Shown here: positions 1-64,000 of the stretch, piece after piece
Layout of the letters: every line of letters begins with the position of its first letter
Position numbering within the stretch: the stretch's first letter is position 1
From: a virus
Length of the DNA stretch: 64,000 bases
Reading direction: 5' to 3' (one strand)
Virus record (IMG/VR): IMGVR_UViG_3300033141_003726
Span: 62,001-126,000 of that record
Program-made: the position numbers and the translations under genes
Notes under the pieces: generated by a model
Told to the model about the DNA's origin: nothing
The model's database searches: none
What the model saw: the letters and a program-made list of their open reading frames with translations, nothing else

Positions 1-1
1 T

Positions 2-199
2 GTAGATTATTCTTTAATTGATATTGATATATCCAGATTTGATATATTAATAAGCAAAGTTTATAATAATCAAAGATACAAAGATTTAATACTCGATATT
101 AATAATATCGATTATATTTGGAATCAAGAAATAGGACGAACAATAATTTTTCCTACTAAATCTGATTTAGAAAGGTTTATCGAAGATTTTATAGAATAA
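2..199 (+). CDS. 3' end of an unidentified tail or baseplate protein (partial)
   Basis: The frame is open from the first bases of the window to a TAA at 197-199, giving the last 65 residues of a protein whose start lies outside. The tail of the protein reads TIIFPTKSDLERFIEDFIE. The stop overlaps the ATG of the hub gene (TAATG), so the two genes are translationally coupled. Its position just before a hub gene suggests a small baseplate or tail-initiator protein; phage proteins in this place often end with a similar 'FP' strand and helix. No domain can be assigned from the fragment. Confidence 0.75.
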   Translation, partial: VDYSLIDIDISRFDILISKVYNNQRYKDLILDINNIDYIWNQEIGRTIIFPTKSDLERFIEDFIE

Positions 200-1383
200 T
201 GAAATACTACGGATATAATATAAAATTAAAAATTAATAAGAGCGTTGATCTCGATGATCCTAGTCTTTACTCTTTTTCTCTTACAGATAGTATCTTCAAC
301 TTACTTAATTTCGGCACTATATCGTTCTATGATATAGGCGGACATTTTAGAGAATTTCTAATATTGGAAAACGGCAATGAAGTAAATGTAACTTTTGGTA
401 GAGGGGAGACAATTAATAAATGTAATTATAATATAAAAAGTAACAGTATAGATAGAACAGAGAGTACAAATAGTATAACAGGAGAAATAAAAACAAAAGT
501 AGAACATGCTTGGGGATCAGCAGATGAAAAAATAAAAAGCATTGCTTACGATGATACGATATCTAATATAATTTTAAAACTTGCGAATAGCTATCAATTT
601 AAAAATAAAGATATTACTACAACTCACGATAGAGATATTTGGTATCAACCTTTATTAAATGATATTGATTTTATACAACAACAGTTATTGCCTAATGTGT
701 ATTCAACTTCAAGTAGCGATACTCCTTTATTTTGTTATACCACATACGATAACAATATTCACCTTATTAGCGCAAAAGAAATGTTTGACAAAAAACCAGT
801 AAAAGAATTGTTTTTTACTCCTGCATCTTATAAAGAATTTGAAAGCATGATATTTGTTTTAAAACACTGGACTGTTAATTCTGATGATTATGATAATTTG
901 TTGAATCAAACCATTACTTATATAGATAAAGAGAGCGGTAGTATAATAGAAAAAACAGATAAATTTAAAGATCATTTAATAAATAAAAGCGGTAAGTTAT
1001 TTCACATAGGAGATGATAATCAAGCTAAAGGATACGAAAAATTCTTATATAAAGAAAAAGGGCAAAGAGAAAATATCTATAAAGGACAAATTATTAATAA
1101 ATTAAAAAAGAATTATTTTATAAATGAGTTGATGATTACCTGCCCCTATGATCCTAATTTAAAAGCAGGAGAAACGATAAAGTTAAATATTTTTTTATCT
1201 GGGGAGGGAAAGAATCCTGTAAGATCAAAAAGACTCAGTGGAAAATATATAATTGAAGCTAGCGAACAGATATGGAGTGCACAATTAAAGAAAGCTTTTT
1301 CTAAATTGCTTATTGGAGTACCCTCTAGCGGTACCGATCCTAATATTCCTAGTGATTATAGATATAAAGAACTTTTGGTATAA
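199..1383 (+). CDS. Baseplate hub protein (gp27/gp44-like)
   Basis: A 394-residue protein that starts in the TAATG overlap with the previous gene. It is directly followed by an OB-fold spike gene, then gp25, J-like and I-like wedge genes, which is the standard order of contractile-tail baseplate cassettes. The N-terminal half is rich in short beta strands (for example GNEVNVTFG near residue 60), and a later segment (WYQPLLNDIDFIQQQLLP) matches the kind of helix seen where hub proteins read out a user-defined frame. I infer a hub that forms the ring on which the spike sits. Low sequence conservation makes this family hard to prove by eye, so the assignment rests mainly on synteny. Confidence 0.6.
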   Translation: MKYYGYNIKLKINKSVDLDDPSLYSFSLTDSIFNLLNFGTISFYDIGGHFREFLILENGNEVNVTFGRGETINKCNYNIKSNSIDRTESTNSITGEIKTKVEHAWGSADEKIKSIAYDDTISNIILKLANSYQFKNKDITTTHDRDIWYQPLLNDIDFIQQQLLPNVYSTSSSDTPLFCYTTYDNNIHLISAKEMFDKKPVKELFFTPASYKEFESMIFVLKHWTVNSDDYDNLLNQTITYIDKESGSIIEKTDKFKDHLINKSGKLFHIGDDNQAKGYEKFLYKEKGQRENIYKGQIINKLKKNYFINELMITCPYDPNLKAGETIKLNIFLSGEGKNPVRSKRLSGKYIIEASEQIWSAQLKKAFSKLLIGVPSSGTDPNIPSDYRYKELLV

Positions 1384-1387
1384 AACT

Positions 1388-2179
1388 ATGTACAATATAA
1401 GATTATACTACGGAAAAGTAGAAGAGAATAACGACCCTGATAAAGAATCAAAAATACAGGTACGATTATTACCTGAGATGAAAGATGTAGCAAAGTCTGA
1501 TTTGCCCTGGGTACGTCCTTTTCTAGTAGAGAATATGACGGAGGAGGCAACATCTCATTGTCCTTTAGAAGAAGGTAGTACAGTTTGGGTATTCTTTTTA
1601 GACGAGTACTTTAAATATGGCTTTTACATTAAAGCAACTTTTTTAGATGATTTATTTGATTATGACTCTGTAAAAAGCGATATTGATTCTATAAGTGATT
1701 TAGACTCTCAATCCTATCCTCAACCGAAGTTTACAAGATATAAAGACGGAACTATAGTATTTCACAATTCTGAGACAGGGGAGACAGGAATTTATCATAA
1801 AAGCGGTTCTTATAATGTAATCGATAAAGATGGAAATGTTTTTTCTTATTCAACCGGAGATATTAAAATTTATAATGATAATGGCTCAATCACAATAGAT
1901 TCTAACGGGGAGATAGAATTAAATAATTCAAATACTTCTACCTTTACTGTTAAGAATGGAAGTTTTGAATTTGATGGCAATGCAAAAAGTTTAGTTAAAT
2001 ATGAAGATTTAATTACCGCATTGGATTCAATGTTTACTCAAATTCAGACCATGGTAATGATTGATCCTCTTACAGGAGTTGCAGGGCCACCTCAAGCTCC
2101 TTTTAATCAAATGAAAACCACTATTTGGGATGCTATCAAAACTAATGCTAAATCAACTACAATAAAAACTCAATCATAG
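1388..2179 (+). CDS. Baseplate spike protein with OB-fold (gp5/gpV-like)
   Basis: 263 residues from ATG 1388, five bases after the hub stop; the reading frame is open further upstream but that extension lies inside the hub gene. Residues 1-95 resemble the OB-fold of gp5/gpV/VgrG spikes (NIRLYYGKV, then SKIQVRLLPEM and LPWVRPF, and a glycine-rich VWVFFLDEY strand). After residue 130 come short repeated beta strands (GTIVFHNSETG, GDIKIYNDNGSI, GEIELNNSN) typical of a trimeric beta-helix needle. The last 60 residues are helical. The protein probably forms the membrane-piercing tip at the centre of the baseplate. There is no lysozyme domain, unlike T4 gp5; the cell-wall enzymes are encoded separately. 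Confidence 0.7.
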   Translation: MYNIRLYYGKVEENNDPDKESKIQVRLLPEMKDVAKSDLPWVRPFLVENMTEEATSHCPLEEGSTVWVFFLDEYFKYGFYIKATFLDDLFDYDSVKSDIDSISDLDSQSYPQPKFTRYKDGTIVFHNSETGETGIYHKSGSYNVIDKDGNVFSYSTGDIKIYNDNGSITIDSNGEIELNNSNTSTFTVKNGSFEFDGNAKSLVKYEDLITALDSMFTQIQTMVMIDPLTGVAGPPQAPFNQMKTTIWDAIKTNAKSTTIKTQS

Positions 2180-2185
2180 AAAATT

Positions 2186-2201
2186 TTACTAATATATTAT
2201 A
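2186..2201 (+). promoter_or_regulatory. TNACTAAT motif upstream of the gp25-like gene
   Basis: TTACTAAT at 2186-2193 followed by ATATTATA and then the ATG at 2202. No Shine-Dalgarno sequence lies between. The same core occurs before six other genes here. It could be a late promoter giving a leaderless or nearly leaderless mRNA. Confidence 0.45.
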
Positions 2202-2609
2202 ATGGCAATAAAAGACATTAAAGAAATAGATTATCCTCAAGTTTATGATCTAGATTATAGGGGCGGGATAGACGCCCAAGGGTTTATAAGGGAAACTTGG
2301 GGCGATAGGGCTCTAGTAAATAGTCTTAAATTATGGATTTCTTCTTTTAAAGGGGATTTAATTAATAATCTCAATACGGGAGGAAGAGTTGTACAACATC
2401 TTCTAAAACCTATGCGTCAAGTGGATATACAAAATTTCAAGCAATCGATTCGTGATGGCATAGCAATGGATTACGGCCCCACTTTAAAGATAAAGAAACT
2501 CGAAATAACACCCAATTATGAAGAAAGGGTGTTTGAAATTTATATGGAAGTTTATTCAAAAGAATTAAAGTATGTTACAGGATTATATGAAAAAATAAAA
2601 GGAGTTTAA
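2202..2609 (+). CDS. Baseplate wedge protein gp25-like (GPW/gp25 family)
   Basis: A 135-residue protein of the size of T4 gp25 and P2 gpW. It carries the family pattern of an N-terminal strand, a helix with the R-x-x-W region (RETWGDRALVNSLKLWI), a RVVQHLLKPMRQ segment corresponding to the conserved RPF/F-G region, and an antiparallel strand pair (LKIKKLEITPNYEERVFEIYM). It helps initiate sheath assembly on the baseplate in related phages. There is no Shine-Dalgarno site; instead a TTACTAAT motif ends eight bases before the ATG (see the motif entry). It is followed four bases later by the J-like gene. Confidence 0.75.
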   Translation: MAIKDIKEIDYPQVYDLDYRGGIDAQGFIRETWGDRALVNSLKLWISSFKGDLINNLNTGGRVVQHLLKPMRQVDIQNFKQSIRDGIAMDYGPTLKIKKLEITPNYEERVFEIYMEVYSKELKYVTGLYEKIKGV

Positions 2610-2613
2610 AAAA

Positions 2614-4509
2614 TTGGATTTTTCTTTTAATAGTATAAAAGATAGAATAATAACAAGTTTAAGAAGTAAGTCCGAATGGGCAAATATACTTTATTTCTCC
2701 ACCAATATGCGGCTTATTGAAGCAGTTGCAAAAGAGATTGAAGAGTTGGCTAGGTATGATGAATATTTAACTAGAGAAACAAAATGGGATTTAGCTAGAA
2801 ACAAATCATCTTTAGTAACGCAAGCTGCAGTACTGGGATATAAACCTCATAGAAAAATAGGTGCTAGGCAAAAATTGTGGGTTAGTTCTAAAGAGAAAGC
2901 GTTTTCTCCTGAGTGGAATCAATATACGGTTTATGAAGCAGGAGATGTGGTACGCTATGGTGAACAAAATACACTGTATGAAGCGCTAGTAGATAATCAA
3001 GGAGTGGAACCTACTAACACTAATTACTGGAAAAAAACCACTGCCGTTCATTCTTCTGTTATAGGTATTCCTAAATACAGCATATTTAAAACAGAAAATG
3101 ATATCTATTTTACATCAATGAGCTCGGTTGATTTGCTTACTACTGAGAACTATGCAGAAATTGATGTAGTACAGGGCATACCGAGAACATTTACAACTAT
3201 TGCGCAAGGTTTAATTTATGAAGAAATAGAAATAGAAAATGATAGTATAGATAACAGTTTCTATGAATTAAGAGTTAATAATGATCTTTGGACAGAATAT
3301 AATGATATTAGACAGGCCGAAGCTGATGATAAAGCTTACCAAATATTAAATAAATTAGATTTTACAGGAATTATTATTAGATTTGGAAATAATTTAACTG
3401 GGAAAAAATTAAGTGCAGGCGATACCATAACTTTTAAATATGTAGAAACTTTAGGGGAACTAGGTGATGCGTTATCTAAAGGTGTCGTAAATACTGTTGT
3501 CTCCACTCTAGTAGACAATAAGGGAGAAACTGTTGATGGATATTGTTATAACGATGAAGTTATATCGGGCGGTAAGGATGTAGAGCATATAGAGGATATA
3601 AGAAGTAATGCAAAATATACGTTCCAGTCTGGTTATAATGTAGTAGGTAAAAACGATTACAAAATATATCTATTAAATAATTTTGATTTTATACAAAAAT
3701 GCGTTGTATGGGGAGCGTATGAACAGAACATTGATGATGGAAAAGACCCTTGGGATTGGATCTCTACTCAAGAAAACCTTGTCTACATTTCAGCATTTAC
3801 AACAGGAGAAACCCCTACTCAATTACAAAACAATCAAAAAGTGGAGATAATACAAGATATAAATGAAAAGAAGCCCCCTACTGATATTATTATTTTTAAA
3901 GATGTTGTATTCGTTAATATGATCTTTAACACAACAGCCTATTTATCAAGTACCACCTATTTATTGTCAGAAACTAAAACACTCTTAGAGCAAGCTATCC
4001 AAGAGGAATACAATATTACAAATTTAGATTTTGAACAAAATATCTATGAAACAAATTATAAAGCTTTTATCGATAATTTTGATGAAGTAAGGTATCATAA
4101 TACAACTATACAATTTTATAATGTTGAAGACTTTACAAGTGGAGACTATAGTCAAGCAATTCCTTACGAAGCTAGCGCAACTGCTATTATGATTCCTGTA
4201 AAAACAAAATCGGTATACGTTTATATTAAAGACACTTCGGATGAAGATGCTACATACGTTCATATAGGAACAGATAATGGTGGAGGGGGATTTAATCCAA
4301 CAGAAGGATATGATTTAAGTGGAAGTACTATTAACTATAATACAGGAGCAATTCAAATAAAAGAGTCTTCAGGAATGAGTGGAGATTATTCTAAATATGA
4401 AATGAAAGTGGTATATAGCACATCGGAAGATGATTTAATTTTACAGGGCAGAAATCATATTTTCTATTTAAGAGAAGTTAATGTTGAAACTCTTTATCTT
4501 ACCGAATAG
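2614..4509 (+). CDS. Baseplate J-like wedge protein (gp6/gpJ type)
   Basis: 631 residues. The start is a TTG at 2614, nine bases after AAAGGAG; the first ATG in frame would cut off the conserved helical N-terminus. Residues 1-80 (ILYFSTNMRLIEAVAKEIEE, YLTRETKWDLARNKSSL) have the helical character and the A-x-x-L-G-Y region of baseplate J proteins, which build the wedge ring. Residues about 100-141 look like an inserted carbohydrate-binding module of the CBM5/12 type: YTVYEAGDVVRYGEQ, then LYEALVDN and a PTNTNYWK end. The C-terminal 200 residues are beta-rich and may be a separate domain. The gene sits between gp25 and the I-like gene, as in P2-like and T4-like cassettes. Confidence 0.7.
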   Translation: MDFSFNSIKDRIITSLRSKSEWANILYFSTNMRLIEAVAKEIEELARYDEYLTRETKWDLARNKSSLVTQAAVLGYKPHRKIGARQKLWVSSKEKAFSPEWNQYTVYEAGDVVRYGEQNTLYEALVDNQGVEPTNTNYWKKTTAVHSSVIGIPKYSIFKTENDIYFTSMSSVDLLTTENYAEIDVVQGIPRTFTTIAQGLIYEEIEIENDSIDNSFYELRVNNDLWTEYNDIRQAEADDKAYQILNKLDFTGIIIRFGNNLTGKKLSAGDTITFKYVETLGELGDALSKGVVNTVVSTLVDNKGETVDGYCYNDEVISGGKDVEHIEDIRSNAKYTFQSGYNVVGKNDYKIYLLNNFDFIQKCVVWGAYEQNIDDGKDPWDWISTQENLVYISAFTTGETPTQLQNNQKVEIIQDINEKKPPTDIIIFKDVVFVNMIFNTTAYLSSTTYLLSETKTLLEQAIQEEYNITNLDFEQNIYETNYKAFIDNFDEVRYHNTTIQFYNVEDFTSGDYSQAIPYEASATAIMIPVKTKSVYVYIKDTSDEDATYVHIGTDNGGGGFNPTEGYDLSGSTINYNTGAIQIKESSGMSGDYSKYEMKVVYSTSEDDLILQGRNHIFYLREVNVETLYLTE

Positions 4510-4520
4510 GGGCGTGATGA

Positions 4521-5936
4521 ATGGACATAACTAAGAATTTGCCTAAAATAATGAGAGGGAATTCCTTTTGGACTCAATTTGTTGAGAGCATTAAAGATGA
4601 ACTTCTTAATATTCAAGCAGAAATAGAAAAGAAGAAAAATTTTTATAATGTCAAAGAAATTGATTCAATAGAAGAATTAACTGATATAAATAAGTCCTTA
4701 GGTACAGAAGTTGATTTAACTCTTTTTGAAAACAAAACCACAGAAGAACAAATTAACTATATGAAGCAGGAGACCGAAGGAATTACTTATAAGATAAGAA
4801 CAAAAGGTGTGTATGATTATTTTCAATATGTATTTAATAGAATTTACGAAAGAGGCAATCTATATATCGCTTATGTAACCGATACCGATTATATCTTTAA
4901 AGCGATTGATTATAAAAGAACTTTAAGAGAAGTAAAAAATCATGATTTTTCTACACCTTTTGTAAAAACTTATAATGTGTTTCCTTTCTTTGACTTAACA
5001 GTAGATATACAAGGACTAGATGATATCCCGGTAAAACATTTAGATGAAGACCCGACATGGTATTTAGACTCTGATTTATTTGAGTCTACAATTAAAATTA
5101 CCAATCATATTATGGTTGAATTTATATTAGATGAAATAGTATCACAATTTGATAATAGCATAAGTGGTAATTTCTTAATTACAGAAGAATATTTTAGATA
5201 TTTAGAACGGGCTACAGAATACGGAAGAAGAGTAAGCGATATTCCTCATATAGGGGGGCAATTAACATTATTAACAGATATGAGCGGGGATTATAATGTT
5301 ATATATGACATTGAAGCATACTGTAGAACTACAGAATATTTAAATGATGAAGAAGATTTTATTTATCTATTAGCCGGAAATGATAATGATGGGTTTTTTT
5401 ATAAAAAAGAAATTAATTTTAATGAACGATATACAGATTCTAAAACAAATCCCACATATTTTATGATGCAATCTTATATTCCAGCTAGGGAAATATATCC
5501 GGATATAATAGCACAAGGAGATGGAGTTAATACCACTTTTGATAGCAATACTTACGGATTATTAGAGCATCCTGAGATAGTTCCTAATACTTTTAAAGTG
5601 CTCTATGTGCATAATGCAACTAATTATGAAGGGTACGATGATGGGAATGGTAATATAACAAGTGATGATGGAAGTACACACGGTTCAATCACCTATGCTA
5701 CGGGAGCTTATACTATAATAACCTATGACGATGGGGAGGAGATAAGTTATGCCCCTGATGATGGAACTAATATCGAAACAAGATATAAAACTAAAAAAGA
5801 TTTAAAAATTTCTAAGATAAGAGTATTAAATAGCGATGAAAATGCAGTAATAGAAGGAAATTTTCCATTAGTTCAATTTTATAATGAAAATAATTATTTA
5901 AGCATACAATGTATTGTTTATAACAGCGAGAGTTAG
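4521..5936 (+). CDS. Baseplate wedge protein, P2 gpI / gp7-like
   Basis: 471 residues starting at ATG 4521, ten bases after the J-like stop, with GGGGCG upstream as a weak ribosome site. The N-terminal 120 residues are helical (ITKNLPKIMRGNSFWTQFVE, then LLNIQAEIEKKKNFY) and contain a RTKGVYDYFQYVFNRIY segment like the R-G-T helix of tail protein I, which joins J in the wedge. The rest is beta-rich and acidic, with repeated DDGNG-type loops near residues 370-410. The place in the cassette supports the call more than any single motif does. Confidence 0.6.
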   Translation: MDITKNLPKIMRGNSFWTQFVESIKDELLNIQAEIEKKKNFYNVKEIDSIEELTDINKSLGTEVDLTLFENKTTEEQINYMKQETEGITYKIRTKGVYDYFQYVFNRIYERGNLYIAYVTDTDYIFKAIDYKRTLREVKNHDFSTPFVKTYNVFPFFDLTVDIQGLDDIPVKHLDEDPTWYLDSDLFESTIKITNHIMVEFILDEIVSQFDNSISGNFLITEEYFRYLERATEYGRRVSDIPHIGGQLTLLTDMSGDYNVIYDIEAYCRTTEYLNDEEDFIYLLAGNDNDGFFYKKEINFNERYTDSKTNPTYFMMQSYIPAREIYPDIIAQGDGVNTTFDSNTYGLLEHPEIVPNTFKVLYVHNATNYEGYDDGNGNITSDDGSTHGSITYATGAYTIITYDDGEEISYAPDDGTNIETRYKTKKDLKISKIRVLNSDENAVIEGNFPLVQFYNENNYLSIQCIVYNSES

Positions 5937-5942
5937 GATAAC

Positions 5943-5957
5943 ATACTAATATTATAT
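5943..5957 (+). promoter_or_regulatory. TNACTAAT motif upstream of the collar-type fibre gene
   Basis: ACTAAT at 5945-5950 followed by ATTATATAAT. Here the gene start at 5981 is about 30 bases further on and has a normal AAGGGAG ribosome site, so this copy is placed like an ordinary promoter -10 region. Confidence 0.45.
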
Positions 5958-5980
5958 AATATACAAAGGGAGAAAATTTA

Positions 5981-7591
5981 ATGAGTAGAAATATAACAGA
6001 TTTTGGAACTCAAAAAATCTATTTTGATTATGCTGCTCCGGCAATATCGGAAGAATTTAATAATATAATGCATAAAGTAGTGAGAAGCGGTTTATATAGA
6101 GGGGGTAGTTTATCAGTTGAGTCAACATCACAAGTTAGAATATCCCCAATGGTTGTATTTATAGAGAATTCTAATAAATCTAGTGCTGATTTATCAGTAC
6201 GAATTGAAACCACTGAAGATATAGTTCTAAATATAGACGAAACCGACCCATTTGTGATTTGTCATTATGAATGGTATAACGATCCTGTCTCTTACATGGA
6301 AGTTAAAACAGTAGCAGGAGGTTTAATAGGAGAGTACGATTTAATACTGGGAAGTGGGGTTTTTACTAACGGGGATTTAACTGGATTTGATACAACCGAA
6401 AGAGATTATATATCTTGGGATGCTGATACCACTAGATTAGGAGAGTCAGCTACGATAGTAAGTTCCCCATCCGGAGGAACTCAAACTAATTTAAGCGGGG
6501 AAACTGATATAGTAACTGCAATACAAGAAGTGTTCAACAGATTGATTGATTTAAGTGGAGTAGAAGACGATGCGGTTAAGAATCGACATATTGATTTTGG
6601 CACTTCAGCAACTCAAATAAACAGTAATGATATTCCTATAGGAAAAAATATAACCACCGGCGGTACAATAGATAGTGTTACACAATCCGATATTACTTCC
6701 AATGTTATTGAAATACTGTTTGATGCTTTAGCTGATTTAAGTGGAGCAGATGACAATTCTGTAAAAGAACGACATGTTGATTTTGGTACAGGACAAAATC
6801 AAATTGACGGGGATTTACTTCCTCTAGGAACCGCAATATCTAAAGTAATTTCAGAAGCTACTAATGTAGATTTTGCTAACAGTAAAAAAATAAGAGAAGC
6901 CCTGAAAGACACTATAGATAGAATTGCTCAAGTATCAGATCAAGTAACTACGAATAAAAACAGCATAAGTTCTTTACAGACAGATGTAAATACAAATAGC
7001 GATAGAATAGATAAGACCTATGGAATTCCTGTAGGAACTATAATGATGTTTGACGGAAGTAATTGGCAAGATGATGTTACTCTGCCTGGATGGTATGCTT
7101 GTGTAGCCGCAAATAGTGTACACGGAGCTCCTGATTTAGAAGATAAATTTATAAGAGGAGGCAGTAAAGGAACTAAAGGAGTTGACTATGGAGTAACAGG
7201 AGGTAGTGATACTGCTACTTTAAATAGTAATAATCTACCTCCTCATACTCATAGTATTAGTTTATCTCACAATGCAAGTATAGGAGCTACAGCTCCCAGT
7301 CACAGTCATGGAATGGCACATACGCATAAATATACGAGATTTACCGTTGATTATCATCGTACTACTGTTGTTACAGAAAATATTAACAAGTTATGGGCAG
7401 GCCGGTCTGAGGTAAATACAGGCGGTTCAAGTAGTGCAAATACAGGTGTTTCTGCACCATCGCATAGCCATTCTATTTCTATTAGCAATCATTCTGGTAA
7501 TACAGGGAACGGGGGGTTTGCTAATTCAGCATTTAGCATCGTTCCCCAATATTATTCTGTTATCTATATAAGAAAGTGTTATCAAAGGTAA
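5981..7591 (+). CDS. Short tail fibre with phage collar domain and HxH metal-binding motifs
   Basis: 536 residues. The N-terminal 200 residues probably attach to the baseplate. Two related repeats (LVIDL-type helix, then DLSGVEDDAVKNRHIDFGT near residue 195 and DLSGADDNSVKERHVDFGT near 255) point to a repeated shaft unit. A coiled region (SSLQTDVNTNSDRIDKTYG) leads into a phage tail collar domain from about residue 348 (GIPVGTIMMFDGSNW, GWYAC, DLEDKFIRG). The end has HxH motifs near residues 421, 441-448 and 494 (PPHTHSI, SHSHGMAHTHK, SHSHSIS), as in T4 gp12, where histidines bind metal inside the trimer. It ends with the common PQYYSVIYIRK strand. The likely role is receptor binding. Confidence 0.8.
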   Translation: MSRNITDFGTQKIYFDYAAPAISEEFNNIMHKVVRSGLYRGGSLSVESTSQVRISPMVVFIENSNKSSADLSVRIETTEDIVLNIDETDPFVICHYEWYNDPVSYMEVKTVAGGLIGEYDLILGSGVFTNGDLTGFDTTERDYISWDADTTRLGESATIVSSPSGGTQTNLSGETDIVTAIQEVFNRLIDLSGVEDDAVKNRHIDFGTSATQINSNDIPIGKNITTGGTIDSVTQSDITSNVIEILFDALADLSGADDNSVKERHVDFGTGQNQIDGDLLPLGTAISKVISEATNVDFANSKKIREALKDTIDRIAQVSDQVTTNKNSISSLQTDVNTNSDRIDKTYGIPVGTIMMFDGSNWQDDVTLPGWYACVAANSVHGAPDLEDKFIRGGSKGTKGVDYGVTGGSDTATLNSNNLPPHTHSISLSHNASIGATAPSHSHGMAHTHKYTRFTVDYHRTTVVTENINKLWAGRSEVNTGGSSSANTGVSAPSHSHSISISNHSGNTGNGGFANSAFSIVPQYYSVIYIRKCYQR

Positions 7592-7594
7592 GGT

Positions 7595-10500
7595 ATGGGT
7601 ACTGAGCAGTTTGATGATATAGTTGGGAAAAAGATAAAATCTAATCTTGAAATAACCACTGAGGAAAAATATCCCGGTAATCCCGAGTACGCTAACAATG
7701 TAGATGGAGATTATACTAATGCAATTGGTGATGCGGTTGAAGCGTATGTCAATGGAGAAGAAACTCAACCACCCGATATTCCTCAATGGGATTCCCCAGC
7801 TTACGACTTAGAAATAATAGAAGATGGAACGGGTCTAAAAAAACCTAAAATTACACTTCACTGGATTGATACATCTTCTGATATATTAACAGAAAATTTT
7901 CTTATTTATAAGACAGATAACTCGGGTGGAACTTTTGGTACTTTAACCTTATATGATAAAATACCAGCGGATGAAACTGATTACGTAGATGAAAAATTAT
8001 CTTTTAATACAGGATACCGTTATGCAATAAGAGCGGAAGATAGATTTCTAAATCGTTCTGATTTAACAGATTATCAGGAGATTACAACTCCTACGGTTCC
8101 TGAACCATCTCGACCTACTGATAAAATCGTAACAGGTGCCGGGGTAAAACAAATCGGTTTAAAATTTCAAGGATCGCCATCTTTTGAAGATATTTTATAT
8201 TACCAAGTTGAATCAAGAAGTGCTACGGCAGATCCAGATGGATACGGTGGTTATGAGGTACCTGCATCTCCTTCTTGGGGAGATTGGGAAGTAATAAATC
8301 AATCTCTTTCTACTCGAATAATACATGAAAATTTAGACTATACTAAATGTTATCAGTATAGATACCGCTCGGTAAATTCTTACGGAGTATCAGGGAGTGC
8401 AAATAGCGAAGAAGGACATAGTGAGCTATTATCAGATATAGTTATCCCGCTAAAAGTAAAAAGAGATGACTTAGATTGGGATATCCAGGATCAAATAGAT
8501 GGTAAATTAGATTATTATATAACACATTCTTCACAAGACCCTAAATATCATCCTGTTTACGGTTGGCCTGATACAAGTAAAGACGATTTAGATCATCATA
8601 GGGATATTTGGTATCAAATCGATACTGGGCTAAAAAAAGTTTTTAATGGTTATACTGGACTATGGGAAAATCAACCAAATATAACTAAATTAACTATTGC
8701 CGATGATAATGTCCTTACTCCTTCCGAGAAATTAATATTAAAGAAAGAATGGAATACGATAGCTAAAGAAAAAATAGTATTACTTACTCAATTTGGTTTA
8801 AAAGAAGGAGAAATCGGTGGTGTTGAAACCGAGAAATATAACTACATAAGCGCTTATAATACACTAGATAGTTATCTAAATAATATAATAGATGGAATTC
8901 TTAAAGAATCAAACTACTTACAAGTAATAGAAGATATTGCAGGAGCTACGGCCAGAGATGATGGGTTTATCTTTTTATTCTTTCAAGATTCTACTCCTAC
9001 AGCAAATGGAGCAGGAGATTTATGGATAAATACCGAAGATGAGTTAGATATTCTTTATAAATGGAACGGCTCAAATTGGATAGAACAGACAGGTGTTTCA
9101 GAAGAGGATAGATTAAAAATAGTTTCATTAAAACAAACAACGGGTAGTGATGATGAGATTGTAATTTATTTTCAAGATTCAGAGCCTAGTATTCCCGCAT
9201 CCGATGAAGATGACCTGTGGGTAGATACTGACGGTGGAGATTATCTCTACAGACATACTTCTGGAGGAACATGGGAGATAGTCGAATCTGCTATTCTAGA
9301 CATAAACGGTGAAGAGCTAAGAGGAAAGTTTAGAGATTATTATGATGCAAAACAAGAATTAGTCAAAGCGATATCTGACGTATCCGCTGATGATATGAGA
9401 ACAAGATTTGTAAATAATACCTATATGATCGATATCGAAAATGATAAAATAGACAGTACAACATACTTTGTAGATTTCATAAATAATGTTACTAGAACCT
9501 CTATTAAAGTCTATTCAGTAAAGGACGAGGATAAAAACAATTTAACTGGCCTCCAAGCAGATGATTTACTAGTTGCTACAGATACATTTAAAGAGTATCG
9601 ATACAATGGAGCGTCTTGGGAAGAGTTAACAGAGACTAATACTGATTTTTTGCGAGCATTTATTGATGCTGATCATTTGAGAACAATTTACATTCCTGCC
9701 TCTGATGCTGACTTACCAAGCTTTTATCAGGCTAGAGACTTACTTATCCCCACAGCTACATTTTCTAATAATGATGGTTCTACTACTAAAGAATTTCAAA
9801 AAAATTCTGTATATATTACCACAGTAAATGAAATTAGCGCATTTAATAACGCCCACTGGGGATTAAGTATAAAATATACCGATGATACGCTAGCCAAGTA
9901 TAAAACATCGGTATTTGATTCTCCACCTAATTGTGAATATAATGCGGGGGAAGAACGATGGGAAGTTAATACAAGTCTAGGCGATAGTTATGTAAGTGAA
10001 GATATATTTGTGCCAGGGCAGGAATATGTAATTTTTGATGGGAGTACAACAAAAACATTTGATAAGGGAGAGGTTTATGTAGCTAGCATAGCGGATGAGG
10101 AGGCGCATAGAAGAGATGGCTATCCGTTTGTAAATACTCATTGGGAAAGAAAATTAAGATTCAGTCAAGAACTGGATGATATAACAGAAGATAATAAATT
10201 AAGTCCTACTGAAAAGCTAGCTACAAAGAAAGAGTGGGAGATAATTAGAAAAGAGTATCCTTCGATAATAGAAGAAGCTGTAGAGCAGGGGGTAAATACT
10301 TTTAGTTTTAAATCGGCTTACGACGAATTAGATGATTACCTGAATAATGAAAGTACAGGATTATTAAATGATACGAGCACTACTTCTGATATCGTAGGCG
10401 ATACTTTTAGATCCAAGTTCAGTAATTATTACGATGAAAAAGCTAAAATTCTTAGATCGATAGCGTATATGGCGTCTCAAGACGCTTACAGTGGAACTGA

Positions 10501-13500
10501 TTATATAACAAAAAGAGAACATGTGGGGGAGGCGGTAGATGATGATACAGAATTGTGGCCTTTAACCTCTTCTGCTTGTAATTCATCTTTTGGTACAGAG
10601 CCTCTAAATAGAAATGTAGTACTTCAACCAAAAATGCACTCCTGGCTTGGACAAAGCGGGGGGGTTTTTCAAGAAACAAGCAACGTATTAAAAGACCCTT
10701 GTGATTTATCTACATCAAATTGGAGTAAAAACAGTTGCACTACTGAACTTGTAGAAAAAAAGATAGTAAACTTTCCGTTTACCAAAGCTGAATCGTCAAC
10801 AGCTTCGGGGTATGTTTATCAAACCTTTGTTCCTACTGCCTCAAGAATAGCGGTGAGTGCTGTGGTGGAAAAAGGCAATACGGATAATACAGCTTTATAT
10901 CTTTATGATTCTACTGCAGGTACATATATTGAAAGAGGGCTGTTTACATTCAGCACTGAAACCTTTACTCCAGATGATAGTTCAACAATTTATGAAGTAA
11001 TAACTATAGAACAATATAGACGGTACGTAATTAAATACTCTGTCGATGTAACTGGTGGAAATACTTTACAATTACGATGTTATGCAGCATGGAATGGTTT
11101 AGCGGGAGATTTTACTTATTGGGCTGCTGTACAGGTTACTGAAACTAATTACCCCGTAGCTTTTATTTCTCCAAAGAAATACCCCTCGCTCACCCGACCT
11201 AAAAGTGGATGGAAATACAATTTTCCTCTACAATCACAAATGCGAATAAAAATGGAAGTAACACCTTGGTTTAATTATGGTACGAGTATTAATCATCGAT
11301 TTTATGAGTGGTATATAGATGATACACATCGTTTAATATTATATTACGAAGCATCTGATGATAAAATTTGTATATATTGGAGAGATGGAGGTACTGTTAG
11401 ATATCTTCGATCTCCTCAATTTGATGACAGTACCTCTTATCTCAATATTAATCAAAGACTGAAAATAGATGTAGCATTTGATCCTAATGGCTCAGGAAGT
11501 TTTCTTAAAATTTATGATAAAGATGATAATCTGCTCTCGGAAGATACAACATGGGATGGAACCCCTGATACTTTTACATCTAATTTTAATAATTTTTATG
11601 TGGGACAATATGAAACTGGACTACAAGCCGATTCTGAAATACACTCTTTACAAATTTGGTCGGGGGCTCTTACCGACACTGGAGATCCTACATTTCAATT
11701 AAAACCAGAACCTTTAATTTACGGATATCTTGAACAGAAAGAAACAAAAAGCGATACAGTTGGGGTATTTAATGAAATCAATACTCTGGTTTCAGATTCA
11801 GAAAATCTTACCACAGCAAATTGGGTTCCTTACCACTGTACAACTGAATTAACTGATCAATATGTAGAGGGGCATCGATTAACGAAACTTACAGCTACTA
11901 GCGCCAATGCACAAGCATATCAAACTGTTACTTTTACATCATCTGAGAAAAAAGCGATTACTGGAATTGTAAGAAAAGGAAATTATGATCCAGCAGGATT
12001 TTTTTTACATGATGCAAGTACTTCTACAAATAAATTATATCTTAAAATCAACTTTTCTACAAAAACAATTACTGGGGCAGTCGGTTCTTTAATTCATGCT
12101 ATTTGGCTTGACAATAAGACAGTGCAAGTATACGCTGTATCTAATGCAGTAACTCATACTAATGCACATCGAATATATTGTGATGTAGACGGAGATGATT
12201 TAGGCTCTGCCGGGGATTATACCTATTGGACTGCAGTACAGGTATATGATAATGTGTTTCCTTATTCTTATACTCCTAACGACCGTGATGCTTGTTTCTT
12301 ACAAACCCAAAGAGCGCTAACAGAAAAGCATACAATAGAGTGCAAAATCTGGCCTTTCTGCAACTACGACACTGCTGGAACCCATTACATAGCCTCCTGG
12401 TACGTAGATTCAAATAATTATTATATGCTTAGATTCTACTCTGCAAAGATTCAATTACTATATAAAAGAGGAACGGGAGAGGCGATTTTAGAATCTTCTG
12501 CCTACACTTCACAAAGCGATTGGAATAAAGCACATGATATAGCAATAATAGCAGATCTAGGAACAGGAGATACAACAGGAACAAAGTTAATAATAGACGG
12601 AGTAATAGTAGATGAAACATGGAGTGGAAACATTGATAGCTTCTCCCCTATTTTTCCCACCCTTACAATTGGATCTAAGACGAATAATAATACAGAGTAT
12701 TTTGAAGGTTTTATATGGAATCTTGCCTATACTGCACGGAAAAAAGAAGTTTGGGAAGTACAACAACACTATCAAAGACAACGACCTTATTATGATATCA
12801 ACTCTATAGCTAATGAATCTGATACTATTTACATAGATCCTTATAATGTGTATATAAAAAATTTAAAAGTATTCGATAGCGTATTTTTCGGTAGACAAGA
12901 GTCAGAGAGTCTTCCTTATTTTAAATGGGATACAAATAGTGGAAAAATAACAATAAATAAAACTCTTATTACTGCAAGCGACAGTTATAACTATTGGGAC
13001 TTAGATACCGGGGGATTTAGAGTAGGCAATGCTAGTAGTTATATATATTATGACCCCTCAGGAAATGGTTCTCTAACGCTTAAAATGGATGCAATATATG
13101 CATCAACCTTAGAAACTCTAGTAAATGGAAAACTTTCAATTTCAATGGAAGGTGATTTAACAGGAGAACCCCCCTCTCTTCAATCTCCTATCTACGTGAC
13201 AACCGAAGATACAGGGGGTGCTGATCCTGCTTATGGTATCATTAGCCATTTAAATGAGATAAGATTAAGAACGGGTAATGCAGACCCACAATCAGCTTCT
13301 GATGCAATAGTTATAGATAATAATCAAAATGTTGGCATCGGGACGACTAGTCCAAGTGCACTATTAGAGATAAAAACAGCTATAGCTGCAAGTTCAGGTC
13401 TCCTAATTACAGGTGGTGCGTCTTCTAGCAATGCTCTCAAAGTCGCTGGAAGCGCAGGAGATGGTGGGGGGAATGTCGTAGAAATATCTCCTAGTTGGAA

Positions 13501-14317
13501 TACTAACAATGGGCCGACGGCTCTTTTGATTAATCCCGAGAATATTGGCGGAACCCAGACTGGAGCAAAACTGCTAGATATTCAATATGATGGTTCAAGT
13601 AAGCTTATGGTAGATAAATCAGGCAACGTCGGCATCGGAACGCCAAGTCCAGAGAGTAAATTGCAGGTTATTGTTCCAACAGCTGCTTCTGGCTTGGGGC
13701 TTCTCATTAGTACGGCACTAGGAACAAATTATGATGATACAAGCATTCCTTTTAGAATTATAGAGTCGGCAGGGACATTGTTTACAGTACAAGGAAACGG
13801 TAACGTCGGCATCGGGACAACGGGTCCGGGGGCGAAATTAGAAGTAAAAGCGGGTTCCGAAGGGCAATCTTCGCCTGTAGAAGCAATAAGAATCTGGGGT
13901 CCAAACAGTCCAACTAATATGAATTCTGCCCAAGATTTGAAATGGCATTTTGCTAGTGCGGGTTCTGCAGGTATAAGAGCATATCGTGGAGGCAGTTGGA
14001 ATACTTATTTGCAATTTTTGACTAATGCTGCTTCTGCTGGTTCAGATAATCCTCAGGTAAGAATGACTATAGATGATACAGGCAATGTCGGCATCGGGAC
14101 GTCGAATCCAAGCCAGAAACTTTATGTTTCGGGTAATATCCAAGCTACAGGAGCTATAATTGCAAATACTGCTGGATCTGTTTATGTGCGATATGGTATA
14201 GGTGATCCGGGAAGTGGGAATGGTAAATTAGCAGTATATGCAAGTACTTTAAATACCTTTCGTGCGGGGACTCAATGGGGGTGGCAACACTTTAATCCAG
14301 ATGGACAAGGATGGTAA
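7595..14317 (+). CDS. Giant tail fibre protein with Fn3, LamG-like and NVGIGT-repeat regions
   Basis: 2240 residues, starting three bases after the previous stop. Residues 55-180 have a fibronectin type III-like pattern (a GYRYAIRAEDRF strand pair). Two units with L-T/S-P-T/S-E-K-L and K-K-E-W (near residues 370 and 870) are the repeated helix seen in long phage central fibres. Two related jelly-roll regions occupy about 1030-1370 and 1400-1700; both open with an LSTSNW or LTTANW segment and an SCTTEL or HCTTEL strand, so they arose by duplication and look like concanavalin/LamG sugar-binding modules. The C-terminal part has four NVGIGT repeats near residues 1911, 2010, 2069 and 2163. No S74 chaperone domain is visible at the end. 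Probably the main adhesin. Confidence 0.75.
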   Translation: MGTEQFDDIVGKKIKSNLEITTEEKYPGNPEYANNVDGDYTNAIGDAVEAYVNGEETQPPDIPQWDSPAYDLEIIEDGTGLKKPKITLHWIDTSSDILTENFLIYKTDNSGGTFGTLTLYDKIPADETDYVDEKLSFNTGYRYAIRAEDRFLNRSDLTDYQEITTPTVPEPSRPTDKIVTGAGVKQIGLKFQGSPSFEDILYYQVESRSATADPDGYGGYEVPASPSWGDWEVINQSLSTRIIHENLDYTKCYQYRYRSVNSYGVSGSANSEEGHSELLSDIVIPLKVKRDDLDWDIQDQIDGKLDYYITHSSQDPKYHPVYGWPDTSKDDLDHHRDIWYQIDTGLKKVFNGYTGLWENQPNITKLTIADDNVLTPSEKLILKKEWNTIAKEKIVLLTQFGLKEGEIGGVETEKYNYISAYNTLDSYLNNIIDGILKESNYLQVIEDIAGATARDDGFIFLFFQDSTPTANGAGDLWINTEDELDILYKWNGSNWIEQTGVSEEDRLKIVSLKQTTGSDDEIVIYFQDSEPSIPASDEDDLWVDTDGGDYLYRHTSGGTWEIVESAILDINGEELRGKFRDYYDAKQELVKAISDVSADDMRTRFVNNTYMIDIENDKIDSTTYFVDFINNVTRTSIKVYSVKDEDKNNLTGLQADDLLVATDTFKEYRYNGASWEELTETNTDFLRAFIDADHLRTIYIPASDADLPSFYQARDLLIPTATFSNNDGSTTKEFQKNSVYITTVNEISAFNNAHWGLSIKYTDDTLAKYKTSVFDSPPNCEYNAGEERWEVNTSLGDSYVSEDIFVPGQEYVIFDGSTTKTFDKGEVYVASIADEEAHRRDGYPFVNTHWERKLRFSQELDDITEDNKLSPTEKLATKKEWEIIRKEYPSIIEEAVEQGVNTFSFKSAYDELDDYLNNESTGLLNDTSTTSDIVGDTFRSKFSNYYDEKAKILRSIAYMASQDAYSGTDYITKREHVGEAVDDDTELWPLTSSACNSSFGTEPLNRNVVLQPKMHSWLGQSGGVFQETSNVLKDPCDLSTSNWSKNSCTTELVEKKIVNFPFTKAESSTASGYVYQTFVPTASRIAVSAVVEKGNTDNTALYLYDSTAGTYIERGLFTFSTETFTPDDSSTIYEVITIEQYRRYVIKYSVDVTGGNTLQLRCYAAWNGLAGDFTYWAAVQVTETNYPVAFISPKKYPSLTRPKSGWKYNFPLQSQMRIKMEVTPWFNYGTSINHRFYEWYIDDTHRLILYYEASDDKICIYWRDGGTVRYLRSPQFDDSTSYLNINQRLKIDVAFDPNGSGSFLKIYDKDDNLLSEDTTWDGTPDTFTSNFNNFYVGQYETGLQADSEIHSLQIWSGALTDTGDPTFQLKPEPLIYGYLEQKETKSDTVGVFNEINTLVSDSENLTTANWVPYHCTTELTDQYVEGHRLTKLTATSANAQAYQTVTFTSSEKKAITGIVRKGNYDPAGFFLHDASTSTNKLYLKINFSTKTITGAVGSLIHAIWLDNKTVQVYAVSNAVTHTNAHRIYCDVDGDDLGSAGDYTYWTAVQVYDNVFPYSYTPNDRDACFLQTQRALTEKHTIECKIWPFCNYDTAGTHYIASWYVDSNNYYMLRFYSAKIQLLYKRGTGEAILESSAYTSQSDWNKAHDIAIIADLGTGDTTGTKLIIDGVIVDETWSGNIDSFSPIFPTLTIGSKTNNNTEYFEGFIWNLAYTARKKEVWEVQQHYQRQRPYYDINSIANESDTIYIDPYNVYIKNLKVFDSVFFGRQESESLPYFKWDTNSGKITINKTLITASDSYNYWDLDTGGFRVGNASSYIYYDPSGNGSLTLKMDAIYASTLETLVNGKLSISMEGDLTGEPPSLQSPIYVTTEDTGGADPAYGIISHLNEIRLRTGNADPQSASDAIVIDNNQNVGIGTTSPSALLEIKTAIAASSGLLITGGASSSNALKVAGSAGDGGGNVVEISPSWNTNNGPTALLINPENIGGTQTGAKLLDIQYDGSSKLMVDKSGNVGIGTPSPESKLQVIVPTAASGLGLLISTALGTNYDDTSIPFRIIESAGTLFTVQGNGNVGIGTTGPGAKLEVKAGSEGQSSPVEAIRIWGPNSPTNMNSAQDLKWHFASAGSAGIRAYRGGSWNTYLQFLTNAASAGSDNPQVRMTIDDTGNVGIGTSNPSQKLYVSGNIQATGAIIANTAGSVYVRYGIGDPGSGNGKLAVYASTLNTFRAGTQWGWQHFNPDGQGW
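13328..14115 (+). repeat. Four copies of an NVGIGTxxP coding repeat in the giant fibre
   Basis: Related DNA segments at about 13328-13356, 13623-13653, 13800-13830 and 14083-14115 share the core GGCATCGGGACG or a close variant. Each encodes NVGIGT(T/P/S)xP followed by a K/E-L strand. The spacing is irregular (about 300, 177 and 283 bases). This is a protein-level repeat common in phage and bacterial adhesin shafts, and a likely site of recombination between fibres. Confidence 0.75.
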
Positions 14318-14862
14318 AAATGTATATAGGATTTGAAACAAAAAAACTAGAATTAGATAGAGTTGAAGCTCTATACCCGCCAACGATCATATTATCAGAA
14401 ACAATACCAGAAACGACATATTATCTAGTAATTGAGGAATATTCTCAGTATTTTTATTTTAACGAAAAAGGCGAATTCAAAACAAAAATGTGGGAAGGGT
14501 GGAATAATTATCCGTTGTATACATTTAACCGTGATAAGTATGAAGCTGGAGAAGATCCTTTTGAACCATTTGACCCATATTCATCGAAAACATTTAAACA
14601 CCGAATACGTCGAGAGCGAATTGAAAATCAAATTAAATGGCAACTACGATACCCAATCGAAATTAAGAAACTTCGCAAAGCACTCAAAAGAGTAATTATG
14701 CTACTGGAAGCTTCAGGAGCAAATATTAATTGGCCAGAACTAAAAGAATTTATGGAATATTCTAACACAATTGAAACAGTGATCTCTAAGCACCCAAAGG
14801 TTTCTAAATATCTTAATAGAATAGACCTTAAAACTGAAAATGGGGTTAACAATGATGCTTGA
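14311..14862 (+). CDS. Putative tail fibre chaperone or accessory protein
   Basis: 183 residues. The gene directly follows and overlaps the giant fibre gene by seven bases, the usual place of a fibre assembly chaperone or adhesion modulator. The N-terminal 60 residues are beta-rich with several tyrosines (TTYYLVIEEYSQYFYF, then a WEGWNNYPLY stretch). Residues 100-180 are helical and basic. An alternative ATG at 14320 would start closer to the conserved-looking IGFETKKLEL strand. No known chaperone motif was recognised, so the function rests on position alone. Confidence 0.5.
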   Translation: MVKMYIGFETKKLELDRVEALYPPTIILSETIPETTYYLVIEEYSQYFYFNEKGEFKTKMWEGWNNYPLYTFNRDKYEAGEDPFEPFDPYSSKTFKHRIRRERIENQIKWQLRYPIEIKKLRKALKRVIMLLEASGANINWPELKEFMEYSNTIETVISKHPKVSKYLNRIDLKTENGVNNDA

Positions 14863-15040
14863 TAATGAAGTACAACAAAAATTCTTAGAAGATAGCGGAT
14901 ATGCTCAGGGTTGGGGGTGGACATTAACTGATGAGGATATTGAGCAGATGAAAAATTGCGATAACCGTGATGTTCTCTACCCAGCGCTTGAAAATAAGCT
15001 TATACAGGAGTGTGAAAGCGAGCAGGAGGCGGCTATATGA
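14852..15040 (+). CDS. Small acidic protein of unknown function
   Basis: 62 residues from ATG 14852, preceded by GGGG with a six-base spacer. The frame stays open to an ATG at 14840, but that has no ribosome site. The protein is acidic (DEDIEQMKNCDNRD) and has a WGWTLTDEDI motif. It overlaps the preceding gene and, by ATGA, the following one, so it belongs to the same late operon. Function not recognised. Confidence 0.55.
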   Translation: MMLDNEVQQKFLEDSGYAQGWGWTLTDEDIEQMKNCDNRDVLYPALENKLIQECESEQEAAI

Positions 15041-15414
15041 AATTAGGAATAATAGTTAATAATCAAAATATTTTGGAAAAAATAAACAAAATGGATCTGC
15101 CCGGAAGTAAAGTTTTAAAATTAAGAAAAATAATAAAAAAATTTATGGAAGAATTACGACAATTTGAAGAAGAGAAGAATAATTATATTTTAAAACACGG
15201 TGAGAATGGAGAACTAAATAGAGACTCCAATCCGGAAGCTTATGAAAAAGCAATTCTTTTTCTAAACGAAATGATGAACAGCGAGATAGATATAGAACCA
15301 GCTCCCATTCTTGATGATAGCGATATAGAAAATAATAAATTTAGTGTTGCGGATTTAGATAGGCTGGAGGCCCTGGGATTATATAAACCCGATAGTGATG
15401 AGAAAATATCATAA
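15037..15414 (+). CDS. Small helical phage protein (DUF1617-like)
   Basis: 125 residues with AGGAGG seven bases before the ATG. The middle (LPGSKVLKLRKIIKKFMEEL, then QFEEEKNNYILKHGENGE) resembles the small helical proteins found near tail and lysis genes of many phages and grouped as DUF1617: a P-x-K/S-hydrophobic segment, a long amphipathic helix, and then K-x-G-E. It ends with an acidic domain (PILDDSDIENNKF, then DLDRLEALGLYKPD). The function of the family is unknown. Confidence 0.55.
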   Translation: MKLGIIVNNQNILEKINKMDLPGSKVLKLRKIIKKFMEELRQFEEEKNNYILKHGENGELNRDSNPEAYEKAILFLNEMMNSEIDIEPAPILDDSDIENNKFSVADLDRLEALGLYKPDSDEKIS

Positions 15415-15489
15415 ACTTAATGTGCAAAGTTTATAATATGCATAAGGCGAGGAAAATATAAACATAAAATCTAAATGGGGGAGGCAGAG

Positions 15490-16197
15490 ATGAATTATGA
15501 AGAACTTTTGCAATTTGGGGGCACATTCTATAATGATAACAACAATAATGCCGGAGTAGAATGGTATGTAGAAGAAAAAGAAAACCAGCTTATTATTAGA
15601 ATTCCTGGCACTAATTCTTTTAGAGATTGGATAACAAATTTTATATTCTTCCCTATGTCGTATTATTATCCAGATGCTAAAGTGCACTCAGGTTGGTATA
15701 ACGAGTATATACAGAGCGGAATAAATCTTAAAATGAAAAAAATAATTAAAGAGGGGGCTTATAAAAAAGTAACAATAATGGGGCATTCAAAAGGCTGTAC
15801 TACAGCATTGTTTCTTACTCAATATTTATCTCTAACTTTTAAATCTGATAATGTTAAAATTGAAACTTTTTTGCTTGGATCCCCTAAAGTGGGCAATCTT
15901 AAATTTAAAAGACTATTAGAAAAAAATGAAAACGCCTTTATACACAATATTCAAGTAAGGGGTGATATTGTTTGTAAAATGCCTCCTAATCTTATCTTGT
16001 TATTTCTTCTCCCTTATTTTTTTCTAATTAATAAAAAATTCATATTTTGTTTTTTCTGGCACATTGGACACGGAAAAAAGATAAAAATAGGAAAAAAGAG
16101 CTTTATAACTTTTAAAGGTCATGAGTTTGATAATTACAGAAAATTACTTATAGAGGAAGAAAAAGAAAGGAAAAGAAAATGGATAAACAAAAAATAA
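15490..16197 (+). CDS. Lipase class 3-like serine hydrolase
   Basis: 235 residues from ATG 15490, with GGGGGAGG well placed upstream. It shows the lipase-3 pattern: oxyanion-side strand RIPGTNSFRDWITNF, a VHSGWYNEY segment, the nucleophile elbow GHSKG near residues 98-102 with Ser about 100, a likely acid in VRGDIV near residue 158, and a His in GHEFDNYR near residue 211. Between acid and histidine lies a strongly hydrophobic stretch (about residues 165-190) that looks like a membrane segment. It overlaps the next gene by 19 bases and sits at the head of the lysis genes. It may attack phospholipids at lysis or entry. The catalytic triad is complete by eye. Confidence 0.75.
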   Translation: MNYEELLQFGGTFYNDNNNNAGVEWYVEEKENQLIIRIPGTNSFRDWITNFIFFPMSYYYPDAKVHSGWYNEYIQSGINLKMKKIIKEGAYKKVTIMGHSKGCTTALFLTQYLSLTFKSDNVKIETFLLGSPKVGNLKFKRLLEKNENAFIHNIQVRGDIVCKMPPNLILLFLLPYFFLINKKFIFCFFWHIGHGKKIKIGKKSFITFKGHEFDNYRKLLIEEEKERKRKWINKK

Positions 16198-16508
16198 AGA
16201 GTAGTACAAAGGCAATTACCTGGGCAGCTTTCTTACTTAACCCTTTAGCATGGATAGCAGACTGGTTCTTTAAAAAAAGTACCATCGATTATTTAATAAA
16301 AAATAAAATAGATATAACCCGTTTAAATGATATAGAAAAATTTATTACAGATATTCCTTTAGCTACCATTGCAACCGCCTTTGTTACAATAGCTACAGCA
16401 TACGTAGCGGGACAAAAGGGTAAAACGATCAGCAAGAATATTGGCGCTCCAAAAGGCAAGGGCACAGATGAAAACGATCCTGATGATGCGCCTCCTCCTC
16501 TAAAATAA
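16179..16508 (+). CDS. Small membrane protein in the lysis cassette
   Basis: 109 residues. There are two hydrophobic stretches: AITWAAFLLNPLAWIADWFF (residues 12-31) and PLATIATAFVTIATAYVAG (about 59-77). The C-terminus is charged and ends in DPDDAPPPLK. Its length, membrane segments and place between lipase and endolysin would suit a holin or antiholin, but the holin-like gene at 17309 is a better candidate. No family was recognised. Confidence 0.55.
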   Translation: MDKQKIKSSTKAITWAAFLLNPLAWIADWFFKKSTIDYLIKNKIDITRLNDIEKFITDIPLATIATAFVTIATAYVAGQKGKTISKNIGAPKGKGTDENDPDDAPPPLK

Positions 16509-16519
16509 TTTCAGAGATA

Positions 16520-16532
16520 TTACTAATATTAT
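16520..16532 (+). promoter_or_regulatory. TNACTAAT motif five bases before the endolysin ATG
   Basis: TTACTAAT at 16520-16527, then ATTAT, then the ATG at 16533. There is no Shine-Dalgarno site. The spacing is identical to the copies at 25958 and 32213. Confidence 0.5.
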
Positions 16533-17285
16533 ATGTACAGCGAGAGAATAAACAAGTTTTTAAAAGAATATGATATAAATGATAATCTTGATTTTGATGA
16601 TTTAAAATTTAGAGTTGGCGCTCCAATTACTTCTAGCTTTGGATTAGTCGCCGGATACAGAAAAGTAAACAACGAATATATATTTGATTCTGTTAGAATT
16701 CATACAGGTGTTGATAGAAGTTGGGGAGAGAACGGAAGCGTATATGCACCGTTTTATTTTAATAGAAGCGAACTACACGATTATGGTGCAGATCATGTAT
16801 ATGGAAGCCTAATACGTTTATTTAACGATGAGTATGGCTTTGAAATGCGTATAGTCCACATGAATCCAAAAACCGATATTGATAAAACAGCATATCAACT
16901 TTTAACCAACAATCAACCCATAGAACGAAATACTTATTTGGGGGTTTGCGGAACATACGGTAGTGCCAGTAGTGGAAGACATACCCATACAGAAATAGTA
17001 TCTATTAAAGAAGAAAACAAAATACTGGATGTTATCCTATATAGGAAGTTTGGAGCAGATATTTATAATAGCTATACGGAAAATCACATAATAAATTTTT
17101 ATAGATCAAAGAGGGTTTTTAAAAATAAAAAAGTTGAAGAAATTTTAGACCATTTCAATAATTTAAAAAAAGCTAGAAGAGTAGTAGGTATAATAAATGA
17201 TTATTTATATGAATACAAAGATTGGTACTATGGAATGGAAAAAAGAATACGGTACAGTAGTGAAAAGTTGTTTAACGGATTATAA
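16533..17285 (+). CDS. M23-family metallopeptidase, probable endolysin
   Basis: 250 residues. It has the zinc-binding pattern of M23 (lysostaphin-type) endopeptidases: HTGVD with His about 56 and Asp about 60, and HTHTE with the HxH at about 150-152, preceded by GSASSGR. These enzymes cut peptide cross-links in the cell wall. The region before (GAPITSSFGLVAGY) is the usual entry strand. Compared with bacterial M23 domains there is an insert of about 40 residues between strands, and a C-terminal 80-residue helical tail of unknown role. No signal peptide is visible, so export would need the holin. The start has no ribosome site; a TTACTAAT motif lies five bases upstream. Confidence 0.75.
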   Translation: MYSERINKFLKEYDINDNLDFDDLKFRVGAPITSSFGLVAGYRKVNNEYIFDSVRIHTGVDRSWGENGSVYAPFYFNRSELHDYGADHVYGSLIRLFNDEYGFEMRIVHMNPKTDIDKTAYQLLTNNQPIERNTYLGVCGTYGSASSGRHTHTEIVSIKEENKILDVILYRKFGADIYNSYTENHIINFYRSKRVFKNKKVEEILDHFNNLKKARRVVGIINDYLYEYKDWYYGMEKRIRYSSEKLFNGL

Positions 17286-17308
17286 AAAAATAAAGGAGAG
17301 AAGAACGT

Positions 17309-17590
17309 ATGAATTTAAATTGGAATAACATCATGGCATGCGCAGTTATAGTGATCGGATTAACAGAGTATGTCAAAAGTTGGGATAAAAAGGAAAAGTT
17401 AAAAAAGATTTATAAACTATTCCCACTAGGTTTTTCATTTGCGGCTAGTCTTCTTTTAACGTTTATAGAAGGTTTTACGATAAATAGTTTTCTCTTTACT
17501 GGATTGATTGTATTGGCTTTCTCAACACTTGGTTACGAAGCGATACTTAAATTTGTGCAGTCAATTATTGAAAAATTAAAATTAAAATAA
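17309..17590 (+). CDS. Holin candidate
   Basis: 93 residues with AAAGGAGAG upstream. It has three predicted membrane segments: IMACAVIVIGLTEYV (8-22), LFPLGFSFAASLLLTFI (about 38-54) and FLFTGLIVLAFSTLGYEAIL (about 60-79), separated by short charged loops, and a lysine-rich C-terminus. Size, topology and the place right after the endolysin fit a class I-type holin that releases the enzyme through the inner membrane. No specific family motif was recognised. Confidence 0.6.
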   Translation: MNLNWNNIMACAVIVIGLTEYVKSWDKKEKLKKIYKLFPLGFSFAASLLLTFIEGFTINSFLFTGLIVLAFSTLGYEAILKFVQSIIEKLKLK

Positions 17591-17602
17591 GAAATACGGA
17601 CA

Positions 17603-17683
17603 ATGCTAGATAAATTTATAAATTGGTTATTTTCACACATATTAAAAGATAATGAATACTTTAAAAAGGCGGTCATAACGTAA
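17603..17683 (+). CDS. Possible 26-residue coupled peptide
   Basis: An ATG at 17603 opens a 26-codon frame (MLDKFINWLFSHILKD and so on) that ends in TAATG, overlapping the start of the next gene. The ribosome site is weak (ACGGAC). It may be a real amphipathic peptide or only a leader that couples translation of the following gene. Confidence 0.3.
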   Translation: MLDKFINWLFSHILKDNEYFKKAVIT

Positions 17684-18471
17684 TGGCATGGGTACAGCTT
17701 ATTAAATGGTTACAATCACAAGATACATTAACACTTATCATCGCACTTGGAATTTTAATATTTCTTATTTATAAAGGAATAATACGTATTCCTTCTATAA
17801 ATAAGACAATCAGAAGAAAAAAATGTGAAAATCCTCACATAAGTTGTATTAATTATATTGATTTAGGGAATCGTTTATCAAAGCTTATGGTACTAAAAAC
17901 AGAGATTGATAGAATTATAAACTTGGATATACTGAGAGAGCAAATGAACCTAGTAGATCAGATTGTATATGATATAAGAAAAAAAATGGAGCTTCATTTT
18001 GATAAGATACTTAAAAATCAACAGCCCGATATACAGGATGTCAATTCAAGTATTGAACATAAAATCTTTGAAAATATTGCTAAATTAGGAGAGAAAACAA
18101 TAAGAGATTTATTTCGATTTATAATGAAAGAAAATCGCATTCCAAACAATGAAGCTGAATTTATCCTATACGCTAAAAACAGGGCTAATAACGTTATTAA
18201 CCGAGTAATTGAAGAGCTTTCAGTTAACTGGCATCGAGGACTCAGCATTACTAAAGAAATTTATATGAAAGCTTACTATGGAAAAATACAAGATTTCCGT
18301 GATTTAAACTCTGAAATCGAAGAACAAATAATAACCACACTAAAGAGATGTAGGGACATTAACAACAGAAAATGGCTTGAAATTATGCAATATGATGATG
18401 AAGCTGCCGCTTTATTCCCCGAAATATATGAAGAAGCAATGAAGAAAGAAGGAGAAAAGCGGCAGACATGA
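17683..18471 (+). CDS. Membrane-anchored helical protein of unknown function
   Basis: 262 residues. One N-terminal membrane segment (TLTLIIALGILIFLIYKGII, about 15-34) is followed by a basic stretch and a long, mostly helical soluble part with many charged residues. The topology resembles spanin-like or scaffold-like lysis proteins, but the length is greater than usual for an Rz protein and no lipobox partner gene is visible. The start overlaps the stop of a possible 26-residue peptide. The stop TGA (18469-18471) directly abuts the stop of the converging gene on the other strand. Confidence 0.5.
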   Translation: MAWVQLIKWLQSQDTLTLIIALGILIFLIYKGIIRIPSINKTIRRKKCENPHISCINYIDLGNRLSKLMVLKTEIDRIINLDILREQMNLVDQIVYDIRKKMELHFDKILKNQQPDIQDVNSSIEHKIFENIAKLGEKTIRDLFRFIMKENRIPNNEAEFILYAKNRANNVINRVIEELSVNWHRGLSITKEIYMKAYYGKIQDFRDLNSEIEEQIITTLKRCRDINNRKWLEIMQYDDEAAALFPEIYEEAMKKEGEKRQT

Positions 18472-18819
18472 CTAGAATTGTATTTTAAAATACTTATATA
18501 CTCTCGCCTCGAAATAAAAAAGTTCTTTTCTTAACTCTTCCATTCTTAAGTTATTTTTTTCTGGAATATTTTTATAAAAATCAAACTTAGCATCTTCAGG
18601 ATCTGTTGGATGTCGTTCGCTGTTTGCTTTATTAAGATGTCGATTAAAACTTACGTAGTGTGGTTCTTTTTTAGCCCTCTCAATAGCGATACGCCTTCCT
18701 AAATCTTTAGAAAAGGTGTCCTTTGGATGACATAGCGACCACCCGATCCTGTCTTTTTCTAATGCAACTAAGCATCCATAAGGTTGACGATTCTCTTTTC
18801 TTATGTACTGAACTAACAT
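18472..18819 (-). CDS. Small conserved-looking phage protein, unknown function
   Basis: 115 residues from ATG 18819, seven bases after GGAGG; an ATG at 18825 in the same frame is too close to the ribosome site. The N-terminal part (LVQYIRKENRQPYGCLVAL, then GWSLCHPKDTFSKDLGRRIA) is typical of small phage proteins found near replication genes: a beta hairpin, a W-S-x-C-x-P-x-D-x-F motif and a basic helix. The cysteine-containing SLCHPKD segment might be functional. Converges with the lysis operon without any intervening base. Confidence 0.5.
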   Translation of the reverse strand: MLVQYIRKENRQPYGCLVALEKDRIGWSLCHPKDTFSKDLGRRIAIERAKKEPHYVSFNRHLNKANSERHPTDPEDAKFDFYKNIPEKNNLRMEELRKELFYFEARVYKYFKIQF

Positions 18820-18821
18820 AA

Positions 18822-18902
18822 TCATTCCTCCATCTTAATTTTTTTCAAGATCAAATAATGTTTTAACATATTTGATCTAATATTCTCAGTTTCTAAATTC
18901 AT
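18822..18902 (-). CDS. Possible 26-residue coupled peptide
   Basis: ATG at 18902 opens a 26-codon frame (MNLETENIRSNMLKHYLILK and so on) whose TGA overlaps the alternative ATG at 18825. The upstream GAGG is rather distant. It follows the possible secreted peptide by one base pair of spacing, so translation may be coupled along this stretch. Weak evidence. Confidence 0.25.
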   Translation of the reverse strand: MNLETENIRSNMLKHYLILKKIKMEE

Positions 18903-18903
18903 T

Positions 18904-18993
18904 CTAGTTTTTTTCCTCTTCTGCACTAAAAAAAGAATTAAAAGATACTATAAGAAAAAAAATCAAAACGGCTTTTATTAAATACCTTATAAT
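18904..18993 (-). CDS. Possible 29-residue secreted or membrane peptide with a non-AUG start
   Basis: Directly after the primase stop, the frame from 18993 reads IRYLIKAVLIFFLIVSFNSF and then FSAEEEKN before a TAG, which looks like a signal peptide with a basic start, a hydrophobic core and an FSA cleavage-like site. No ATG, GTG or TTG lies at the basic end. An ATT at 18993 sits a few bases after GGAGGGAG (inside the primase end) and would be the start. A TTG at 18966 would give only the core. The hydrophobic design makes it worth noting, but the start is unproven. Confidence 0.25.
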   Translation of the reverse strand: MIRYLIKAVLIFFLIVSFNSFFSAEEEKN

Positions 18994-20006
18994 ACTCCCT
19001 CCCATGTTATCTTTTTATTCTTTATCTTATTATAAAAATCGTATTGAGATAACCGCCATTCTGCACTCTCTATAGGATGTTCAACAGCGTATTCTAGATC
19101 TTCCAGAGTACTGTCAGCAGGATCTTGACCTGCCCCCGGCATAAAAACAATGAGATAATCATAATCATAAAACTTATTTATTTGTGTAATCATAGAGCGT
19201 CCTGCATCATCGTTATCAGGAAACAATATAAGATTTTTCACTTTACTCAGCAGCTTCTTTTGACCGGTACCTAACGAACTACCTAGTGTTGCTACAACAT
19301 TTTTAGAAATATACCTCCAGATACGAAAAGCACTTTTTATTCCCTCTACTACATATAAAGGCTTTCGCAAACTAATACCGTCCCAATTCCATAATATATC
19401 CGCCTTACTGCCTTTCGGGTAGATTACTTTCAATTTCTGCTCTTCCGTATAATCTCTGCATTCCATATTCACTATTTCGCCGTTCTCTAATAATGGAATA
19501 CATATTCTATCTTTAATAAATGTACCTTTCTTGTTTTCTTTAGAAAAAGAGATATACGCTTTATTTGTATAACGAATATCAAATTCATCTATCATTTCCT
19601 TATTAACATTTATTTTTTTAAGATATGTAAGAACCTGCGAATTTGACAAAGGATTATATAAACGCCCACCTGATATTCTTAACTCTTTCTTTAATTGTTT
19701 CTTCTCTGCTATAAGTTGATTTTGACCTAATGTCTGATTAAAAAGCCTTGATAATACCTCATCGCTTTTAATATATTTACTATAATTTCCGTTAGAAAGT
19801 TTTGTAACAAATGCATAAAAATTGTACGTAGCACCGCAGCTCCAACATTTACAATAGCCGTTGTTTTTTAACATTGTCATTGAGGGATTCCTATCCCTAT
19901 GATTTTGATTTATACACCGAAATTTTATATATTTACCTTTATCTTCGAATTGTATTCCAAGTTCACGAACTATTGATAATATTTCAGTAGTCGTTAAGTA
20001 AATCAT
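18987..20006 (-). CDS. DnaG-type DNA primase
   Basis: 339 residues. Residues 31-57 form a CHC2-like zinc finger (Cys31, His36, then C-x-x-C at 54 and 57 in CKCWSCG). The Toprim fold follows: LYVVEGIKSAF carries the conserved glutamate and LILFPDNDDAG the acidic pair. It makes RNA primers for lagging-strand synthesis. It is shorter than bacterial DnaG (about 600) and lacks the C-terminal helicase-binding domain, which is common in phages. No replicative helicase is seen in this window. It overlaps the clamp-loader gene by four bases (ATGA). Confidence 0.85.
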   Translation of the reverse strand: MIYLTTTEILSIVRELGIQFEDKGKYIKFRCINQNHRDRNPSMTMLKNNGYCKCWSCGATYNFYAFVTKLSNGNYSKYIKSDEVLSRLFNQTLGQNQLIAEKKQLKKELRISGGRLYNPLSNSQVLTYLKKINVNKEMIDEFDIRYTNKAYISFSKENKKGTFIKDRICIPLLENGEIVNMECRDYTEEQKLKVIYPKGSKADILWNWDGISLRKPLYVVEGIKSAFRIWRYISKNVVATLGSSLGTGQKKLLSKVKNLILFPDNDDAGRSMITQINKFYDYDYLIVFMPGAGQDPADSTLEDLEYAVEHPIESAEWRLSQYDFYNKIKNKKITWEGVL

Positions 20007-21166
20007 CTTTTAACTTGCTCACGTACTTTATATTTTTCTCTTTTGCGTATTATTGGAATACTTCTTATTTTATTAATATACTTTAATAGAGCTGCTTTAA
20101 AATATTTTTCATTAAATGAATATCCAACCCTTGATTTTTCAATATCTAAAACCGTATCTAACAATTTATTATAGTTTACGTTATTTACTATCTTAACAAA
20201 TTCCTCCTCTTTAAATTCTTCAGGTAGTTTATTTAACTGATTAAATACACCAGCATCGACAAGATATTTATACATAAGATTATAAAGATATTCGTTTTCA
20301 AATAAAGGGCTCTCTATTAAATTAAAAATACTATCTACTTTTTCGGCATTAAGTAAATTATGTATAAATTCAAACTGATTAGACTGATTCATAATACCCA
20401 ATTCTTTCTGTACTTCTTCTACAGTATATAACTCCCCTTCCATTACTCTATCAAGCATTTGTAAAGCATTACGATACGAACCAAGAGCATTGTTAGCTAT
20501 TAATAAAAGAATTTCGGGCGCTTCTTCTTCAAAAGTTTTAGGGAATCTTTTATCAGCATATAAAGTATCAACAAGATTGAAAAACACTTCTTTTATATAT
20601 TTAAAAATATCTTCATAATTTGCCATGTAAAACTTATAAATTTCATATCGTGTCTTAAGGGCTAAATGAAACTTTTCACTCTCGGTAGTACAAAGAATAA
20701 TATATACGTTCTTACGAGGTTTTTCACTTAATAAAAGCATAGCCCCTTTTGCTTGAGCTGAATTTAACAAGTGTGCTTCATCAATTATTATTACCTTATT
20801 CTTATCAAAGAAAGGAACATAGGATAGCATATCCGATAAACTTTTAACCCCTTCTTTACCTAAATCCGTAGCATCTATATAAGTAGTATCCCGTTTAAAC
20901 CTGCCATCGTTTATATCTTTACATGCTTCACATTTATTACAAGGCTCAACACAATCCTTTTTTATAATAGGTTCTTTACAATTGAGAATCTTAGCTATAA
21001 TAAATGCCAGTGTGCTTTTACCCGTTCCACTATGACCTAGGAACATCATATAGGAAGGAAAATTATTTTTTAGACTTCTATTTTTAAATTCTTTTACTAT
21101 TCTCTTATTGCCTTGCATTTCATCTAAAGTTTTTGGTCTATACTGTATTCCTAGCATATTACTCAT
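20003..21166 (-). CDS. dnaX: DnaX-like clamp loader ATPase
   Basis: 387 residues of AAA+ type. Walker A is GHSGTGKST at residues 44-52, and a C4 zinc motif follows at Cys72, 76, 79 and 82 (CVEPCNKCEAC), typical of bacterial DnaX and not of T4 gp44. Walker B is VIIIDEAH near 125-132. The sensor/SRC region reads LKTRYEIYKF, so the SRC arginine finger motif is changed to KTR. The C-terminal 170 residues form the collar-like helical domain. It loads the clamp encoded at 60523-61602. The start at 21166 overlaps the stop of the 59-residue gene upstream. Confidence 0.85.
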   Translation of the reverse strand: MSNMLGIQYRPKTLDEMQGNKRIVKEFKNRSLKNNFPSYMMFLGHSGTGKSTLAFIIAKILNCKEPIIKKDCVEPCNKCEACKDINDGRFKRDTTYIDATDLGKEGVKSLSDMLSYVPFFDKNKVIIIDEAHLLNSAQAKGAMLLLSEKPRKNVYIILCTTESEKFHLALKTRYEIYKFYMANYEDIFKYIKEVFFNLVDTLYADKRFPKTFEEEAPEILLLIANNALGSYRNALQMLDRVMEGELYTVEEVQKELGIMNQSNQFEFIHNLLNAEKVDSIFNLIESPLFENEYLYNLMYKYLVDAGVFNQLNKLPEEFKEEEFVKIVNNVNYNKLLDTVLDIEKSRVGYSFNEKYFKAALLKYINKIRSIPIIRKREKYKVREQVKR

Positions 21167-21342
21167 CGTTGCTTTAATCTCCTTATTTTTCTATTTAAAA
21201 TATCACAATATTGTAAAGCTCGAATACTAAGTACATTAATTTGCAATCTCTCACTAATTCTATCTTTATCGTTTCCTTGATTATTAGATGAAAGATATTC
21301 AATGTTGTTTAATATTTCTATAATTTGTTTCAATTCATTCAT
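21163..21342 (-). CDS. Small helical protein upstream of the clamp loader
   Basis: 59 residues from ATG 21342 with GGAGG nine bases upstream; the TGA overlaps the clamp-loader ATG. The protein is helical and charged, starting NELKQIIEILNNIEYL and ending in a basic tail (ILNRKIRRLKQR). The tight coupling suggests it works with the clamp loader or primase, perhaps as a small subunit. No homologue recognised. Confidence 0.65.
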   Translation of the reverse strand: MNELKQIIEILNNIEYLSSNNQGNDKDRISERLQINVLSIRALQYCDILNRKIRRLKQR

Positions 21343-21357
21343 TATACCGCCTCCATT

Positions 21358-21397
21358 TAAAAAATGGAGCCGAGCGATATATTTACCACTCAGCTCC
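21358..21397 (-). terminator. Intrinsic terminator after the rII genes
   Basis: On the minus strand GGAGCTGAG pairs with CTCGGCTCC (nine pairs, one G-U) around a 14-base loop, followed directly by ATTTTTT. This lies ten bases after the rIIB stop. It should end or attenuate the rIIA-rIIB transcript before the clamp-loader operon. Confidence 0.75.
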
Positions 21398-21406
21398 TGA
21401 CGATGA

Positions 21407-22621
21407 TTAGGAGGATTTATCTACTCTCTCAACCGAAGGGGCTAAGAGTTCTGGAACTGACAATTTTTTTCCATTCTTTTCGATACAAGCCACTAAATAT
21501 CTTTTATATGATGTGGCCTGTTTATGACGTACACCATTCCTTATACGATAATTTTCCATAAATTCCATATTCTCAATTCTGTTAATTGCGTCATCTACTG
21601 TCTCATTGGCCTCGATAGTTGTTAGAATATATCCTTTATAATCATTATTAATATGTTGCCAATTTGCTTTTCGATATAATACTGAAAAATTTTCTAAATA
21701 TTTTACTCCATCGTTTTCAGTAAGCCCATATTCATTTTCTAACCAATAATTGTAATAATCTTCTTTTTCTTCATATTCCTCCTCTCTATCTGCATCATCA
21801 TCATATATAAGATAATCACCATCAGATACAAAATAATCTTTAATTTTAGTATTTTTCCAATCTTCGATAATCTTCACTACTTCATACTTACATACTCTCA
21901 TTTTAGCATTATTATAGTCTGCTGGTACAGTTACTACATCCTTTGGATTAACTTTTACTAATACAGTTACATCCCTTTCCGATTCTAATGTACCGTAGTA
22001 AAGCAAATAATTATAACTACATACATGAAAGCCATAAGAACATGTCATATATCTATCAGGATCAACTTTGTCCCTATCCATTTCAATTATTTCACCTGGA
22101 GAATTATTTATACTCCTGGTATAAATGTCAACCAATATGCCCTCTTCATTCCTTATTACTTTCTTATAAGCTAAGAAACATCCATCCTCAGTAATTGGTA
22201 AATTGTTGTGTTCTAAAAACAAATACAATTCGTTTACACTTTGTGGAGAGGGATTTTCCATCATGTTTTCAATAAACTTTACAATACTCTTCCAATCTCC
22301 TTGTTGATCAATAACTTCTTCAAGTCTGTCAACAATAGCGGATCTTATCACTGTATCTTTATACTTGATAAGCCCATTTTCAATGGTGATTGGACTATCT
22401 TTCAGATAATTTTCAAATTTTACTTTTCTGTCCAGTAGTTTCTTAAGACTTTGAACTAAACGACTAACGGAATCCTCATCCTCCCATTGATCAAAAGCAA
22501 GTAGCATGTGACTTACTGGCTTGTAGTTATCTTCGGTAGAATGAACAGCATAAGATACACCGTCCATATACAACTGAATTTCATCCTTTGTCATAAAAAA
22601 CTGCAATCTGTTCTTATTCAT
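21407..22621 (-). CDS. rIIB: rIIB-like protein
   Basis: 404 residues. The middle part (LYLFLEHNNLPITEDGCFLA, then YKKVIRNEEGILVDIYT, then a YGFHVCSYNYL segment and a VTVLVKVNPKDVVTVPADYN stretch) is the pattern of T4 rIIB-like proteins: a helical part followed by a beta domain with G-x-H-V-C/A. It directly follows an rIIA-like gene in the same operon, as in T4. In T4 the pair acts at the membrane in lysis timing and in resistance to prophage exclusion; the molecular role is not known. AGGAGG precedes the ATG at 22621. Confidence 0.8.
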   Translation of the reverse strand: MNKNRLQFFMTKDEIQLYMDGVSYAVHSTEDNYKPVSHMLLAFDQWEDEDSVSRLVQSLKKLLDRKVKFENYLKDSPITIENGLIKYKDTVIRSAIVDRLEEVIDQQGDWKSIVKFIENMMENPSPQSVNELYLFLEHNNLPITEDGCFLAYKKVIRNEEGILVDIYTRSINNSPGEIIEMDRDKVDPDRYMTCSYGFHVCSYNYLLYYGTLESERDVTVLVKVNPKDVVTVPADYNNAKMRVCKYEVVKIIEDWKNTKIKDYFVSDGDYLIYDDDADREEEYEEKEDYYNYWLENEYGLTENDGVKYLENFSVLYRKANWQHINNDYKGYILTTIEANETVDDAINRIENMEFMENYRIRNGVRHKQATSYKRYLVACIEKNGKKLSVPELLAPSVERVDKSS

Positions 22622-22655
22622 TTTATTTATCCTCCTAATATATAATATATATTTT

Positions 22656-24893
22656 TTATTGATAGTTTTTAAGTAAATCTATCAATATCTTCACATTTTC
22701 TTCTTTTATTCCTACTCCATAATAGTCCTCTATTGAATCCTTGTCCACTATTTTTAATATCGGGTATTTATCTTCTACCTTTTTAAGCAAATCGCTTGTT
22801 TTTATAAACATTTCCGATAATTTTTTATTATTTAATACATCAAATTCATCTACAGAATATTCAAAATCGTATATTATTTTTTTCAAATTCTTTAAATCCC
22901 TCTCAATTTCCGGTATACTACCTTTTCCTTTTTTTCTATTAATTAACTCTTTCACATCTTTGTCACTCTCAAATACTTTTTTATCACAATCGTCAACTAT
23001 CTCTAGTATAGTTACAAGTTTTCTTTCAATATATGATAAGGATTTATCATGATGCATTAAAAAACTTGTATATCCATATTGTTTTATAGCTTTAGAGCTA
23101 TTAAATTTTTCTTTCAATAATACTTCTATTGATTTAAAGAATGGTTTGAATTTTGTTAATTTTTTAAATCTTTTCGTGTTAATTTCGTATCCATTAATTA
23201 CAAATATTGGAATACTGTCATTAAGCACTTCAAGACTTTTCAAAATATCTAATTTTAAATTAGGAACTCTTCTATTTTCATCTCTAACATCTTTATACGA
23301 ATTTCTATATCTTATTACATAGTATAACTGTGAATTATTCTTGTATATATCACTTTCTAGCAATTCTTTATATGTAAAACTTTTATTTATGCCATCGCAG
23401 TTATGTAAAATAGTATAAAATCTATTACTATCTTTATTTTCTGTAGCAGAAGAGTCTGTTTTACTTCTCTCTCTACCTGGTTTTCTTATATATTTAAGTT
23501 CACTTATCTTATTTAGCTCTCCATCAACTCCCAATTTTTGAATATAATCTTCTGGAATGACTAATGCATGAAAGTTATATTGTCTCATGTTTTGTTTTAA
23601 TTTGTATATTCCGCTATTTGGATTATTTTCATCATTTATAAAAATTTTTGTCTTAGGAGACCCGATTTCACTATAAGAAATAAATGAATTTAAAACAGAT
23701 GATTTTAAAACTACTCTATCTTCATAAGTATCATAAAAAGAACCTTTTTTTTGAACTTTAAAAAATTTTATTTTCTTTCTATCATCACTATTATCTATTT
23801 CCAATGCCTTTTGTAAAGGTTTTCCTTTATACCAAACGTTTCTATTAATAAAATCACGAAAAAAATCAACTTTAGAAACGATAGTATAGTAACTTCTAAT
23901 CACTTCTAACAATGTCTTATTATCACTGAAATATTCTTCTTGAATTTCATCTTGAACTTTCTTTACAATTTCTTTTAATTTTAATATAAGATTATTTACA
24001 GTTCGTGTATCTAATGAAAGCGCCTCCCTACTTGGGGCAATATCAAGCTTACCAATTGGAAATTCTATCACTATAAGTAAACTACGAAGAAAATGCGTAA
24101 TGATAGTCTTAAGCTCATTGTTTAAAAGATTGCTATCAGATATCAACCCCGATTTTGATAACGAATCAACTCTATATTCAACGTTCCCTTGCACAGCAAT
24201 AAGACCGTTGTTATATCGTCCTTTATATATTCTCCAATCACTTCCTTTAAATATAGCATCTTTAGGGTATTCAAGTGGAGCAAAATCACCTTCTCCACCT
24301 ATAACTCTTGGCTTAATCCGAAAGGGGCGAAATACTTCTTTAGCGTTTGCCTCCCACATGTAAAAGTCTCCCTTATCTACTTCAACTTGTACTTTAACTC
24401 CATTATGCTCAGAAGTACTCATCTCTGTTACTTTTGAAATACAAGGAATGTTTTCCTCATTAAGATAACAGGCATAGATTTTCTTTTCCCCATTATATAC
24501 CGACTCAACAGTAAAGGATTCCTTATACGCAAAAGGAGATTTACTCCCCAAACCCAAGACACCCACAAAGTCATTGCTTTCAGTTTTATCGCTTCCAAAA
24601 TAGCTACTGTATAACGATAAAACTTTTTCCTCACTCATTCCTGTACCATAGTCTTTAACATAGAAGTATGGTTCAAGGGAATTAGGAAGATGCACTTCAA
24701 ATGGTTCTCTTTCTTTACCTGCCTCTACATGTGAATCGTATGCATTGGTAGAGAGCTCACGAATAACAGCCTTTATTTTATTTGTATATAATTTATCTGA
24801 GAGAATTTGAAAAGCTTTTGGACTGGCAGTGATAGAAAAATTCTGCCCTTGGAGATTAGTTTTTACATTCTTTTTCTTAATCACTAATTGCAT
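22656..24893 (-). CDS. rIIA: rIIA-like protein with GHKL ATPase domain
   Basis: 745 residues, close to T4 rIIA (725). The N-terminal 200 residues carry GHKL ATPase motifs: the N box AVIRELSTNAYDSHVEAG, the G1 box VKDYGTGMSEEKV, and the G2-like VGVLGLGSKSPFAY. The rest is helical with a conserved-looking central domain. With rIIB it forms the classical pair that protects against exclusion systems. A clean GGAGGG site precedes the start. The upstream region 24900-24977 is made of long A and T tracts. Confidence 0.85.
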   Translation of the reverse strand: MQLVIKKKNVKTNLQGQNFSITASPKAFQILSDKLYTNKIKAVIRELSTNAYDSHVEAGKEREPFEVHLPNSLEPYFYVKDYGTGMSEEKVLSLYSSYFGSDKTESNDFVGVLGLGSKSPFAYKESFTVESVYNGEKKIYACYLNEENIPCISKVTEMSTSEHNGVKVQVEVDKGDFYMWEANAKEVFRPFRIKPRVIGGEGDFAPLEYPKDAIFKGSDWRIYKGRYNNGLIAVQGNVEYRVDSLSKSGLISDSNLLNNELKTIITHFLRSLLIVIEFPIGKLDIAPSREALSLDTRTVNNLILKLKEIVKKVQDEIQEEYFSDNKTLLEVIRSYYTIVSKVDFFRDFINRNVWYKGKPLQKALEIDNSDDRKKIKFFKVQKKGSFYDTYEDRVVLKSSVLNSFISYSEIGSPKTKIFINDENNPNSGIYKLKQNMRQYNFHALVIPEDYIQKLGVDGELNKISELKYIRKPGRERSKTDSSATENKDSNRFYTILHNCDGINKSFTYKELLESDIYKNNSQLYYVIRYRNSYKDVRDENRRVPNLKLDILKSLEVLNDSIPIFVINGYEINTKRFKKLTKFKPFFKSIEVLLKEKFNSSKAIKQYGYTSFLMHHDKSLSYIERKLVTILEIVDDCDKKVFESDKDVKELINRKKGKGSIPEIERDLKNLKKIIYDFEYSVDEFDVLNNKKLSEMFIKTSDLLKKVEDKYPILKIVDKDSIEDYYGVGIKEENVKILIDLLKNYQ

Positions 24894-24977
24894 TTTAAGT
24901 CCCTCCTAATCATTTATTGTTATCTATTAATAATATATAAATTTTTGCCAATTTTTTTAAATTTTTTTTTAAAAAAT
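24894..24977 (-). promoter_or_regulatory. A/T-tract region upstream of rIIA
   Basis: About 80 bases of almost pure A and T, with runs of T8-T10, then TATATATTATT. Similar TATATATTAT stretches lie upstream of rIIB (22630-22646), thymidylate kinase (28290-28310) and the clamp (61628-61648). It may be a middle promoter, but the motif is low in information and no clear -35 is visible. Confidence 0.3.
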
Positions 24978-25958
24978 TTATTTTTTTAAACGCCGTCTTA
25001 TTTTCTTTTCTATTCTTCCTGGCACATCTCCTACATAATCTTTCTCAATTTCCCTCACAATTTCTTTTTCTACCGTAGATTCTTCATTTTTTATAATAGG
25101 AGAGGATTCTATTTTTTCCCTTTTAGGTTCTGCTAGAGCAGCAGGTTTCAGTTTTACACGTTTCTCATCTTTTTTACTTTTCTTTTTAATCCCTTTATTT
25201 TTTCTTTTATCGCTATTATAAAACTCTATTGATACATTACCCGCTACCATAAGCAGTACAGCAAAGGGGTCAAATACAACACATAGAAGAATAATAAGAA
25301 CACGAGCTGCATTATCATAAAAATCTTGCGCATTTTTTTCTCCATAAATAATCATTGCTATATATTTAACTGGGCCTACGTTCACTTCATAAGACTCCTT
25401 TTCATTTTTTAACTTATAAATTTGATCTTGATACTGAGCAATATTATCTTCTGCTTGTTTAATACGATTTCTTAATTCAATTCTTTCGCTTTCCTGTTCC
25501 TCTCTTTTTTTCAAAGCTATCGTTATAACATTTAAATCAATATAACTTTGTAAAGCGTCATCTAATAAATTAATATCTTTTTGAGCTCGATCTATTTCTC
25601 TCCGTTCACGTTTAATTAAGTTTTCAAGTCTTTCTATTTCATTATCATATCGGATTGCTACAACTCTTTGTCCTACATAAGCTTTTGACAAATATCCAAA
25701 AATCCCAATAGTTGAAATAATAATAAGAATAATAATAGCAATAAAGAAATAAACTTTGATAAGATTTTTAGATTTTTTCCATGTACTATAGAGCCAGAGA
25801 GTGGCAGATATTTTAGCCAACTCCATAGAGGCGCCCATTATCGTAACTCCCCATAAAGCGCCGCTAAATATGGTGCGTATACCTGTAATAGAGAAAATTG
25901 CTGATATAATAGAAAGAACAACAGCAGATATTATTGAGAGAATCCCTATTATAGGCAT
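24978..25958 (-). CDS. Membrane protein with coiled coil and basic tail
   Basis: 326 residues. The N-terminal third has several membrane segments (about residues 4-20, 28-48 and 68-92), then a long charged coiled coil from about 100 to 190 (for example ERLENLIKRERREIDRAQKD), another membrane segment near 210-235, and a lysine-rich C-terminus of 80 residues. Such multi-span coiled-coil proteins are common in large phages and may organise membrane-linked structures. The ATG has no ribosome site; TAACTAAT lies exactly five bases before it. No family recognised. Confidence 0.55.
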   Translation of the reverse strand: MPIIGILSIISAVVLSIISAIFSITGIRTIFSGALWGVTIMGASMELAKISATLWLYSTWKKSKNLIKVYFFIAIIILIIISTIGIFGYLSKAYVGQRVVAIRYDNEIERLENLIKRERREIDRAQKDINLLDDALQSYIDLNVITIALKKREEQESERIELRNRIKQAEDNIAQYQDQIYKLKNEKESYEVNVGPVKYIAMIIYGEKNAQDFYDNAARVLIILLCVVFDPFAVLLMVAGNVSIEFYNSDKRKNKGIKKKSKKDEKRVKLKPAALAEPKREKIESSPIIKNEESTVEKEIVREIEKDYVGDVPGRIEKKIRRRLKK

Positions 25959-25971
25959 AATATATTAGTTA
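25959..25971 (-). promoter_or_regulatory. TNACTAAT motif five bases before the membrane-protein ATG
   Basis: On the minus strand TAACTAAT (25971-25964) is followed by ATATT and the ATG at 25958. There is no Shine-Dalgarno site in between. Confidence 0.5.
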
Positions 25972-25980
25972 ACGGAGGTT

Positions 25981-26436
25981 TTAAAAAGTCTCTATGACAT
26001 CAATTTCTCGTATCTTCTCCTCCAATTTCTCTCGTAATATATTCTTACTTTTGCGATAACTTGTATCTCTAGAATCGATATAATAAAGTAACTCATATAT
26101 CTGCTCACCTGTCAGCTCGATAAATATATCATGTGGTTGCATCAACAATTTTAAAGTATCTCGGCTAACGAGTCTAAAATCATTTCTTTTACAAGGGCCT
26201 AGAAATCCTAAATCTCCATTTAGAATATCCACCCCCATAAACCCTTCTTCTTCTGAAATATTCAATGCCGGATTTTCAGTCCACACTACACGACCTATAA
26301 TTTCTCCGTTTGTAACTATGTCTCCAGTTTTAAATTGAATATGAGGGGTCTTTTTATACTCTTCGATTTGTTTTCTTTTATATTCCTCTTCTAATTTATC
26401 TATAGCATCTCTTAATTTTTGAAAAATTTCTTCCAT
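25981..26436 (-). CDS. Hypothetical protein with SH3-like beta domain
   Basis: 151 residues. A charged helix at the start (EEIFQKLRDAIDKLEEEYK) is followed by a beta-rich segment beginning IQFKTGDIVTNGEIIGRVVW, which has the look of a small SH3-like barrel, and a helical C-terminus. The first 19 codons exist as a second, decayed copy at 26683-26763, the trace of a tandem duplication. The ribosome site is AGGAG in a stretch shared by both copies. Confidence 0.5.
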   Translation of the reverse strand: MEEIFQKLRDAIDKLEEEYKRKQIEEYKKTPHIQFKTGDIVTNGEIIGRVVWTENPALNISEEEGFMGVDILNGDLGFLGPCKRNDFRLVSRDTLKLLMQPHDIFIELTGEQIYELLYYIDSRDTSYRKSKNILREKLEEKIREIDVIETF

Positions 26437-26702
26437 ATTTTACTCCTGTTTTTAATTTTTATTTTTCTTTCTAATCGTTCTTGAAATCCGATAAGAGCTA
26501 AAGCAAATTCCAGCACAAAATATTCTCTTGCAATATCTGTGTTACTATAAAACCGTTCTCCTAATATCCGATTATTAATAGCTTCGGTGATTTGATTAAT
26601 ATCCTGAATGAATGCGATTTCATTATCTTCTGACAATTCCTGTAAAAATGAAAAACCAACAGTAAACAATACCATTAGAATTTCACATATAATCTTTTGC
26701 AT
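26412..26702 (-). CDS. Truncated duplicate of the secreted protein at 26786
   Basis: 96 residues. The first 75 are nearly identical to the full-length neighbour (shared ELSEDxEIAFIQDINQITEA and the NNRILGERFY stretch). After FQER the copy has lost about 60 codons, and the frame runs on through the intergenic sequence, the ribosome site and into the next gene in another frame, ending WKKFFKN. The signal peptide is kept (QKIICEILMVLFTVGFSF). It may still make a secreted protein, but the tail is an accident of the deletion. Confidence 0.6.
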   Translation of the reverse strand: MQKIICEILMVLFTVGFSFLQELSEDNEIAFIQDINQITEAINNRILGERFYSNTDIAREYFVLEFALALIGFQERLERKIKIKNRSKIWKKFFKN

Positions 26703-26763
26703 ATTTATACTCCCCTTCTAATTTGTCTATAGCATCTCTTAATCTTTGAAAAATTTCTTCCAT
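26683..26763 (-). pseudogene. Decayed copy of the 5' end of the 151-residue gene
   Basis: ATG 26763 begins MEEIFQRLRDAIDKLEGEYK, which matches the start of the gene at 26436 almost exactly, then runs into the next copy of the secreted-protein gene and stops after 26 codons. It marks the junction of a tandem duplication of about 330 bases. Confidence 0.7.
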
Positions 26764-26785
26764 ATTTTACTCCTGTTTTTAATTT

Positions 26786-27196
26786 TTATTCCCCTTCCCA
26801 AACTTTCTCTTTTAATACCTCTTTAAGAGTTACATTATGCCAATTAATATTTTCTTTCCTATACTCATCGAAAAGGTATTCTACCATGTAGCCCAATATT
26901 CTTGATATTTTAATATCGTTTATCATTTCGATTTTATTTTCCTCACTTAAAAAACCGTAATTATCAATTCGTTCTTGAAATTCAATAAGAGCTAAAGCAA
27001 ATCCCAGCACAAAATATTCTCTTGCAATATCTGTGCTACTATAAAACCGTTCTCCTAATATCCGATTATTAATAGCTTCGGTGATTTGATTAATATCCTG
27101 AATGAATGCGATTTCATCATCTTCTGACAATTCTTGTGAAAATGAAAAACCAACAATAAACAATACCATTAGAATTACACACATAATCTTTTTCAT
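26786..27196 (-). CDS. Small secreted protein of unknown function
   Basis: 136 residues with a clear signal peptide: a KK start, hydrophobic core CVILMVLFIVGFSF and a likely cut before QELSEDDE. No lipobox cysteine is at the right place. The mature part is helical and acidic, with the sequence FIQDINQITEAINNRILGER in the middle. A phage-coded periplasmic protein could act in superinfection exclusion or lysis control, but nothing in the sequence proves it. A shortened copy lies directly downstream. AAAGGAG precedes the ATG. Confidence 0.6.
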   Translation of the reverse strand: MKKIMCVILMVLFIVGFSFSQELSEDDEIAFIQDINQITEAINNRILGERFYSSTDIAREYFVLGFALALIEFQERIDNYGFLSEENKIEMINDIKISRILGYMVEYLFDEYRKENINWHNVTLKEVLKEKVWEGE

Positions 27197-27223
27197 ATTT
27201 ATACTCCTTTGTCTTTAAATTTT

Positions 27224-27409
27224 TTATAAGTTTTCTATATTGATCAATTCTCCATGCTCAGCATTAAAATCAAATCTTCTTCCTTCTGCATAGATACTAT
27301 TATCAATAATTTTAAAATTGCTGTTTAACAGCACAAATAAGGCTTTAAATTTTTCAAAGTCATTACTTAAACCGCTAATTTTAATAATTTCACTTGGTAC
27401 TCTCATCAT
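27224..27409 (-). CDS. Small protein of unknown function
   Basis: 61 residues, starting in an overlap with the stop of the upstream zinc-finger gene. Contains SGLSNDFEKFKALFVLLNSN and an acidic end. No motif recognised. Confidence 0.5.
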   Translation of the reverse strand: MMRVPSEIIKISGLSNDFEKFKALFVLLNSNFKIIDNSIYAEGRRFDFNAEHGELINIENL

Positions 27410-27609
27410 ATTACCCCCTTACTATCATTTATTTGAAATTTACCACAATAATCTTCCGCTCCGTATGTTACAGGAAACCGCTCGGGATTTCTTGTAACAT
27501 TTGATATCGTAACAGATATCGCAGGAGGATTAAACCTGCATTCTCCTATTTTCTTATTATTTAATTTTTGTTTCCAATATAAACAATCTTTACATGTATA
27601 CCTGCTCAT
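27406..27609 (-). CDS. Small protein with a probable four-cysteine zinc site
   Basis: 67 residues from ATG 27609, ten bases after a GGGGGTG site; a GTG at 27618 in the same frame is also possible. Cysteines are at YTCKDCLYW, GECRFNPP and DYCGKF, a C-x2-C...C...C pattern found in many small phage proteins of unknown function. It sits between thymidylate kinase and another small gene. Confidence 0.6.
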   Translation of the reverse strand: MSRYTCKDCLYWKQKLNNKKIGECRFNPPAISVTISNVTRNPERFPVTYGAEDYCGKFQINDSKGVI

Positions 27610-27614
27610 AAATT

Positions 27615-28247
27615 TCACACCCCCATTACTTTTTTAAGAGTTTCTTCAACATTATTTCCGGGAATTACTCTATTAAAATTATACTTTTGAGACAAATACT
27701 CGTATGCAATTCTTACTCTTTGAATAGATTCTGTATCCATGTTTTCGTATATATCATTTACGTTTTTTTCTTCTTTTATATCAGCAATTTGAAAAGGGAA
27801 ATAAAATACCATATCAGGTTCAAGATTCAGAACTGATATTTTACTTAAAAAGTATGAAAGTTGTAAATCTTTATCCAGATCATATTTATATATAATTTGC
27901 TTCCCATACAATTGATAAGCAAATGTACTATACCACCACCGGTCACAAATTACGGTTTTCCCATCTTTTAAAGCGGGCAATACTATCTTAGTGACATGCT
28001 CTACTTTATCAGCAAGAAATAGAAAAAAATTTGTTAAATCATGAATTTGCCAACGCTTATCCTTGCATAAACTCCTAAGCAAGGGGGCTAAAATACCATA
28101 ATTATCATCCCCAGGTTGAAATGTAAATATCGCTTTAATTCCTGTATTATTTAAATATTTTACCATCGCTCTAGCAACAGATGTCTTGCCTGTTTTATCT
28201 ATTCCCTCGAATACTATTAGCTTATTTCTAAATTTATCTAGTTTCAT
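27615..28247 (-). CDS. tmk: Thymidylate kinase
   Basis: 210 residues, the usual length for dTMP kinase. The P loop is FEGIDKTGKTS (about residues 13-23), followed by a FQPGD segment in place of the common TREPG, and the DRWWYSTFAYQ motif that holds the DR of the dTMP site and the tyrosine/serine region. It phosphorylates dTMP to dTDP for phage DNA synthesis. Preceded by a GGGG site and a TA-rich stretch that could be a promoter. Confidence 0.85.
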   Translation of the reverse strand: MKLDKFRNKLIVFEGIDKTGKTSVARAMVKYLNNTGIKAIFTFQPGDDNYGILAPLLRSLCKDKRWQIHDLTNFFLFLADKVEHVTKIVLPALKDGKTVICDRWWYSTFAYQLYGKQIIYKYDLDKDLQLSYFLSKISVLNLEPDMVFYFPFQIADIKEEKNVNDIYENMDTESIQRVRIAYEYLSQKYNFNRVIPGNNVEETLKKVMGV

Positions 28248-28319
28248 CTATATTATTCCCCGTCTTTAAAAATGGCGCTATTCTTTAATAATAATAATAT
28301 ATACTTTTTTTAAAAAAAT
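28248..28319 (-). other. Intergenic A/T-rich region before thymidylate kinase
   Basis: The minus strand has TTTTTTTAAAAAAAG followed by TATATATTATTATTATT, then a GCGCC-containing stretch. A promoter is possible but not clear. No hairpin terminator is seen for the sugar operon that ends here. Confidence 0.3.
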
Positions 28320-29240
28320 TTAAACTAAGAAGTCAGGATATCCTCTGACAAAACATATTCTATCTAAACCAAATTCATCTATTATTTCCTGAAATCGCCT
28401 TCTAAAGGATACGCCACTTTTATACTTTGTGTATAGATCGCCTCCTCCGAAATCAAACCCTGATAAAAATATTTTGTCAAAACCTTCATACAATGCCTGT
28501 AAAATCCAAAAATACCCCGTATTACCTTTTCTATCATTATAGTAAAATACATTATTCCCTCTTGTACTATATAAACTAAACTTTTTACTTTTATAATTTT
28601 GTATTTCTCTAAAAAGTTTCTTATCCAATACTCCAATACGAGTAAATGGCAAATCTTCTTTATATGCATGGTTACACCCCCATAGCTCGCCTTTCCAATT
28701 TTGTATAAAAGAAATATCAGGCTCCTCTGTCCTGGTTACCCCGTTACCTAAAATGAGCACCTTATTAGAGAAATCATTATATATGGTTTCCCCATACAAT
28801 TTTACTTCTTCTTGTATAATTCCATCATAATCATTCTCTATAAAATATATATTATCACTAAAATTAAAATCATGAGATAGCTTCTGTAAATCCCGTATCC
28901 AGTTAGCTTTATTCTTCTTTTCGTGATTGGTTCTTCCTAGGTTAATTCCGCAAATATAGATATTCTTATATTCCTCGGTTAATGCATGATAAATGGCAAA
29001 AGAAAATAAATTGAGATTAGAACCATCCGTATTACATAATATATCAAAATTTTTACCAAATTCTCTTTTATACTCCTGCGCTTTAAACAAGCCAAGATTA
29101 TCTACAAATATTTTACTAAATTGAATTGATTTATCTAGAAAACGAAAATTGAATCCCCATATTTCCTCTTTCCATTCTTTAACAAATTGTTTAGATTCTT
29201 TACATAGATTATCGTTGCCGAGAATTAGGATACTTTTCAT
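28320..29240 (-). CDS. Sialyltransferase-like two-domain protein 3
   Basis: 306 residues, built from two related halves. Each half starts with a strand-plus-loop motif (SILILGNDNLCKES; KVLILGNGVTRTEE), has an IW/LWGC-N segment, and ends with a G-hydrophobic-N/D motif (ICGINLGR; LSGFDFGGG). This G-N-G-x-S...G-x-D-F pattern is like that of GT42/DUF115-type sialyltransferase-like proteins. It is the last of three such genes in a row and overlaps the previous one by four bases. The N-terminal half is shorter and has a changed motif, so it may be inactive. Acceptor and donor are unknown. Confidence 0.5.
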   Translation of the reverse strand: MKSILILGNDNLCKESKQFVKEWKEEIWGFNFRFLDKSIQFSKIFVDNLGLFKAQEYKREFGKNFDILCNTDGSNLNLFSFAIYHALTEEYKNIYICGINLGRTNHEKKNKANWIRDLQKLSHDFNFSDNIYFIENDYDGIIQEEVKLYGETIYNDFSNKVLILGNGVTRTEEPDISFIQNWKGELWGCNHAYKEDLPFTRIGVLDKKLFREIQNYKSKKFSLYSTRGNNVFYYNDRKGNTGYFWILQALYEGFDKIFLSGFDFGGGDLYTKYKSGVSFRRRFQEIIDEFGLDRICFVRGYPDFLV

Positions 29241-30394
29241 ATTAAAAAATCGGGCTGTTTTCCAATGAATGACATATTCTTAATCCCAAATTCTTTACTA
29301 ACAGATAAAAACTGTTTTTTAAATAGCGCCCCATTTTGTTCACTGGAATTATAAATATTTGAATTATCAAAATCAAATCCTCCTAAAACAATCTCTTCAA
29401 ATTCTTCATAAATAGCCTGTAAAACAAGAAGAATTCCTGTACTCCAATTTCTCTGTTCTTTGAATAGAAAGACTCCCAATTGCTTATTTTCATATTCTTC
29501 AAATCCATCAAACTTTAAAGTAAATATATCATAATCATAATTATTGTTAAGCTTATATTGAAGCGCCTTATCAACCATATATTTTTCTCTACAGCCAACT
29601 GCTTTAATAGTCCTTACATTTTCCACTTCTCTATATGCTTCATTACATACCCATATCCTATGTCGCCACTTATTTATAAATTTTTTAACTGATGGTTGTA
29701 GACGAGATTTGCCATTCCCCAATATTAAAACTTTTTCATTTAATACAATATGAGCGTTCTTATTATTTACCTCAAGATGATTTATCCCCTTTAAATACAA
29801 TTTTGCATAATAATCTGAAGGCTCATCACTCATAATAAAAGGCTTATGATCCTTCCCTATAAATATTACTTTATCCAGTCCAAGCTCATCTCGTATAAGT
29901 CGCCAATTCCTTACCCATTTCTCCTTATTCTTTATATGATGATTTTGTACATATATATCTTTTCCACCTAGATCAAATCCAATTACATAAATTTTATCAT
30001 ATCCTTTTATTATAGCCCTTGCTACCAAGGTACTGCCAGAGTCTTTAATAAATAATCCAGGAATATCAATCATTTCTACACCCGGAAGCGTTTTAGCTTT
30101 TGGATTTTTTCCAAATATGCGATATTTACCCCCGTATCTTTTTTTATATTCTACAATTTCTTTTAATGCCGATATATCGCCAATTATTAAATCTAATCTT
30201 GGAAGCGAACCGTTATAGTATTCTAAATAAGCTGAATTACAGGCCCAAATTTCCCCGCTCCATTTTTGTATAAAATCCTGATGTTCTAATCTTGATATTC
30301 CATTTCCAACAATAAGCACTTCTTTTATTTTTTTTATAGAATTCTGGTGGCTGTTATTTAAATTTTTATTTTCAATAATTGAAGGATTTTTCAT
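29237..30394 (-). CDS. Sialyltransferase-like two-domain protein 2
   Basis: 385 residues, again two copies of one Rossmann-like unit. The N-terminal copy has VLIVGNGISRLEHQDFI and VIGFDLGGKDIYV; the C-terminal copy has VLILGNGKSRLQPSV and VLGGFDFDNSNIY. The N-terminal half is very similar to that of the gene at 30391 (shared RLEHQDFIQKW and the KDSGSTLV region). I infer glycosyltransferases acting with the CMP-sugar synthetase gene upstream. They could also be DUF115-type proteins with another role. Confidence 0.5.
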   Translation of the reverse strand: MKNPSIIENKNLNNSHQNSIKKIKEVLIVGNGISRLEHQDFIQKWSGEIWACNSAYLEYYNGSLPRLDLIIGDISALKEIVEYKKRYGGKYRIFGKNPKAKTLPGVEMIDIPGLFIKDSGSTLVARAIIKGYDKIYVIGFDLGGKDIYVQNHHIKNKEKWVRNWRLIRDELGLDKVIFIGKDHKPFIMSDEPSDYYAKLYLKGINHLEVNNKNAHIVLNEKVLILGNGKSRLQPSVKKFINKWRHRIWVCNEAYREVENVRTIKAVGCREKYMVDKALQYKLNNNYDYDIFTLKFDGFEEYENKQLGVFLFKEQRNWSTGILLVLQAIYEEFEEIVLGGFDFDNSNIYNSSEQNGALFKKQFLSVSKEFGIKNMSFIGKQPDFLI

Positions 30395-31503
30395 GCTATA
30401 TATTTTTCTCTATTTAAGAATTTTGGTTGCCCCTCAACAAATTTAATTTTATTTACATTAAACCAGCATCTTATTAAATTCATCTGTTTTCTATACGTTA
30501 GCCCTTCTACCGCCCTGTTCTTATAGATATGATCTCCCCCAAAATCAAAACCACTTAACCATATCATATCATACTCTTCATACAAAGCTTGTACTAAAAG
30601 AAGCATGCCCGTTTTAAAAGAATTAGTATAAAACAGCTTAACATCTTTGTTGACTTTTTCTATAGTATAAACATCATAATCAAGATTATGCTTCTCTTTA
30701 AACTCAAGCATATCAAAAACTAAATGCGTAAACCTGGTTCCTACTCTATCAATTCTATTAAGATTATTATATTCTCTGTAATATGCATCATTACAAACCC
30801 ATATTTCTTCTCTCCAATTTTTTATAAATCTTCTATTAAGAGAATTCTCTCTACTTCTTCCATTTCCTAAAATAAGCACGTTATTAGTTCTTTTAACATT
30901 CTCTTCTTGATAACTTTTTACAGGATAATTAACAAAAAAGTTTTCTTTTAAATGATCTTCTCCATTCATATATTTTCTAGCATAACTATTTATAGGCATC
31001 TCACTTAATATGAAAGGCTTATGATCTATTCCCACAAAATGAATTCTTTCTAATCCAAACACCCTTGCTATTTTTCTCCAATTATCCACCCATTTACTTT
31101 TATTTCTTCTTTCATGATTTTTTACATATATATCTTTTCCGCCCAGATCAAATCCTACTAAAAATATCTTACCATAATTTTCATATAATGCCTTTACAAC
31201 AAGCGTTGACCCGGAATCTTTAATATATCTTTCTGGAATTTCAACTTTTTTTACTTCTGGTATACTTAATGCTTTTGTATTTTTACATAATAATTTATAA
31301 TTTAATTTATATCTTTTTTTAGCTCTATAAGCTTCTTTTAATGCATCCTTATCTCCTATTAGAATATCTATTCTTGGAATTTTTTTATCAATCAGGTCTT
31401 TAAAAGCCCAATTGCAAGTCCAAATTTCTCCTTGCCATTTTTGTATAAAATCCTGATGTTCTAATCTTGATATTCCGTTACCTATAATAAGAACTTCTTT
31501 CAC
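30391..31503 (-). CDS. Sialyltransferase-like two-domain protein 1
   Basis: 370 residues. N-terminal unit: EVLIIGNGISRLEHQDFI, then IWTCNWAF, IKDSGSTLVVKAL and LVGFDLGGKD. C-terminal unit: VLILGNGRSRENS, IWVCNDAY, GMLLLVQAL and LSGFDFGGD. The G-N-G-x-S loop and the G-F-D-F/L motif parallel the CMP-binding loop and second motif of GT42 enzymes such as Cst-II. The gene starts in an overlap with the stop of the NeuA-like gene (four bases), so enzyme and donor synthesis are coupled. Confidence 0.5.
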   Translation of the reverse strand: MKEVLIIGNGISRLEHQDFIQKWQGEIWTCNWAFKDLIDKKIPRIDILIGDKDALKEAYRAKKRYKLNYKLLCKNTKALSIPEVKKVEIPERYIKDSGSTLVVKALYENYGKIFLVGFDLGGKDIYVKNHERRNKSKWVDNWRKIARVFGLERIHFVGIDHKPFILSEMPINSYARKYMNGEDHLKENFFVNYPVKSYQEENVKRTNNVLILGNGRSRENSLNRRFIKNWREEIWVCNDAYYREYNNLNRIDRVGTRFTHLVFDMLEFKEKHNLDYDVYTIEKVNKDVKLFYTNSFKTGMLLLVQALYEEYDMIWLSGFDFGGDHIYKNRAVEGLTYRKQMNLIRCWFNVNKIKFVEGQPKFLNREKYIA

Positions 31504-32213
31504 TTAAATTTCTCCTTTAGCAATAATTCAACAATTCTAAAGTCCGTCTTTACATCTATTTCAAAATGGGTATAATAGTCCATTATAAAAAGCCCAACCG
31601 GATCAGTTAACCTGTTTTTTGATTTAATAATATTACTAATCGTGTTTATATACATAGCCCCGTTTTCCATATAAATGTTATTTTTGTAAAAACGCTTCTC
31701 TTGCCTTAAAGGCCTAGATTTAAAATCATAATTCAAGGGAATAGCCCGAGATTTTTGATATTTATGGGAAAAACTTTCAGTCCATAAAAACCTGTGATTT
31801 AGATCCGCTACTGATAACATTGAATTGTATGACCCCTTTTCATATTCATCAATCATTTTATTAACATCCTTATAATTAAGCAAAGGATTAGTAGCTTGGA
31901 CAAGTATAAAAACGTCTTCATTATTTTCGTATCCTTTTCCCAAATACTCCAATATAGCATCCTCGGTTGTTGAATTATCTTGTGCATTTTTATGTTCCCT
32001 ATCATAAAAGATAATTTTATTAAATTGAAATTTTTTTATTATTAATTTATATTCTTCCGAATCGATTGCAACTATTATTTTATTAACTTTACTTTGCTGT
32101 AGAGCACTTAAAACCCAATATACTAGAGGTCTATGATTAATCTTTTTTATATTCTTATCTTTTATTCCTTTACTGCCACTTCTTATAGGAACAAACGATA
32201 TTATATTATTCAT
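31500..32213 (-). CDS. neuA: CMP-sialic acid synthetase-like cytidylyltransferase (NeuA-like)
   Basis: 237 residues, the length of bacterial NeuA. The nucleotide-binding P loop is VPIRSGSKGIKDKNIK (family A-R-x-G-S-K-x-I-x-x-K-N). Further family marks are IIVAIDSEEY, VQATNPLL and a late FEIDVKTDF strand with the aspartates that bind metal. It activates a nonulosonic acid (sialic, legionaminic or similar) with CTP. Which sugar cannot be told. The ATG has no ribosome site; TGACTAAT lies exactly five bases before it. The NeuB partner is at 39536-40390 in the same cluster. Confidence 0.8.
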   Translation of the reverse strand: MNNIISFVPIRSGSKGIKDKNIKKINHRPLVYWVLSALQQSKVNKIIVAIDSEEYKLIIKKFQFNKIIFYDREHKNAQDNSTTEDAILEYLGKGYENNEDVFILVQATNPLLNYKDVNKMIDEYEKGSYNSMLSVADLNHRFLWTESFSHKYQKSRAIPLNYDFKSRPLRQEKRFYKNNIYMENGAMYINTISNIIKSKNRLTDPVGLFIMDYYTHFEIDVKTDFRIVELLLKEKFK

Positions 32214-32226
32214 ATAATATTAGTCA
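32214..32226 (-). promoter_or_regulatory. TNACTAAT motif five bases before the neuA-like ATG
   Basis: On the minus strand TGACTAAT (32226-32219) is followed by ATTAT and the ATG at 32213. No ribosome site is present. Suggests a separate transcription start for the neuA-sialyltransferase block. Confidence 0.5.
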
Positions 32227-32227
32227 C

Positions 32228-32830
32228 TTAAAAAATATAATCAAATCTTTCTAAATCATCAGCATATAAAGTACTAACTATATCAACAGATTTTTTATCG
32301 TAATATTCTTTATAATTTTTTCTTCGTGGCGCTCCGAAACTTTTATTAATCTGTTTAGGCTGTGGTATTCCTATTAAATCAAATATGTGGCGTATTTCTT
32401 TTTCAAAGTTTTCAAATCTTGCAATATAATCATAATTTTTACTACCTTTAGGAATTGCAAACCAACGTAACTGCGGTACATAGTGTATTTTATGTAAAGA
32501 CTCTTTTAATTGAGTTTGAATAAAATCGTTAAAATCTTTTTTTATAGCACTAAATACTTTATTGTCATTTAAATCTTTTTGAGAAAGTGAACCTCTGTTT
32601 GCCCGTGACCAATACGAAACAAGTCTATCAAAAGGATTTCTTACAATAGTAAACGTAAAGTATTTATCCCATTTTTTGGGGTACGCTTGTATGTATCGAA
32701 TTGGGAAGGCATGTCTCCCACCTACTTCTTTTGGATTTATGACCATATTTTCATCAAATAATGCATTTATCGTATGCCCTCCAGTACGAGGAATACTTAC
32801 AAAAATCGTCTTGTACTTATCACTTACCAT
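32228..32830 (-). CDS. Sulfotransferase family protein
   Basis: 200 residues from ATG 32830. The PAPS-binding signatures are clear: the 5'-phosphosulfate loop FVSIPRTGGHTINALF near the start and the 3'-phosphate motif FTIVRNPFDRLVSYW about residue 70. The end resembles Sulfotransfer_2 proteins, including a late YDYIARFENFEKE segment. It would transfer sulfate to a sugar or other hydroxyl. The frame is open upstream to 32965, but that part is the out-of-frame remnant of another gene, so the later start is preferred; its ribosome site (GAGAG) is weak. Confidence 0.75.
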   Translation of the reverse strand: MVSDKYKTIFVSIPRTGGHTINALFDENMVINPKEVGGRHAFPIRYIQAYPKKWDKYFTFTIVRNPFDRLVSYWSRANRGSLSQKDLNDNKVFSAIKKDFNDFIQTQLKESLHKIHYVPQLRWFAIPKGSKNYDYIARFENFEKEIRHIFDLIGIPQPKQINKSFGAPRRKNYKEYYDKKSVDIVSTLYADDLERFDYIF

Positions 32831-32834
32831 ATTA

Positions 32835-33035
32835 TTATACTCTCGTTGTTTGTAATATGAAGAACCCATGCCCATTAGGCCAGCTTTTATAATTATCTTT
32901 ATATCTACACCCTTGTACACCCCCCCAAGAAATATCATCCCAAAAGATAAATATCTTATCCACATAATCAGTTATCGAATTTATAGACTGCTGGACAAAA
33001 TCTTCCCCATAAAGACATCTATATATTGCTATCAA
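32835..33035 (-). pseudogene. Remnant of a glycosyltransferase gene
   Basis: A 66-residue frame beginning with TTG reads IAIYRCLYGEDFVQQSINSI, then a DYVDKIFIFWDD segment, the start of a family of glycosyltransferase-like proteins normally several times longer. After ISWGG, at a run of seven G, the reading frame loses its family character, and the other frame (VYKGVDIK) continues more plausibly and stays open into the sulfotransferase. A frameshift plus deletion is the simplest reading. Confidence 0.5.
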
Positions 33036-33723
33036 AATTCTTAATAAACTCCTTTAATTTTTCAGCATCCCGTATTCTTTCCCATTCTTTCTCTCTATAT
33101 AATGCTTTTACTTTATCTCGTTTTCTTCTCGCCCTTTGATCTCTATATGTGTCATCCAACTCTGACTTACCCACACTGAAATGTAAATGCTCTATATACA
33201 GATCAGGTATATATACAAGCCTATCTATTCTTTTTGCTAAATCAGTAAGCCAAGTATCGTTATAATCTGCACTAAAGTAGGGAGGTACAAAATATCCTAC
33301 TGTTTCTATCCAATTTTTATGAATAAAGCCATGGGTTCCTAACTCCCCACTATCTACAATTCCATCTCTACCGTATACGAATAAAATTTTATCAGGATAT
33401 TTTTCAAATTCGCTTTTAACAATTCTATCCCATTCTTTTGTTTTATAAACAAGATCATCTCCTGCATGATGATAAATAGGACCTGTTGCTTTTCTGTAGC
33501 ATTCATTCCACATATTACTAAGTACAATCCTTTCACCAATAATGAATTTTATATTATAATTTTTTTGCAATTCTAGTGCTTTATCTCTTGATCTTTTATC
33601 GTCATTATCAATATAAAAAACAATTTCAACACTATTAGAATCCTCTGCTTTAGAAAATGCTGAATTGCATAATCTTTCCATTCCTGACGGTCTGTTTCTT
33701 GTTGGCACTAGTAAACTAATCAA
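33019..33723 (-). CDS. Glycosyltransferase family 2-like protein
   Basis: 234 residues with a GT-A start: ISLLVPTRNRP for the nucleotide-binding strand, IVFYIDNDDKRS, and an acidic metal-binding GDDLVY after IYHHA. A HGFIHKNWIETVGYF segment and a late DLYIEHLHF strand match GT2-like phage and bacterial proteins. It belongs to the sugar operon, four bases before the next gene. Substrate unknown. Confidence 0.65.
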   Translation of the reverse strand: MISLLVPTRNRPSGMERLCNSAFSKAEDSNSVEIVFYIDNDDKRSRDKALELQKNYNIKFIIGERIVLSNMWNECYRKATGPIYHHAGDDLVYKTKEWDRIVKSEFEKYPDKILFVYGRDGIVDSGELGTHGFIHKNWIETVGYFVPPYFSADYNDTWLTDLAKRIDRLVYIPDLYIEHLHFSVGKSELDDTYRDQRARRKRDKVKALYREKEWERIRDAEKLKEFIKNFDSNI

Positions 33724-33727
33724 CTTT

Positions 33728-34303
33728 TTACTCTCCTATTCTAATTATTTCCACTCCGGGCTGATCTTTTATATATCTCCAGGGGTCAAGAATACAAGAG
33801 CCTTTTGGAAAAGAATATGTTCCAAATTCTTTATGTCTTGTTCCAATAAAATAGATAGCTGGCTCTTGTAATGGAGGGGGACTTTTATCAATATACGGAT
33901 CATACATTTGAGCATCTATATCTTTTTCCCTTAGTATATTCTTTAAAAGGATAGCGGGGCTACCAACTTCTAAATTAGTCTGTTCTTTAAACGCTTTTCC
34001 TAAAATAATTACGGGCAAATCCAACTGCTCTTTCTTTTCTTTTACTAATTCTGCCAACCATTCAGTTTGTTTTTCTCTGCAAAGCATAATATTTTCAAAC
34101 CAATCGTACGAAAGATTAAGTTTTCTAGAAAGCCATGAAAGAGCTATATTATCACGGGGATGACAATTATGCGAAACAATATTAGATTTTTTCTCTATCC
34201 AAAATAAATCATCATTATTCTGATGATTTGGAAATAACTCTAAATTATACACATCCCCTTCATAATATAATGTTTCAATTTTTTTAATATTCTTTTTTTT
34301 CAT
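33728..34303 (-). CDS. C-terminal half of a split-intein nucleotide-sugar dehydrogenase
   Basis: 191 residues from ATG 34303, which has its own ribosome site (AGGAG nine bases upstream). Residues 1-46 are a C-intein: IKKIETLYYEGDVYNLEL matches intein block F, and the end NIVSHN is block G with the catalytic His-Asn. The next residue is Cys47, the +1 nucleophile, opening CHPRDNIALSWL, which is the catalytic cysteine motif of UDP-glucose dehydrogenase-type enzymes. The rest is the dehydrogenase C-terminal domain (VIILGKAFKEQTNLEVGSP, then QMYDPYID). It cannot be active alone; it must be joined in trans to the product of the gene at 34334-35461. Confidence 0.88.
   Translation of the reverse strand: MKKKNIKKIETLYYEGDVYNLELFPNHQNNDDLFWIEKKSNIVSHNCHPRDNIALSWLSRKLNLSYDWFENIMLCREKQTEWLAELVKEKKEQLDLPVIILGKAFKEQTNLEVGSPAILLKNILREKDIDAQMYDPYIDKSPPPLQEPAIYFIGTRHKEFGTYSFPKGSCILDPWRYIKDQPGVEIIRIGE
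34166..34303 (-). other. C-intein (46 residues)
   Basis: Codes for the C-terminal intein fragment, from the ATG to the terminal Asn at 34168-34166. The following codon TGT (34165-34163) is Cys +1. The fragment keeps the block F and G residues needed for splicing (H-N end). Confidence 0.85.
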
Positions 34304-34333
34304 ATTTTAACACTCCTATTAGCTAATCTTCTT

Positions 34334-35461
34334 TTAATTTCTATTATCATAATATAATTTATCCGTTTGTTTTACTTTATCTGCTCGAATAATTTCCATT
34401 TTACCATTCCTAAATACAGGAATTAAATGATCCTCAGTACAAATAAATTCTTCATCCTGAACAGAGAATTTATACAATTTGCCTTTATATTTTCTTTTAG
34501 TTACGTCTTTTATTAATTTTTCTTCTTTTTCAGAACAATCGCTATTAATAGATTCTATAAAAAATTTTTTATTTTCTGATGAGTGGAAAATCTCATAGAA
34601 ATCCCCTATAGTAAATATTTCATTATTAACTTTTATTTTTGAATCATATAAAACACATCCTCCACCATCTCCCATTCCGCCCCTCATATATTTATTTGAT
34701 ATAATTCTATCAGTTGCAAGTGAAAGAGCCCTAGTTACTTCATCTACATTTGTATTTGGAGTCTTATGACATATCTCCATAACGGTATTCATCATAACTA
34801 TTTTTGTCGATATCGCAGTGTTATAAACCACTTTTATAAGCTCTGCATTTTCTATTGTTGTTTCAAATACAGGACGATCATGTAAAGTTTTATAAAAAAG
34901 TTTTACTGTTTCTTTCGCTGCAAAACTATCAGTTCCTAATAATACAAACTCGGGGTTCATAAAATCGGGTATTGTGGTTCCCATAGCTATAAAGAAAGGA
35001 TTATAACATAGATCTATATAAGGAGACATAAACGGACGAATTTCTCTTTCAATAGTCCCTGGTAACACTGTTGAAATAATAACCACAATTTTATGTCTTT
35101 TTATTTTATTTAATTCCTCTGAAAGTTGTATTACTGATTCTTTTAAGTAACTATAGTCAAAATCTTTTCTTTCATCCGGTAATCTTGTAATTCCTTCATA
35201 TTTTTCAGCATGAGGCGTTTGTACAGCAATAAAAATTATATCAGAACGCCCCGCTACATCCTTAATTGGTAATATCTTGATATTACTATTATCGAGTAGC
35301 TCTTGAGCCCCCTCTTCTCTATATGGAATTTTTTTATCTTTTATAATTTCTTTAACTTTCTCGGAAGGATCATATCCCACTACTGAATGGCGCCCAAATT
35401 TTTCTATTGCTAAAGCGCAAGGTAGCCCCAACTTTCCAAGACCTAAAAATCCTATATTCAT
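34334..35461 (-). CDS. N-terminal half of a split-intein nucleotide-sugar dehydrogenase
   Basis: 375 residues. Residues 1-268 are the NAD-binding and middle domain of a UDP-glucose/UDP-ManNAc dehydrogenase: IGFLGLGKLGLPCALAIEK Rossmann start, IFIAVQTPHAE, VVIISTVLPGT and the ENAELIKVVYNTAIS helix. It stops at GGMGDGGG, just short of the catalytic cysteine. Residues 269-375 are an N-intein: CVLYDSKIKV (block A, Cys1) and ICTEDHLIPV (block B T-x-x-H). The reading frame ends in TAA 30 bases before the partner gene. Splicing would give a 413-residue enzyme with the motif GGGCHPRD, the normal size for this family. The product would be a UDP-uronic acid. Confidence 0.88.
   Translation of the reverse strand: MNIGFLGLGKLGLPCALAIEKFGRHSVVGYDPSEKVKEIIKDKKIPYREEGAQELLDNSNIKILPIKDVAGRSDIIFIAVQTPHAEKYEGITRLPDERKDFDYSYLKESVIQLSEELNKIKRHKIVVIISTVLPGTIEREIRPFMSPYIDLCYNPFFIAMGTTIPDFMNPEFVLLGTDSFAAKETVKLFYKTLHDRPVFETTIENAELIKVVYNTAISTKIVMMNTVMEICHKTPNTNVDEVTRALSLATDRIISNKYMRGGMGDGGGCVLYDSKIKVNNEIFTIGDFYEIFHSSENKKFFIESINSDCSEKEEKLIKDVTKRKYKGKLYKFSVQDEEFICTEDHLIPVFRNGKMEIIRADKVKQTDKLYYDNRN
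34337..34657 (-). other. N-intein (107 residues)
   Basis: From Cys1 (TGT at 34657-34655) to the last codon before the stop. Block A and block B are both intact. There is no homing endonuclease domain between the halves; the gap is 30 bases and holds only a ribosome site. Confidence 0.85.
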
Positions 35462-36459
35462 TTGAAAACTCCTTCGTATATTCTTAAATAATCATTCAAT
35501 ATTTTTTCATTATTCCAATGCTTCTCCATAAATTCTCTTGAATCCCGCTGAAGTTTCTTTAACAAACTTCTATTTTCATTTAACTCTGTAATTGTAGTAG
35601 CTAAAGAGTGCTTATCTGCCAGCACCCAGGGCAATTCATACAATTCGCACTTTAAGAACTCGGTAAGGTATTGAATCATCCAGTCTTTTAAGTTACACAT
35701 AACTACTTTCCCTTGTGATAGCCCCTCCAATGATGATAAATGATAGCTGCCAGTATAAATATCGTCAATATGAATATCACCTGAGGCTCGTCTTTTTAAA
35801 CACTCATCAAATCGTTCTCCGTAGATAATATCTTTTTCTATAATACCTTTACTTTCTAATTCATTTAATATAGCAGAAACCTCGCTATAACTTTTATAAG
35901 CCCATGTGGATTTCCTCTTTTTTTTAAGTTTTTCCAACGGCTCCTTATTAGATGGGCTATAAGTAACTTTTATTCTTTCATTATTAACTTCCTTGTATTG
36001 AAGCAAAGGGTCGCATATATCAACAACATTACGCACTGGATAAAAATCATCTTTAAGTAAAGACTTCAATCTTACCGCTTGATACTGTGCAATACAAGCT
36101 ATTCTGTCTATTCTTACCCATTTCTTAATAACATTAAACATTTCATTAATTACTTTCTCAGGCTCACCGTGCATCTGGTACACAAACGGTTTATTAATAT
36201 TGCTTAGCATTTGCCATCCCTTGCTATTTTTATGTAAAGGAGGCTGATTATGAATGTGTATAATATCTGCCCAGTTAAGATATTCTTTAAATTGTTTTAA
36301 ATCTTCTTTACCTTTACCCCATACAACATCTGGTATTATTTTCATACTACTTAATCGAGATTGAATGCACTTTGATTCTATCCCATTTTTATTTAAAAAA
36401 TTACTTAACCTAACCGGCGCTCCTGCTAATGGTGATCTACAAAGATGCAATATTTTCAT
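35458..36459 (-). CDS. Glycosyltransferase of the GT-B (GT4-like) type
   Basis: 333 residues. The start KILHLCRSPLAGAPVRLSNF and the segment WADIIHIHNQPP are typical of GT4-family enzymes, as is a late SSLEGLSQGKVVMCN segment, the E-x-x-x-x-G loop that binds the nucleotide sugar. A C-terminal helix (EFMEKHWNNEKILNDYL) closes the fold. It overlaps both neighbours by four and 23 bases. Donor and acceptor unknown. Confidence 0.7.
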   Translation of the reverse strand: MKILHLCRSPLAGAPVRLSNFLNKNGIESKCIQSRLSSMKIIPDVVWGKGKEDLKQFKEYLNWADIIHIHNQPPLHKNSKGWQMLSNINKPFVYQMHGEPEKVINEMFNVIKKWVRIDRIACIAQYQAVRLKSLLKDDFYPVRNVVDICDPLLQYKEVNNERIKVTYSPSNKEPLEKLKKKRKSTWAYKSYSEVSAILNELESKGIIEKDIIYGERFDECLKRRASGDIHIDDIYTGSYHLSSLEGLSQGKVVMCNLKDWMIQYLTEFLKCELYELPWVLADKHSLATTITELNENRSLLKKLQRDSREFMEKHWNNEKILNDYLRIYEGVFK

Positions 36460-37216
36460 CTAGTAGAAACTCCTCATCGTTAAACAATTTAAAGACAACA
36501 TCATTATAATATTTGTCTTTCATTAAATGTAAGTTTTTCCAACTATTGAGATAATCCTTTCTTGAGAACGATAGTTTTCCAACTTTCTTTTTATGCTCGA
36601 TACTCTTAGCGTATTGCGCACTCTCTTCAGCACTTTCAATATAACTCCCATCAAATCCAACATAATATATTTCTTTATATCCCATATACGCTGTAAGAAA
36701 ATAAAACGCTCCCACTACCGAACCTTGTGCCTGTACAATTATATTATCTTTATATTCGGTATTGAAGCTCCCCTTCCGGATATCATTATCATCAATATTA
36801 TTTGATTTAAAAAAATATATGTTCTTCAGATTCTTTATCTTTTCATAAAGTGACATAATTATTTCTATATCTAATGGGCTATCATTTCTTTTTTCCTTTT
36901 TCTCAATATGAAATGAAAAGATAGCATGCGGTAGTAATACATATTGAGCTAAATGTAATTTATCTACATTTCTTCTAAGTCCTTGATAATGAAAATTAAC
37001 AGCATACTGAACACTCTTACTAGCTGTAAAGATAGATATAGCATCAGTAAGTGTACAAATATCATACTGCCTTTGCCCTTCCAGTTTCTTAATATTCAGC
37101 GTATCTATAGAAGGGCCGGAGCCAATAAGTAAAGCCTTGTTATTTCGAGGCTTCCTCGGTACTTTTTCTAAAGTAGGCAGAAAAGGCTCTCTTAAGTCAT
37201 CGACTGTTGTTATCAT
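36437..37216 (-). CDS. DUF115/GT42-like protein of the sugar island
   Basis: 259 residues. The motif ALLIGSGPSIDTLNIKKL, a G-x-G-P-S loop after a strand, and the later EIYYVGFDGSYI place it with DUF115 (PF01973) or GT42-like glycosyltransferases, a group that includes flagellin-modifying proteins and sialyltransferases. A middle QGSVVGAFYFLTAYMGYKE helix is also family-like. It is a single-domain relative of the three two-domain proteins at 28320-31503. Overlaps both neighbours. Confidence 0.6.
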   Translation of the reverse strand: MITTVDDLREPFLPTLEKVPRKPRNNKALLIGSGPSIDTLNIKKLEGQRQYDICTLTDAISIFTASKSVQYAVNFHYQGLRRNVDKLHLAQYVLLPHAIFSFHIEKKEKRNDSPLDIEIIMSLYEKIKNLKNIYFFKSNNIDDNDIRKGSFNTEYKDNIIVQAQGSVVGAFYFLTAYMGYKEIYYVGFDGSYIESAEESAQYAKSIEHKKKVGKLSFSRKDYLNSWKNLHLMKDKYYNDVVFKLFNDEEFLLDENIASL

Positions 37217-37953
37217 TTCTTCTTACCTGCTCTTCTTAATCGTGCCTCATAATTATAATAATCGGGGTGTTCTATGATTTTTTTTACAATATTATAAATA
37301 AAATCATGAGTTTTTATCTTTCCTTTTTGTAGTAATTGCCACATATACTTAGCATTAGAATATTGATCATGTGGATCAACACGACCCCGATTTTTTATGT
37401 TTGCTTTATCACGAATTTTCTTAGGCAGATAGTCTGGAAAATATTCTCTATAATCGTTGGGAATAAATAAATCAGGTTTCATATAATAAAAGTCTATTCC
37501 AGTAAACCAAAGTTCTTTTGGATTATATTGTAAAAAATGTTCCATGATAATAGGGCCGTACAGTACGCCTTTTATTTTTTTGCTAAGTTTTGCTATTGTA
37601 TCAGCAAGCGTAAATGTAGGAATGGTTTTAGAGTATTTATCAATAAGATTCCTCTGATTTGTTTTCATTCCTAATAATTTCACCCCATATTTATCTCTCC
37701 ATGTTTTTAAATACCCCGCCGGTTGCATTTCACGATTAAATTGTACATTCATACAAAGTATATCGCATCTCTTACCATAATTCTCCACATAAGCAACTTT
37801 ATCTAAAAGAAAAATAGCGCCGTTTGTTCTTATTACGCAATCGAAACTGTCTATTTCTTTACCGAGATATTTCCCTTGTAATATCGGAGACGGGCCAACA
37901 AATATTACTCGTTTCTCTTCTACCTGCTGCTGTAATAACTTTTCTACGTTCAA
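37213..37953 (-). CDS. GT29-like sialyltransferase
   Basis: 246 residues. RVIFVGPSPILQGKYLGKEI followed by DSFDCVIRTNGA is the pattern of sialyl motif L of GT29 enzymes (G-x-S-x-x-L...G-x-x-I-D-x-x-D-x-V-x-R-x-N). ELWFTGIDFYY parallels sialyl motif S, and VDPHDQYSNAKYMW may hold the late H and E residues. GT29 enzymes move sialic acid from CMP-sialic acid. Together with NeuA and NeuB genes in the cluster this makes a functional set plausible. Confidence 0.65.
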   Translation of the reverse strand: MNVEKLLQQQVEEKRVIFVGPSPILQGKYLGKEIDSFDCVIRTNGAIFLLDKVAYVENYGKRCDILCMNVQFNREMQPAGYLKTWRDKYGVKLLGMKTNQRNLIDKYSKTIPTFTLADTIAKLSKKIKGVLYGPIIMEHFLQYNPKELWFTGIDFYYMKPDLFIPNDYREYFPDYLPKKIRDKANIKNRGRVDPHDQYSNAKYMWQLLQKGKIKTHDFIYNIVKKIIEHPDYYNYEARLRRAGKKK

Positions 37954-38501
37954 TATTTCTTCCTTATAACACAGGATGTATCTTTAAATATTTCATCTGG
38001 AAATTTAAGTACTTCATTAAAAGCCTTTCTGACTCCTGGATGATGCTTACTATTACTATAATCATGTAGCGCCAGGAAGCCATTTATTTTTAATTTTGGC
38101 CACCATAAGCCAATATCTTCCTTTACATTAAGAAAATTATGATTAGCATCGATATAAATAAACATTAAAGAGTTATTTTGAAACATTTTACAAGCTTCTT
38201 TACTTGTTGTTTTTATTTTATAAATATTAGAATACTTTTTACAAAGTTCATCAAATTGCTTTTCTACTATTTCCATAGGATATTTATATGAAGAAGCGTC
38301 ATTTTTATCATATCCGTTTTTCCAAGCATCAATCGCTATAACCTGATCAAAATTTTTTGCAAATATTTCTGTACTATCTCCTACGTAAGAGCCTATTTCT
38401 ACAACTTTGGCAATAGTAGGATCTATTCGCTTTACATAAGCACATAAATCTTGAAGTCCCGATTTTGCATTTCTAGCTTTTCGTATACTAATTTTTTCCA
38501 T
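37950..38501 (-). CDS. Class I SAM-dependent methyltransferase
   Basis: 183 residues from ATG 38501, which overlaps the stop of the upstream gene (TAATG); the frame is open further upstream but inside that gene. The SAM-binding loop is KVVEIGSYVGDSTEIFAKNF, then VIAIDAWK, and LMFIYIDANHNFLNVKEDI and GFLALHDYSNS follow, as in Methyltransf_24 proteins found in sugar-synthesis clusters. Probably methylates a sugar or glycan. Confidence 0.75.
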   Translation of the reverse strand: MEKISIRKARNAKSGLQDLCAYVKRIDPTIAKVVEIGSYVGDSTEIFAKNFDQVIAIDAWKNGYDKNDASSYKYPMEIVEKQFDELCKKYSNIYKIKTTSKEACKMFQNNSLMFIYIDANHNFLNVKEDIGLWWPKLKINGFLALHDYSNSKHHPGVRKAFNEVLKFPDEIFKDTSCVIRKKY

Positions 38502-39280
38502 TATATCTCCATACGATAATAATACATCCAAAGTTCTTCTAATTCATCATACCCTTTATTTAATTTATCCCTAGGGGATTTATCCCAAGGCTTTTGACTT
38601 ACAAAGTGAAGTAGTCTTACTTTTTCGTTAGTTATTCTATACAATAAATCTCTATTTCTACTAAAGAAAATTTTATGTTTCTTACCTTTCCACATTCTCT
38701 TCTCACAATTATATTCTTTCGGAAGAATGTGAATCATCTTTTTAAAGTATTTATTAATAGCTTTTTGATCCGGCATTGAAAATCCCCGCCTTGAAAACTG
38801 TAAAATATTTTTATACAGCTTAAAGTCTAGATAGGGTTTATTTACAACAATGACGCCAGTATTTATTCCGCTTCGTAGATTATCGCTTCCTGATCCATAA
38901 GCCTGCACTCCCGCCAATCTTGCTCCACATCGAAAAAGTGGATTTAAATCTCCTAATGCAATAGTATCCATATCGATAAAAACAACTCTATCACAATCAG
39001 TATAAGAAAAAATATCAAGTTTGTAATACGTATTTTTTAAACAATCGTCTGTTATTGACATATTAATGTGTTTATAATTTTCAAATCTTGGTTTTACAAA
39101 CTCTACATTATCATGTAATAAAGAAGCCATATAACCTTTATTTGAATTAGAAAGCCCCATATCAATAAATCGCCATTTATAATTTAATATTTTGGGACTA
39201 TTTTTTACCACCGATTTATAAAAAGCAATAAAGCCGGGCATAAACGCATTATCTATCATTGACAGTAGAATAATTTTCAC
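38501..39280 (-). CDS. Glycosyltransferase family 8-like protein
   Basis: 259 residues with a GTG start at 39280. The GT8 DxD motif is VVFIDMDTIALGDLNPLF, followed by GINTGVIVVN and DQKAINKYF, and a late VRLLHFVSQKPWDK with the conserved H-x-x-x-x-K-P-W. GT8 enzymes are retaining hexosyltransferases (LgtC type). The ribosome site is weak. Confidence 0.8.
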   Translation of the reverse strand: MKIILLSMIDNAFMPGFIAFYKSVVKNSPKILNYKWRFIDMGLSNSNKGYMASLLHDNVEFVKPRFENYKHINMSITDDCLKNTYYKLDIFSYTDCDRVVFIDMDTIALGDLNPLFRCGARLAGVQAYGSGSDNLRSGINTGVIVVNKPYLDFKLYKNILQFSRRGFSMPDQKAINKYFKKMIHILPKEYNCEKRMWKGKKHKIFFSRNRDLLYRITNEKVRLLHFVSQKPWDKSPRDKLNKGYDELEELWMYYYRMEI

Positions 39281-39282
39281 TC

Positions 39283-39534
39283 TTATATCTCTTCGTATGT
39301 CCTATTAAATATATCGATTTTACAGGGATAGAACTCTCCATTTACTCCTTGTATTACATAATTTCCTTTTTCACATTTCATGTCCCCCTCTAACGTTTTT
39401 ATAACTAAGGCATTACTTGACTCCACAGATAAATGACAATGAGATTTACAAAGTTTTTTTATCTCATCCAAATTATTTCCATCCCATCTTATTGCTTTCA
39501 CAATGATTGGCTTCTTTCTGAATTCTTTCCACAC
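39283..39534 (-). CDS. Small phage protein of the PGDYG type
   Basis: 83 residues, GTG start with GGAGG eight bases upstream. The end GNYVIQGVNGEFYPCKIDIF is the hallmark of the PGDYG family (PF14083), widespread in phages and of unknown function. The beginning FRKKPIIVKAIRW is also family-typical. It is an unusual passenger among sugar genes. Confidence 0.75.
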   Translation of the reverse strand: MWKEFRKKPIIVKAIRWDGNNLDEIKKLCKSHCHLSVESSNALVIKTLEGDMKCEKGNYVIQGVNGEFYPCKIDIFNRTYEEI

Positions 39535-39535
39535 T

Positions 39536-40390
39536 TTAATTACCTCCGATCCTTAAATTCTTTTTCTTCTCTTCTTCTCCTGGATATAATACTCTTGGCC
39601 CGTATCCTTTGGATAACCCCCTCTCAATATCTCTTACTCCTTTAACAAGCTCAAATAAACCATTAGGTTCAACTGAAGCTGCTTGATCACTACCCCACAG
39701 ATTATGATTCAACGTTATATGCTTTTCTATCCATGTAACTCCATACGCAAGCACTGCAAATGCATCTTTAATTCCGTAATAATGAGAGCTATAACCGATT
39801 TCTTTTCGAGGATACTTTTCTTTCAACCATTTTACATACTGTAAATATAAATCATCAATAGAAGTAGGATACACACTATTTGTATGCATAATAACATGAG
39901 GATCTAATATATTAACAGCTTTTTCTATTTCCTCCTCAGTACTCATGCCCGTCGACATTATCCTATAATCAAATAAATCTCTACATAATTCAAGAAGTGC
40001 GTCGTTGGTAATAAGAGCAGATGGAATCTTTACAATATCCACAAATTTCTTCATGAAATAAGCGCTGTCTAAATCCCAAACCGATGCAAACCAGCCTATT
40101 CCACAACTAAAACAATAATTATCAATTTCAGCATAATTGTCTTCATTAAATTCAATATCTTTTTTATATTGCAAATATGTAATAGGCTTTTGTCTCCAAG
40201 GTACAATTTTTTCTTTATTTTTCTTATCTTCAGGAACGCAGATATCCGGATTTCTTTTCTGGAACTTTACATAATTACAATCTGCAGCACTAGCAATTGT
40301 AATAAGTTTTCTAGCACTTTTAATAAACTCTAACTTATCATTTCCAAAGAATGCATTTAAGCCAATCTCAGCTATTATCTTAACTTCCAT
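39536..40390 (-). CDS. neuB: Sialic acid synthase-like enzyme (NeuB-like)
   Basis: 284 residues. It has the NeuB TIM-barrel motifs in order: IAEIGLNAFFGNDKLEFIKS, YVKFQKRNPD, KIPSALITN, IMSTGMSTEEEIEKAV, NSVYPTS, IGYSSHYYG and WIEKHITLNHN, then the SVEP and YPGEEEKKKNLR end. It condenses phosphoenolpyruvate with an N-acyl hexosamine to give a nonulosonic acid. The C-terminal SAF (antifreeze-like) domain of bacterial NeuB (about 345 residues) is missing. GGAG precedes the ATG and an ACTAAT motif lies about 45 bases upstream. Confidence 0.82.
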   Translation of the reverse strand: MEVKIIAEIGLNAFFGNDKLEFIKSARKLITIASAADCNYVKFQKRNPDICVPEDKKNKEKIVPWRQKPITYLQYKKDIEFNEDNYAEIDNYCFSCGIGWFASVWDLDSAYFMKKFVDIVKIPSALITNDALLELCRDLFDYRIMSTGMSTEEEIEKAVNILDPHVIMHTNSVYPTSIDDLYLQYVKWLKEKYPRKEIGYSSHYYGIKDAFAVLAYGVTWIEKHITLNHNLWGSDQAASVEPNGLFELVKGVRDIERGLSKGYGPRVLYPGEEEKKKNLRIGGN

Positions 40391-40427
40391 ATTATACTAC
40401 TCCAAAGATAGAATAAAAAAATTTGAG

Positions 40428-40443
40428 TCTATTATATTAGTAT
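40428..40443 (-). promoter_or_regulatory. TNACTAAT motif upstream of the neuB-like gene
   Basis: On the minus strand ACTAAT at 40441-40436 followed by ATAATAG. The gene start is about 45 bases further and has its own ribosome site. This supports reading the motif as a promoter element. Confidence 0.45.
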
Positions 40444-40450
40444 TTCTCTT

Positions 40451-41245
40451 CTACTGGCTTAAAATTATTTCGCTTGTAGATGTGAGATAATCGATTGGAT
40501 TAACAAGTTTCCCGTTTTTCCTAATTTCGTAATGAAGATGAATCCCATACGATTTTCCCGTATTTCCCATTAACCCAATTACTTGACCTCGTTTTACCTT
40601 TTGGCCTTCTCTTACATAAGTTCTACTCATGTGTGCATATAAAGTAGTATATCCGCCATTATGTTTAATCTTTACCATCTTTCCATATACAGGGTGCCAA
40701 ATCCAAACATCTGTAACTATTCCATCAGCGGTAGCTATTATCTTAGTCCTATCACTTGCAGTTATATCTATACCTTTATGAAAAAAGATCTCTTTTGTGA
40801 AAGGATAAATCCTATTACCAAATCCCGATGTAATTCTAACCTCCGGACTATAACATACAGGAAACACATTGGGAATATTATGAGTATACTCTTTCCTTTT
40901 ATCAAAGAAATTTTGAACATTATTTAAGAAGCTATCAAAGCTTCCTGTTCCATTTTTAATTGCTGTCACTAAATTTTCTATAGAGGTATTTTGTACAGTA
41001 TTATCAATACCGCCAATATTTATATATTGTTCCTTATTATAAAGAGAAACTACAATATCTTTAAGCGTTTCTCTATACTTAATTTGATTACTCTCCAAGT
41101 TGTTTATTTTCTTTTCTTTTTTCTCAAGTTCCTGTTTATATGCGGTTTCTTCTTTTCTTAATTTATTTTGATACCAAATATTTAAATCGATAATAAAAAA
41201 TATAAAAAAAAGAAAAAGAAATCTCCAAAATAATTTTTCATTCAT
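40451..41245 (-). CDS. Membrane-anchored M23 metallopeptidase
   Basis: 264 residues. An N-terminal membrane segment (FLFLFFIFFIIDLNIWY) and a coiled coil (residues 30-55) precede a complete M23 domain: ITSGFGNRIYPF, HKGIDI (His and Asp ligands), TLYAHMS, and HLHYEI (HxH), with GHxG-like turns between. The construction is like bacterial and prophage cell-wall endopeptidases of the envelope. AGGAG precedes the ATG. It sits next to a lytic transglycosylase, so the pair may remodel the wall during DNA entry or lysis. Confidence 0.82.
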   Translation of the reverse strand: MNEKLFWRFLFLFFIFFIIDLNIWYQNKLRKEETAYKQELEKKEKKINNLESNQIKYRETLKDIVVSLYNKEQYINIGGIDNTVQNTSIENLVTAIKNGTGSFDSFLNNVQNFFDKRKEYTHNIPNVFPVCYSPEVRITSGFGNRIYPFTKEIFFHKGIDITASDRTKIIATADGIVTDVWIWHPVYGKMVKIKHNGGYTTLYAHMSRTYVREGQKVKRGQVIGLMGNTGKSYGIHLHYEIRKNGKLVNPIDYLTSTSEIILSQ

Positions 41246-41258
41246 TTTAAAACCTCTC

Positions 41259-41702
41259 CTACAGGCGATTTAAAACTTTCACAACCTTTACAAAGTATCT
41301 GTTTCCTTGATGTACTTTGTAATTATTAGTAACTGCTTTAGGACCAATATTATAAGCCATAATGGCTTTTTCCCATGAATTAAAGTAAGTATATAGCCAC
41401 TTAAGATATTTTAAACCCACCTCTATATTATGATAAGGGTTCCAGGGATTAAATTTCTTTTCTCTATTCCAGAATTTCTTTTCAAAATAACTTATATAAA
41501 CAGGATTTAGTTGAAAGATACCGATATCCCCGGATACCCCTCTGATATTCCGCCAACCTGATTCTACTTCAATTATTGCAATTGCTATATCAGAGGGGAT
41601 ATCATATTCTTTACATTTATCTATTGTAAAGTCTTTTAAAGGGGAACTAAAAGAATATAAATGAGTAAAAAAGTACAATAATATAACTACAAAATTCTTC
41701 AT
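41259..41702 (-). CDS. Secreted lytic transglycosylase (SLT domain)
   Basis: 147 residues. A signal peptide-like start (NFVVILLYFFTHLYSFS) is followed by a compact goose-lysozyme/SLT fold: IIEVESGWRN with the catalytic glutamate, GDIGIFQLNP, NPYHNIEVGLKYLKWLY and AIMAYNIGP. It cleaves glycan strands to anhydromuropeptides. Short for the family, but all motifs are present. Confidence 0.82.
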   Translation of the reverse strand: MKNFVVILLYFFTHLYSFSSPLKDFTIDKCKEYDIPSDIAIAIIEVESGWRNIRGVSGDIGIFQLNPVYISYFEKKFWNREKKFNPWNPYHNIEVGLKYLKWLYTYFNSWEKAIMAYNIGPKAVTNNYKVHQGNRYFVKVVKVLNRL

Positions 41703-41711
41703 TTTCCTATA

Positions 41712-42488
41712 TCACATATAAGCATGGTATGCTATCTTCTTATATAAATCCTCACTACATATTTCACAAAATCCAACATCTTTGATGAGGAACTTAGAAA
41801 GATCTCTAACAAATTTTTTGTCTTTGATACTCATATACCAGTTAACATAAGAAACAGGTTTTTCTTTTTTATTAGAGAATTCGTTTCGATATTTATCATA
41901 TTTAGAAATTGTTGATTGAGATAATCTCATCTTTATAAAAGTTTCATACTTCTTATATTTCTTATTATTGTGAAAAAATTGCAATAATAGATTATTTACA
42001 ATCTTTCTTTTATCGTATTCGATCTTTTTATATGTCGCTAGATGATTATCAATGTAATCTTCAAAATTTAAATTATTTTCCTCATCGATCACAGAATCTT
42101 TATTTAGACACGATAATCTTAACTTTCTATATATTCCCTGTTCATAATCTAATTTTACAAATGAATGGTTTTTCATCTCTGTTTTGAAAAACTTCTTAGC
42201 CTCATTCATTAACTTCATTTTAAAGATATTTGTTATATCAAAATTATCATCTATTTTATTAACATCAATATATTTAACAACTTCATTTAATATAAGATAA
42301 GCTTCCATTTTAAAATCTTGGAAATCGTCATAATTTTTTGTCCATTTCAGTAATTTCCCGCTTACCTTATTAACTAAAGGTTGATACTTTTGCCATAGCT
42401 TTTCCATATTATATTTGACATTCTTATTATTCTTAATTTCTTTTATTAATTGTTTATCGCTTTTAATTTCTTCTTTTATCTTTCTCAT
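41712..42488 (-). CDS. Sigma factor-like protein (T4 gp55-like candidate)
   Basis: 258 residues. Residues 28-75 (LWQKYQPLVNKVSGKLLKW, then DDFQDFKMEAYLILNEVVKY) show the region 2 pattern of sigma-70-type factors: helix, acidic D/E-D-x-x-Q/x-x-x, then A-x-x-x-L. No clear region 4 is visible at the C-terminus, as in T4 gp55, the late sigma factor. It would direct host RNA polymerase to late promoters, perhaps the TNACTAAT motif. The gene itself has that motif upstream. Confidence 0.6.
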   Translation of the reverse strand: MRKIKEEIKSDKQLIKEIKNNKNVKYNMEKLWQKYQPLVNKVSGKLLKWTKNYDDFQDFKMEAYLILNEVVKYIDVNKIDDNFDITNIFKMKLMNEAKKFFKTEMKNHSFVKLDYEQGIYRKLRLSCLNKDSVIDEENNLNFEDYIDNHLATYKKIEYDKRKIVNNLLLQFFHNNKKYKKYETFIKMRLSQSTISKYDKYRNEFSNKKEKPVSYVNWYMSIKDKKFVRDLSKFLIKDVGFCEICSEDLYKKIAYHAYM

Positions 42489-42506
42489 TTTCTTCTCCTT
42501 AAAATT

Positions 42507-42516
42507 ATATTAGTCA
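42507..42516 (-). promoter_or_regulatory. TNACTAAT motif upstream of the sigma-like gene
   Basis: TGACTAAT at 42516-42509 (minus strand), then ATAATTTTA and an AAGGAG ribosome site before the ATG at 42488. A transcript starting a few bases after the motif would keep the ribosome site. Confidence 0.45.
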
Positions 42517-42555
42517 TAAGTTATAAGCTCCTAAAAAAATGATTTGCATAACTTT

Positions 42556-42777
42556 TCATGAAATACCCCCTATTATCGAGGGATATTCCCCTTCTATATA
42601 TGTATTTGTCAAAGTAGAATTATCAGAAAACTGTTGCCTTACTCCGACAAACAATTTGCCTTTTGGAGTTTTACCTCTAAAGGTTATTTCAATAACTTCT
42701 TTCATTTGGCCAAAACAATTGGGAAGTATATCCCCAATTGTTATATTTTCAATGTCTTCTTTAGAAAACCTTTTCAT
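42556..42777 (-). CDS. Small beta-rich protein of unknown function
   Basis: 73 residues with GGAGGAT before the ATG. Contains IGDILPNCFGQMKEVIEITF and ends GGIS. Probably a small beta barrel. No family recognised. First gene of the early region side of this strand's small-gene block. Confidence 0.55.
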   Translation of the reverse strand: MKRFSKEDIENITIGDILPNCFGQMKEVIEITFRGKTPKGKLFVGVRQQFSDNSTLTNTYIEGEYPSIIGGIS

Positions 42778-42798
42778 ATTATCCTCCTTGTAATCAAT

Positions 42799-43368
42799 TT
42801 ATTCTAACAGTTTAATTTCTTTTTTAATTTCCTTCTCTAACAAAAGAGAAGTATCTTTAGTGTTTACTGTAGTTTGACGTCCTCCGGTAATTTCTGCAAG
42901 CTTTTTCATAAACTCTTCTCCTTTATCTCCACCAGGGCCAATATAAATAATATTGACTGGCGTTGCAAGTTTAAGCGCTTCTTCTATTGCTTGAGATTCA
43001 GAATCGGGTAAGCCATCGCTAATAACAATTATTGTTTGTCTTTTACTCCGCGGCAATGTCGTACATAAACGGAAAGCTTCTGCCATATTTGTTTCTCCTG
43101 CTGGAAATGTTTCAATTCCTAGACAAGCGCTTTCTGAAAATGAAATATATGATGCCCTTGGATAGTCTTGAATTGCTTCCATTAAAGCATCAAACTTGGA
43201 TTTACCCTTCACATATTCTGACATCGATCCAGAGCAATCAAGCAATAAAGTTAAACTTGATTGCGCTTCAATTCTTTTCTTTTCTTTTTTTATGTCAGCT
43301 AAACCTTTTTTTAAGCTATCTGACAATGATAGCATTGAATCTTTTTTAAAAACTAAAGCTTTTTTCAT
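42799..43368 (-). CDS. von Willebrand factor A (VWA) domain protein
   Basis: 189 residues. A MIDAS metal site is complete: TLLLDCSGSMSEYV (D-x-S-x-S), the threonine in GETNMAEAF, and VISDGLPDSES. VWA domains bind a protein partner through a metal ion. In phages such proteins appear with tail or takeover genes; here it is in the early small-gene operon, next to a partner gene of unknown function with which it overlaps by four bases. Confidence 0.78.
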   Translation of the reverse strand: MKKALVFKKDSMLSLSDSLKKGLADIKKEKKRIEAQSSLTLLLDCSGSMSEYVKGKSKFDALMEAIQDYPRASYISFSESACLGIETFPAGETNMAEAFRLCTTLPRSKRQTIIVISDGLPDSESQAIEEALKLATPVNIIYIGPGGDKGEEFMKKLAEITGGRQTTVNTKDTSLLLEKEIKKEIKLLE

Positions 43369-43949
43369 ATTTCTACCCTCTCTTCTATTTCATTTAATAT
43401 TTTATTGCATAATACAAAGAGCCGATCAATACAAGCCTCTAATTCTCCCTCGCTGTCAGTACTCTCAGCTCTCGCTATTATGCTTGAAATTTTTTCAAAT
43501 TGCCTCTCAGCTTTTTCAATAAATTCATCATCAATTAGGTCTTGAAAATAACAATGTTTAACAAGCGTGAGAAGATTAATAGGAATATATTCAATGTCTT
43601 TCTTTTTTATTGAGTATTTGGCTTTCGCTATTACAGCAGGCAATGGCCTAATTATTTCAAAGTTTTCATGCATAAAAACTCTATGAGTCCCCGTATGAGA
43701 AAGCCATTTATTCTTTTTATCTACAATACAAAAGGCTGGAGGCGGCCTATCATTCCTTTTTTGAAGAGGATAAAATCTAAAAGATCTTCTTCCTCTTGAA
43801 TTTAAACTGCACACGATAAAGACCCTTCTGGTATAAAATTCCTTTAAATTTGGAGTCCATACCATCGGATCTGATTCATGATTCGGAACAATTTTAGTAC
43901 ATGCGGTTGCCACGAACTTAGACGGATTCTCTTTATCAAATGTAAACAT
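43365..43949 (-). CDS. Hypothetical protein coupled to the VWA gene
   Basis: 194 residues from ATG 43949, eight bases after GGAGACGG; a GTG at 43979 in the same frame has no good ribosome site. Residues 10-90 are beta-rich (KFVATACTKIV, FYTRRVFIVCSL, RRSFRFYPLQ), then a helical C-terminus with acidic repeats. The 4-base overlap with the VWA gene suggests that the two proteins interact. No family recognised. Confidence 0.55.
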   Translation of the reverse strand: MFTFDKENPSKFVATACTKIVPNHESDPMVWTPNLKEFYTRRVFIVCSLNSRGRRSFRFYPLQKRNDRPPPAFCIVDKKNKWLSHTGTHRVFMHENFEIIRPLPAVIAKAKYSIKKKDIEYIPINLLTLVKHCYFQDLIDDEFIEKAERQFEKISSIIARAESTDSEGELEACIDRLFVLCNKILNEIEERVEI

Positions 43950-44211
43950 GAAACCGTCTCCATTTTGCACTTTTCCCACGAGGCAGGCCTTTCTGTGGCC
44001 TCCAAAATCCTTCTGCTCGTGCTAATCGATACATGTATCGATCAACTGCTCGAGCCAGATCAACTGATTTTTCAGTAACTTCACAACAAGCTAAACTTAC
44101 TTGTTGCCTAAAATCTTGAGGCATTTCTTCTTCTAACCACCGCCATCGTCGATAAGCGATGGCAAGAGCATAGGGAAAATGTGGACGAGGGTCATTGTAT
44201 ATCTTCTTCAT
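43936..44211 (-). CDS. Basic tryptophan-rich small protein
   Basis: 91 residues with AAAGGAGG before the ATG. Rich in Arg and Trp (AYRRWRWLEEEMPQDFRQQV; RPQKGLPRGKSAKWRR). A charged helical protein that could bind nucleic acid. It overlaps the next gene slightly. GC content is visibly higher than in most of the window. Confidence 0.5.
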   Translation of the reverse strand: MKKIYNDPRPHFPYALAIAYRRWRWLEEEMPQDFRQQVSLACCEVTEKSVDLARAVDRYMYRLARAEGFWRPQKGLPRGKSAKWRRFHVYI

Positions 44212-44248
44212 TTTATTTTCCTCCTTAACATCATTTAATTTTTAGGAA

Positions 44249-44554
44249 TTAAATTCCAGATAGCTTTCTTTTTATTTTCAAATGCGATTCATACAGACAG
44301 CGAATCTTTCCTTGATTGTCAATTCTAAGCAAAGCTTCACCAAGCGTATTTTCAGTACCAAAAGTCTCTCTTATTCCATTACATTCTTTGTAAATTCTCC
44401 AGAAGAATTTGGTTTTATAACCATCCCAGTTACCTGATCGGGAAATGATTCTAGATTCTTTAATGATTTCATATCCACGGAAGTACCATTTCCCGTTTTT
44501 TCTTTTAGCTTCTTTTTTTAATTCCTTGATTTTAGTCTTATCATTGTCATTCAT
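44249..44554 (-). CDS. Basic small protein of unknown function
   Basis: 101 residues with AAAGGAGAG before the ATG. Lysine-rich start (KTKIKELKKEAKRKNGKWYF), then WRIYKECNGIRETFGTE and a basic end. Preceded by a degenerate tRNA-like element and hairpin at 44605-44666. Confidence 0.55.
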   Translation of the reverse strand: MNDNDKTKIKELKKEAKRKNGKWYFRGYEIIKESRIISRSGNWDGYKTKFFWRIYKECNGIRETFGTENTLGEALLRIDNQGKIRCLYESHLKIKRKLSGI

Positions 44555-44604
44555 TTTTCTCTCCTTTACATTTTAAATTCATTAGTTATAATACTACATT
44601 CTGC

Positions 44605-44666
44605 TTACAATGTAAATATATAACTGCACCTGGAAATTAAACTGGGGCTAGCCACCAGGATAGCTA
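44605..44666 (-). promoter_or_regulatory. tRNA-like minihelix plus hairpin, copy a (degenerate)
   Basis: On the minus strand, directly after the stop of the upstream gene: AGCTAT, CCTGGTGGCTA (D-loop-like), then CCCAG-TTTAATT-TCCAG, where the T stem is partly broken, and after 25 bases the small hairpin TTACATTGTAA. It is followed by AGAATGTAGTATTATA and the ribosome site of the 44249-44554 gene. It is the most decayed copy, but its order and position match the others. Confidence 0.6.
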
Positions 44667-44668
44667 TT

Positions 44669-44947
44669 CTATAAAATAACTACATCAGCATCGACGGGCT
44701 CATATAAAACCACATGCCCGCTGGCTTCTTCAATACTCTTGACAGAAGCTCCCGCCCAGCCAAACGGGCCTCCGACTCCGAAAGGGTCAATTTTAATAGC
44801 ATTGAAAAAATCAACGCTATCCATGCCTTCCCAAACCTTGTTGTCATCAACAAAGAAAACTGCGTAAACATCTTCGCCCTTGTCGACGACTTGATCTTTT
44901 ATTACTGTGTCATACTGCACAGTAAATTTCACTGCTACCTTTTTCAT
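44669..44947 (-). CDS. Small acidic protein of unknown function
   Basis: 92 residues from ATG 44947 with AAGGAGAG upstream. The reading frame is open to 44998, but that extension consists of the hairpin and tRNA-like leader and is not coding. The protein begins KKVAVKFTVQYDTVIKDQ, has VYAVFFVDDNKVWEG and a glycine-rich turn. Its stop is followed at once by element a. No family recognised. Confidence 0.6.
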   Translation of the reverse strand: MKKVAVKFTVQYDTVIKDQVVDKGEDVYAVFFVDDNKVWEGMDSVDFFNAIKIDPFGVGGPFGWAGASVKSIEEASGHVVLYEPVDADVVIL

Positions 44948-44973
44948 TTTTTCTCTCCTTATCATAATATTCT

Positions 44974-45036
44974 GCTTACAACATAAGCATATAACCATGC
45001 CCAGGAATTGAACCCGAGCCTTATACCACTAGAATG
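44974..45036 (-). promoter_or_regulatory. tRNA-like element plus hairpin, copy b
   Basis: Minus strand: CTAGTGGTATAAGG (D-arm-like), then TCGGG-TTCAATT-CCTGG (T arm with two G-U pairs), CATGGTTATAT, and the hairpin GCTTATGTTGTAAGC. An acceptor 5' strand is not clear in this copy. The ribosome site AAGGAGAG and the ATG at 44947 follow within about 25 bases. Confidence 0.65.
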
Positions 45037-45053
45037 AATAATTGGAATTATAA

Positions 45054-45359
45054 TTATTTATGATAAAATCTTGCTTTTATTCTCCCACTCTTAGTTGTGT
45101 ACAATTCAATAGCATTCTCCCACTCTACACTTGAAGGGGGGTCACCATAGATAACAACCTCTCTTCTTTCACTGTCATCTACCCACTTATAAAAAGTTTC
45201 CTCCTCTATCCAAGAGTGATCCGAAAATATTACTTTTGCGTAATCCCTAAATACTTGATAATCTATCTCTCCATCCGTATAGAAGCACATCGCTACATCT
45301 ATACCCTGCTCATAAATAAGGTAATCGGGAAGGTCGCTTATCCTAATAATATCTCCCAT
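45054..45359 (-). CDS. Small acidic protein of unknown function
   Basis: 101 residues with AAAGGAG before the ATG. Acidic with several aromatic residues (DYLIYEQGIDVAMCFYTD, HSWIEEETFYKWVDDSE). Preceded by element c. No motif recognised. Confidence 0.55.
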   Translation of the reverse strand: MGDIIRISDLPDYLIYEQGIDVAMCFYTDGEIDYQVFRDYAKVIFSDHSWIEEETFYKWVDDSERREVVIYGDPPSSVEWENAIELYTTKSGRIKARFYHK

Positions 45360-45407
45360 CCTTATCTCCTTTACGTTTTAGACCCGCCGGTCATAATATT
45401 ATATTTC

Positions 45408-45454
45408 GCTTACAACGTAAGCTTACAATTGTACCCAGGAATTGAACCAGGGAA
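45408..45454 (-). promoter_or_regulatory. T-arm element plus hairpin, copy c (no acceptor half)
   Basis: Immediately after the TAA of the upstream gene the minus strand reads CCCTGG-TTCAATT-CCTGGG, a T-arm hairpin, then TACAATT and the hairpin GCTTACGTTGTAAGC. The 5' acceptor half and D-loop-like part are missing, possibly overwritten by the gene end. A further GACC-GGCG-GGTC hairpin follows before the ribosome site. Confidence 0.65.
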
Positions 45455-46024
45455 TTATTCATAATAATTAAAAAGAACAGGCATTATAAAAGCCATATAC
45501 CGGAATTTATTATACTGCTGCGATGATACAAGAATCAAAGGATTAAAAGGTTCCGCAGGTATTTGTACTTCCAGAAAATAACCGGAAGGAATATTCTTTA
45601 AATAGTCACGTAAATGATCGTATTCGATAGTCCAAGTTTCTTTTGTGTTCCAGTTTTTGGACATTTTAATGATTATGTCCGTGTATATGAGCGGTATCGA
45701 GCTAACAGGATATTGAACTAAATATTGAGTTTGTAATTTATATTTCTGCATCACCCGCTTGTGATCTGGGAAATTAATATTATCAGATTGAATCAGATAT
45801 TTATTTTTTAGATCAATATAATAAATTCCTTCGGGCAAAATTATATCCTCGTCTGTAGTTTCAACAATATACATTCTCTTAGTATCGGTACTTACAAGAG
45901 AATAACCTGTTGAGAGGATATGACCGAAAAACGGCAACCGAGTGCCTTTCCCGGCAGCTACCTTCAAGTATTTTATCAGCGGTTTTAAATCTTGATGAAT
46001 AAAAATCTGATCTTTTTCTTTCAT
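45455..46024 (-). CDS. Mini sliding clamp-like protein
   Basis: 189 residues. The start (HQDLKPLIKYLKVAAGKG, then LVSTDTKRMYIVE) is like the first part of a DnaN domain (helix, then V-S/A-T-D-x-x-R-x-x-x-V). NINFPDHKRVM matches the FPDYRRV linker of bacterial clamps, and the end PLILVSSQQYNKFRYMAFIM, then PV, matches the late strand and the YVIMPM-type C-terminus. Only about half the length of a full clamp (359 residues at 60523). It is read as a shortened or two-domain clamp paralogue in the early operon. Function unknown; a decoy or host-clamp modifier is possible. Confidence 0.55.
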   Translation of the reverse strand: MKEKDQIFIHQDLKPLIKYLKVAAGKGTRLPFFGHILSTGYSLVSTDTKRMYIVETTDEDIILPEGIYYIDLKNKYLIQSDNINFPDHKRVMQKYKLQTQYLVQYPVSSIPLIYTDIIIKMSKNWNTKETWTIEYDHLRDYLKNIPSGYFLEVQIPAEPFNPLILVSSQQYNKFRYMAFIMPVLFNYYE

Positions 46025-46045
46025 TTTGTTATCCTCCGTTTTATT

Positions 46046-46483
46046 CTATCTATCAAATTTAAAATAAACTCTCGGTTCAATCTCCCCAGGACGTCCAACG
46101 TCAAACCCGATGGGCATGATCGGTTCTAATTCATAAGCTCCTAGAAAGCCCTCGAGAAGATTCTCTTGATCGATTTGATCAAGAGTAAGAAAGATTGCCT
46201 CTTCAGCTGGAGATAGGGAAGCGCCAACATTACCTAAGAACCAGAGTTGACCGAAATTGAGATTTTTAACCTCAACTTCAACTCTGTACCATGGGTCATC
46301 AGCAAGAATGATCCATTTTGGAAAACTCTGCCCCCGCAAGGCTTTCCTAAGATCATTTACAGATGGGAATTTATACTTCCCGTTTGTATTGATCGTTAGA
46401 GATAGAGAGCGAGGGGCTGGAGCTCCTTCTTTCTTTACTCCATCCCAAGAGAATCCAGGGCGGATTGAAAAAGAATATTTCAT
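46046..46483 (-). CDS. Early-operon protein, paralogue of the 47118 gene
   Basis: 145 residues from ATG 46483; ATGs at 46504 and 46492 overlap or crowd the AAAGGAG site. The protein begins KYSFSIRPGFSWDGVKKEG, close to KRSFRIRPRFFWDGAKKHG of the neighbour at 47118-47582. Both share an FPSV/FSSV-x-D-x-R-x-A-L segment and an E-x-E-V-K...FGQL/FDQL region, and both end with GRPG-x-x-E-P. They form an unknown family duplicated here. Preceded by element d. Confidence 0.65.
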   Translation of the reverse strand: MKYSFSIRPGFSWDGVKKEGAPAPRSLSLTINTNGKYKFPSVNDLRKALRGQSFPKWIILADDPWYRVEVEVKNLNFGQLWFLGNVGASLSPAEEAIFLTLDQIDQENLLEGFLGAYELEPIMPIGFDVGRPGEIEPRVYFKFDR

Positions 46484-46517
46484 TTCTCTCATTTCTCCTT
46501 TCATTATAATATATTCT

Positions 46518-46580
46518 GCTTACAACGTAAGCTTACAGCCGTGCCCAGGAATCGAACCTGGGCTAACCACCAGGACGGCT
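46518..46580 (-). promoter_or_regulatory. tRNA-like minihelix plus hairpin, copy d (best copy)
   Basis: On the minus strand from 46580: AGCCGT, CCTGGTGGTTA, GCCCAGG-TTCGATT-CCTGGGC, ACGGCT. AGCCGT/ACGGCT form a six-pair acceptor-like stem (46580-46575 with 46542-46537). The T arm has seven pairs and the loop TTCGATT fits the T-loop consensus. CCTGGTGGTTA holds the GG of a D loop. There is no anticodon arm and no CCA. Five bases later the hairpin GCTTACGTTGTAAGC (46532-46518) follows, then AGAATATATTATAATGA and the AAAGGAG of the next gene. Confidence 0.8.
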
Positions 46581-46592
46581 AATTCCAATTTG

Positions 46593-46823
46593 TTAGTACT
46601 GCAATTTTTCCAAAAGCCACACATACCCATCCCATTCATAGCGAATAGGATGAACGATAAACCCGTCTTCTCTCGTATGGTTGCGAAGATATCTTTCTAC
46701 AGCTCCAGGGCTTCTCTTTATAATTCTGTATGGATGATCTTCCTGCTGCTGCAGAAACCACATGAGATCAATGATCTCATCCTTCTTTCCGTTCTCCCAA
46801 ATTTTTACCACGTCATTTCTCAT
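46593..46823 (-). CDS. Small protein of unknown function
   Basis: 76 residues with GGAGAGG before the ATG. Begins RNDVVKIWENGKKDEIIDLM and has a basic middle (IIKRSPGAVERYLRNHTRED), ending VWLLEKLQY. The stop is followed after nine bases by element d. No family recognised. Confidence 0.55.
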   Translation of the reverse strand: MRNDVVKIWENGKKDEIIDLMWFLQQQEDHPYRIIKRSPGAVERYLRNHTREDGFIVHPIRYEWDGYVWLLEKLQY

Positions 46824-46840
46824 TTCTTCACCTCTCCATT

Positions 46841-47017
46841 TTAATAATCTTCTCCAGGTTCTCTTCTTAGAACCTTTTGAAGTCTAATTTTATATGCTCG
46901 AGGACTTAGAACTTCTAAGTCCTCATAATTTTTGACGAAATCAAAGCACTTTTCCATATTCCCCTCAAAGAGGACATCTGCCCTTTTGAAGGAAACCACA
47001 ACCCACTTTTTCTCCAT
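46841..47017 (-). CDS. Small basic protein of unknown function
   Basis: 58 residues from ATG 47017, preceded by AAAGGAGAG with a good spacer. Begins EKKWVVVSFKRADVLFEG and ends LRREPGEDY. The K-W-V-V-V-S-F strand followed by a helix suggests a compact alpha/beta fold. It ends just before the 46823 gene. A hairpin of type B lies 30 bases upstream. Confidence 0.65.
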   Translation of the reverse strand: MEKKWVVVSFKRADVLFEGNMEKCFDFVKNYEDLEVLSPRAYKIRLQKVLRREPGEDY

Positions 47018-47048
47018 CTTTCTCTCCTTTCTTTTTCATAATCTTCTA

Positions 47049-47064
47049 CTTGCCATACGGCGAG
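47049..47064 (-). promoter_or_regulatory. Type B hairpin upstream of the 46841 gene (e)
   Basis: Minus strand CTCGCC-GTAT-GGCAAG, five of six pairs, then TAGAAGATTATGA and the ribosome site. It is nearly the same as the hairpin of copy f. A T arm cannot be recognised upstream (the region 47065-47117 has GGGGCC and TTCGC pieces but no stem), so the element is partial or decayed. Confidence 0.5.
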
Positions 47065-47117
47065 CTATATTCCTATAAATATATCACTTAGCGAACTTTT
47101 GGCCCCAGCTTCCCCCT

Positions 47118-47582
47118 CTAAAATTTTAGAAAAAGTGCAGGCTCGGGCCCACCGGGACGCCCCAAATCCAAGCTTACAGGTCGGATATGTATCCCACCGT
47201 GAATGTCCAAGAACTTGTCGAGAAGATTCATTCGGCTCCCATCATCGGATGTGACATATTCTTGGTTAGCCTGATTCATAACTGAGAGAATTTCTCTCTC
47301 GGCTAAATTGAGAGTTGCTCCAACTTGGCCAAGAAAGAACAATTGATCAAATGTCATATCCCTGATATCACATTTGACTTCGATTCTCACATCTGGGCCA
47401 TCATTAACAATAGTCCAGATAAAGCCATGCCCGTCCAGGGCTTCCCTCATATCTCTTACTGACGAGAAACTCCGCTCTCCGTCAGTGAGAATTATTAAAG
47501 TCATTGAGTGCGGGTCTGGCACTCCATGCTTTTTTGCCCCATCCCAGAAGAATCTAGGGCGAATTCTAAAAGACCGCTTCAT
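47118..47582 (-). CDS. Early-operon protein, paralogue of the 46046 gene
   Basis: 154 residues with AAAGGAGG before the ATG. Shares its N-terminus (SFRIRPRFFWDG), the LTIN/LIIL-x-T-x-G strand, a FSSVRDMREALDGHGF helix and the GRPGGPEP end with the gene at 46046-46483. Overall about a third to a half of positions look the same. An acidic middle (TSDDGSRMNLLDKF) is longer in this copy. Overlaps the upstream gene by four bases. Confidence 0.65.
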   Translation of the reverse strand: MKRSFRIRPRFFWDGAKKHGVPDPHSMTLIILTDGERSFSSVRDMREALDGHGFIWTIVNDGPDVRIEVKCDIRDMTFDQLFFLGQVGATLNLAEREILSVMNQANQEYVTSDDGSRMNLLDKFLDIHGGIHIRPVSLDLGRPGGPEPALFLKF

Positions 47583-47800
47583 TTTCTTCCTCCTTTAATA
47601 ATATTATTAGTCTCCTTTAACAGAGACTCTTCACTATAATGCCCCCCGCAATATAGACAATATAAGTAATCTCCATACCCATATATCTTTATATCAGATA
47701 AAGATATGGGATCGCCAACATTAAGCGCTTCAATTGCACATTTAACATGATAGCGCAAAGGATTCGCTATCACTTCATTATACATAGTACTATTTTTCAT
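47579..47800 (-). CDS. Small CxxC protein, paralogue of the 48282 gene
   Basis: 73 residues. Shares MYNE, NPLRYHVKC and YCGG-x-YSEESL with the 48282 gene; the cysteines in YLYCLYCGG form a C-x-x-C knuckle, with CAIEAL as a possible third. Likely a small zinc protein. Preceded by element f. Confidence 0.65.
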   Translation of the reverse strand: MKNSTMYNEVIANPLRYHVKCAIEALNVGDPISLSDIKIYGYGDYLYCLYCGGHYSEESLLKETNNIIKGGRK

Positions 47801-47826
47801 TTTCTTTCTCCATTTAATGATTTTCT

Positions 47827-47891
47827 ACTTGCCATACGGCAAGTTACAGCCGTGTCCGGGAATCGAACCCGGGCCTAACCACCAGGACGGC
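47827..47891 (-). promoter_or_regulatory. tRNA-like minihelix plus type B hairpin, copy f
   Basis: Minus strand from 47891: GCCGT, CCTGGTGGTTA, GGC, CCGGG-TTCGATT-CCCGG, AC, ACGGC. The acceptor-like pairs are GCCGT/ACGGC (47891-47887 with 47853-47849). The D-loop-like segment is identical to copy d. T-stem pairs differ from copy d by a compensated change (G-C in place of A-U). The hairpin here is ACTTGCC-GTAT-GGCAAGT (47844-47827), unrelated in sequence to the GCTTAC type but at the same place. Confidence 0.8.
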
Positions 47892-47898
47892 AATCCCT

Positions 47899-48126
47899 CT
47901 ATTCCTCAAATTGCTCCCATCGGGAGCTATAAATATATGCTCCCGCGCAAGCGAGCATCTGCACGTGTTTATCACAAAACTCGCCGCCATCACCTTGACC
48001 CCACCACACATGCCAGACGCCTTCAGCGTCTTCCGGATACTCGAGAATCCCTGCAGGGTTCTCTAGCCCGCAATACGGACAAGATTCAGCATCTCTTAAA
48101 ATTTCGTCAATTGTCTTCTTCTTCAT
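47899..48126 (-). CDS. Small zinc-ribbon-like protein
   Basis: 75 residues. ESCPYCGLENPAG and GGEFCDKHVQMLACAG give C-x-x-C and C-x-x-H/C sites. It overlaps the following Cys-rich gene by 20 bases. Rich in Trp and Gly in the middle (GVWHVWWGQGDGG). Its stop lies seven bases before element f. Confidence 0.6.
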   Translation of the reverse strand: MKKKTIDEILRDAESCPYCGLENPAGILEYPEDAEGVWHVWWGQGDGGEFCDKHVQMLACAGAYIYSSRWEQFEE

Positions 48127-48289
48127 TTTCTTCTTCCTTTAGTCTGTCACAATAGACATTACCATTTTCATCTACTCCCGAGTTACATCCGCCACCAAAT
48201 GGCGAACATGACAACCCGGACGACTTCCAAGTGTAATCATAATACGGGCAATCATCACCCGACATAATTTGAGACGGTTCTTTATTCAT
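48107..48289 (-). CDS. Small cysteine-rich protein
   Basis: 60 residues, with cysteines in GDDCPYYDY, GLSCSPFGGGCNSG and NVYCDRL, and an acidic tail (KEEENEEEDN). Probably metal-binding. Overlaps both neighbours. No family recognised. Confidence 0.6.
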   Translation of the reverse strand: MNKEPSQIMSGDDCPYYDYTWKSSGLSCSPFGGGCNSGVDENGNVYCDRLKEEENEEEDN

Positions 48290-48506
48290 TTTTCTCTCCT
48301 CTTATAATTTCATTGCTTTCCTTCATTAATGACTCTTCACTATATTGTCCTCCACAATACGGACAATATAATGAACCACCATACTTATATATCTTTATAT
48401 TAGATAAAGATATATAATCATCAATGTCAAATGCTTCGATTAAACATTTGACGTGATAGCGCAAAGGATGCGCTACCGCTTCATTGTACATAGCATTGTT
48501 TCTCAT
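48282..48506 (-). CDS. Small CxxC protein, paralogue of the 47579 gene
   Basis: 74 residues. Same family as 47579-47800 (HPLRYHVKCLIEAFDI; YCPYCGGQYSEESL). The two genes are separated by the two Cys-rich genes, so a block may have been duplicated. GGAGAGAG precedes the ATG. Confidence 0.65.
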   Translation of the reverse strand: MRNNAMYNEAVAHPLRYHVKCLIEAFDIDDYISLSNIKIYKYGGSLYCPYCGGQYSEESLMKESNEIIRGEKNE

Positions 48507-48530
48507 TTTCTCTCTCCATATAAAATTTTA

Positions 48531-48728
48531 TTAGCTTGTCCGCCATCCACAATTAAGACAGCGAACAAGGGGATCATCCCCCTCCAATCCGGTTACCTGA
48601 AGCTCCTGCTCTCCGCATTTAGGGCAGGGCTCAATCGGATACCCGGAACTCATTCCAAGTACCCATTCCACACCAACAAGGTTAAAAACCTTGCCGGATA
48701 TTTTAATGGTTTTTTCTATTTTCTCCAT
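48531..48728 (-). CDS. Small zinc-ribbon protein
   Basis: 65 residues. A clean zinc ribbon: PCPKCGEQELQ and VRCLNCGWR, C-x-x-C twice about 20 residues apart. The N-terminal half is beta-like (IEKTIKISGKVFNLVGVEWV). Overlaps the end of the coiled-coil gene upstream. Confidence 0.7.
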   Translation of the reverse strand: MEKIEKTIKISGKVFNLVGVEWVLGMSSGYPIEPCPKCGEQELQVTGLEGDDPLVRCLNCGWRTS

Positions 48729-49830
48729 TCTCTCCCTCCTCTAGCTTTTTTATAATTACTTCCATACTATCAGTCTGGAAGTAATTACTAAGACGGCTTA
48801 ACATCATGTCAACTGTGCCGTCTTCTTTATCTGGAAAAAGCTCAATGCTTTTTTCCAGTTTCCTTTGTTCTTTGAATAGGCTATTAACCCGTTCTCTTAG
48901 TTGCTCAATTTTAGCGCTGTATTTTTTTACTTTCCTTTCAGCGCTCTTTTGAGCAATTATTTTTTCATTGAGTATCCCCCTATATTTCTCAGTCACATCT
49001 TTTTCTCTTTCATAAGACGTAACTTCCTTTTCCCCCCAACAGCCGCCCCTCATACCATCGGGGGATTCCTCAATATAATGACTTTCAACTCTCTGAACAG
49101 GGTACACCGTATATACCCGCTGTTCATCAAGGTCAATCTCAATAAGTTTAGAACTAAGAATTCCTTTTATTCCCTCTCCTTCGGATATTTTTCCACGTAT
49201 CCGAGTTTCGAGCTCAATTCTCTCAGCTTGGCGCTTAGCTTCGCCGAGAGAAGATAGAGCCCCTTTCATTCTAGTAATCTTTTTTTGAATTTTTTTAATT
49301 TTGGGGAGTATCTCTTTTTTCAGGTGGGTGACTTTTTTAAATCGGGGCAGTAAAACTTTACGCCCCCAAGCCAGGGCTTCTTGGTGCCGTTTTCTTAAAT
49401 CGGCTTCCCTGGCTTCTTTTTCAGCTATTTTATACAAGCGATAGGCTTCTCCCATCGCTTGCCATTCTTCTTTTTTTAAATATTTCTCAATTCCTGACTC
49501 CCAACTGCCATCTTCGTTCGGGTAGAAGACAGCAATCCTCTCCTCTCTATCGTCAGGGAAAACCTTAACGACAGAGACTCTGGGAGTCCATGTCCTCAGG
49601 CTGACTTTAGTGGGAACTTGCCAATCCCACTTTCTAATTTCAACCCGAGGCTCTGCTTTTCGGAGCGGTGTGGCGATAAAAAACCGCTCCTTTTCAACCA
49701 ATCTACATTCCCACCACTCGCCAATGGTGGGCTGAAAACAAGAACGGCGATCTATCAAAATCACCTTCCCGTTTTCGTTTTTTCCAAAGAACGGCCCTTT
49801 CGAGCCGTTCTTTACTTGGAGGAGTTTCAT
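48703..49830 (-). CDS. Coiled-coil protein of unknown function
   Basis: 375 residues. A beta-rich N-terminus (residues 1-110; GPFFGKNENGKVILIDRR, EWWECRLVEKERFFIATPL), then two long coiled coils (about 130-235, KKEILPKIKKIQKKITRMKG, and 285-345). More GC-rich than most of the window. Starts eight bases after the next gene upstream, with a GGAGG site. No family recognised. Confidence 0.6.
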   Translation of the reverse strand: MKLLQVKNGSKGPFFGKNENGKVILIDRRSCFQPTIGEWWECRLVEKERFFIATPLRKAEPRVEIRKWDWQVPTKVSLRTWTPRVSVVKVFPDDREERIAVFYPNEDGSWESGIEKYLKKEEWQAMGEAYRLYKIAEKEAREADLRKRHQEALAWGRKVLLPRFKKVTHLKKEILPKIKKIQKKITRMKGALSSLGEAKRQAERIELETRIRGKISEGEGIKGILSSKLIEIDLDEQRVYTVYPVQRVESHYIEESPDGMRGGCWGEKEVTSYEREKDVTEKYRGILNEKIIAQKSAERKVKKYSAKIEQLRERVNSLFKEQRKLEKSIELFPDKEDGTVDMMLSRLSNYFQTDSMEVIIKKLEEGENGENRKNH

Positions 49831-49838
49831 TTAAATAT

Positions 49839-50213
49839 TTAAATACAAAACTGATCTACGCAAACCAGCATTGATACTCGATCAGCTAGTTTGCATACCC
49901 TAGCCTTTCCCAACGGCCGACCGCTTGCCTTTATTGCGGTTAGCGTCGGGAAAGACACCAAAACGATATCGACGCTGCTGTCAGCCTCAAGCTCATCAAG
50001 AGCTTGAATGATAGCTGGAGGCAGCTCAAAAGCCATCTCCACATCGACCCAACCTCTAGAATTCTCGATCTTTTTCTCGATTTGCTTGACCGAGAATCTT
50101 CTTACAGTTTCACAGTCGACACGTGACAGCACCGTGCCATCTGTGAACTTGAAATCGTGCGGACTGGAGAAATTTACAACTCGCAGTCCATTCTTCAATT
50201 TTACTTTTGTCAT
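49839..50213 (-). CDS. First gene of the early operon, unknown function
   Basis: 124 residues from ATG 50213 (AGGAGG four bases upstream); the frame is open to 50234. Begins TKVKLKNGLRVVNFSSPHDF, has VDVEMAFELPPAIIQALDEL and a SSVDIVLVSFPTLTAIKASG segment. It is the first gene behind the strong promoter and the long tRNA-like leader, the usual place of a host-takeover gene. No family recognised. Confidence 0.6.
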   Translation of the reverse strand: MTKVKLKNGLRVVNFSSPHDFKFTDGTVLSRVDCETVRRFSVKQIEKKIENSRGWVDVEMAFELPPAIIQALDELEADSSVDIVLVSFPTLTAIKASGRPLGKARVCKLADRVSMLVCVDQFCI

Positions 50214-50243
50214 TTTTCCTCCTAATCTAATCATTTTTTCGTT

Positions 50244-50386
50244 TCCAGCCGCGTGGGATTCGAACCCACCCCGGCTAATGCCGGTTCCCGCATCGGAATT
50301 TCACCTTGCGGCCGATGCCCCTGTCTGCAGCCAGGCGTCCGGGACTTTTTTACGGTGGGACACTCACCGAAATTTCATTTTTAATT
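50244..50386 (-). ncRNA. Structured tRNA-like leader of the early operon (copy g)
   Basis: The 5' untranslated RNA behind the promoter is GC-rich in an AT-rich genome and holds several hairpins: CGGTG-AGTGTCC-CACCG, CATCGG...CCGATG, and CCGG-CATTAG-CCGG. The 3' part is a T arm, GTGGG-TTCGAAT-CCCAC (50269-50253), closed by AGCCG/CGGCT (50276-50272 with 50251-50247), like the other copies. A seven-pair alternative acceptor stem CGGCCGC/GCGGCTG would enclose about 70 bases, but the would-be anticodon loop is eight bases and lacks U33, so it is not a decoding tRNA. The downstream GGAAACG replaces the usual hairpin. Confidence 0.7.
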
Positions 50387-50392
50387 AACTGC

Positions 50393-50421
50393 ATTATACC
50401 CCCCTTTGCAAAAAAAGTCAA
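50393..50421 (-). promoter_or_regulatory. Strong sigma70 promoter of the early small-gene operon
   Basis: Minus strand TTGACT (50421-50416), 17-base spacer containing GGGGGG, then TATAAT (50398-50393). Just upstream lie A and T tracts (50424-50465) that could act as an UP element. The start of transcription would be near 50386. This is the only near-consensus host-type promoter I found in the window. Confidence 0.85.
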
Positions 50422-50536
50422 TAGTTTTTTCTAAAAAAATAAAAAAATTTTAATTTTTTTCTGGAAAAATAGTAAACACATGTTTACTACTCCTATATCT
50501 CTAAAATCTCTAATTCTCCTGTCAAATTTAAGATTG

Positions 50537-53224
50537 CTATATCAGCTCATCCCCAAATCCCCATACCTGATTTTTATCATAATAATCAGCTATATTTATT
50601 TCAAGTTCAAGTGGAATTCCTTTATTCTCCGGTCTATCTTTCTCAAATTCTTCTTTTGCTACTTTAAACAACTCATTTACCTCTTCTCTATGTGTATATC
50701 CTACAATAGCGTCATGTACATTTCCACATAATCTGCTTTTCAAATTATTTTCTTTAATATATTTGTTTAATTTAATAGCCATTAATATCATAATTGCGTT
50801 TTCATAACTTTGTACTGGAGAATTTAACGCTATATTTTTAAGATTTTTAATCACTCCTTTTCTATCATCCTTTCCTTGATATTTTAATTGTGGCAGTCTC
50901 CTGATTGCCCCAAACGGGCTTCTTACGTACCCATCAATTTCAGCCTGCCCTTTTATCTCATTTGTACCCACAATTTTATCTATCCAACTCTTCAATCCAC
51001 TATATTTTTCAAAATATTTACCTCTTATATCACTAGCTACTGCCCAACATTTAGCAAAATAAGATTTATTAGAAATAGATTTAAACATATCAGATTTATC
51101 ATCATTTAATAATGAAAGCATTTTATCAACCTTGTTTTGCAAATTAAAATCATTTATATATTTAATTACGTCCCTCTCACCCCATTCTTTCTCAATAACA
51201 GTTTTAGCAAAATTAAAAGCTGTTGCACCGAATTCTAATTGAAAATTGATTCCCTTGGCTTTAAATCTTATCTCTTTTATATTATCATCCCCAGCTTTTT
51301 TTAATTTAATAAACTCTTCAAGAGATAAATCCCTTCTTAGTACAAATTGAGCAGTCATACTATGCATATCGCCACCCAATTCTGTAAAAACCTTCTTCAT
51401 TTCTTTATCTTGACTATAAATAGCTCCAATACGTAACTGAAATCCCGATGCGTCTTTTTCATCTATAACATAATCCTCGCTCGGGGGAATAAATATCCTG
51501 CGATACCATTTAGCTCTTTCTCCGTGTTTCGGAATATTTTGTCCATTCGGGTTTTGACTCCAATTCCTGTGAGAACTTGTAAGAAAGGGGCCAAATGTGG
51601 GGTGTATTCTATCATCACGCTTCCTATATTGAAAGAATCCTGAATTATCTTCTCTTTTGCCCACAAAGGTATTCATAAGAGTCTTCAGGGCCCTGTACTC
51701 TTGAATAAGCTTAGCCTCTTTATGTCCATCGTTAATCCATTGAATTAACTGATCATCTCCAGTTAAATATATATTATTTATTTTTAAATCTGCATTTAAT
51801 TTTTTAATTAAACCGGGCTTAGGCTTTTCTTTACTTCTGCCATAATCTTTCCATCCTAACATTTCCAATACAGCCCCCAATTCATTACCGCTATCCAGGT
51901 CAAAGTCAACTTTTAAAGATTTTATTATTTCATCTTTTTTTTCACTTATTAATTTCTCCAATTCTAATGAATATTTTTCAAGTAAATTCCAATCAACACA
52001 CATCCCCTCTAATTCTATATCTAGAAAAACATTCACAGCTGGCATAACAATATCATAAAAATATTTTTTTAAACTCCATTGGCTCTCAGGAAATTTTTCT
52101 TGTACAGGAAAGGCTCTATCAATTCTTTCTATTTCCTTTACTTGTTGTTCATATATCTGATATGTAACAATAGCATCCATAATAGCATAGGGATATCTAA
52201 CTTCTTCTGGAATCCTGCTATAATCATTTTTACATTCAGGATATTTCTTTTTATACAAGTCTAATTCTCTATCATATCCCCCGTGTATTGTATAGAGCCA
52301 TGCATCACTTTTAAGTGATGAGCGTTGCATTTCGTTTATAACATGACTGGCATTCCATGTATCATGATATATGTTGATATTTTCTCTAGGAACCCCTTTT
52401 AGAATGAAAAATTTTGTATCATATTTTCCATTTTGCATGATAAGCATTTTATTCTTAATAAATTCTGAAAAAAGATATATATCAACTTTCTTCCAATCTA
52501 ATAAGTAACCGGTTATACCATCAAAGGAGATAGTTACTTCGAGTATTTCGCTATCAGGATGCCAGGGATCTAGTAATTTAGTTTCAATATCACAGGCCAT
52601 CTTACAAGCTTTATCTTTATTAGCCTGCAGCCACACGTTAGGGTCCTCAATTACTTCTTTCTTTATTCTTTGTTTTTCTATTTTCGGAAATTCTATCATA
52701 AAAGCGTTTCTAATTTGATGTTTAGCAAAAATGTAAGACCAATTATCAAGGATTTTATTTTTTCTAGGGTTGATAAAATTATATAAATTGTCAATCGGGA
52801 AAATTATAGAATCTAAATCAGGAGCATAAAAATAAGTTTTGTTAAATATAATATCATAAAAACCTTTGATATCTAAATCGTCGCTTTTAATAATAGAATA
52901 TAACGCCCTGCCTACTGTAATAATTTTACTTTTTGGTTTTATATACTGCTTCAAGTCTATACATCTGTCGGCATAAAAATCAATTATTTTATTTGGTTCT
53001 TTATCTAAATTGAAATTGAAACAGTTCAAGACAAGTATATCTGCATCAACTATACTAGAAATAAATCTTAAGAAAATTTCTCTAGTTTTATAATTATAAT
53101 TTTTATCTAAAACAACTACAAAATCATAAGATTGATCTTTATTAGATTTAAATACTACTGAATCGATCATATTATAATATTTTTTAATATCGAGGTTTCT
53201 ATTTAGAGGCTTACTAAAAATCAA
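50537..53224 (-). CDS. Family A DNA polymerase with 3'-5' exonuclease
   Basis: 895 residues, TTG start after GGGGAG. Residues 1-190 are an extra domain of unclear type (IITVGRALYSII is a little like uracil-glycosylase folds). The exonuclease motifs are CDIETKLLDPWH (Exo I), QNGKYDTKF (Exo II) and YAIMDAIVTYQ (Exo III). Polymerase motifs: A is DEKDASGFQLRIGAI, where the usual S-Q-I-E-L-R is S-G-F-Q-L-R, so the steric-gate glutamate is Gln; B is RFKAKGINFQLEFGA with Phe for the usual Tyr; C is NVHDAIVGY, where the usual H-D-E is H-D-A. The two catalytic aspartates are kept. It is the replicative polymerase, used with a bacterial-type clamp and loader. Confidence 0.88.
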   Translation of the reverse strand: MIFSKPLNRNLDIKKYYNMIDSVVFKSNKDQSYDFVVVLDKNYNYKTREIFLRFISSIVDADILVLNCFNFNLDKEPNKIIDFYADRCIDLKQYIKPKSKIITVGRALYSIIKSDDLDIKGFYDIIFNKTYFYAPDLDSIIFPIDNLYNFINPRKNKILDNWSYIFAKHQIRNAFMIEFPKIEKQRIKKEVIEDPNVWLQANKDKACKMACDIETKLLDPWHPDSEILEVTISFDGITGYLLDWKKVDIYLFSEFIKNKMLIMQNGKYDTKFFILKGVPRENINIYHDTWNASHVINEMQRSSLKSDAWLYTIHGGYDRELDLYKKKYPECKNDYSRIPEEVRYPYAIMDAIVTYQIYEQQVKEIERIDRAFPVQEKFPESQWSLKKYFYDIVMPAVNVFLDIELEGMCVDWNLLEKYSLELEKLISEKKDEIIKSLKVDFDLDSGNELGAVLEMLGWKDYGRSKEKPKPGLIKKLNADLKINNIYLTGDDQLIQWINDGHKEAKLIQEYRALKTLMNTFVGKREDNSGFFQYRKRDDRIHPTFGPFLTSSHRNWSQNPNGQNIPKHGERAKWYRRIFIPPSEDYVIDEKDASGFQLRIGAIYSQDKEMKKVFTELGGDMHSMTAQFVLRRDLSLEEFIKLKKAGDDNIKEIRFKAKGINFQLEFGATAFNFAKTVIEKEWGERDVIKYINDFNLQNKVDKMLSLLNDDKSDMFKSISNKSYFAKCWAVASDIRGKYFEKYSGLKSWIDKIVGTNEIKGQAEIDGYVRSPFGAIRRLPQLKYQGKDDRKGVIKNLKNIALNSPVQSYENAIMILMAIKLNKYIKENNLKSRLCGNVHDAIVGYTHREEVNELFKVAKEEFEKDRPENKGIPLELEINIADYYDKNQVWGFGDELI

Positions 53225-53290
53225 TTTGCTCCCCTTTTGCTTCGATATCTATTTCAAGATTAGTTGCTTTAATAAAGTTTAAACAATTAT

Positions 53291-54256
53291 TTATCTTTCA
53301 TTATTAACATAAGGTATTTGCTTGATCATTCCATTCCACAATTTAACAAGATATAATTCGGGAAATTTACCTCCTCCCGCTTGCTTATGTCCATGAATAT
53401 TATGCAAGTTATTTACATCAAACCCTTCCCTAGCCCTCACTGACACTTTCCCGTTTACAGCCTTTTTATTACCCCCCTGAAATGTATTAATATTAATTAT
53501 ATATACAATATCATCATATTTCTCAAGCAGCTTAGAGCAAACAATACTTACTCTAGAAGAACCATAATAAAGAATAAATTTATTTCCTCTATTATCAATT
53601 CTAATTTTCATATTCTGTTCAGCATTTAATAGCTCTTCCTGTTCTTTAGCGATGCCCTCCTGTATAATGTTATGTTCATAATCTGTCCAATACCAATCTC
53701 CTCCCTTCTCAAATTTAGAAAGCTGGAGATGAATAAAGGGCATAAACTTCTGCCAGGTTTTCTCTTTCGCTTCATAATCTGTACATTTCCAAAGTACTCT
53801 ATTAAGATTTTGAGCTTCTTCCCATAAAGGGGAGCCTTTATTCCAAGTATCATATATATTTATTAAATCAACAAAATGTTTCACAATCTCAGGAATTGTT
53901 TTTTTCTTATCTTTAATAAGCCATTCGTAAAAAAGTAAAGTTCCTGATTTTGATATATCCACATAAATATTATCGTCTGAGGGGAGTTCCAAGGACATCT
54001 CATGGTGGTCAAAAATAAAGTAATTTTTAAAATTACATTTAATATAATTAAAAAAAGAAACGCTAATTGAAAAATCAGTTATAAATATAATATTATCCTT
54101 TCCCTTATAATCTTCAACTATATACTTCTCGTCATCATTTTTCTCTTCACCATATATAACAGGAATATACTGATCAATTGGCAGTTCAAAATATTTAGAT
54201 AAAATTATAGGAGCAATACCGTCCAAGTCTATATAATGTGTCAATAAGATATTCAT
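53291..54256 (-). CDS. DHH-family phosphoesterase
   Basis: 321 residues from ATG 54256; upstream in-frame ATGs at 54265 and 54286 are possible, and a GGGGG site lies between. The N-terminal motifs are THYIDLDGIAP (motif I D-x-D), FITDFSIS (D) and FIFDHHEM (DHH). The DHHA1 end is HNIHGHKQAGGGKFP. The family includes NrnA oligonucleases and RecJ. It could degrade short oligonucleotides or act in repair. It lies between polymerase and glycosylase genes. Confidence 0.8.
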   Translation of the reverse strand: MNILLTHYIDLDGIAPIILSKYFELPIDQYIPVIYGEEKNDDEKYIVEDYKGKDNIIFITDFSISVSFFNYIKCNFKNYFIFDHHEMSLELPSDDNIYVDISKSGTLLFYEWLIKDKKKTIPEIVKHFVDLINIYDTWNKGSPLWEEAQNLNRVLWKCTDYEAKEKTWQKFMPFIHLQLSKFEKGGDWYWTDYEHNIIQEGIAKEQEELLNAEQNMKIRIDNRGNKFILYYGSSRVSIVCSKLLEKYDDIVYIININTFQGGNKKAVNGKVSVRAREGFDVNNLHNIHGHKQAGGGKFPELYLVKLWNGMIKQIPYVNNER

Positions 54257-54314
54257 TTTAAACATAAACCCCCATTTAAGAAACATTAACTAAAAAAACA
54301 ACTCAATATTTCTT

Positions 54315-54902
54315 TCAATCATTGTTTAGTTCCAGTTCTTTTAATTTTAAAAATCCATGTTTCCATTCATTCCATATTTTATTATTACTCAGATCCTCCT
54401 TTAAACTTCCTACATTTCTAATAATGTACGAGGGATGATATAAAGGAAAAATTGTATACCCAAAATCATCATCCTGTAATATCTTCTCTTTATACTTACC
54501 AATACCATTTAGTCCAAAGGCTTTTAATGCGTTATCTCCAAAAGGCACAACAATAGTATATCCTTTCTCCTTTAAGAATTTAAGTTCATTATATAAACCT
54601 TTCTTACAGTAACGAACCGCTTTTATCGAATCCGGATGAAAAAAATTATTATTGGGCGGCCTGCAAGAAATTCTATTTGTCACCCATTGTATATTTCTCT
54701 TAATGCCTACTTCAGCTAACATTTTATTAAGAGCTTGCCCAGCCCGCCCTACAAAAGGGCGTTTTAATCTATCTTCATCTTTTCCAGGAGCTTCTCCCAT
54801 AAATATGATCCTACCTCCATACGCCCCCTCGCCCCACACCTTATTTTGTCTTTTAAATGGACAGAAATTACATTCGCTTTCTTTCCTTATAAATTTAAAC
54901 AT
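54315..54902 (-). CDS. Family 4 uracil-DNA glycosylase
   Basis: 195 residues. Motif 1 is IIFMGEAPGKDEDRLKRPFV followed by GRAGQ; the iron-sulfur cysteines are C-x-x-C in ECNFCPF, then a Cys in RISCRPP and possibly one in RYCKKG. Motif 3 is FPLYHPSYI. It removes uracil from DNA. The length equals that of bacterial family 4 enzymes. Confidence 0.85.
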   Translation of the reverse strand: MFKFIRKESECNFCPFKRQNKVWGEGAYGGRIIFMGEAPGKDEDRLKRPFVGRAGQALNKMLAEVGIKRNIQWVTNRISCRPPNNNFFHPDSIKAVRYCKKGLYNELKFLKEKGYTIVVPFGDNALKAFGLNGIGKYKEKILQDDDFGYTIFPLYHPSYIIRNVGSLKEDLSNNKIWNEWKHGFLKLKELELNND

Positions 54903-54939
54903 CTTATTTATGTTCTCCTCAATAATAGATAATTAAAAT

Positions 54940-56772
54940 TCACACATCGCCTTTAAAAATATTTTTCCACTCGTCCTTACTTAAAGTTTCTTTTTGAAAT
55001 AATTTCTCATCGAGATCAGTTTTTTGAATCAAAGCTTTTTCAATATACTCATCTAAACTTTCTTCAAAAATTATAGGATTAATAATAACCCGTTTACTTT
55101 GTCCAATACGGTGAAATCTTTTTATACTCTGACTCCAATTTGTATAGCTAAAATCACGACTGAAATAAATTACCCGAGAGCATTCAGTTAAATTTATTGC
55201 TGTACTCATTACTCGAAAACTGCCAACGAGCAGATTACTATCCTTATCTTGCTTGAATCTTTCTATCTTAGCATCTCGTTCTTCTTGAGTTTTTTCAGTA
55301 TTGCCGTGTATAGTAATTGGATTATATTTGCTATACCGTTCTGAAAGTAAATCAATTGTTCTCGGATGAAAATCAAAAATAACCAGTTTTTCCTTTTCTT
55401 CATTTAAATAATTATTTACAAGAGAATCAAGAATATCAATCTTTCCATGATGCTTTTCAAATTTAAACTTTTTTACAAGGTCTGCTAATGTGCGTGAATA
55501 AACAGGGTCAATCTTCCCTTTTAACAACTCAGCATTTTCATAAGCGAGCGAAATATATGCAAATTTATTTCTTAACTTTTTTGGTACTAATCTTCCATCG
55601 TTCTCTTTCTTGATAATTGTAATAACATAATTAACAAGAGCCTCGTAGATTTGTTTCTGCAAATCACTTAATTCTGCATATACATTTTTAATATATAATT
55701 TAGGCAATTCAAGAACTTCATCTGATTTATATCGTACTACTAACTTTTTAAACTGCTTTTCCCACCATTCTTGTTTATCTTTATAAACATAATTTACGGC
55801 ATAATCACTAAATCTATTACCTATATTAGCAATATCATCAATCCACTGGTAGTATGATTTGCCTATTATATTATTATCAAGAAAAGTTATCTGATTGTAT
55901 ATTTCATCAAATCTATTTGGAGTAGGAGTTCCAGTAAGCACATATCGAAAATCAAAATACTGTTTATGCAAAAGAATTACTTTAGCCTGTCGAGATTGAA
56001 TAGACTTAATATTATGAGACTCATCAAGTATAATAGCTCGTTTATTACCAAATAAATCCCAAGGGATGACAGGTTTTCTATATTTTTTATTTAACCTACC
56101 ATTATTTAACTTTCTAAACCAATCATCACTAAGCGTTAAGTAATGCCGATATGTCATGATAATTACCTTAACATTAGACAGGTCTTGTTCAAATGGATTT
56201 CTATTACTATTCGCTTGTGATATTAATATATTATCTTTCGTAAGAAAATTAGAGAAATGAAGTAATTCTCTTCTCCAGTTATAAACGCCTTCTGAAGGCG
56301 ATACGATTACGATTTTATCAATTTCGTTTTCAGCATACAATTGATTCAGTAAAGAAGTAACAATATACGTCTTTCCAGTACCCATTTGAAGAAACAATGC
56401 AAGTCTATTCTGTTTAATACCTTTTCGTATTGCGTCAAGTTGAAAATTCTCATAGGGCGGTTTCCCCTTAATAGGCGGCACGATAAGATACTTCTCATCA
56501 AATATTTTCCTTCTAAATTCTGTTTCCGGTTGTGTTTCTTTAAGAGATTGCTGCATCATTTCTTCTTCATTTCTAACAATAATCGTATCAATCTCTTCAA
56601 GTTTGTATTTAATCTTTATAAAAGAAGAAGCCTTACCATACCATGCTTTATACTCAGGGTCATACCGAAATTCTTTAGTACTTTTTATAATATCTTTTAT
56701 ACTATTGAAATAATCACCATTGAATTTTATACCAACCAACTTAGCTGGCTCATTATACTCTACCTTAATCAT
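54940..56772 (-). CDS. SNF2-family DNA helicase/translocase
   Basis: 610 residues. The N-terminal 60 residues (GIKFNGDYFNSIKDIIKSTK, then FRYDPEYKAWYG) are like the HARP/HepA-type domain of SMARCAL1-like annealing helicases. Motifs: Q-like FQLDAIRKG, I LFLQMGTGKTY, II AIILDESHNIKS, III LTGTPTPN, V VMSTAINLTECSRVI and VI QSIKRFHRIGQSK. It would remodel forks or anneal strands during replication. No other replicative helicase is in the window. Confidence 0.85.
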   Translation of the reverse strand: MIKVEYNEPAKLVGIKFNGDYFNSIKDIIKSTKEFRYDPEYKAWYGKASSFIKIKYKLEEIDTIIVRNEEEMMQQSLKETQPETEFRRKIFDEKYLIVPPIKGKPPYENFQLDAIRKGIKQNRLALFLQMGTGKTYIVTSLLNQLYAENEIDKIVIVSPSEGVYNWRRELLHFSNFLTKDNILISQANSNRNPFEQDLSNVKVIIMTYRHYLTLSDDWFRKLNNGRLNKKYRKPVIPWDLFGNKRAIILDESHNIKSIQSRQAKVILLHKQYFDFRYVLTGTPTPNRFDEIYNQITFLDNNIIGKSYYQWIDDIANIGNRFSDYAVNYVYKDKQEWWEKQFKKLVVRYKSDEVLELPKLYIKNVYAELSDLQKQIYEALVNYVITIIKKENDGRLVPKKLRNKFAYISLAYENAELLKGKIDPVYSRTLADLVKKFKFEKHHGKIDILDSLVNNYLNEEKEKLVIFDFHPRTIDLLSERYSKYNPITIHGNTEKTQEERDAKIERFKQDKDSNLLVGSFRVMSTAINLTECSRVIYFSRDFSYTNWSQSIKRFHRIGQSKRVIINPIIFEESLDEYIEKALIQKTDLDEKLFQKETLSKDEWKNIFKGDV

Positions 56773-56776
56773 TTTT

Positions 56777-57742
56777 TTATCTCCTTCTCATTTTGGGCGG
56801 ATTAAATAGAATTTTTGCAGGATCCTTTTCTTTTTCTGCATCCTCTCTACATATATAAATATACATTTTTTTATCTATTTCTTTAATGTCAAATCCCAGA
56901 ATTTTATAAATTATTTCAAGCGCTTTCGGATTAAATTTGCCTGGTATAATGTATTGATCAATTTCTTCTTCCTTTATTGGAAAGAAAGATATAAGCTGGT
57001 GATTAAGATTAAGTCTGTTTTTATTTTTTCTAAACTCATTTTTAACTTTATCGCTTATGTAATCTATAATATCCAAATTCTCTAGTATTTCATACACATC
57101 TTTATATTCACTACATAACCTCTCAACTATTTTAGTCTGTATTCTCGGCACACCAACAGGAATTTCATCACTTGCGTCACCTTTTATCACTTTGTATAAA
57201 GTTACAGAATCTACAGTGGGTTTAAAGTTATATTTATTAATAAAAGCACATAAATCAATAATTTGCTTATTTCTATATAGGTGTGTATTTTCACTAATAC
57301 AGCGAGCCCAATCTAGATCTTCAGATATAAGCAAGTTTTTACTTTCTTTTGAAATATTTTTTAATATATAAGGAACAATATCATCGGCCTCATATCCTGT
57401 ACCATAAACTATTACATATTGTTCGCTTTTATTAAGAAGAATAAGTCGTAAATAGTCCATTCCCTTGTAGAAATGTTTAGGCCTTCTAAATCGAATCATT
57501 TTATAACCGGGATCAATCATTTCTTGTCGTAAATTATACTTAGAATCATGGTTATCAAATAAAAACCAAAATTTTGTATTCTTTTTAGCGAAATTCCTCT
57601 CCCATTTCAATACGGAATTTAAAAATCCCCATATCCCCCCTGTTATTATAGTGCGCCCCTTTACTCGATGGGTCATATTTTTAAATATAGAATAATTTCG
57701 AGTATACCAAAGATTTGAATCTACTAAAATATTATCATACAT
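56777..57742 (-). CDS. 5'-3' exonuclease / flap nuclease (FEN-like)
   Basis: 321 residues, like T4 RNase H and T5 exonuclease. Acidic motifs: NILVDSNLW, FLFDNHDS, GYEADDIVPYI, LLISEDLDW and KVIKGDASDEIPVGV (helix-hairpin-helix entry). Removes RNA primers and flaps. The ATG has no ribosome site and lies directly after ATACTAT; it overlaps nothing but follows a gene end by six bases. Confidence 0.85.
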   Translation of the reverse strand: MYDNILVDSNLWYTRNYSIFKNMTHRVKGRTIITGGIWGFLNSVLKWERNFAKKNTKFWFLFDNHDSKYNLRQEMIDPGYKMIRFRRPKHFYKGMDYLRLILLNKSEQYVIVYGTGYEADDIVPYILKNISKESKNLLISEDLDWARCISENTHLYRNKQIIDLCAFINKYNFKPTVDSVTLYKVIKGDASDEIPVGVPRIQTKIVERLCSEYKDVYEILENLDIIDYISDKVKNEFRKNKNRLNLNHQLISFFPIKEEEIDQYIIPGKFNPKALEIIYKILGFDIKEIDKKMYIYICREDAEKEKDPAKILFNPPKMRRR

Positions 57743-57748
57743 ATAGTA

Positions 57749-58144
57749 TCATTCAGTTAATGTATCCTGTAAATATAATCGAAATATTTCTTTTAACATA
57801 TTCTTATTTGAACTTATTTGTTGTAAGAAATTATCTAAATTTTTATTATCATTTACAATACTTTCAATATCTGTTTCCTTAAAAGCATCATATCTTCTTA
57901 TTAATTGTTCAAATTTTTCTTCATTTTCTATTTTCTCATTATTCAAGTTAAACGGAATATATTTATTAATTGCCTCAACAGAGAATATATTTAATTTAAT
58001 AAGAAAAAGTTTAATAAAAACTATCAACTCTTCGGGACTAACATCCCCCATTAAATCCAAGGTACTTGTATAATTATCATCTACATTATTACTATAGTCT
58101 TTATAAATGTATTGTATCTTAAGTTCATGTATAATTGCCGACAT
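57749..58144 (-). CDS. Acidic helical protein of unknown function
   Basis: 131 residues, helical in the C-terminal two thirds (ELIVFIKLFLIKLNIFSVEA, then NIDSI/ NKNLDNF-type helices). Acidic. Located between exonuclease genes, so it may be a replication accessory. No motif recognised. Confidence 0.5.
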   Translation of the reverse strand: MSAIIHELKIQYIYKDYSNNVDDNYTSTLDLMGDVSPEELIVFIKLFLIKLNIFSVEAINKYIPFNLNNEKIENEEKFEQLIRRYDAFKETDIESIVNDNKNLDNFLQQISSNKNMLKEIFRLYLQDTLTE

Positions 58145-58181
58145 AATTTATTAATCTGCTCCTTTTAATACTAATTAATAG

Positions 58182-59558
58182 TTACTCCGTCACCTTACTG
58201 TAATCCGGTTGATAGTAAAAGGTAGAAATCTTCCCCCTTTTTTTATGCCATAAGTGCGCTTGCGCTTCTTTAAGATGACTGTGACCTTCAGCATAAGCCC
58301 ATGCACTTATAGGAGCAATAGATGGGAGTACAAGTACTCTTACTCCCATTTTTTCCATTACCGAGTATGCATGAAGGTGCCCAGTATGAATCTCTCTAAA
58401 CTCAGTTTTACCCCAAAGTTCAGGCACTTCTCTTGCCATAATAAGCGGAATACTATCTATTTTTTTCTTTCTCCCGCCACTTTTCGTACCATGATCAAAT
58501 CCGATAAGACATTTGCCCCATCTATAGTATTTCCGAAGCTTAGGTTCATTATCAATTTCTACTTGATTTGTTGTACGATAATGATGCTTTAATGTCTCAC
58601 CTAGATAATAGGCCCTTTGTACATCATGATTTCCGGGAATAATAGGAACAATAACGTTGGCAATTGTTAAAAGCATATCGATTCCTCGTATTGCCATTTC
58701 CACTCCATAAGTGAAGCTCTTTTGATATCTACAGTCTTCATGCTGTACGGTACCGGAAAACGTTGTGTTTTGAGCATTATCAACATTAAAATAATCGTTG
58801 CCTATTGGAAACAAAATTCTCGAAATATCGTATTCCTTACAAACTTTAATAATATTATCTACACATTCTATAAATTTTTCTCTCGTAACTTTAATATCAT
58901 AATTTGCATCGCCCGTTTCTTCTCCCCATGCAAGTAGTCCTAGATGTGTATCAGGAATAGAAACTTCTAACATAAGATCGTTATTCTTTATGTTTCTCTT
59001 AATTTCGGGATATTCAAATTTATAATCTTTAAGAAACTTCTTAATTTTCTTAGCTGCTGTTTCTATAGACTCCTCTTTTCTTCTTTCAAAAACAGCTTTT
59101 ATTTTACATTGATAATTTCTATTTACTACCCATTGATTCTTTTTAGTAGATGTGCCGTTTATAACGCCATCGTTCCATGACAAGTCTTGCTCTTTATATT
59201 TTGCTGATACGTCCCAGTAGTTCGTAGTAATTGTATAATTTCTTACTTTCCATACCGCCATATCGATTTCAGCATAAGTAATCAAATCTTCTAAAGTTTT
59301 AATATCCGGAGATACCGATACAATCGTCTGTTTTTTGTCGCTTACTGTTCTTGTAATAGTTGTTTTATTTGAATTGTTAAAATCTTTCTTAAACTCTACA
59401 CGTAATATTCTTGTTATGTTATCATTAAAAGTTTCATAAGTAAAATTACTTAAAACCTCCCTTTTACACTGATCTATATTATTTCTTACCCAATCTTCTC
59501 CTTTTTCTTTTAAATAAAAACGAATCCACTCTGTAGAGTATTTAAATCTTTTATCCAA
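58182..59558 (-). CDS. Calcineurin-like metallophosphoesterase, probable nuclease
   Basis: 458 residues. The N-terminal 180 are a helical, basic domain of unknown type. Then the metal motifs: VSIPDTHLGLLAW (D-x-H), FPIGNDYFN (GND), PIIPGNHDVQRA (GNHD), LIGFDHGT (H) and IHTGHLHAYS (GHLH). SbcD/Mre11-like phage proteins have this order; here no SbcC-type ATPase is adjacent. It may work in DNA end processing. It overlaps the next gene by eight bases. Confidence 0.75.
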   Translation of the reverse strand: MDKRFKYSTEWIRFYLKEKGEDWVRNNIDQCKREVLSNFTYETFNDNITRILRVEFKKDFNNSNKTTITRTVSDKKQTIVSVSPDIKTLEDLITYAEIDMAVWKVRNYTITTNYWDVSAKYKEQDLSWNDGVINGTSTKKNQWVVNRNYQCKIKAVFERRKEESIETAAKKIKKFLKDYKFEYPEIKRNIKNNDLMLEVSIPDTHLGLLAWGEETGDANYDIKVTREKFIECVDNIIKVCKEYDISRILFPIGNDYFNVDNAQNTTFSGTVQHEDCRYQKSFTYGVEMAIRGIDMLLTIANVIVPIIPGNHDVQRAYYLGETLKHHYRTTNQVEIDNEPKLRKYYRWGKCLIGFDHGTKSGGRKKKIDSIPLIMAREVPELWGKTEFREIHTGHLHAYSVMEKMGVRVLVLPSIAPISAWAYAEGHSHLKEAQAHLWHKKRGKISTFYYQPDYSKVTE

Positions 59559-59859
59559 CCCCTTTTTTTCTCCTTCTTTTTTTAATCTGTTTGTGATGAA
59601 AATCTAATTTATGCCCCCTCCTTCTTGATTTCTTAGCCTCTAATCTTCTCTCTTCTCTATTTTTAATTCCGGGCAGGGTAAGAAACTTTTTTATAATTGT
59701 TCGATTATTAACAACATATCTTTTTTGATAAGCGTAATCTTCAAACTTTCTGACAACAGAGTATTTTCCTTTTGGAAAAAAATCATTAAGATTTTTTCCT
59801 TCTGGAATTTTTTTTACATCTTCTTCAGTATAAAAAAGAACATGACCTATTATTCTCAT
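59551..59859 (-). CDS. Basic small protein of unknown function
   Basis: 102 residues; the C-terminal 40 are very basic (REERRLEAKKSRRRGHKLDF, KKRRRKKGVG), suggesting RNA or DNA binding. Begins RIIGHVLFYTEEDVKKIPEG. No family recognised. Confidence 0.55.
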   Translation of the reverse strand: MRIIGHVLFYTEEDVKKIPEGKNLNDFFPKGKYSVVRKFEDYAYQKRYVVNNRTIIKKFLTLPGIKNREERRLEAKKSRRRGHKLDFHHKQIKKRRRKKGVG

Positions 59860-59875
59860 AATTATTTATGCTCTC

Positions 59876-60496
59876 CTACACTTTTTTTGTAATAACGTTA
59901 TTATATTTATCTACTTCATATCCTTCAGATACGAGCTTCGACTTATTATCAAAATATTTCCATCTGTTACGAGGATCAGTTATATCGTTTAAAATTTTTT
60001 TAAGAAAATATGTACAAGGAATTTTTAATTTAAATCTTTTTATTTCATTTGTTACAAGATTTCTTATTATAAGTTCATCTACTTTCATAATTACTTTTTC
60101 TATTCGCCATTTTACTTCCTTTTCTTGAATAATCCCCCCACTTGGTGTAATATCCTTAAGGGATATATCCCCCCTTGAAACCATACAGTTAAGCTCCTCA
60201 GTTGTAAATTTCTGCTCATATTTAACAACTTGAATCATAATTGGATAATGCTCATTTATAAGTTTTTGACGTATATCATAAATATTCGATTTCACATCTT
60301 TTGTAAAATCAAAATTAAAATCAAATAATTTTTTCTTTTTGTAATCTTTTCCTACATAATGATAAAGAGTAACTCCTTTATCCGTTATGATAGGATTATG
60401 TAAAAAAAGGGGGGATTTAGAACAAAAATTTTTAAATCTTTTTTCAAATTCATCTAGAAAAATTCTCACATCAATTTTTTCATCATTTACTATCAT
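59876..60496 (-). CDS. Hypothetical protein of the replication block
   Basis: 206 residues. Beta-rich N-terminus (VNDEKIDVRIFLDEFEKRF), a KFTTEELNCMVSRGDISLKD segment and a C-terminal YFLKKILNDITDPRNRWKYF helix. No motif recognised. It directly precedes the clamp operon's next gene downstream. Confidence 0.5.
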   Translation of the reverse strand: MIVNDEKIDVRIFLDEFEKRFKNFCSKSPLFLHNPIITDKGVTLYHYVGKDYKKKKLFDFNFDFTKDVKSNIYDIRQKLINEHYPIMIQVVKYEQKFTTEELNCMVSRGDISLKDITPSGGIIQEKEVKWRIEKVIMKVDELIIRNLVTNEIKRFKLKIPCTYFLKKILNDITDPRNRWKYFDNKSKLVSEGYEVDKYNNVITKKV

Positions 60497-60522
60497 TTGA
60501 GTATTACCTCGTTTCCTATATC

Positions 60523-61602
60523 TTAGTAATCTTTGAACTTGGATAGAGCAACATGAATCTCTTTATTAGTCAAGCCTATAATATTATAGGCGTTCTTATC
60601 TTTATCAGTAAGATCAATCTGAATTAGAATATCAGAGTCATCAATAACATTGATAGCTTCATAAAAGCTCCTTCTAGCGATCCAAAATCCATACCCAATT
60701 TGATCTTCATCAATTTTTTCAACGTTTACAACATGTTTAATTCTGGTATAAGCGTCGTCATCTGACTTTATTAATATGTGTTTTTCATCTATTGCCTCTA
60801 TGTAAACTCTCTCATTTACCTCATTATAAACGAATTGCCCTACAAATTCGAGGTTTTCTAAAAAAGAGTCTTTTTTAATATGAATAAATTTATCATGTGT
60901 GTATAAATTTATAATATCATCTGAATCTAAATTTTCAGGTATCTTTAATTCTAAATATTCAACAAATTGAATTTTTATTTCTTTATTTTCATCGCAAATA
61001 AAAAGTTGTTTTTTATCTTTATTAAAATAAATTTGTAATTCTCTGAACGGCAATGCTTTTATAACAGAAACAACCGACCTGTTAAAATCTGCATGATAAT
61101 CTATTTCTTGATCACTATTTAAGACGGCTTCATAAAGACACGTCCCATCCGTACTTACAATCTTATTCTTATAAAAACGAACCCCCCCATAATTTCTAGC
61201 CGACTCATCACCGGCAAATTCCAAGCCTTTTATCATTTTTTGAATGCCCTCAGAACTTAGGCTAAATTTCTTCGCATTATCAAAATCAAAATTTATATAA
61301 TAAAAAAAATCAGAACCAGAGAACGAGTATAAATTATATTCATTATTTCCCACGCAAAAAGCTTTATTTTCTTTTACTTTTAACTCCTCAAAAATAGCAC
61401 AAAGAGCAAGTAATTCCTTACCTGCTACATAGAAGTTATCCACTTTGTCTGGATCAACAGTATGCTGAAATTGAACTTCAGCAATAAAATTATCGCTAGT
61501 TATTCTAAAAACAGATTCTTTAAAATCGAGATAAACCTGATTTTCATTGGCCATTCTAACTAAGTTAGAAAATTTAGAAAATTTCTCTGTAATAATCTTC
61601 AA
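60523..61602 (-). CDS. dnaN: Sliding clamp (DnaN-like)
   Basis: 359 residues, the length of bacterial beta clamps (about 370). A TTG start at 61602 follows AAGGAG by seven bases. The middle (NYGGVRFYKNKIVSTDGTCL, then YEAVL) is the clearest clamp feature: G-V-x-F...S-T-D-x-x-x-L. The protein falls into three similar parts of about 120 residues. It holds the polymerase on DNA and is loaded by the DnaX-like protein. The C-terminal end differs from the usual YVIMPM. Confidence 0.75.
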   Translation of the reverse strand: MKIITEKFSKFSNLVRMANENQVYLDFKESVFRITSDNFIAEVQFQHTVDPDKVDNFYVAGKELLALCAIFEELKVKENKAFCVGNNEYNLYSFSGSDFFYYINFDFDNAKKFSLSSEGIQKMIKGLEFAGDESARNYGGVRFYKNKIVSTDGTCLYEAVLNSDQEIDYHADFNRSVVSVIKALPFRELQIYFNKDKKQLFICDENKEIKIQFVEYLELKIPENLDSDDIINLYTHDKFIHIKKDSFLENLEFVGQFVYNEVNERVYIEAIDEKHILIKSDDDAYTRIKHVVNVEKIDEDQIGYGFWIARRSFYEAINVIDDSDILIQIDLTDKDKNAYNIIGLTNKEIHVALSKFKDY

Positions 61603-61681
61603 TTTGCTTCTCCTTAATGCTTAATTTTTTACATGATATAATATATATTAATTTTAAGAAAATTTTAACTAACATTACACT
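61603..61681. promoter_or_regulatory. Divergent promoter region between clamp and + strand genes
   Basis: 79 bases between two divergent genes, strongly AT-rich. On the plus strand TTAATG, 17 bases, TATAAT (61634-61639) is a possible weak promoter for the 61682 gene. On the minus strand TTAATATATATTATATCATG lies upstream of the clamp. The plus-strand ATG has no ribosome site but is preceded by AACTAACATTACACT, similar to the TNACTAAT motif. Confidence 0.4.
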
Positions 61682-62077
61682 ATGAAGAATTTAACAACAA
61701 TTCAAGTATTTATAGTGTTTCCAAAAAGAAAAGATAAATGGAAATATTATATTAATGACAATCTTAAAGATAGTCATACTCTCCATCGTGATAAAATTCA
61801 ACAACTCATATTACAATATATAAACTCTAAAGCTGGTAATCAAGTAATAGAGCATCTAAACAAATATCATGCTTTCATAGTATATACAAAACAGAATAAA
61901 GTATATAGATTACAAGTCGATAAGGAGTCAGCATTTAAACAAATGAAAGAAAAATTCAACAGAGAAGCATTTAATGCAGATAAAATTTATAAAAAAATAA
62001 AAAAAGAGCAAACAAAAAATGAAGATGATATGTTTATCTCTCAAAATAATGCGCTATTGAAAAAAATCTTAAAATAA
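61682..62077 (+). CDS. Basic small protein of unknown function
   Basis: 131 residues, lysine-rich. A beta part (TTIQVFIVFPKRKDKWKYY) and a helical end (KIYKKIKKEQTKNEDDMF). The stop overlaps the start of the winged-helix gene by one base (TAATG), so the two are coupled. Confidence 0.5.
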   Translation: MKNLTTIQVFIVFPKRKDKWKYYINDNLKDSHTLHRDKIQQLILQYINSKAGNQVIEHLNKYHAFIVYTKQNKVYRLQVDKESAFKQMKEKFNREAFNADKIYKKIKKEQTKNEDDMFISQNNALLKKILK

Positions 62078-62976
62078 TGTATCTTTTAAAAAAAACGCCT
62101 ATGACCAACTTAAACGAAAAACAAAAAGAATTTCAATATCTTATTAACGACATTACTAATGAAAAATCACTTTATTATCTTTTCACAAAGCACACAAAAG
62201 AACCGTCGTATAAAACAGAATATAAAATTATTTACAGACTTGTTAATCTGCAGTATGACGATCAAATAATTGAAAAGTTTTTTAAAACTTTTATCTGGAA
62301 AAATACAAATCTTAAGCAAAACAGAATAAACTCTCTCCGATCGTCTATCCAAAAAGCCAGAGTCTATTATAATAACCATAAAAGCAAGTTTGACTATGAA
62401 TATGATATAATTATTGGACAAGTAGACTACTTTACAGCTTTGACAGTTTATGAAAGAGTAACGCTTAGGGCAATTTTAAGAATTGCAAAAACTATAGGCC
62501 GATTCGATAATTTACAACTATCCTTAAGAAGAATAGCTAAAAAATCAGGAATAACTCCTCCTGCGGTTAATAATAATATTAAGAAACTTATAAAAAAAGA
62601 AATTATAGCAAAAGTAAAAAAAGGTAAAATGAAAGTAGCTACAATTTACACCATAAACAAAGATAGGATACTTAAATCTATTTTTTCCAAAGAAAATCTA
62701 AAAATAGATAGCGTATCTGTTAAATCTAGCAAAAATAAAACTAATGCGAGAATATTCGGCGGGGGGGAGTTGGGCAAAACAGGGTATCTTATCTTAAATA
62801 TGTTTTTAGACAACCCAAAAAAAGAATTTAGCATCCAGGAAATATCTAAAGCATTAGCAATAAGTTTTCCAACCTCTAAAAAGAAAATTGATTTTTTAGA
62901 AAGAGAGAAATATTTAAAATCGAGAGAAGTAAAAACTAAAGGGAGACCTAAAAGAATGTATAGACTAAGAGATTGA
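62077..62976 (+). CDS. Winged-helix DNA-binding protein, candidate replication initiator or regulator
   Basis: 299 residues. Residues 120-200 contain a winged helix (LRRIAKKSGITPPAVNNNIK, then KLIKKEIIAKVKKGKMKVAT); residues 225-299 contain a second one (TGYLILNMFLDNPKKEFSIQ, then EISKALAISFPTSKKKIDFL, ending KGRPKRMYRL). The two are joined by a glycine-rich link with seven G in a row. The N-terminal part is helical. An internal ATG at 62101 is a possible start. It lies ten bases before an 82-bp palindrome, which could be its binding site or an origin. Confidence 0.65.
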   Translation: MYLLKKTPMTNLNEKQKEFQYLINDITNEKSLYYLFTKHTKEPSYKTEYKIIYRLVNLQYDDQIIEKFFKTFIWKNTNLKQNRINSLRSSIQKARVYYNNHKSKFDYEYDIIIGQVDYFTALTVYERVTLRAILRIAKTIGRFDNLQLSLRRIAKKSGITPPAVNNNIKKLIKKEIIAKVKKGKMKVATIYTINKDRILKSIFSKENLKIDSVSVKSSKNKTNARIFGGGELGKTGYLILNMFLDNPKKEFSIQEISKALAISFPTSKKKIDFLEREKYLKSREVKTKGRPKRMYRLRD

Positions 62977-63262
62977 AAGGGGGGACTTTTTTAAATAGAT
63001 TAACAATTCTTATATTAATATATATATATTAATATTAATATATGAATTGTAAACCTATTTAAAAAAGATCCTAATATATACTCCTGTTAAATATGATAAA
63101 AATATAGAAAATATGCCCGCCAAGTGCCGACTTAAATTTTTTTCTGTTTATGTGTATATTAGATATGTAAAGTAGAATTTGTGATATTGTATATCACATT
63201 TAAAAGATCATCTGAATAGATGATATAAAAAATTATTTATATTTATTTATAGGAGGCTATAA
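62977..63262 (+). other. Regulatory intergenic region
   Basis: 286 bases without a gene: the 82-bp palindrome, about 110 AT-rich bases without clear features, then two short inverted repeats, TGTGATAT-TGT-ATATCACA at 63180-63198 and ATCATCT-GAAT-AGATGAT at 63207-63224, and the AGGAGG site of the next gene. No near-consensus promoter was seen. Confidence 0.6.
62986..63067. repeat. 82-bp near-perfect AT-rich palindrome
   Basis: Pairing base n with base 83-n gives 36 matches out of 41. The outer arms read CTTTTTTAAATAG and CTATTTAAAAAAG, the inner arms ACAATTC and GAATTGT, and the centre is TATATATA. Only a handful of the 82 bases are G or C. As RNA it would form a long hairpin; as DNA it could extrude as a cruciform. 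It lies between the stop of the winged-helix gene and the leader of the next gene. Terminator, operator or replication origin are all possible. Confidence 0.85.
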
Positions 63263-64000
63263 ATGGGAATTAATGACTTTACAGAAGATATGTTTAACAG
63301 TGCAATTAAGAAGCACAAAGAGGAAATTGAGAGAGAATCTCAAAGAGGAGCAACATTTGTAAGAAATTTTGAAGATATAGTGTATTCTGCACTTCAGACA
63401 AATCAATTAAAGTTTATACGAATTATTGGTGTTCCGATGGAACACAGATTAGCTTATGATCCATTATATTCACCAAAGCTTGTTTATATTTCCTGGATAG
63501 AAGACGATGGAGGAAATAGAATGCGGGTAGTTTGGCCTAATAGGCTAGAAGATAGAAATTGGCCACTTTATCGAATAATGGATAAAGTTCTCTCTTATGA
63601 TTATATAAGAGAAACTAATAGTAAACTTTATCATTACAGTAAAAAATATCCAAAGCTTTTCAATAGAGTATTTAGAAATTTACGTATAAGAGACATGGAT
63701 CTTAAAGAAGATGGAGAGTTGACTAAAGAATGCAGGGAAAGTATTAATCCTTATGAAACAGGATGGAGACCATCCCAGTATGTGGTTATGAATGTTATTG
63801 ATAGAGCCATGTACGATTGGCACAGAAAAAATAAGCATACAGTAATTCTTTCAAAGAAGTCAACTTTAAGAACTCGTTTAGATGGATCCCAGTATTTTAT
63901 ATATGAGCCGGGAGTACCTAGGACAGTATATGATCTGCTAATGAGTGATGAAATTGCAGGAGCGTATGGATACTTTAAAAAGTATGATATTATTATTAAA
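63263..64000 (+). CDS. Unidentified phage protein (5' part, runs off the window)
   Basis: 246 codons with no stop before the window ends. AGGAGG lies six bases before the ATG. Begins GINDFTEDMFNSAIKKHKEE and includes LVYISWIEDDGGNRMRVVWP and a basic middle. Its own leader has two inverted repeats. The codon use is somewhat less AT-biased than in the preceding gene. No motif recognised; possibly an abundant replication or structural protein given the elaborate leader. Confidence 0.65.
   Translation, partial: MGINDFTEDMFNSAIKKHKEEIERESQRGATFVRNFEDIVYSALQTNQLKFIRIIGVPMEHRLAYDPLYSPKLVYISWIEDDGGNRMRVVWPNRLEDRNWPLYRIMDKVLSYDYIRETNSKLYHYSKKYPKLFNRVFRNLRIRDMDLKEDGELTKECRESINPYETGWRPSQYVVMNVIDRAMYDWHRKNKHTVILSKKSTLRTRLDGSQYFIYEPGVPRTVYDLLMSDEIAGAYGYFKKYDIIIK

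Follow-up and report, generated by a model that had tools for sequence, protein, structure and literature searches.

Anticodon-less tRNA-like elements between phage genes as candidate processing sites in polycistronic messages

Mitochondrial tRNA punctuation and plant t-elements are among the closest described counterparts of the elements reported here, as tRNAs or tRNA-like structures mark processing sites in their polycistronic transcripts, which is also what is proposed for this locus. Those systems are organellar, whereas the phage element has no anticodon arm, recurs from gene to gene along one operon and in many copies is joined by a second hairpin. A host ribonuclease acting between phage genes is likewise found in T7, where RNase III cuts the early mRNA into single messages, although the T7 signals are long duplexes rather than tRNA mimics and cleavage at the present elements is a prediction. 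Short repeated intergenic spacers also occur as PeSL cassettes between accessory genes of T4-type phages and are thought to aid module shuffling, but they contain early promoters flanked by stem-loops and have no tRNA shape. An Arabidopsis mitochondrial t-element is a substrate of RNase P (PRORP) (PMC4919922), and non-tRNA substrates of the bacterial enzyme include tmRNA, 4.5S RNA, polycistronic mRNAs and the phage M3 and C4 RNAs (PMC11143913, PMC4919922). As predicted for this locus, a host enzyme acts there on tRNA-like folds, phage RNAs among them; these are isolated cases, and the available excerpts of their descriptions mention no reiterated intercistronic element. Conserved repeats upstream of translation starts, partly inverted repeats, are described as SAS and ESAS in Cluster K mycobacteriophages and cluster EF Microbacterium phages (PMC3203893, PMC7302621), SAS being a conserved 13-bp GGGATAGGAGCCC-type sequence at the ribosome site (PMC3203893). 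They share with the present element a repeated conserved sequence close upstream of starts and are set apart by description only, as a 13-bp sequence and 17-bp inverted repeats that the available excerpts do not present as tRNA-like. Another near system, the tRNA-like sequences of Bacillus thuringiensis phage 0305phi8-36, appears in the excerpt available without structure or function.

The window, a 64,000-nt stretch of a viral genome record, contains a string of leftward ORFs with seven spacers longer than 25 nt, namely those holding copies a, b, c, d and e, that of unit x and one element-free spacer of 37 nt (Table 1). The first-pass annotation had listed six half-tRNA minihelices on the coding (minus) strand of this unit, and all six are present, with quality uneven between copies. 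Their plan is that of a minihelix with an acceptor stem, a short GG-bearing D segment and a T arm with a loop of tRNA type, read from the coding strand and without an anticodon arm. In copies a to e the sequence continues 3' of the minihelix with a second hairpin, weak at a, followed by a Shine-Dalgarno sequence and ATG. The absence of an anticodon arm in the original description applies to a to e and is wrong for f, since a 5-bp hairpin fills that place. An ARAGORN call at 46536-46628 has no anticodon. The elements share with t-elements and tRNA punctuation a tRNA-like fold at cistron borders of a putatively polycistronic transcript, and cleavage by RNase P, RNase Z or both, the second hallmark of such signals, is a prediction for them.

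Table 1. Positions of the elements, their hairpins and the surrounding operon in the window.
Feature	Position or sequence	Strand	Details
Promoter-like TTGACT-17-TATAAT, upstream of operon leader	50393..50421	-	11/12 consensus positions; consensus match only
Copy f, longer tRNA-like leader	50246..50314	-	acceptor CGGCCGC/GCGGCTG 7/7
T arm of f	GTGGG-TTCGAAT-CCCAC	-	T stem 5/5
Short hairpin of f in anticodon-arm place	50271-50284	-	CCGGC-ATTA-GCCGG, 5 bp, 4-nt loop
Copy e, minihelix without anticodon arm	47847..47893	-	R2 62.4 bits (training copy); passed strict test
Second hairpin of e, ACTTGCC-GTAT-GGCAAGT	47827..47844	-	sequence
Unit x, e-like hairpin without minihelix	47046..47065	-	sequence
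Copy d, best minihelix, without anticodon arm	46536..46581	-	R2 69 bits (training copy); passed strict test
Second hairpin of d, GCTTAC-GTT-GTAAGC	46518..46532	-	sequence
Copy c, decayed minihelix	45426..45470	-	R2 27.4 bits, E 3.3e-5 (non-training); failed strict test
Second hairpin of c	45408..45422	-	sequence
Copy b, minihelix	44992..45040	-	R2 57.3 bits (training copy); failed strict test
Second hairpin of b, GCTTAT-GTT-GTAAGC	44974..44988	-	sequence
Copy a, decayed minihelix	44621..44666	-	R2 49.4 bits (training copy); failed strict test
Weak second hairpin of a	44605..44616	-	sequence
String of 18 leftward ORFs, elements in longer spacers	42799..50210	-	ORF reading; some start codons assigned by choice

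Aligned in a common register, the acceptor and T stem pair at 7/7 and 7/7 positions in d, 6/7 and 6/7 in e, 6/7 and 7/7 in b, and 6/7 and 4/7 in a; the plan is close to perfect in d and e, good in b and decayed in a and c. R2 in Table 1 is a covariance model that counts a, b, d and e among its training copies, with c outside the training. Within the window, a structural descriptor recovered d, e and f, against 0.05 matches per shuffled window (20 shuffles). Folding energy stands out among the window copies for d (z -2.8) and f (z -2.6) only and is unremarkable for a (z 0.1), b (-1.1), c (0.0) and e (-0.4). Four further copies occur in G003, another phage that has part of this operon. When the window and G003 sequences, picked as copies, were joined in an eight-copy alignment, 88.3% of the cells paired compared with 27-45% when the partner was slid, and none of 500 shuffles reached this percentage or the covariation score; both sides have changed in six of the 16 pairs, but this count is matched by 30 of the 500 shuffles. 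As T-stem pairing is largely gone in a, c and copy 4 of G003 (the orthologue of d), tight constraint does not apply to every copy.

Cultured Streptomyces, Mycobacterium and Gordonia phages carry the same plan, unannotated, in the spacers of their operons, and in Streptococcus mutans phages it recurs upstream of the portal gene, there lacking the second hairpin. A strict structural test was passed by 57 of 90 spacers longer than 25 nt at 11 loci, with 0.01 expected after shuffling, and by none of 1,820 coding windows; the 33 spacers that failed include five of the seven in the window. Selection on RNA structure, which had been read from the differing T stems of the window, is argued for weakly by the window and G003 and strongly by the cultured phages. 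At 56 actinophage T-loop sites, picked irrespective of pairing, base pairs form in 576 of 616 cells, against a shuffled mean of 426.9 (sd 6.8). At one orthologous locus the T stems differ between five phages with pairing intact in all. The D segment carries GG at 51 of the 56 sites. A second hairpin of at least 6 bp follows in 31 of the 57 strict copies (2.9 expected); under the hairpin rule of this analysis 16 of the 57 lack a second hairpin, including the Streptococcus, Gordonia and Nilo copies. The first pointer to Streptomyces phages had come from nonsignificant blastn matches (Saftant E 0.8, range 0.2 to 9); the link to these phages is supported by the spacers read later and not by those matches.

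The compensatory changes, together with the many copies per genome, their single sense and their fixed spacing between stop and start, stand against functionless debris, in which decayed tRNA genes or att-site fragments would have been left by recombination. Decayed copies do occur, some anticodon-less matches to a generic pattern lie in or near tRNA arrays (L061, L068, Listeria LP-125), and a tRNA-like gene of halovirus HF2 was interpreted as attP in the excerpt available (PMC8707807). An att-site tRNA fragment would be a single 3' part beside an integrase gene and would match a host tRNA; the spacers of one operon, holding multiple diverged copies in which both acceptor strands are present, look unlike this. 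Functionless debris, already disfavoured by the pairing and spacing data, is barely credible.

The G003 operon also bears on whether the repeats provide homology for the shuffling of accessory genes, as a mobile regulatory or recombination cassette whose tRNA shape would be baggage or serve another use. The G000 and G003 operons differ in gene order, several window copies are alike in sequence from the minihelix through the start codon, and two of the four homology blocks between the operons show an edge at an element; the other two block edges, however, lie away from elements. Compensatory changes moreover preserve pairing at the orthologous locus, where DNA homology would favour identity and not re-pairing. 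Such a role is improbable as the whole explanation, and it may hold alongside the one preferred here. A related-locus search with the DNA polymerase returned two near-identical records only, one with A5 those two plus G003, a contig scan with A5 a single weak Poribacteria contig, and tblastn of two operon proteins against INPHARED no match.

The best explanation is that the elements are cis-acting intercistronic RNAs patterned after a tRNA's upper half, and they probably mark the points between successive genes at which a long message is cut or shielded. Within the polycistronic transcript, an element would fold into a tRNA elbow with an acceptor helix, which host tRNA-maturation enzymes would mistake for a precursor tRNA, and RNase Z or RNase P would then cleave at its borders. 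The upstream message would retain a compact structured 3' end near its stop codon, and the downstream message would begin at or near the hairpin, which would keep ribonucleases that depend on the 5' end away from its new 5' monophosphate, so that the long transcript would be divided into messages of one gene each, all with uniform ends. Of the readings considered, cleavage by RNase P or RNase Z into such protected, hairpin-led messages fits the anatomy best, with a probability of roughly one half. RNase Z clamps the tRNA elbow and has CCA as its antideterminant (PMC4919913), E. coli RNase P RNA tolerates truncated substrates and 2-bp insertions (PMC4919922), and 5'-monophosphate RNA activates RNase E and G (PMC3014915), according to the excerpts available. 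The use of host tRNA enzymes, suggested earlier from the window, is plausible because the elements retain the acceptor and T arm along with a D segment bearing GG, CCA is absent from all 57 strict copies, and RNase P accepts truncated substrates. The placement, too, fits the earlier idea of punctuation, the strict copies lying a median of 11 nt from the upstream stop codon and 43 nt from the downstream start. On the other side, the decayed copies, the spacers that failed the strict test and the copies lacking a second hairpin count against this explanation. The stems, moreover, measure 7 + 7 bp in the window copies and 5 + 6 bp in many actinophage copies compared with the 12 bp of tRNA, and the ruler of these enzymes may therefore not fit; cutting could also destabilise the messages instead of protecting them.

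Alternatively, the element could act uncut as a 5'-UTR or 3'-UTR structure, either as a site for enzymes that bind tRNA or modify T loops (TruB, TrmA) or for a phage protein, or as a translation insulator setting each start site apart. Structural conservation and the fixed distance to the start codon suit this as well, and promoter-like sequences precede f and L031, placing them first on a transcript whose message could begin without cleavage. The elements nevertheless lie nearer to the preceding stop than to the following start, and their lack of CCA is as expected of an RNase Z site, which makes an uncut structure unlikely though a serious contender.

Control of transcription, by an attenuator, a terminator or a cassette with an internal promoter, is quite improbable. 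Most copies have a hairpin behind them, a promoter scan gave a match overlapping copy a at 44616-44588 (and none specific to d or e), and intergenic repeats of halovirus HF2 turned out to be promoters according to the available excerpt (PMC8707807). The scan, however, listed no terminator-like sites on the coding strand at a to e, and pairing of the acceptor and T arm would be superfluous for a promoter. A TGTGACAGTG-like motif in five Streptomyces phages occurs in 11 of 42 element spacers versus nine of 20 others, which gives no clear link; the idea that elements are placed where this motif is absent was dropped as unconvincing on the same counts.

Beyond this operon, there is a reasonable though slightly less than even chance that the elements represent a class of phage RNA that is widespread and so far overlooked. 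Phages of unrelated hosts would place anticodon-less tRNA mimics, mostly with a second hairpin, in one operon spacer after another and so have host tRNA-maturation enzymes cut transcripts into protected single-gene messages. Were cleavage true, phages would have a way of delimiting messages that requires no promoter, terminator or enzyme of their own, spacers left blank or labelled tRNA by annotators would be accounted for, and compact natural parts would be at hand for dividing synthetic operons. Bacterial viruses would then have reinvented tRNA punctuation, and the element would have its engineered equivalent in the ribozyme-plus-hairpin insulators used in synthetic biology. Cleavage can be tested directly in cultured phages of Streptomyces coelicolor and Mycobacterium smegmatis.

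A search of the full text of open papers found no description of such an element. No Rfam family matched the window at gathering thresholds. At its gathering score the tRNA family (RF00005) likewise misses the elements of the window, L143, L144, L146, L150, L007 and L027; the single hit, which is in L030, is to an ordinary tRNA away from the element. In a separate set of six hits, L026, L028 and L029 look like chance by eye. A generic pattern scan returned 102 stretches with 73 distinct sites. By eye, L086 is an ordinary tRNA with the D motif falling elsewhere; other sites lie within or beside tRNA arrays, and the rest of that list was given no weight. Six sites of the scan combine a 7/7 acceptor with a 5/5 T stem, compared with 0.05 expected.

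Copies a-e of the tRNA-like minihelix each lie on the coding strand after the stop codon of one gene and before the start codon of the next, as the first-pass annotation had placed them, in a leftward run of small genes downstream of a promoter-like sequence at 50421-50393. Copy d consists, in order, of acceptor TAGCCGT, D segment CCTGGTGGTTA, T arm GCCCAGG-TTCGATT-CCTGGGC and acceptor ACGGCTG. Copy e differs from it by one compensated pair in the T stem. A second hairpin (weak at a), a Shine-Dalgarno sequence and ATG follow 3' of each of these five copies, of which a and c are decayed. Copy f, in the operon leader, is bigger, with a T arm and a 7-bp acceptor (with CGGCCGC at 50308-50314), and carries a 5-bp hairpin with a 4-nt loop in the place of the anticodon arm, so that the lack of an anticodon arm described earlier applies to a-e and not to f. 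Copies d, e and f scored above threshold with a structural descriptor (0.05 hits per shuffled window), and a covariance model trained on eight copies (a, b, d and e plus four from G003, a different phage sharing part of the operon) found copy c, which lay outside the training set, at E 3.3e-5. Hairpins resembling the second hairpin also stand before genes without a minihelix, at 47046-47065 in the window and at 513-529 and 3844-3860 in the locus L007.

The source virus record comprises 139,843 bases (IMG/VR), and the window has a GC content of 32%. Its DNA polymerase gene is a distant family A phage relative (~23-25% identity among the matches listed), and a family scan of 10 window proteins also gave baseplate wedge, tail fibre, primase, clamp-loader, exonuclease and helicase matches. 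Two records equal the window sequence exactly across the 16,456 bases compared. Most genes of G003 (69,946 bases) are unlike those of the window-side phage, G000, with 16 of 90 ORFs matching by tblastn. Five genes of its operon have counterparts in the window (79-88% protein identity), and one of the five also resembles a window paralogue at 46%; operon gene order is not the same in the two phages. Three of the four copies in G003 begin at the preceding gene's TAG stop codon. The elements may also serve as recombination cassettes, which is compatible with cleavage as well as with a structure left uncut; of the four homology blocks shared by the two operons, two are bordered by an element and two are not. 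Besides the operon, the two phages have high DNA identity (up to 96%) at the record ends, in G000 at ~134-139.8 kb and 0-1 kb and in G003 at 1-5.3 kb and 69-70 kb, while the remaining genes differ. At 6335-6410 of L007, between one gene group and the promoter-like sequence that comes next, lies a degenerate, nearly full-length tRNA-like sequence whose acceptor stem seems, by eye, to be lost.

A blastn search of 50,697 phage records with copy d plus its hairpin as query returned 40 records and no significant match (E 0.2 to 9 among the matches listed), comprising tRNA genes and also unannotated Streptomyces phage spacers. Reading these spacers afterwards showed that the element recurs spacer upon spacer in the leftward operon of Saftant and is present in Sitrop, which was inspected by eye alone and stands outside the strict count below. 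One Saftant spacer used as query gave sequence matches at 682 places in 141 records at E up to 0.1 (records by host genus: Streptomyces 113, Mycobacterium 22, Gordonia 3, Streptococcus 2, Arthrobacter 1). The window-derived covariance model gave 30 matches at E up to 5 over 85 kb of these loci. Of these, 27 fall in gene spacers (coordinates read manually); the best E was only 0.004 and many matches span the T arm alone.

A strict rule, requiring a TTCRANN loop closed by a T stem of 5 bp or more and a 5-7 bp acceptor, with 7-20 nt separating the two stems, was applied to spacers of >25 nt flanked by genes on the same strand, in nine annotated phage stretches from the blastn searches, the window and G003. 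It was passed by 57 of 90 spacers in these 11 loci, every one of which had been fetched since at least one spacer had matched; controls gave 0.01 for shuffled spacers and 0/1,820 for length-matched coding windows. The T-loop motif is absent from the three rightward gaps of Saftant and from its single gap between opposite strands. Short element-free Streptomyces phage spacers (57-76 nt; L143, L144, L149) often contain a TGTGACAGTG-like motif that may be a promoter or operator.

Spacers passing the strict rule, by phage or stretch, with genes entered and genes shown.
Phage or stretch	Spacers passing/taken	Genes entered/shown
Saftant	8/14	24/35
phiCAM	8/13	23/24
Caliburn	10/13	
Lannister	7/11	
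Verabelle	9/11	23/27
Rope	7/7	10/11
Nilo	1/1	6/14
Aleemily	2/2	4/11
M102	1/1	3/5
Window	2/7	
G003	2/10	

The anatomy is shared: stop codon, minihelix, second hairpin (in the majority of copies) and start codon follow one another along the coding strand, with a median of 11 nt from stop codon to minihelix and 43 nt from minihelix to start codon. Counting hairpins that begin no more than 8 nt from the minihelix, 31 of 57 copies have one with a stem of at least 6 bp (2.9 expected) and 41 of 57 have one of at least 4 bp (13.2 expected).

Pairing in the eight-copy alignment reached 88.3% of cells versus 27-45% with a slid partner, with both-side changes at 6 of 16 pairs (equalled in 30 of 500 shuffles), although this test was not blind because the rows had been picked as copies. 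A test without selection for pairing used eight actinophage loci with 72 spacers of >25 nt, 61 of them of at least 70 nt; TTCRA occurs in coding sense in 53 of these 61. At all 56 TTCRA sites with room, in a single fixed register, 254/280 acceptor cells and 322/336 T-stem cells were paired, versus 33-64% and 24-66%, respectively, with slid partners. The total of 576/616 compares with 426.9 on average (sd 6.8, maximum 451) for redealt 3' letters, shuffles that overstate the odds because related phages are not independent. Pair types swap freely: GC 29 and CG 22 at the second acceptor pair, TA 34, CG 6, AT 5 and GC 4 at the fourth, and GC 20, AT 14, CG 13 and TA 4 at the third T-stem pair. Each G of the D-segment GG is present at 51 of 56 sites, and TTC and A of the T loop are set by the search motif. 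Five phages share an acetyltransferase gene, with protein identities of 53-83%, and the T stems upstream of it all differ (CCGGGG/CCCCGG, GCAGGG/CCCTGC, CCCTGG/CCAGGG, TCCTGG/CCAGGA, GCGGGG/CCCCGC). In G003 copy 4, the orthologue of d, only 3 of 7 T-stem pairs are kept, which counts against tight constraint. In four Streptococcus mutans phages the element is retained after the terminase gene and immediately before the portal gene, where all 15 pairs are intact and no pair has changes on both sides; in smHBZ8 this interval also holds a small annotated ORF.

The retained parts, namely elbow, T arm and acceptor end, are those read by tRNA-end enzymes. RNase Z clamps the elbow, with CCA acting as its antideterminant (PMC4919913), and E. 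coli RNase P RNA tolerates truncations and 2-bp insertions (PMC4919922). RNase E and G are switched on by 5'-monophosphate RNA (PMC3014915); a hairpin at a new end should therefore protect it. Behind the discriminator, CCA was found in 0 and CC in 1 of the 57 strict copies. From these features we infer that element and hairpin together form a cutting and capping module, in which tRNA-end enzymes would cut at the element and the hairpin would shield the message at its freshly cut end, and give this reading about an even chance (roughly 0.5). Its main rival is a structure that functions uncut.

Rfam 15 at gathering threshold placed no family at the elements, either in the window or in the loci L143, L144, L146, L150, L007, L027 and L030, and no description of such elements in phages or bacteria was recognised in the text reached by full-text searches of open-licence literature. 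Punctuation of transcripts by tRNA-like signals is a principle known from mitochondria, and the phage elements would be a variation on it, although the RNA class itself looks undescribed.

Anticodon-less forms are also intergenic in unrelated IMG/VR contigs (L027, L030, L062 and L031, the last behind a promoter-like sequence as seen by eye), and the L027 form is matched by an unannotated sequence inside the tRNA cluster of the Listeria Pecentumvirus LP-125. In Sitrop (NC_054676; L142 2792-2874), the annotated tRNA-Arg KGG96_gt01 covers a spacer element and overlaps a CDS end, and is therefore probably a false tRNA; similar ARAGORN calls occur in Saftant and phiCAM. In Bacillus phage Ray17 (MH752385; L141 ~1440-1640), several overlapping, unannotated tRNA-like stretches that include T arms lie ahead of a head protein gene. 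At ~10253-10320 (minus strand) of L030, a second tRNA-like element, whose anticodon-like hairpin is reduced, precedes the neighbouring gene and is followed by a hairpin, a plan similar to that of copy f.
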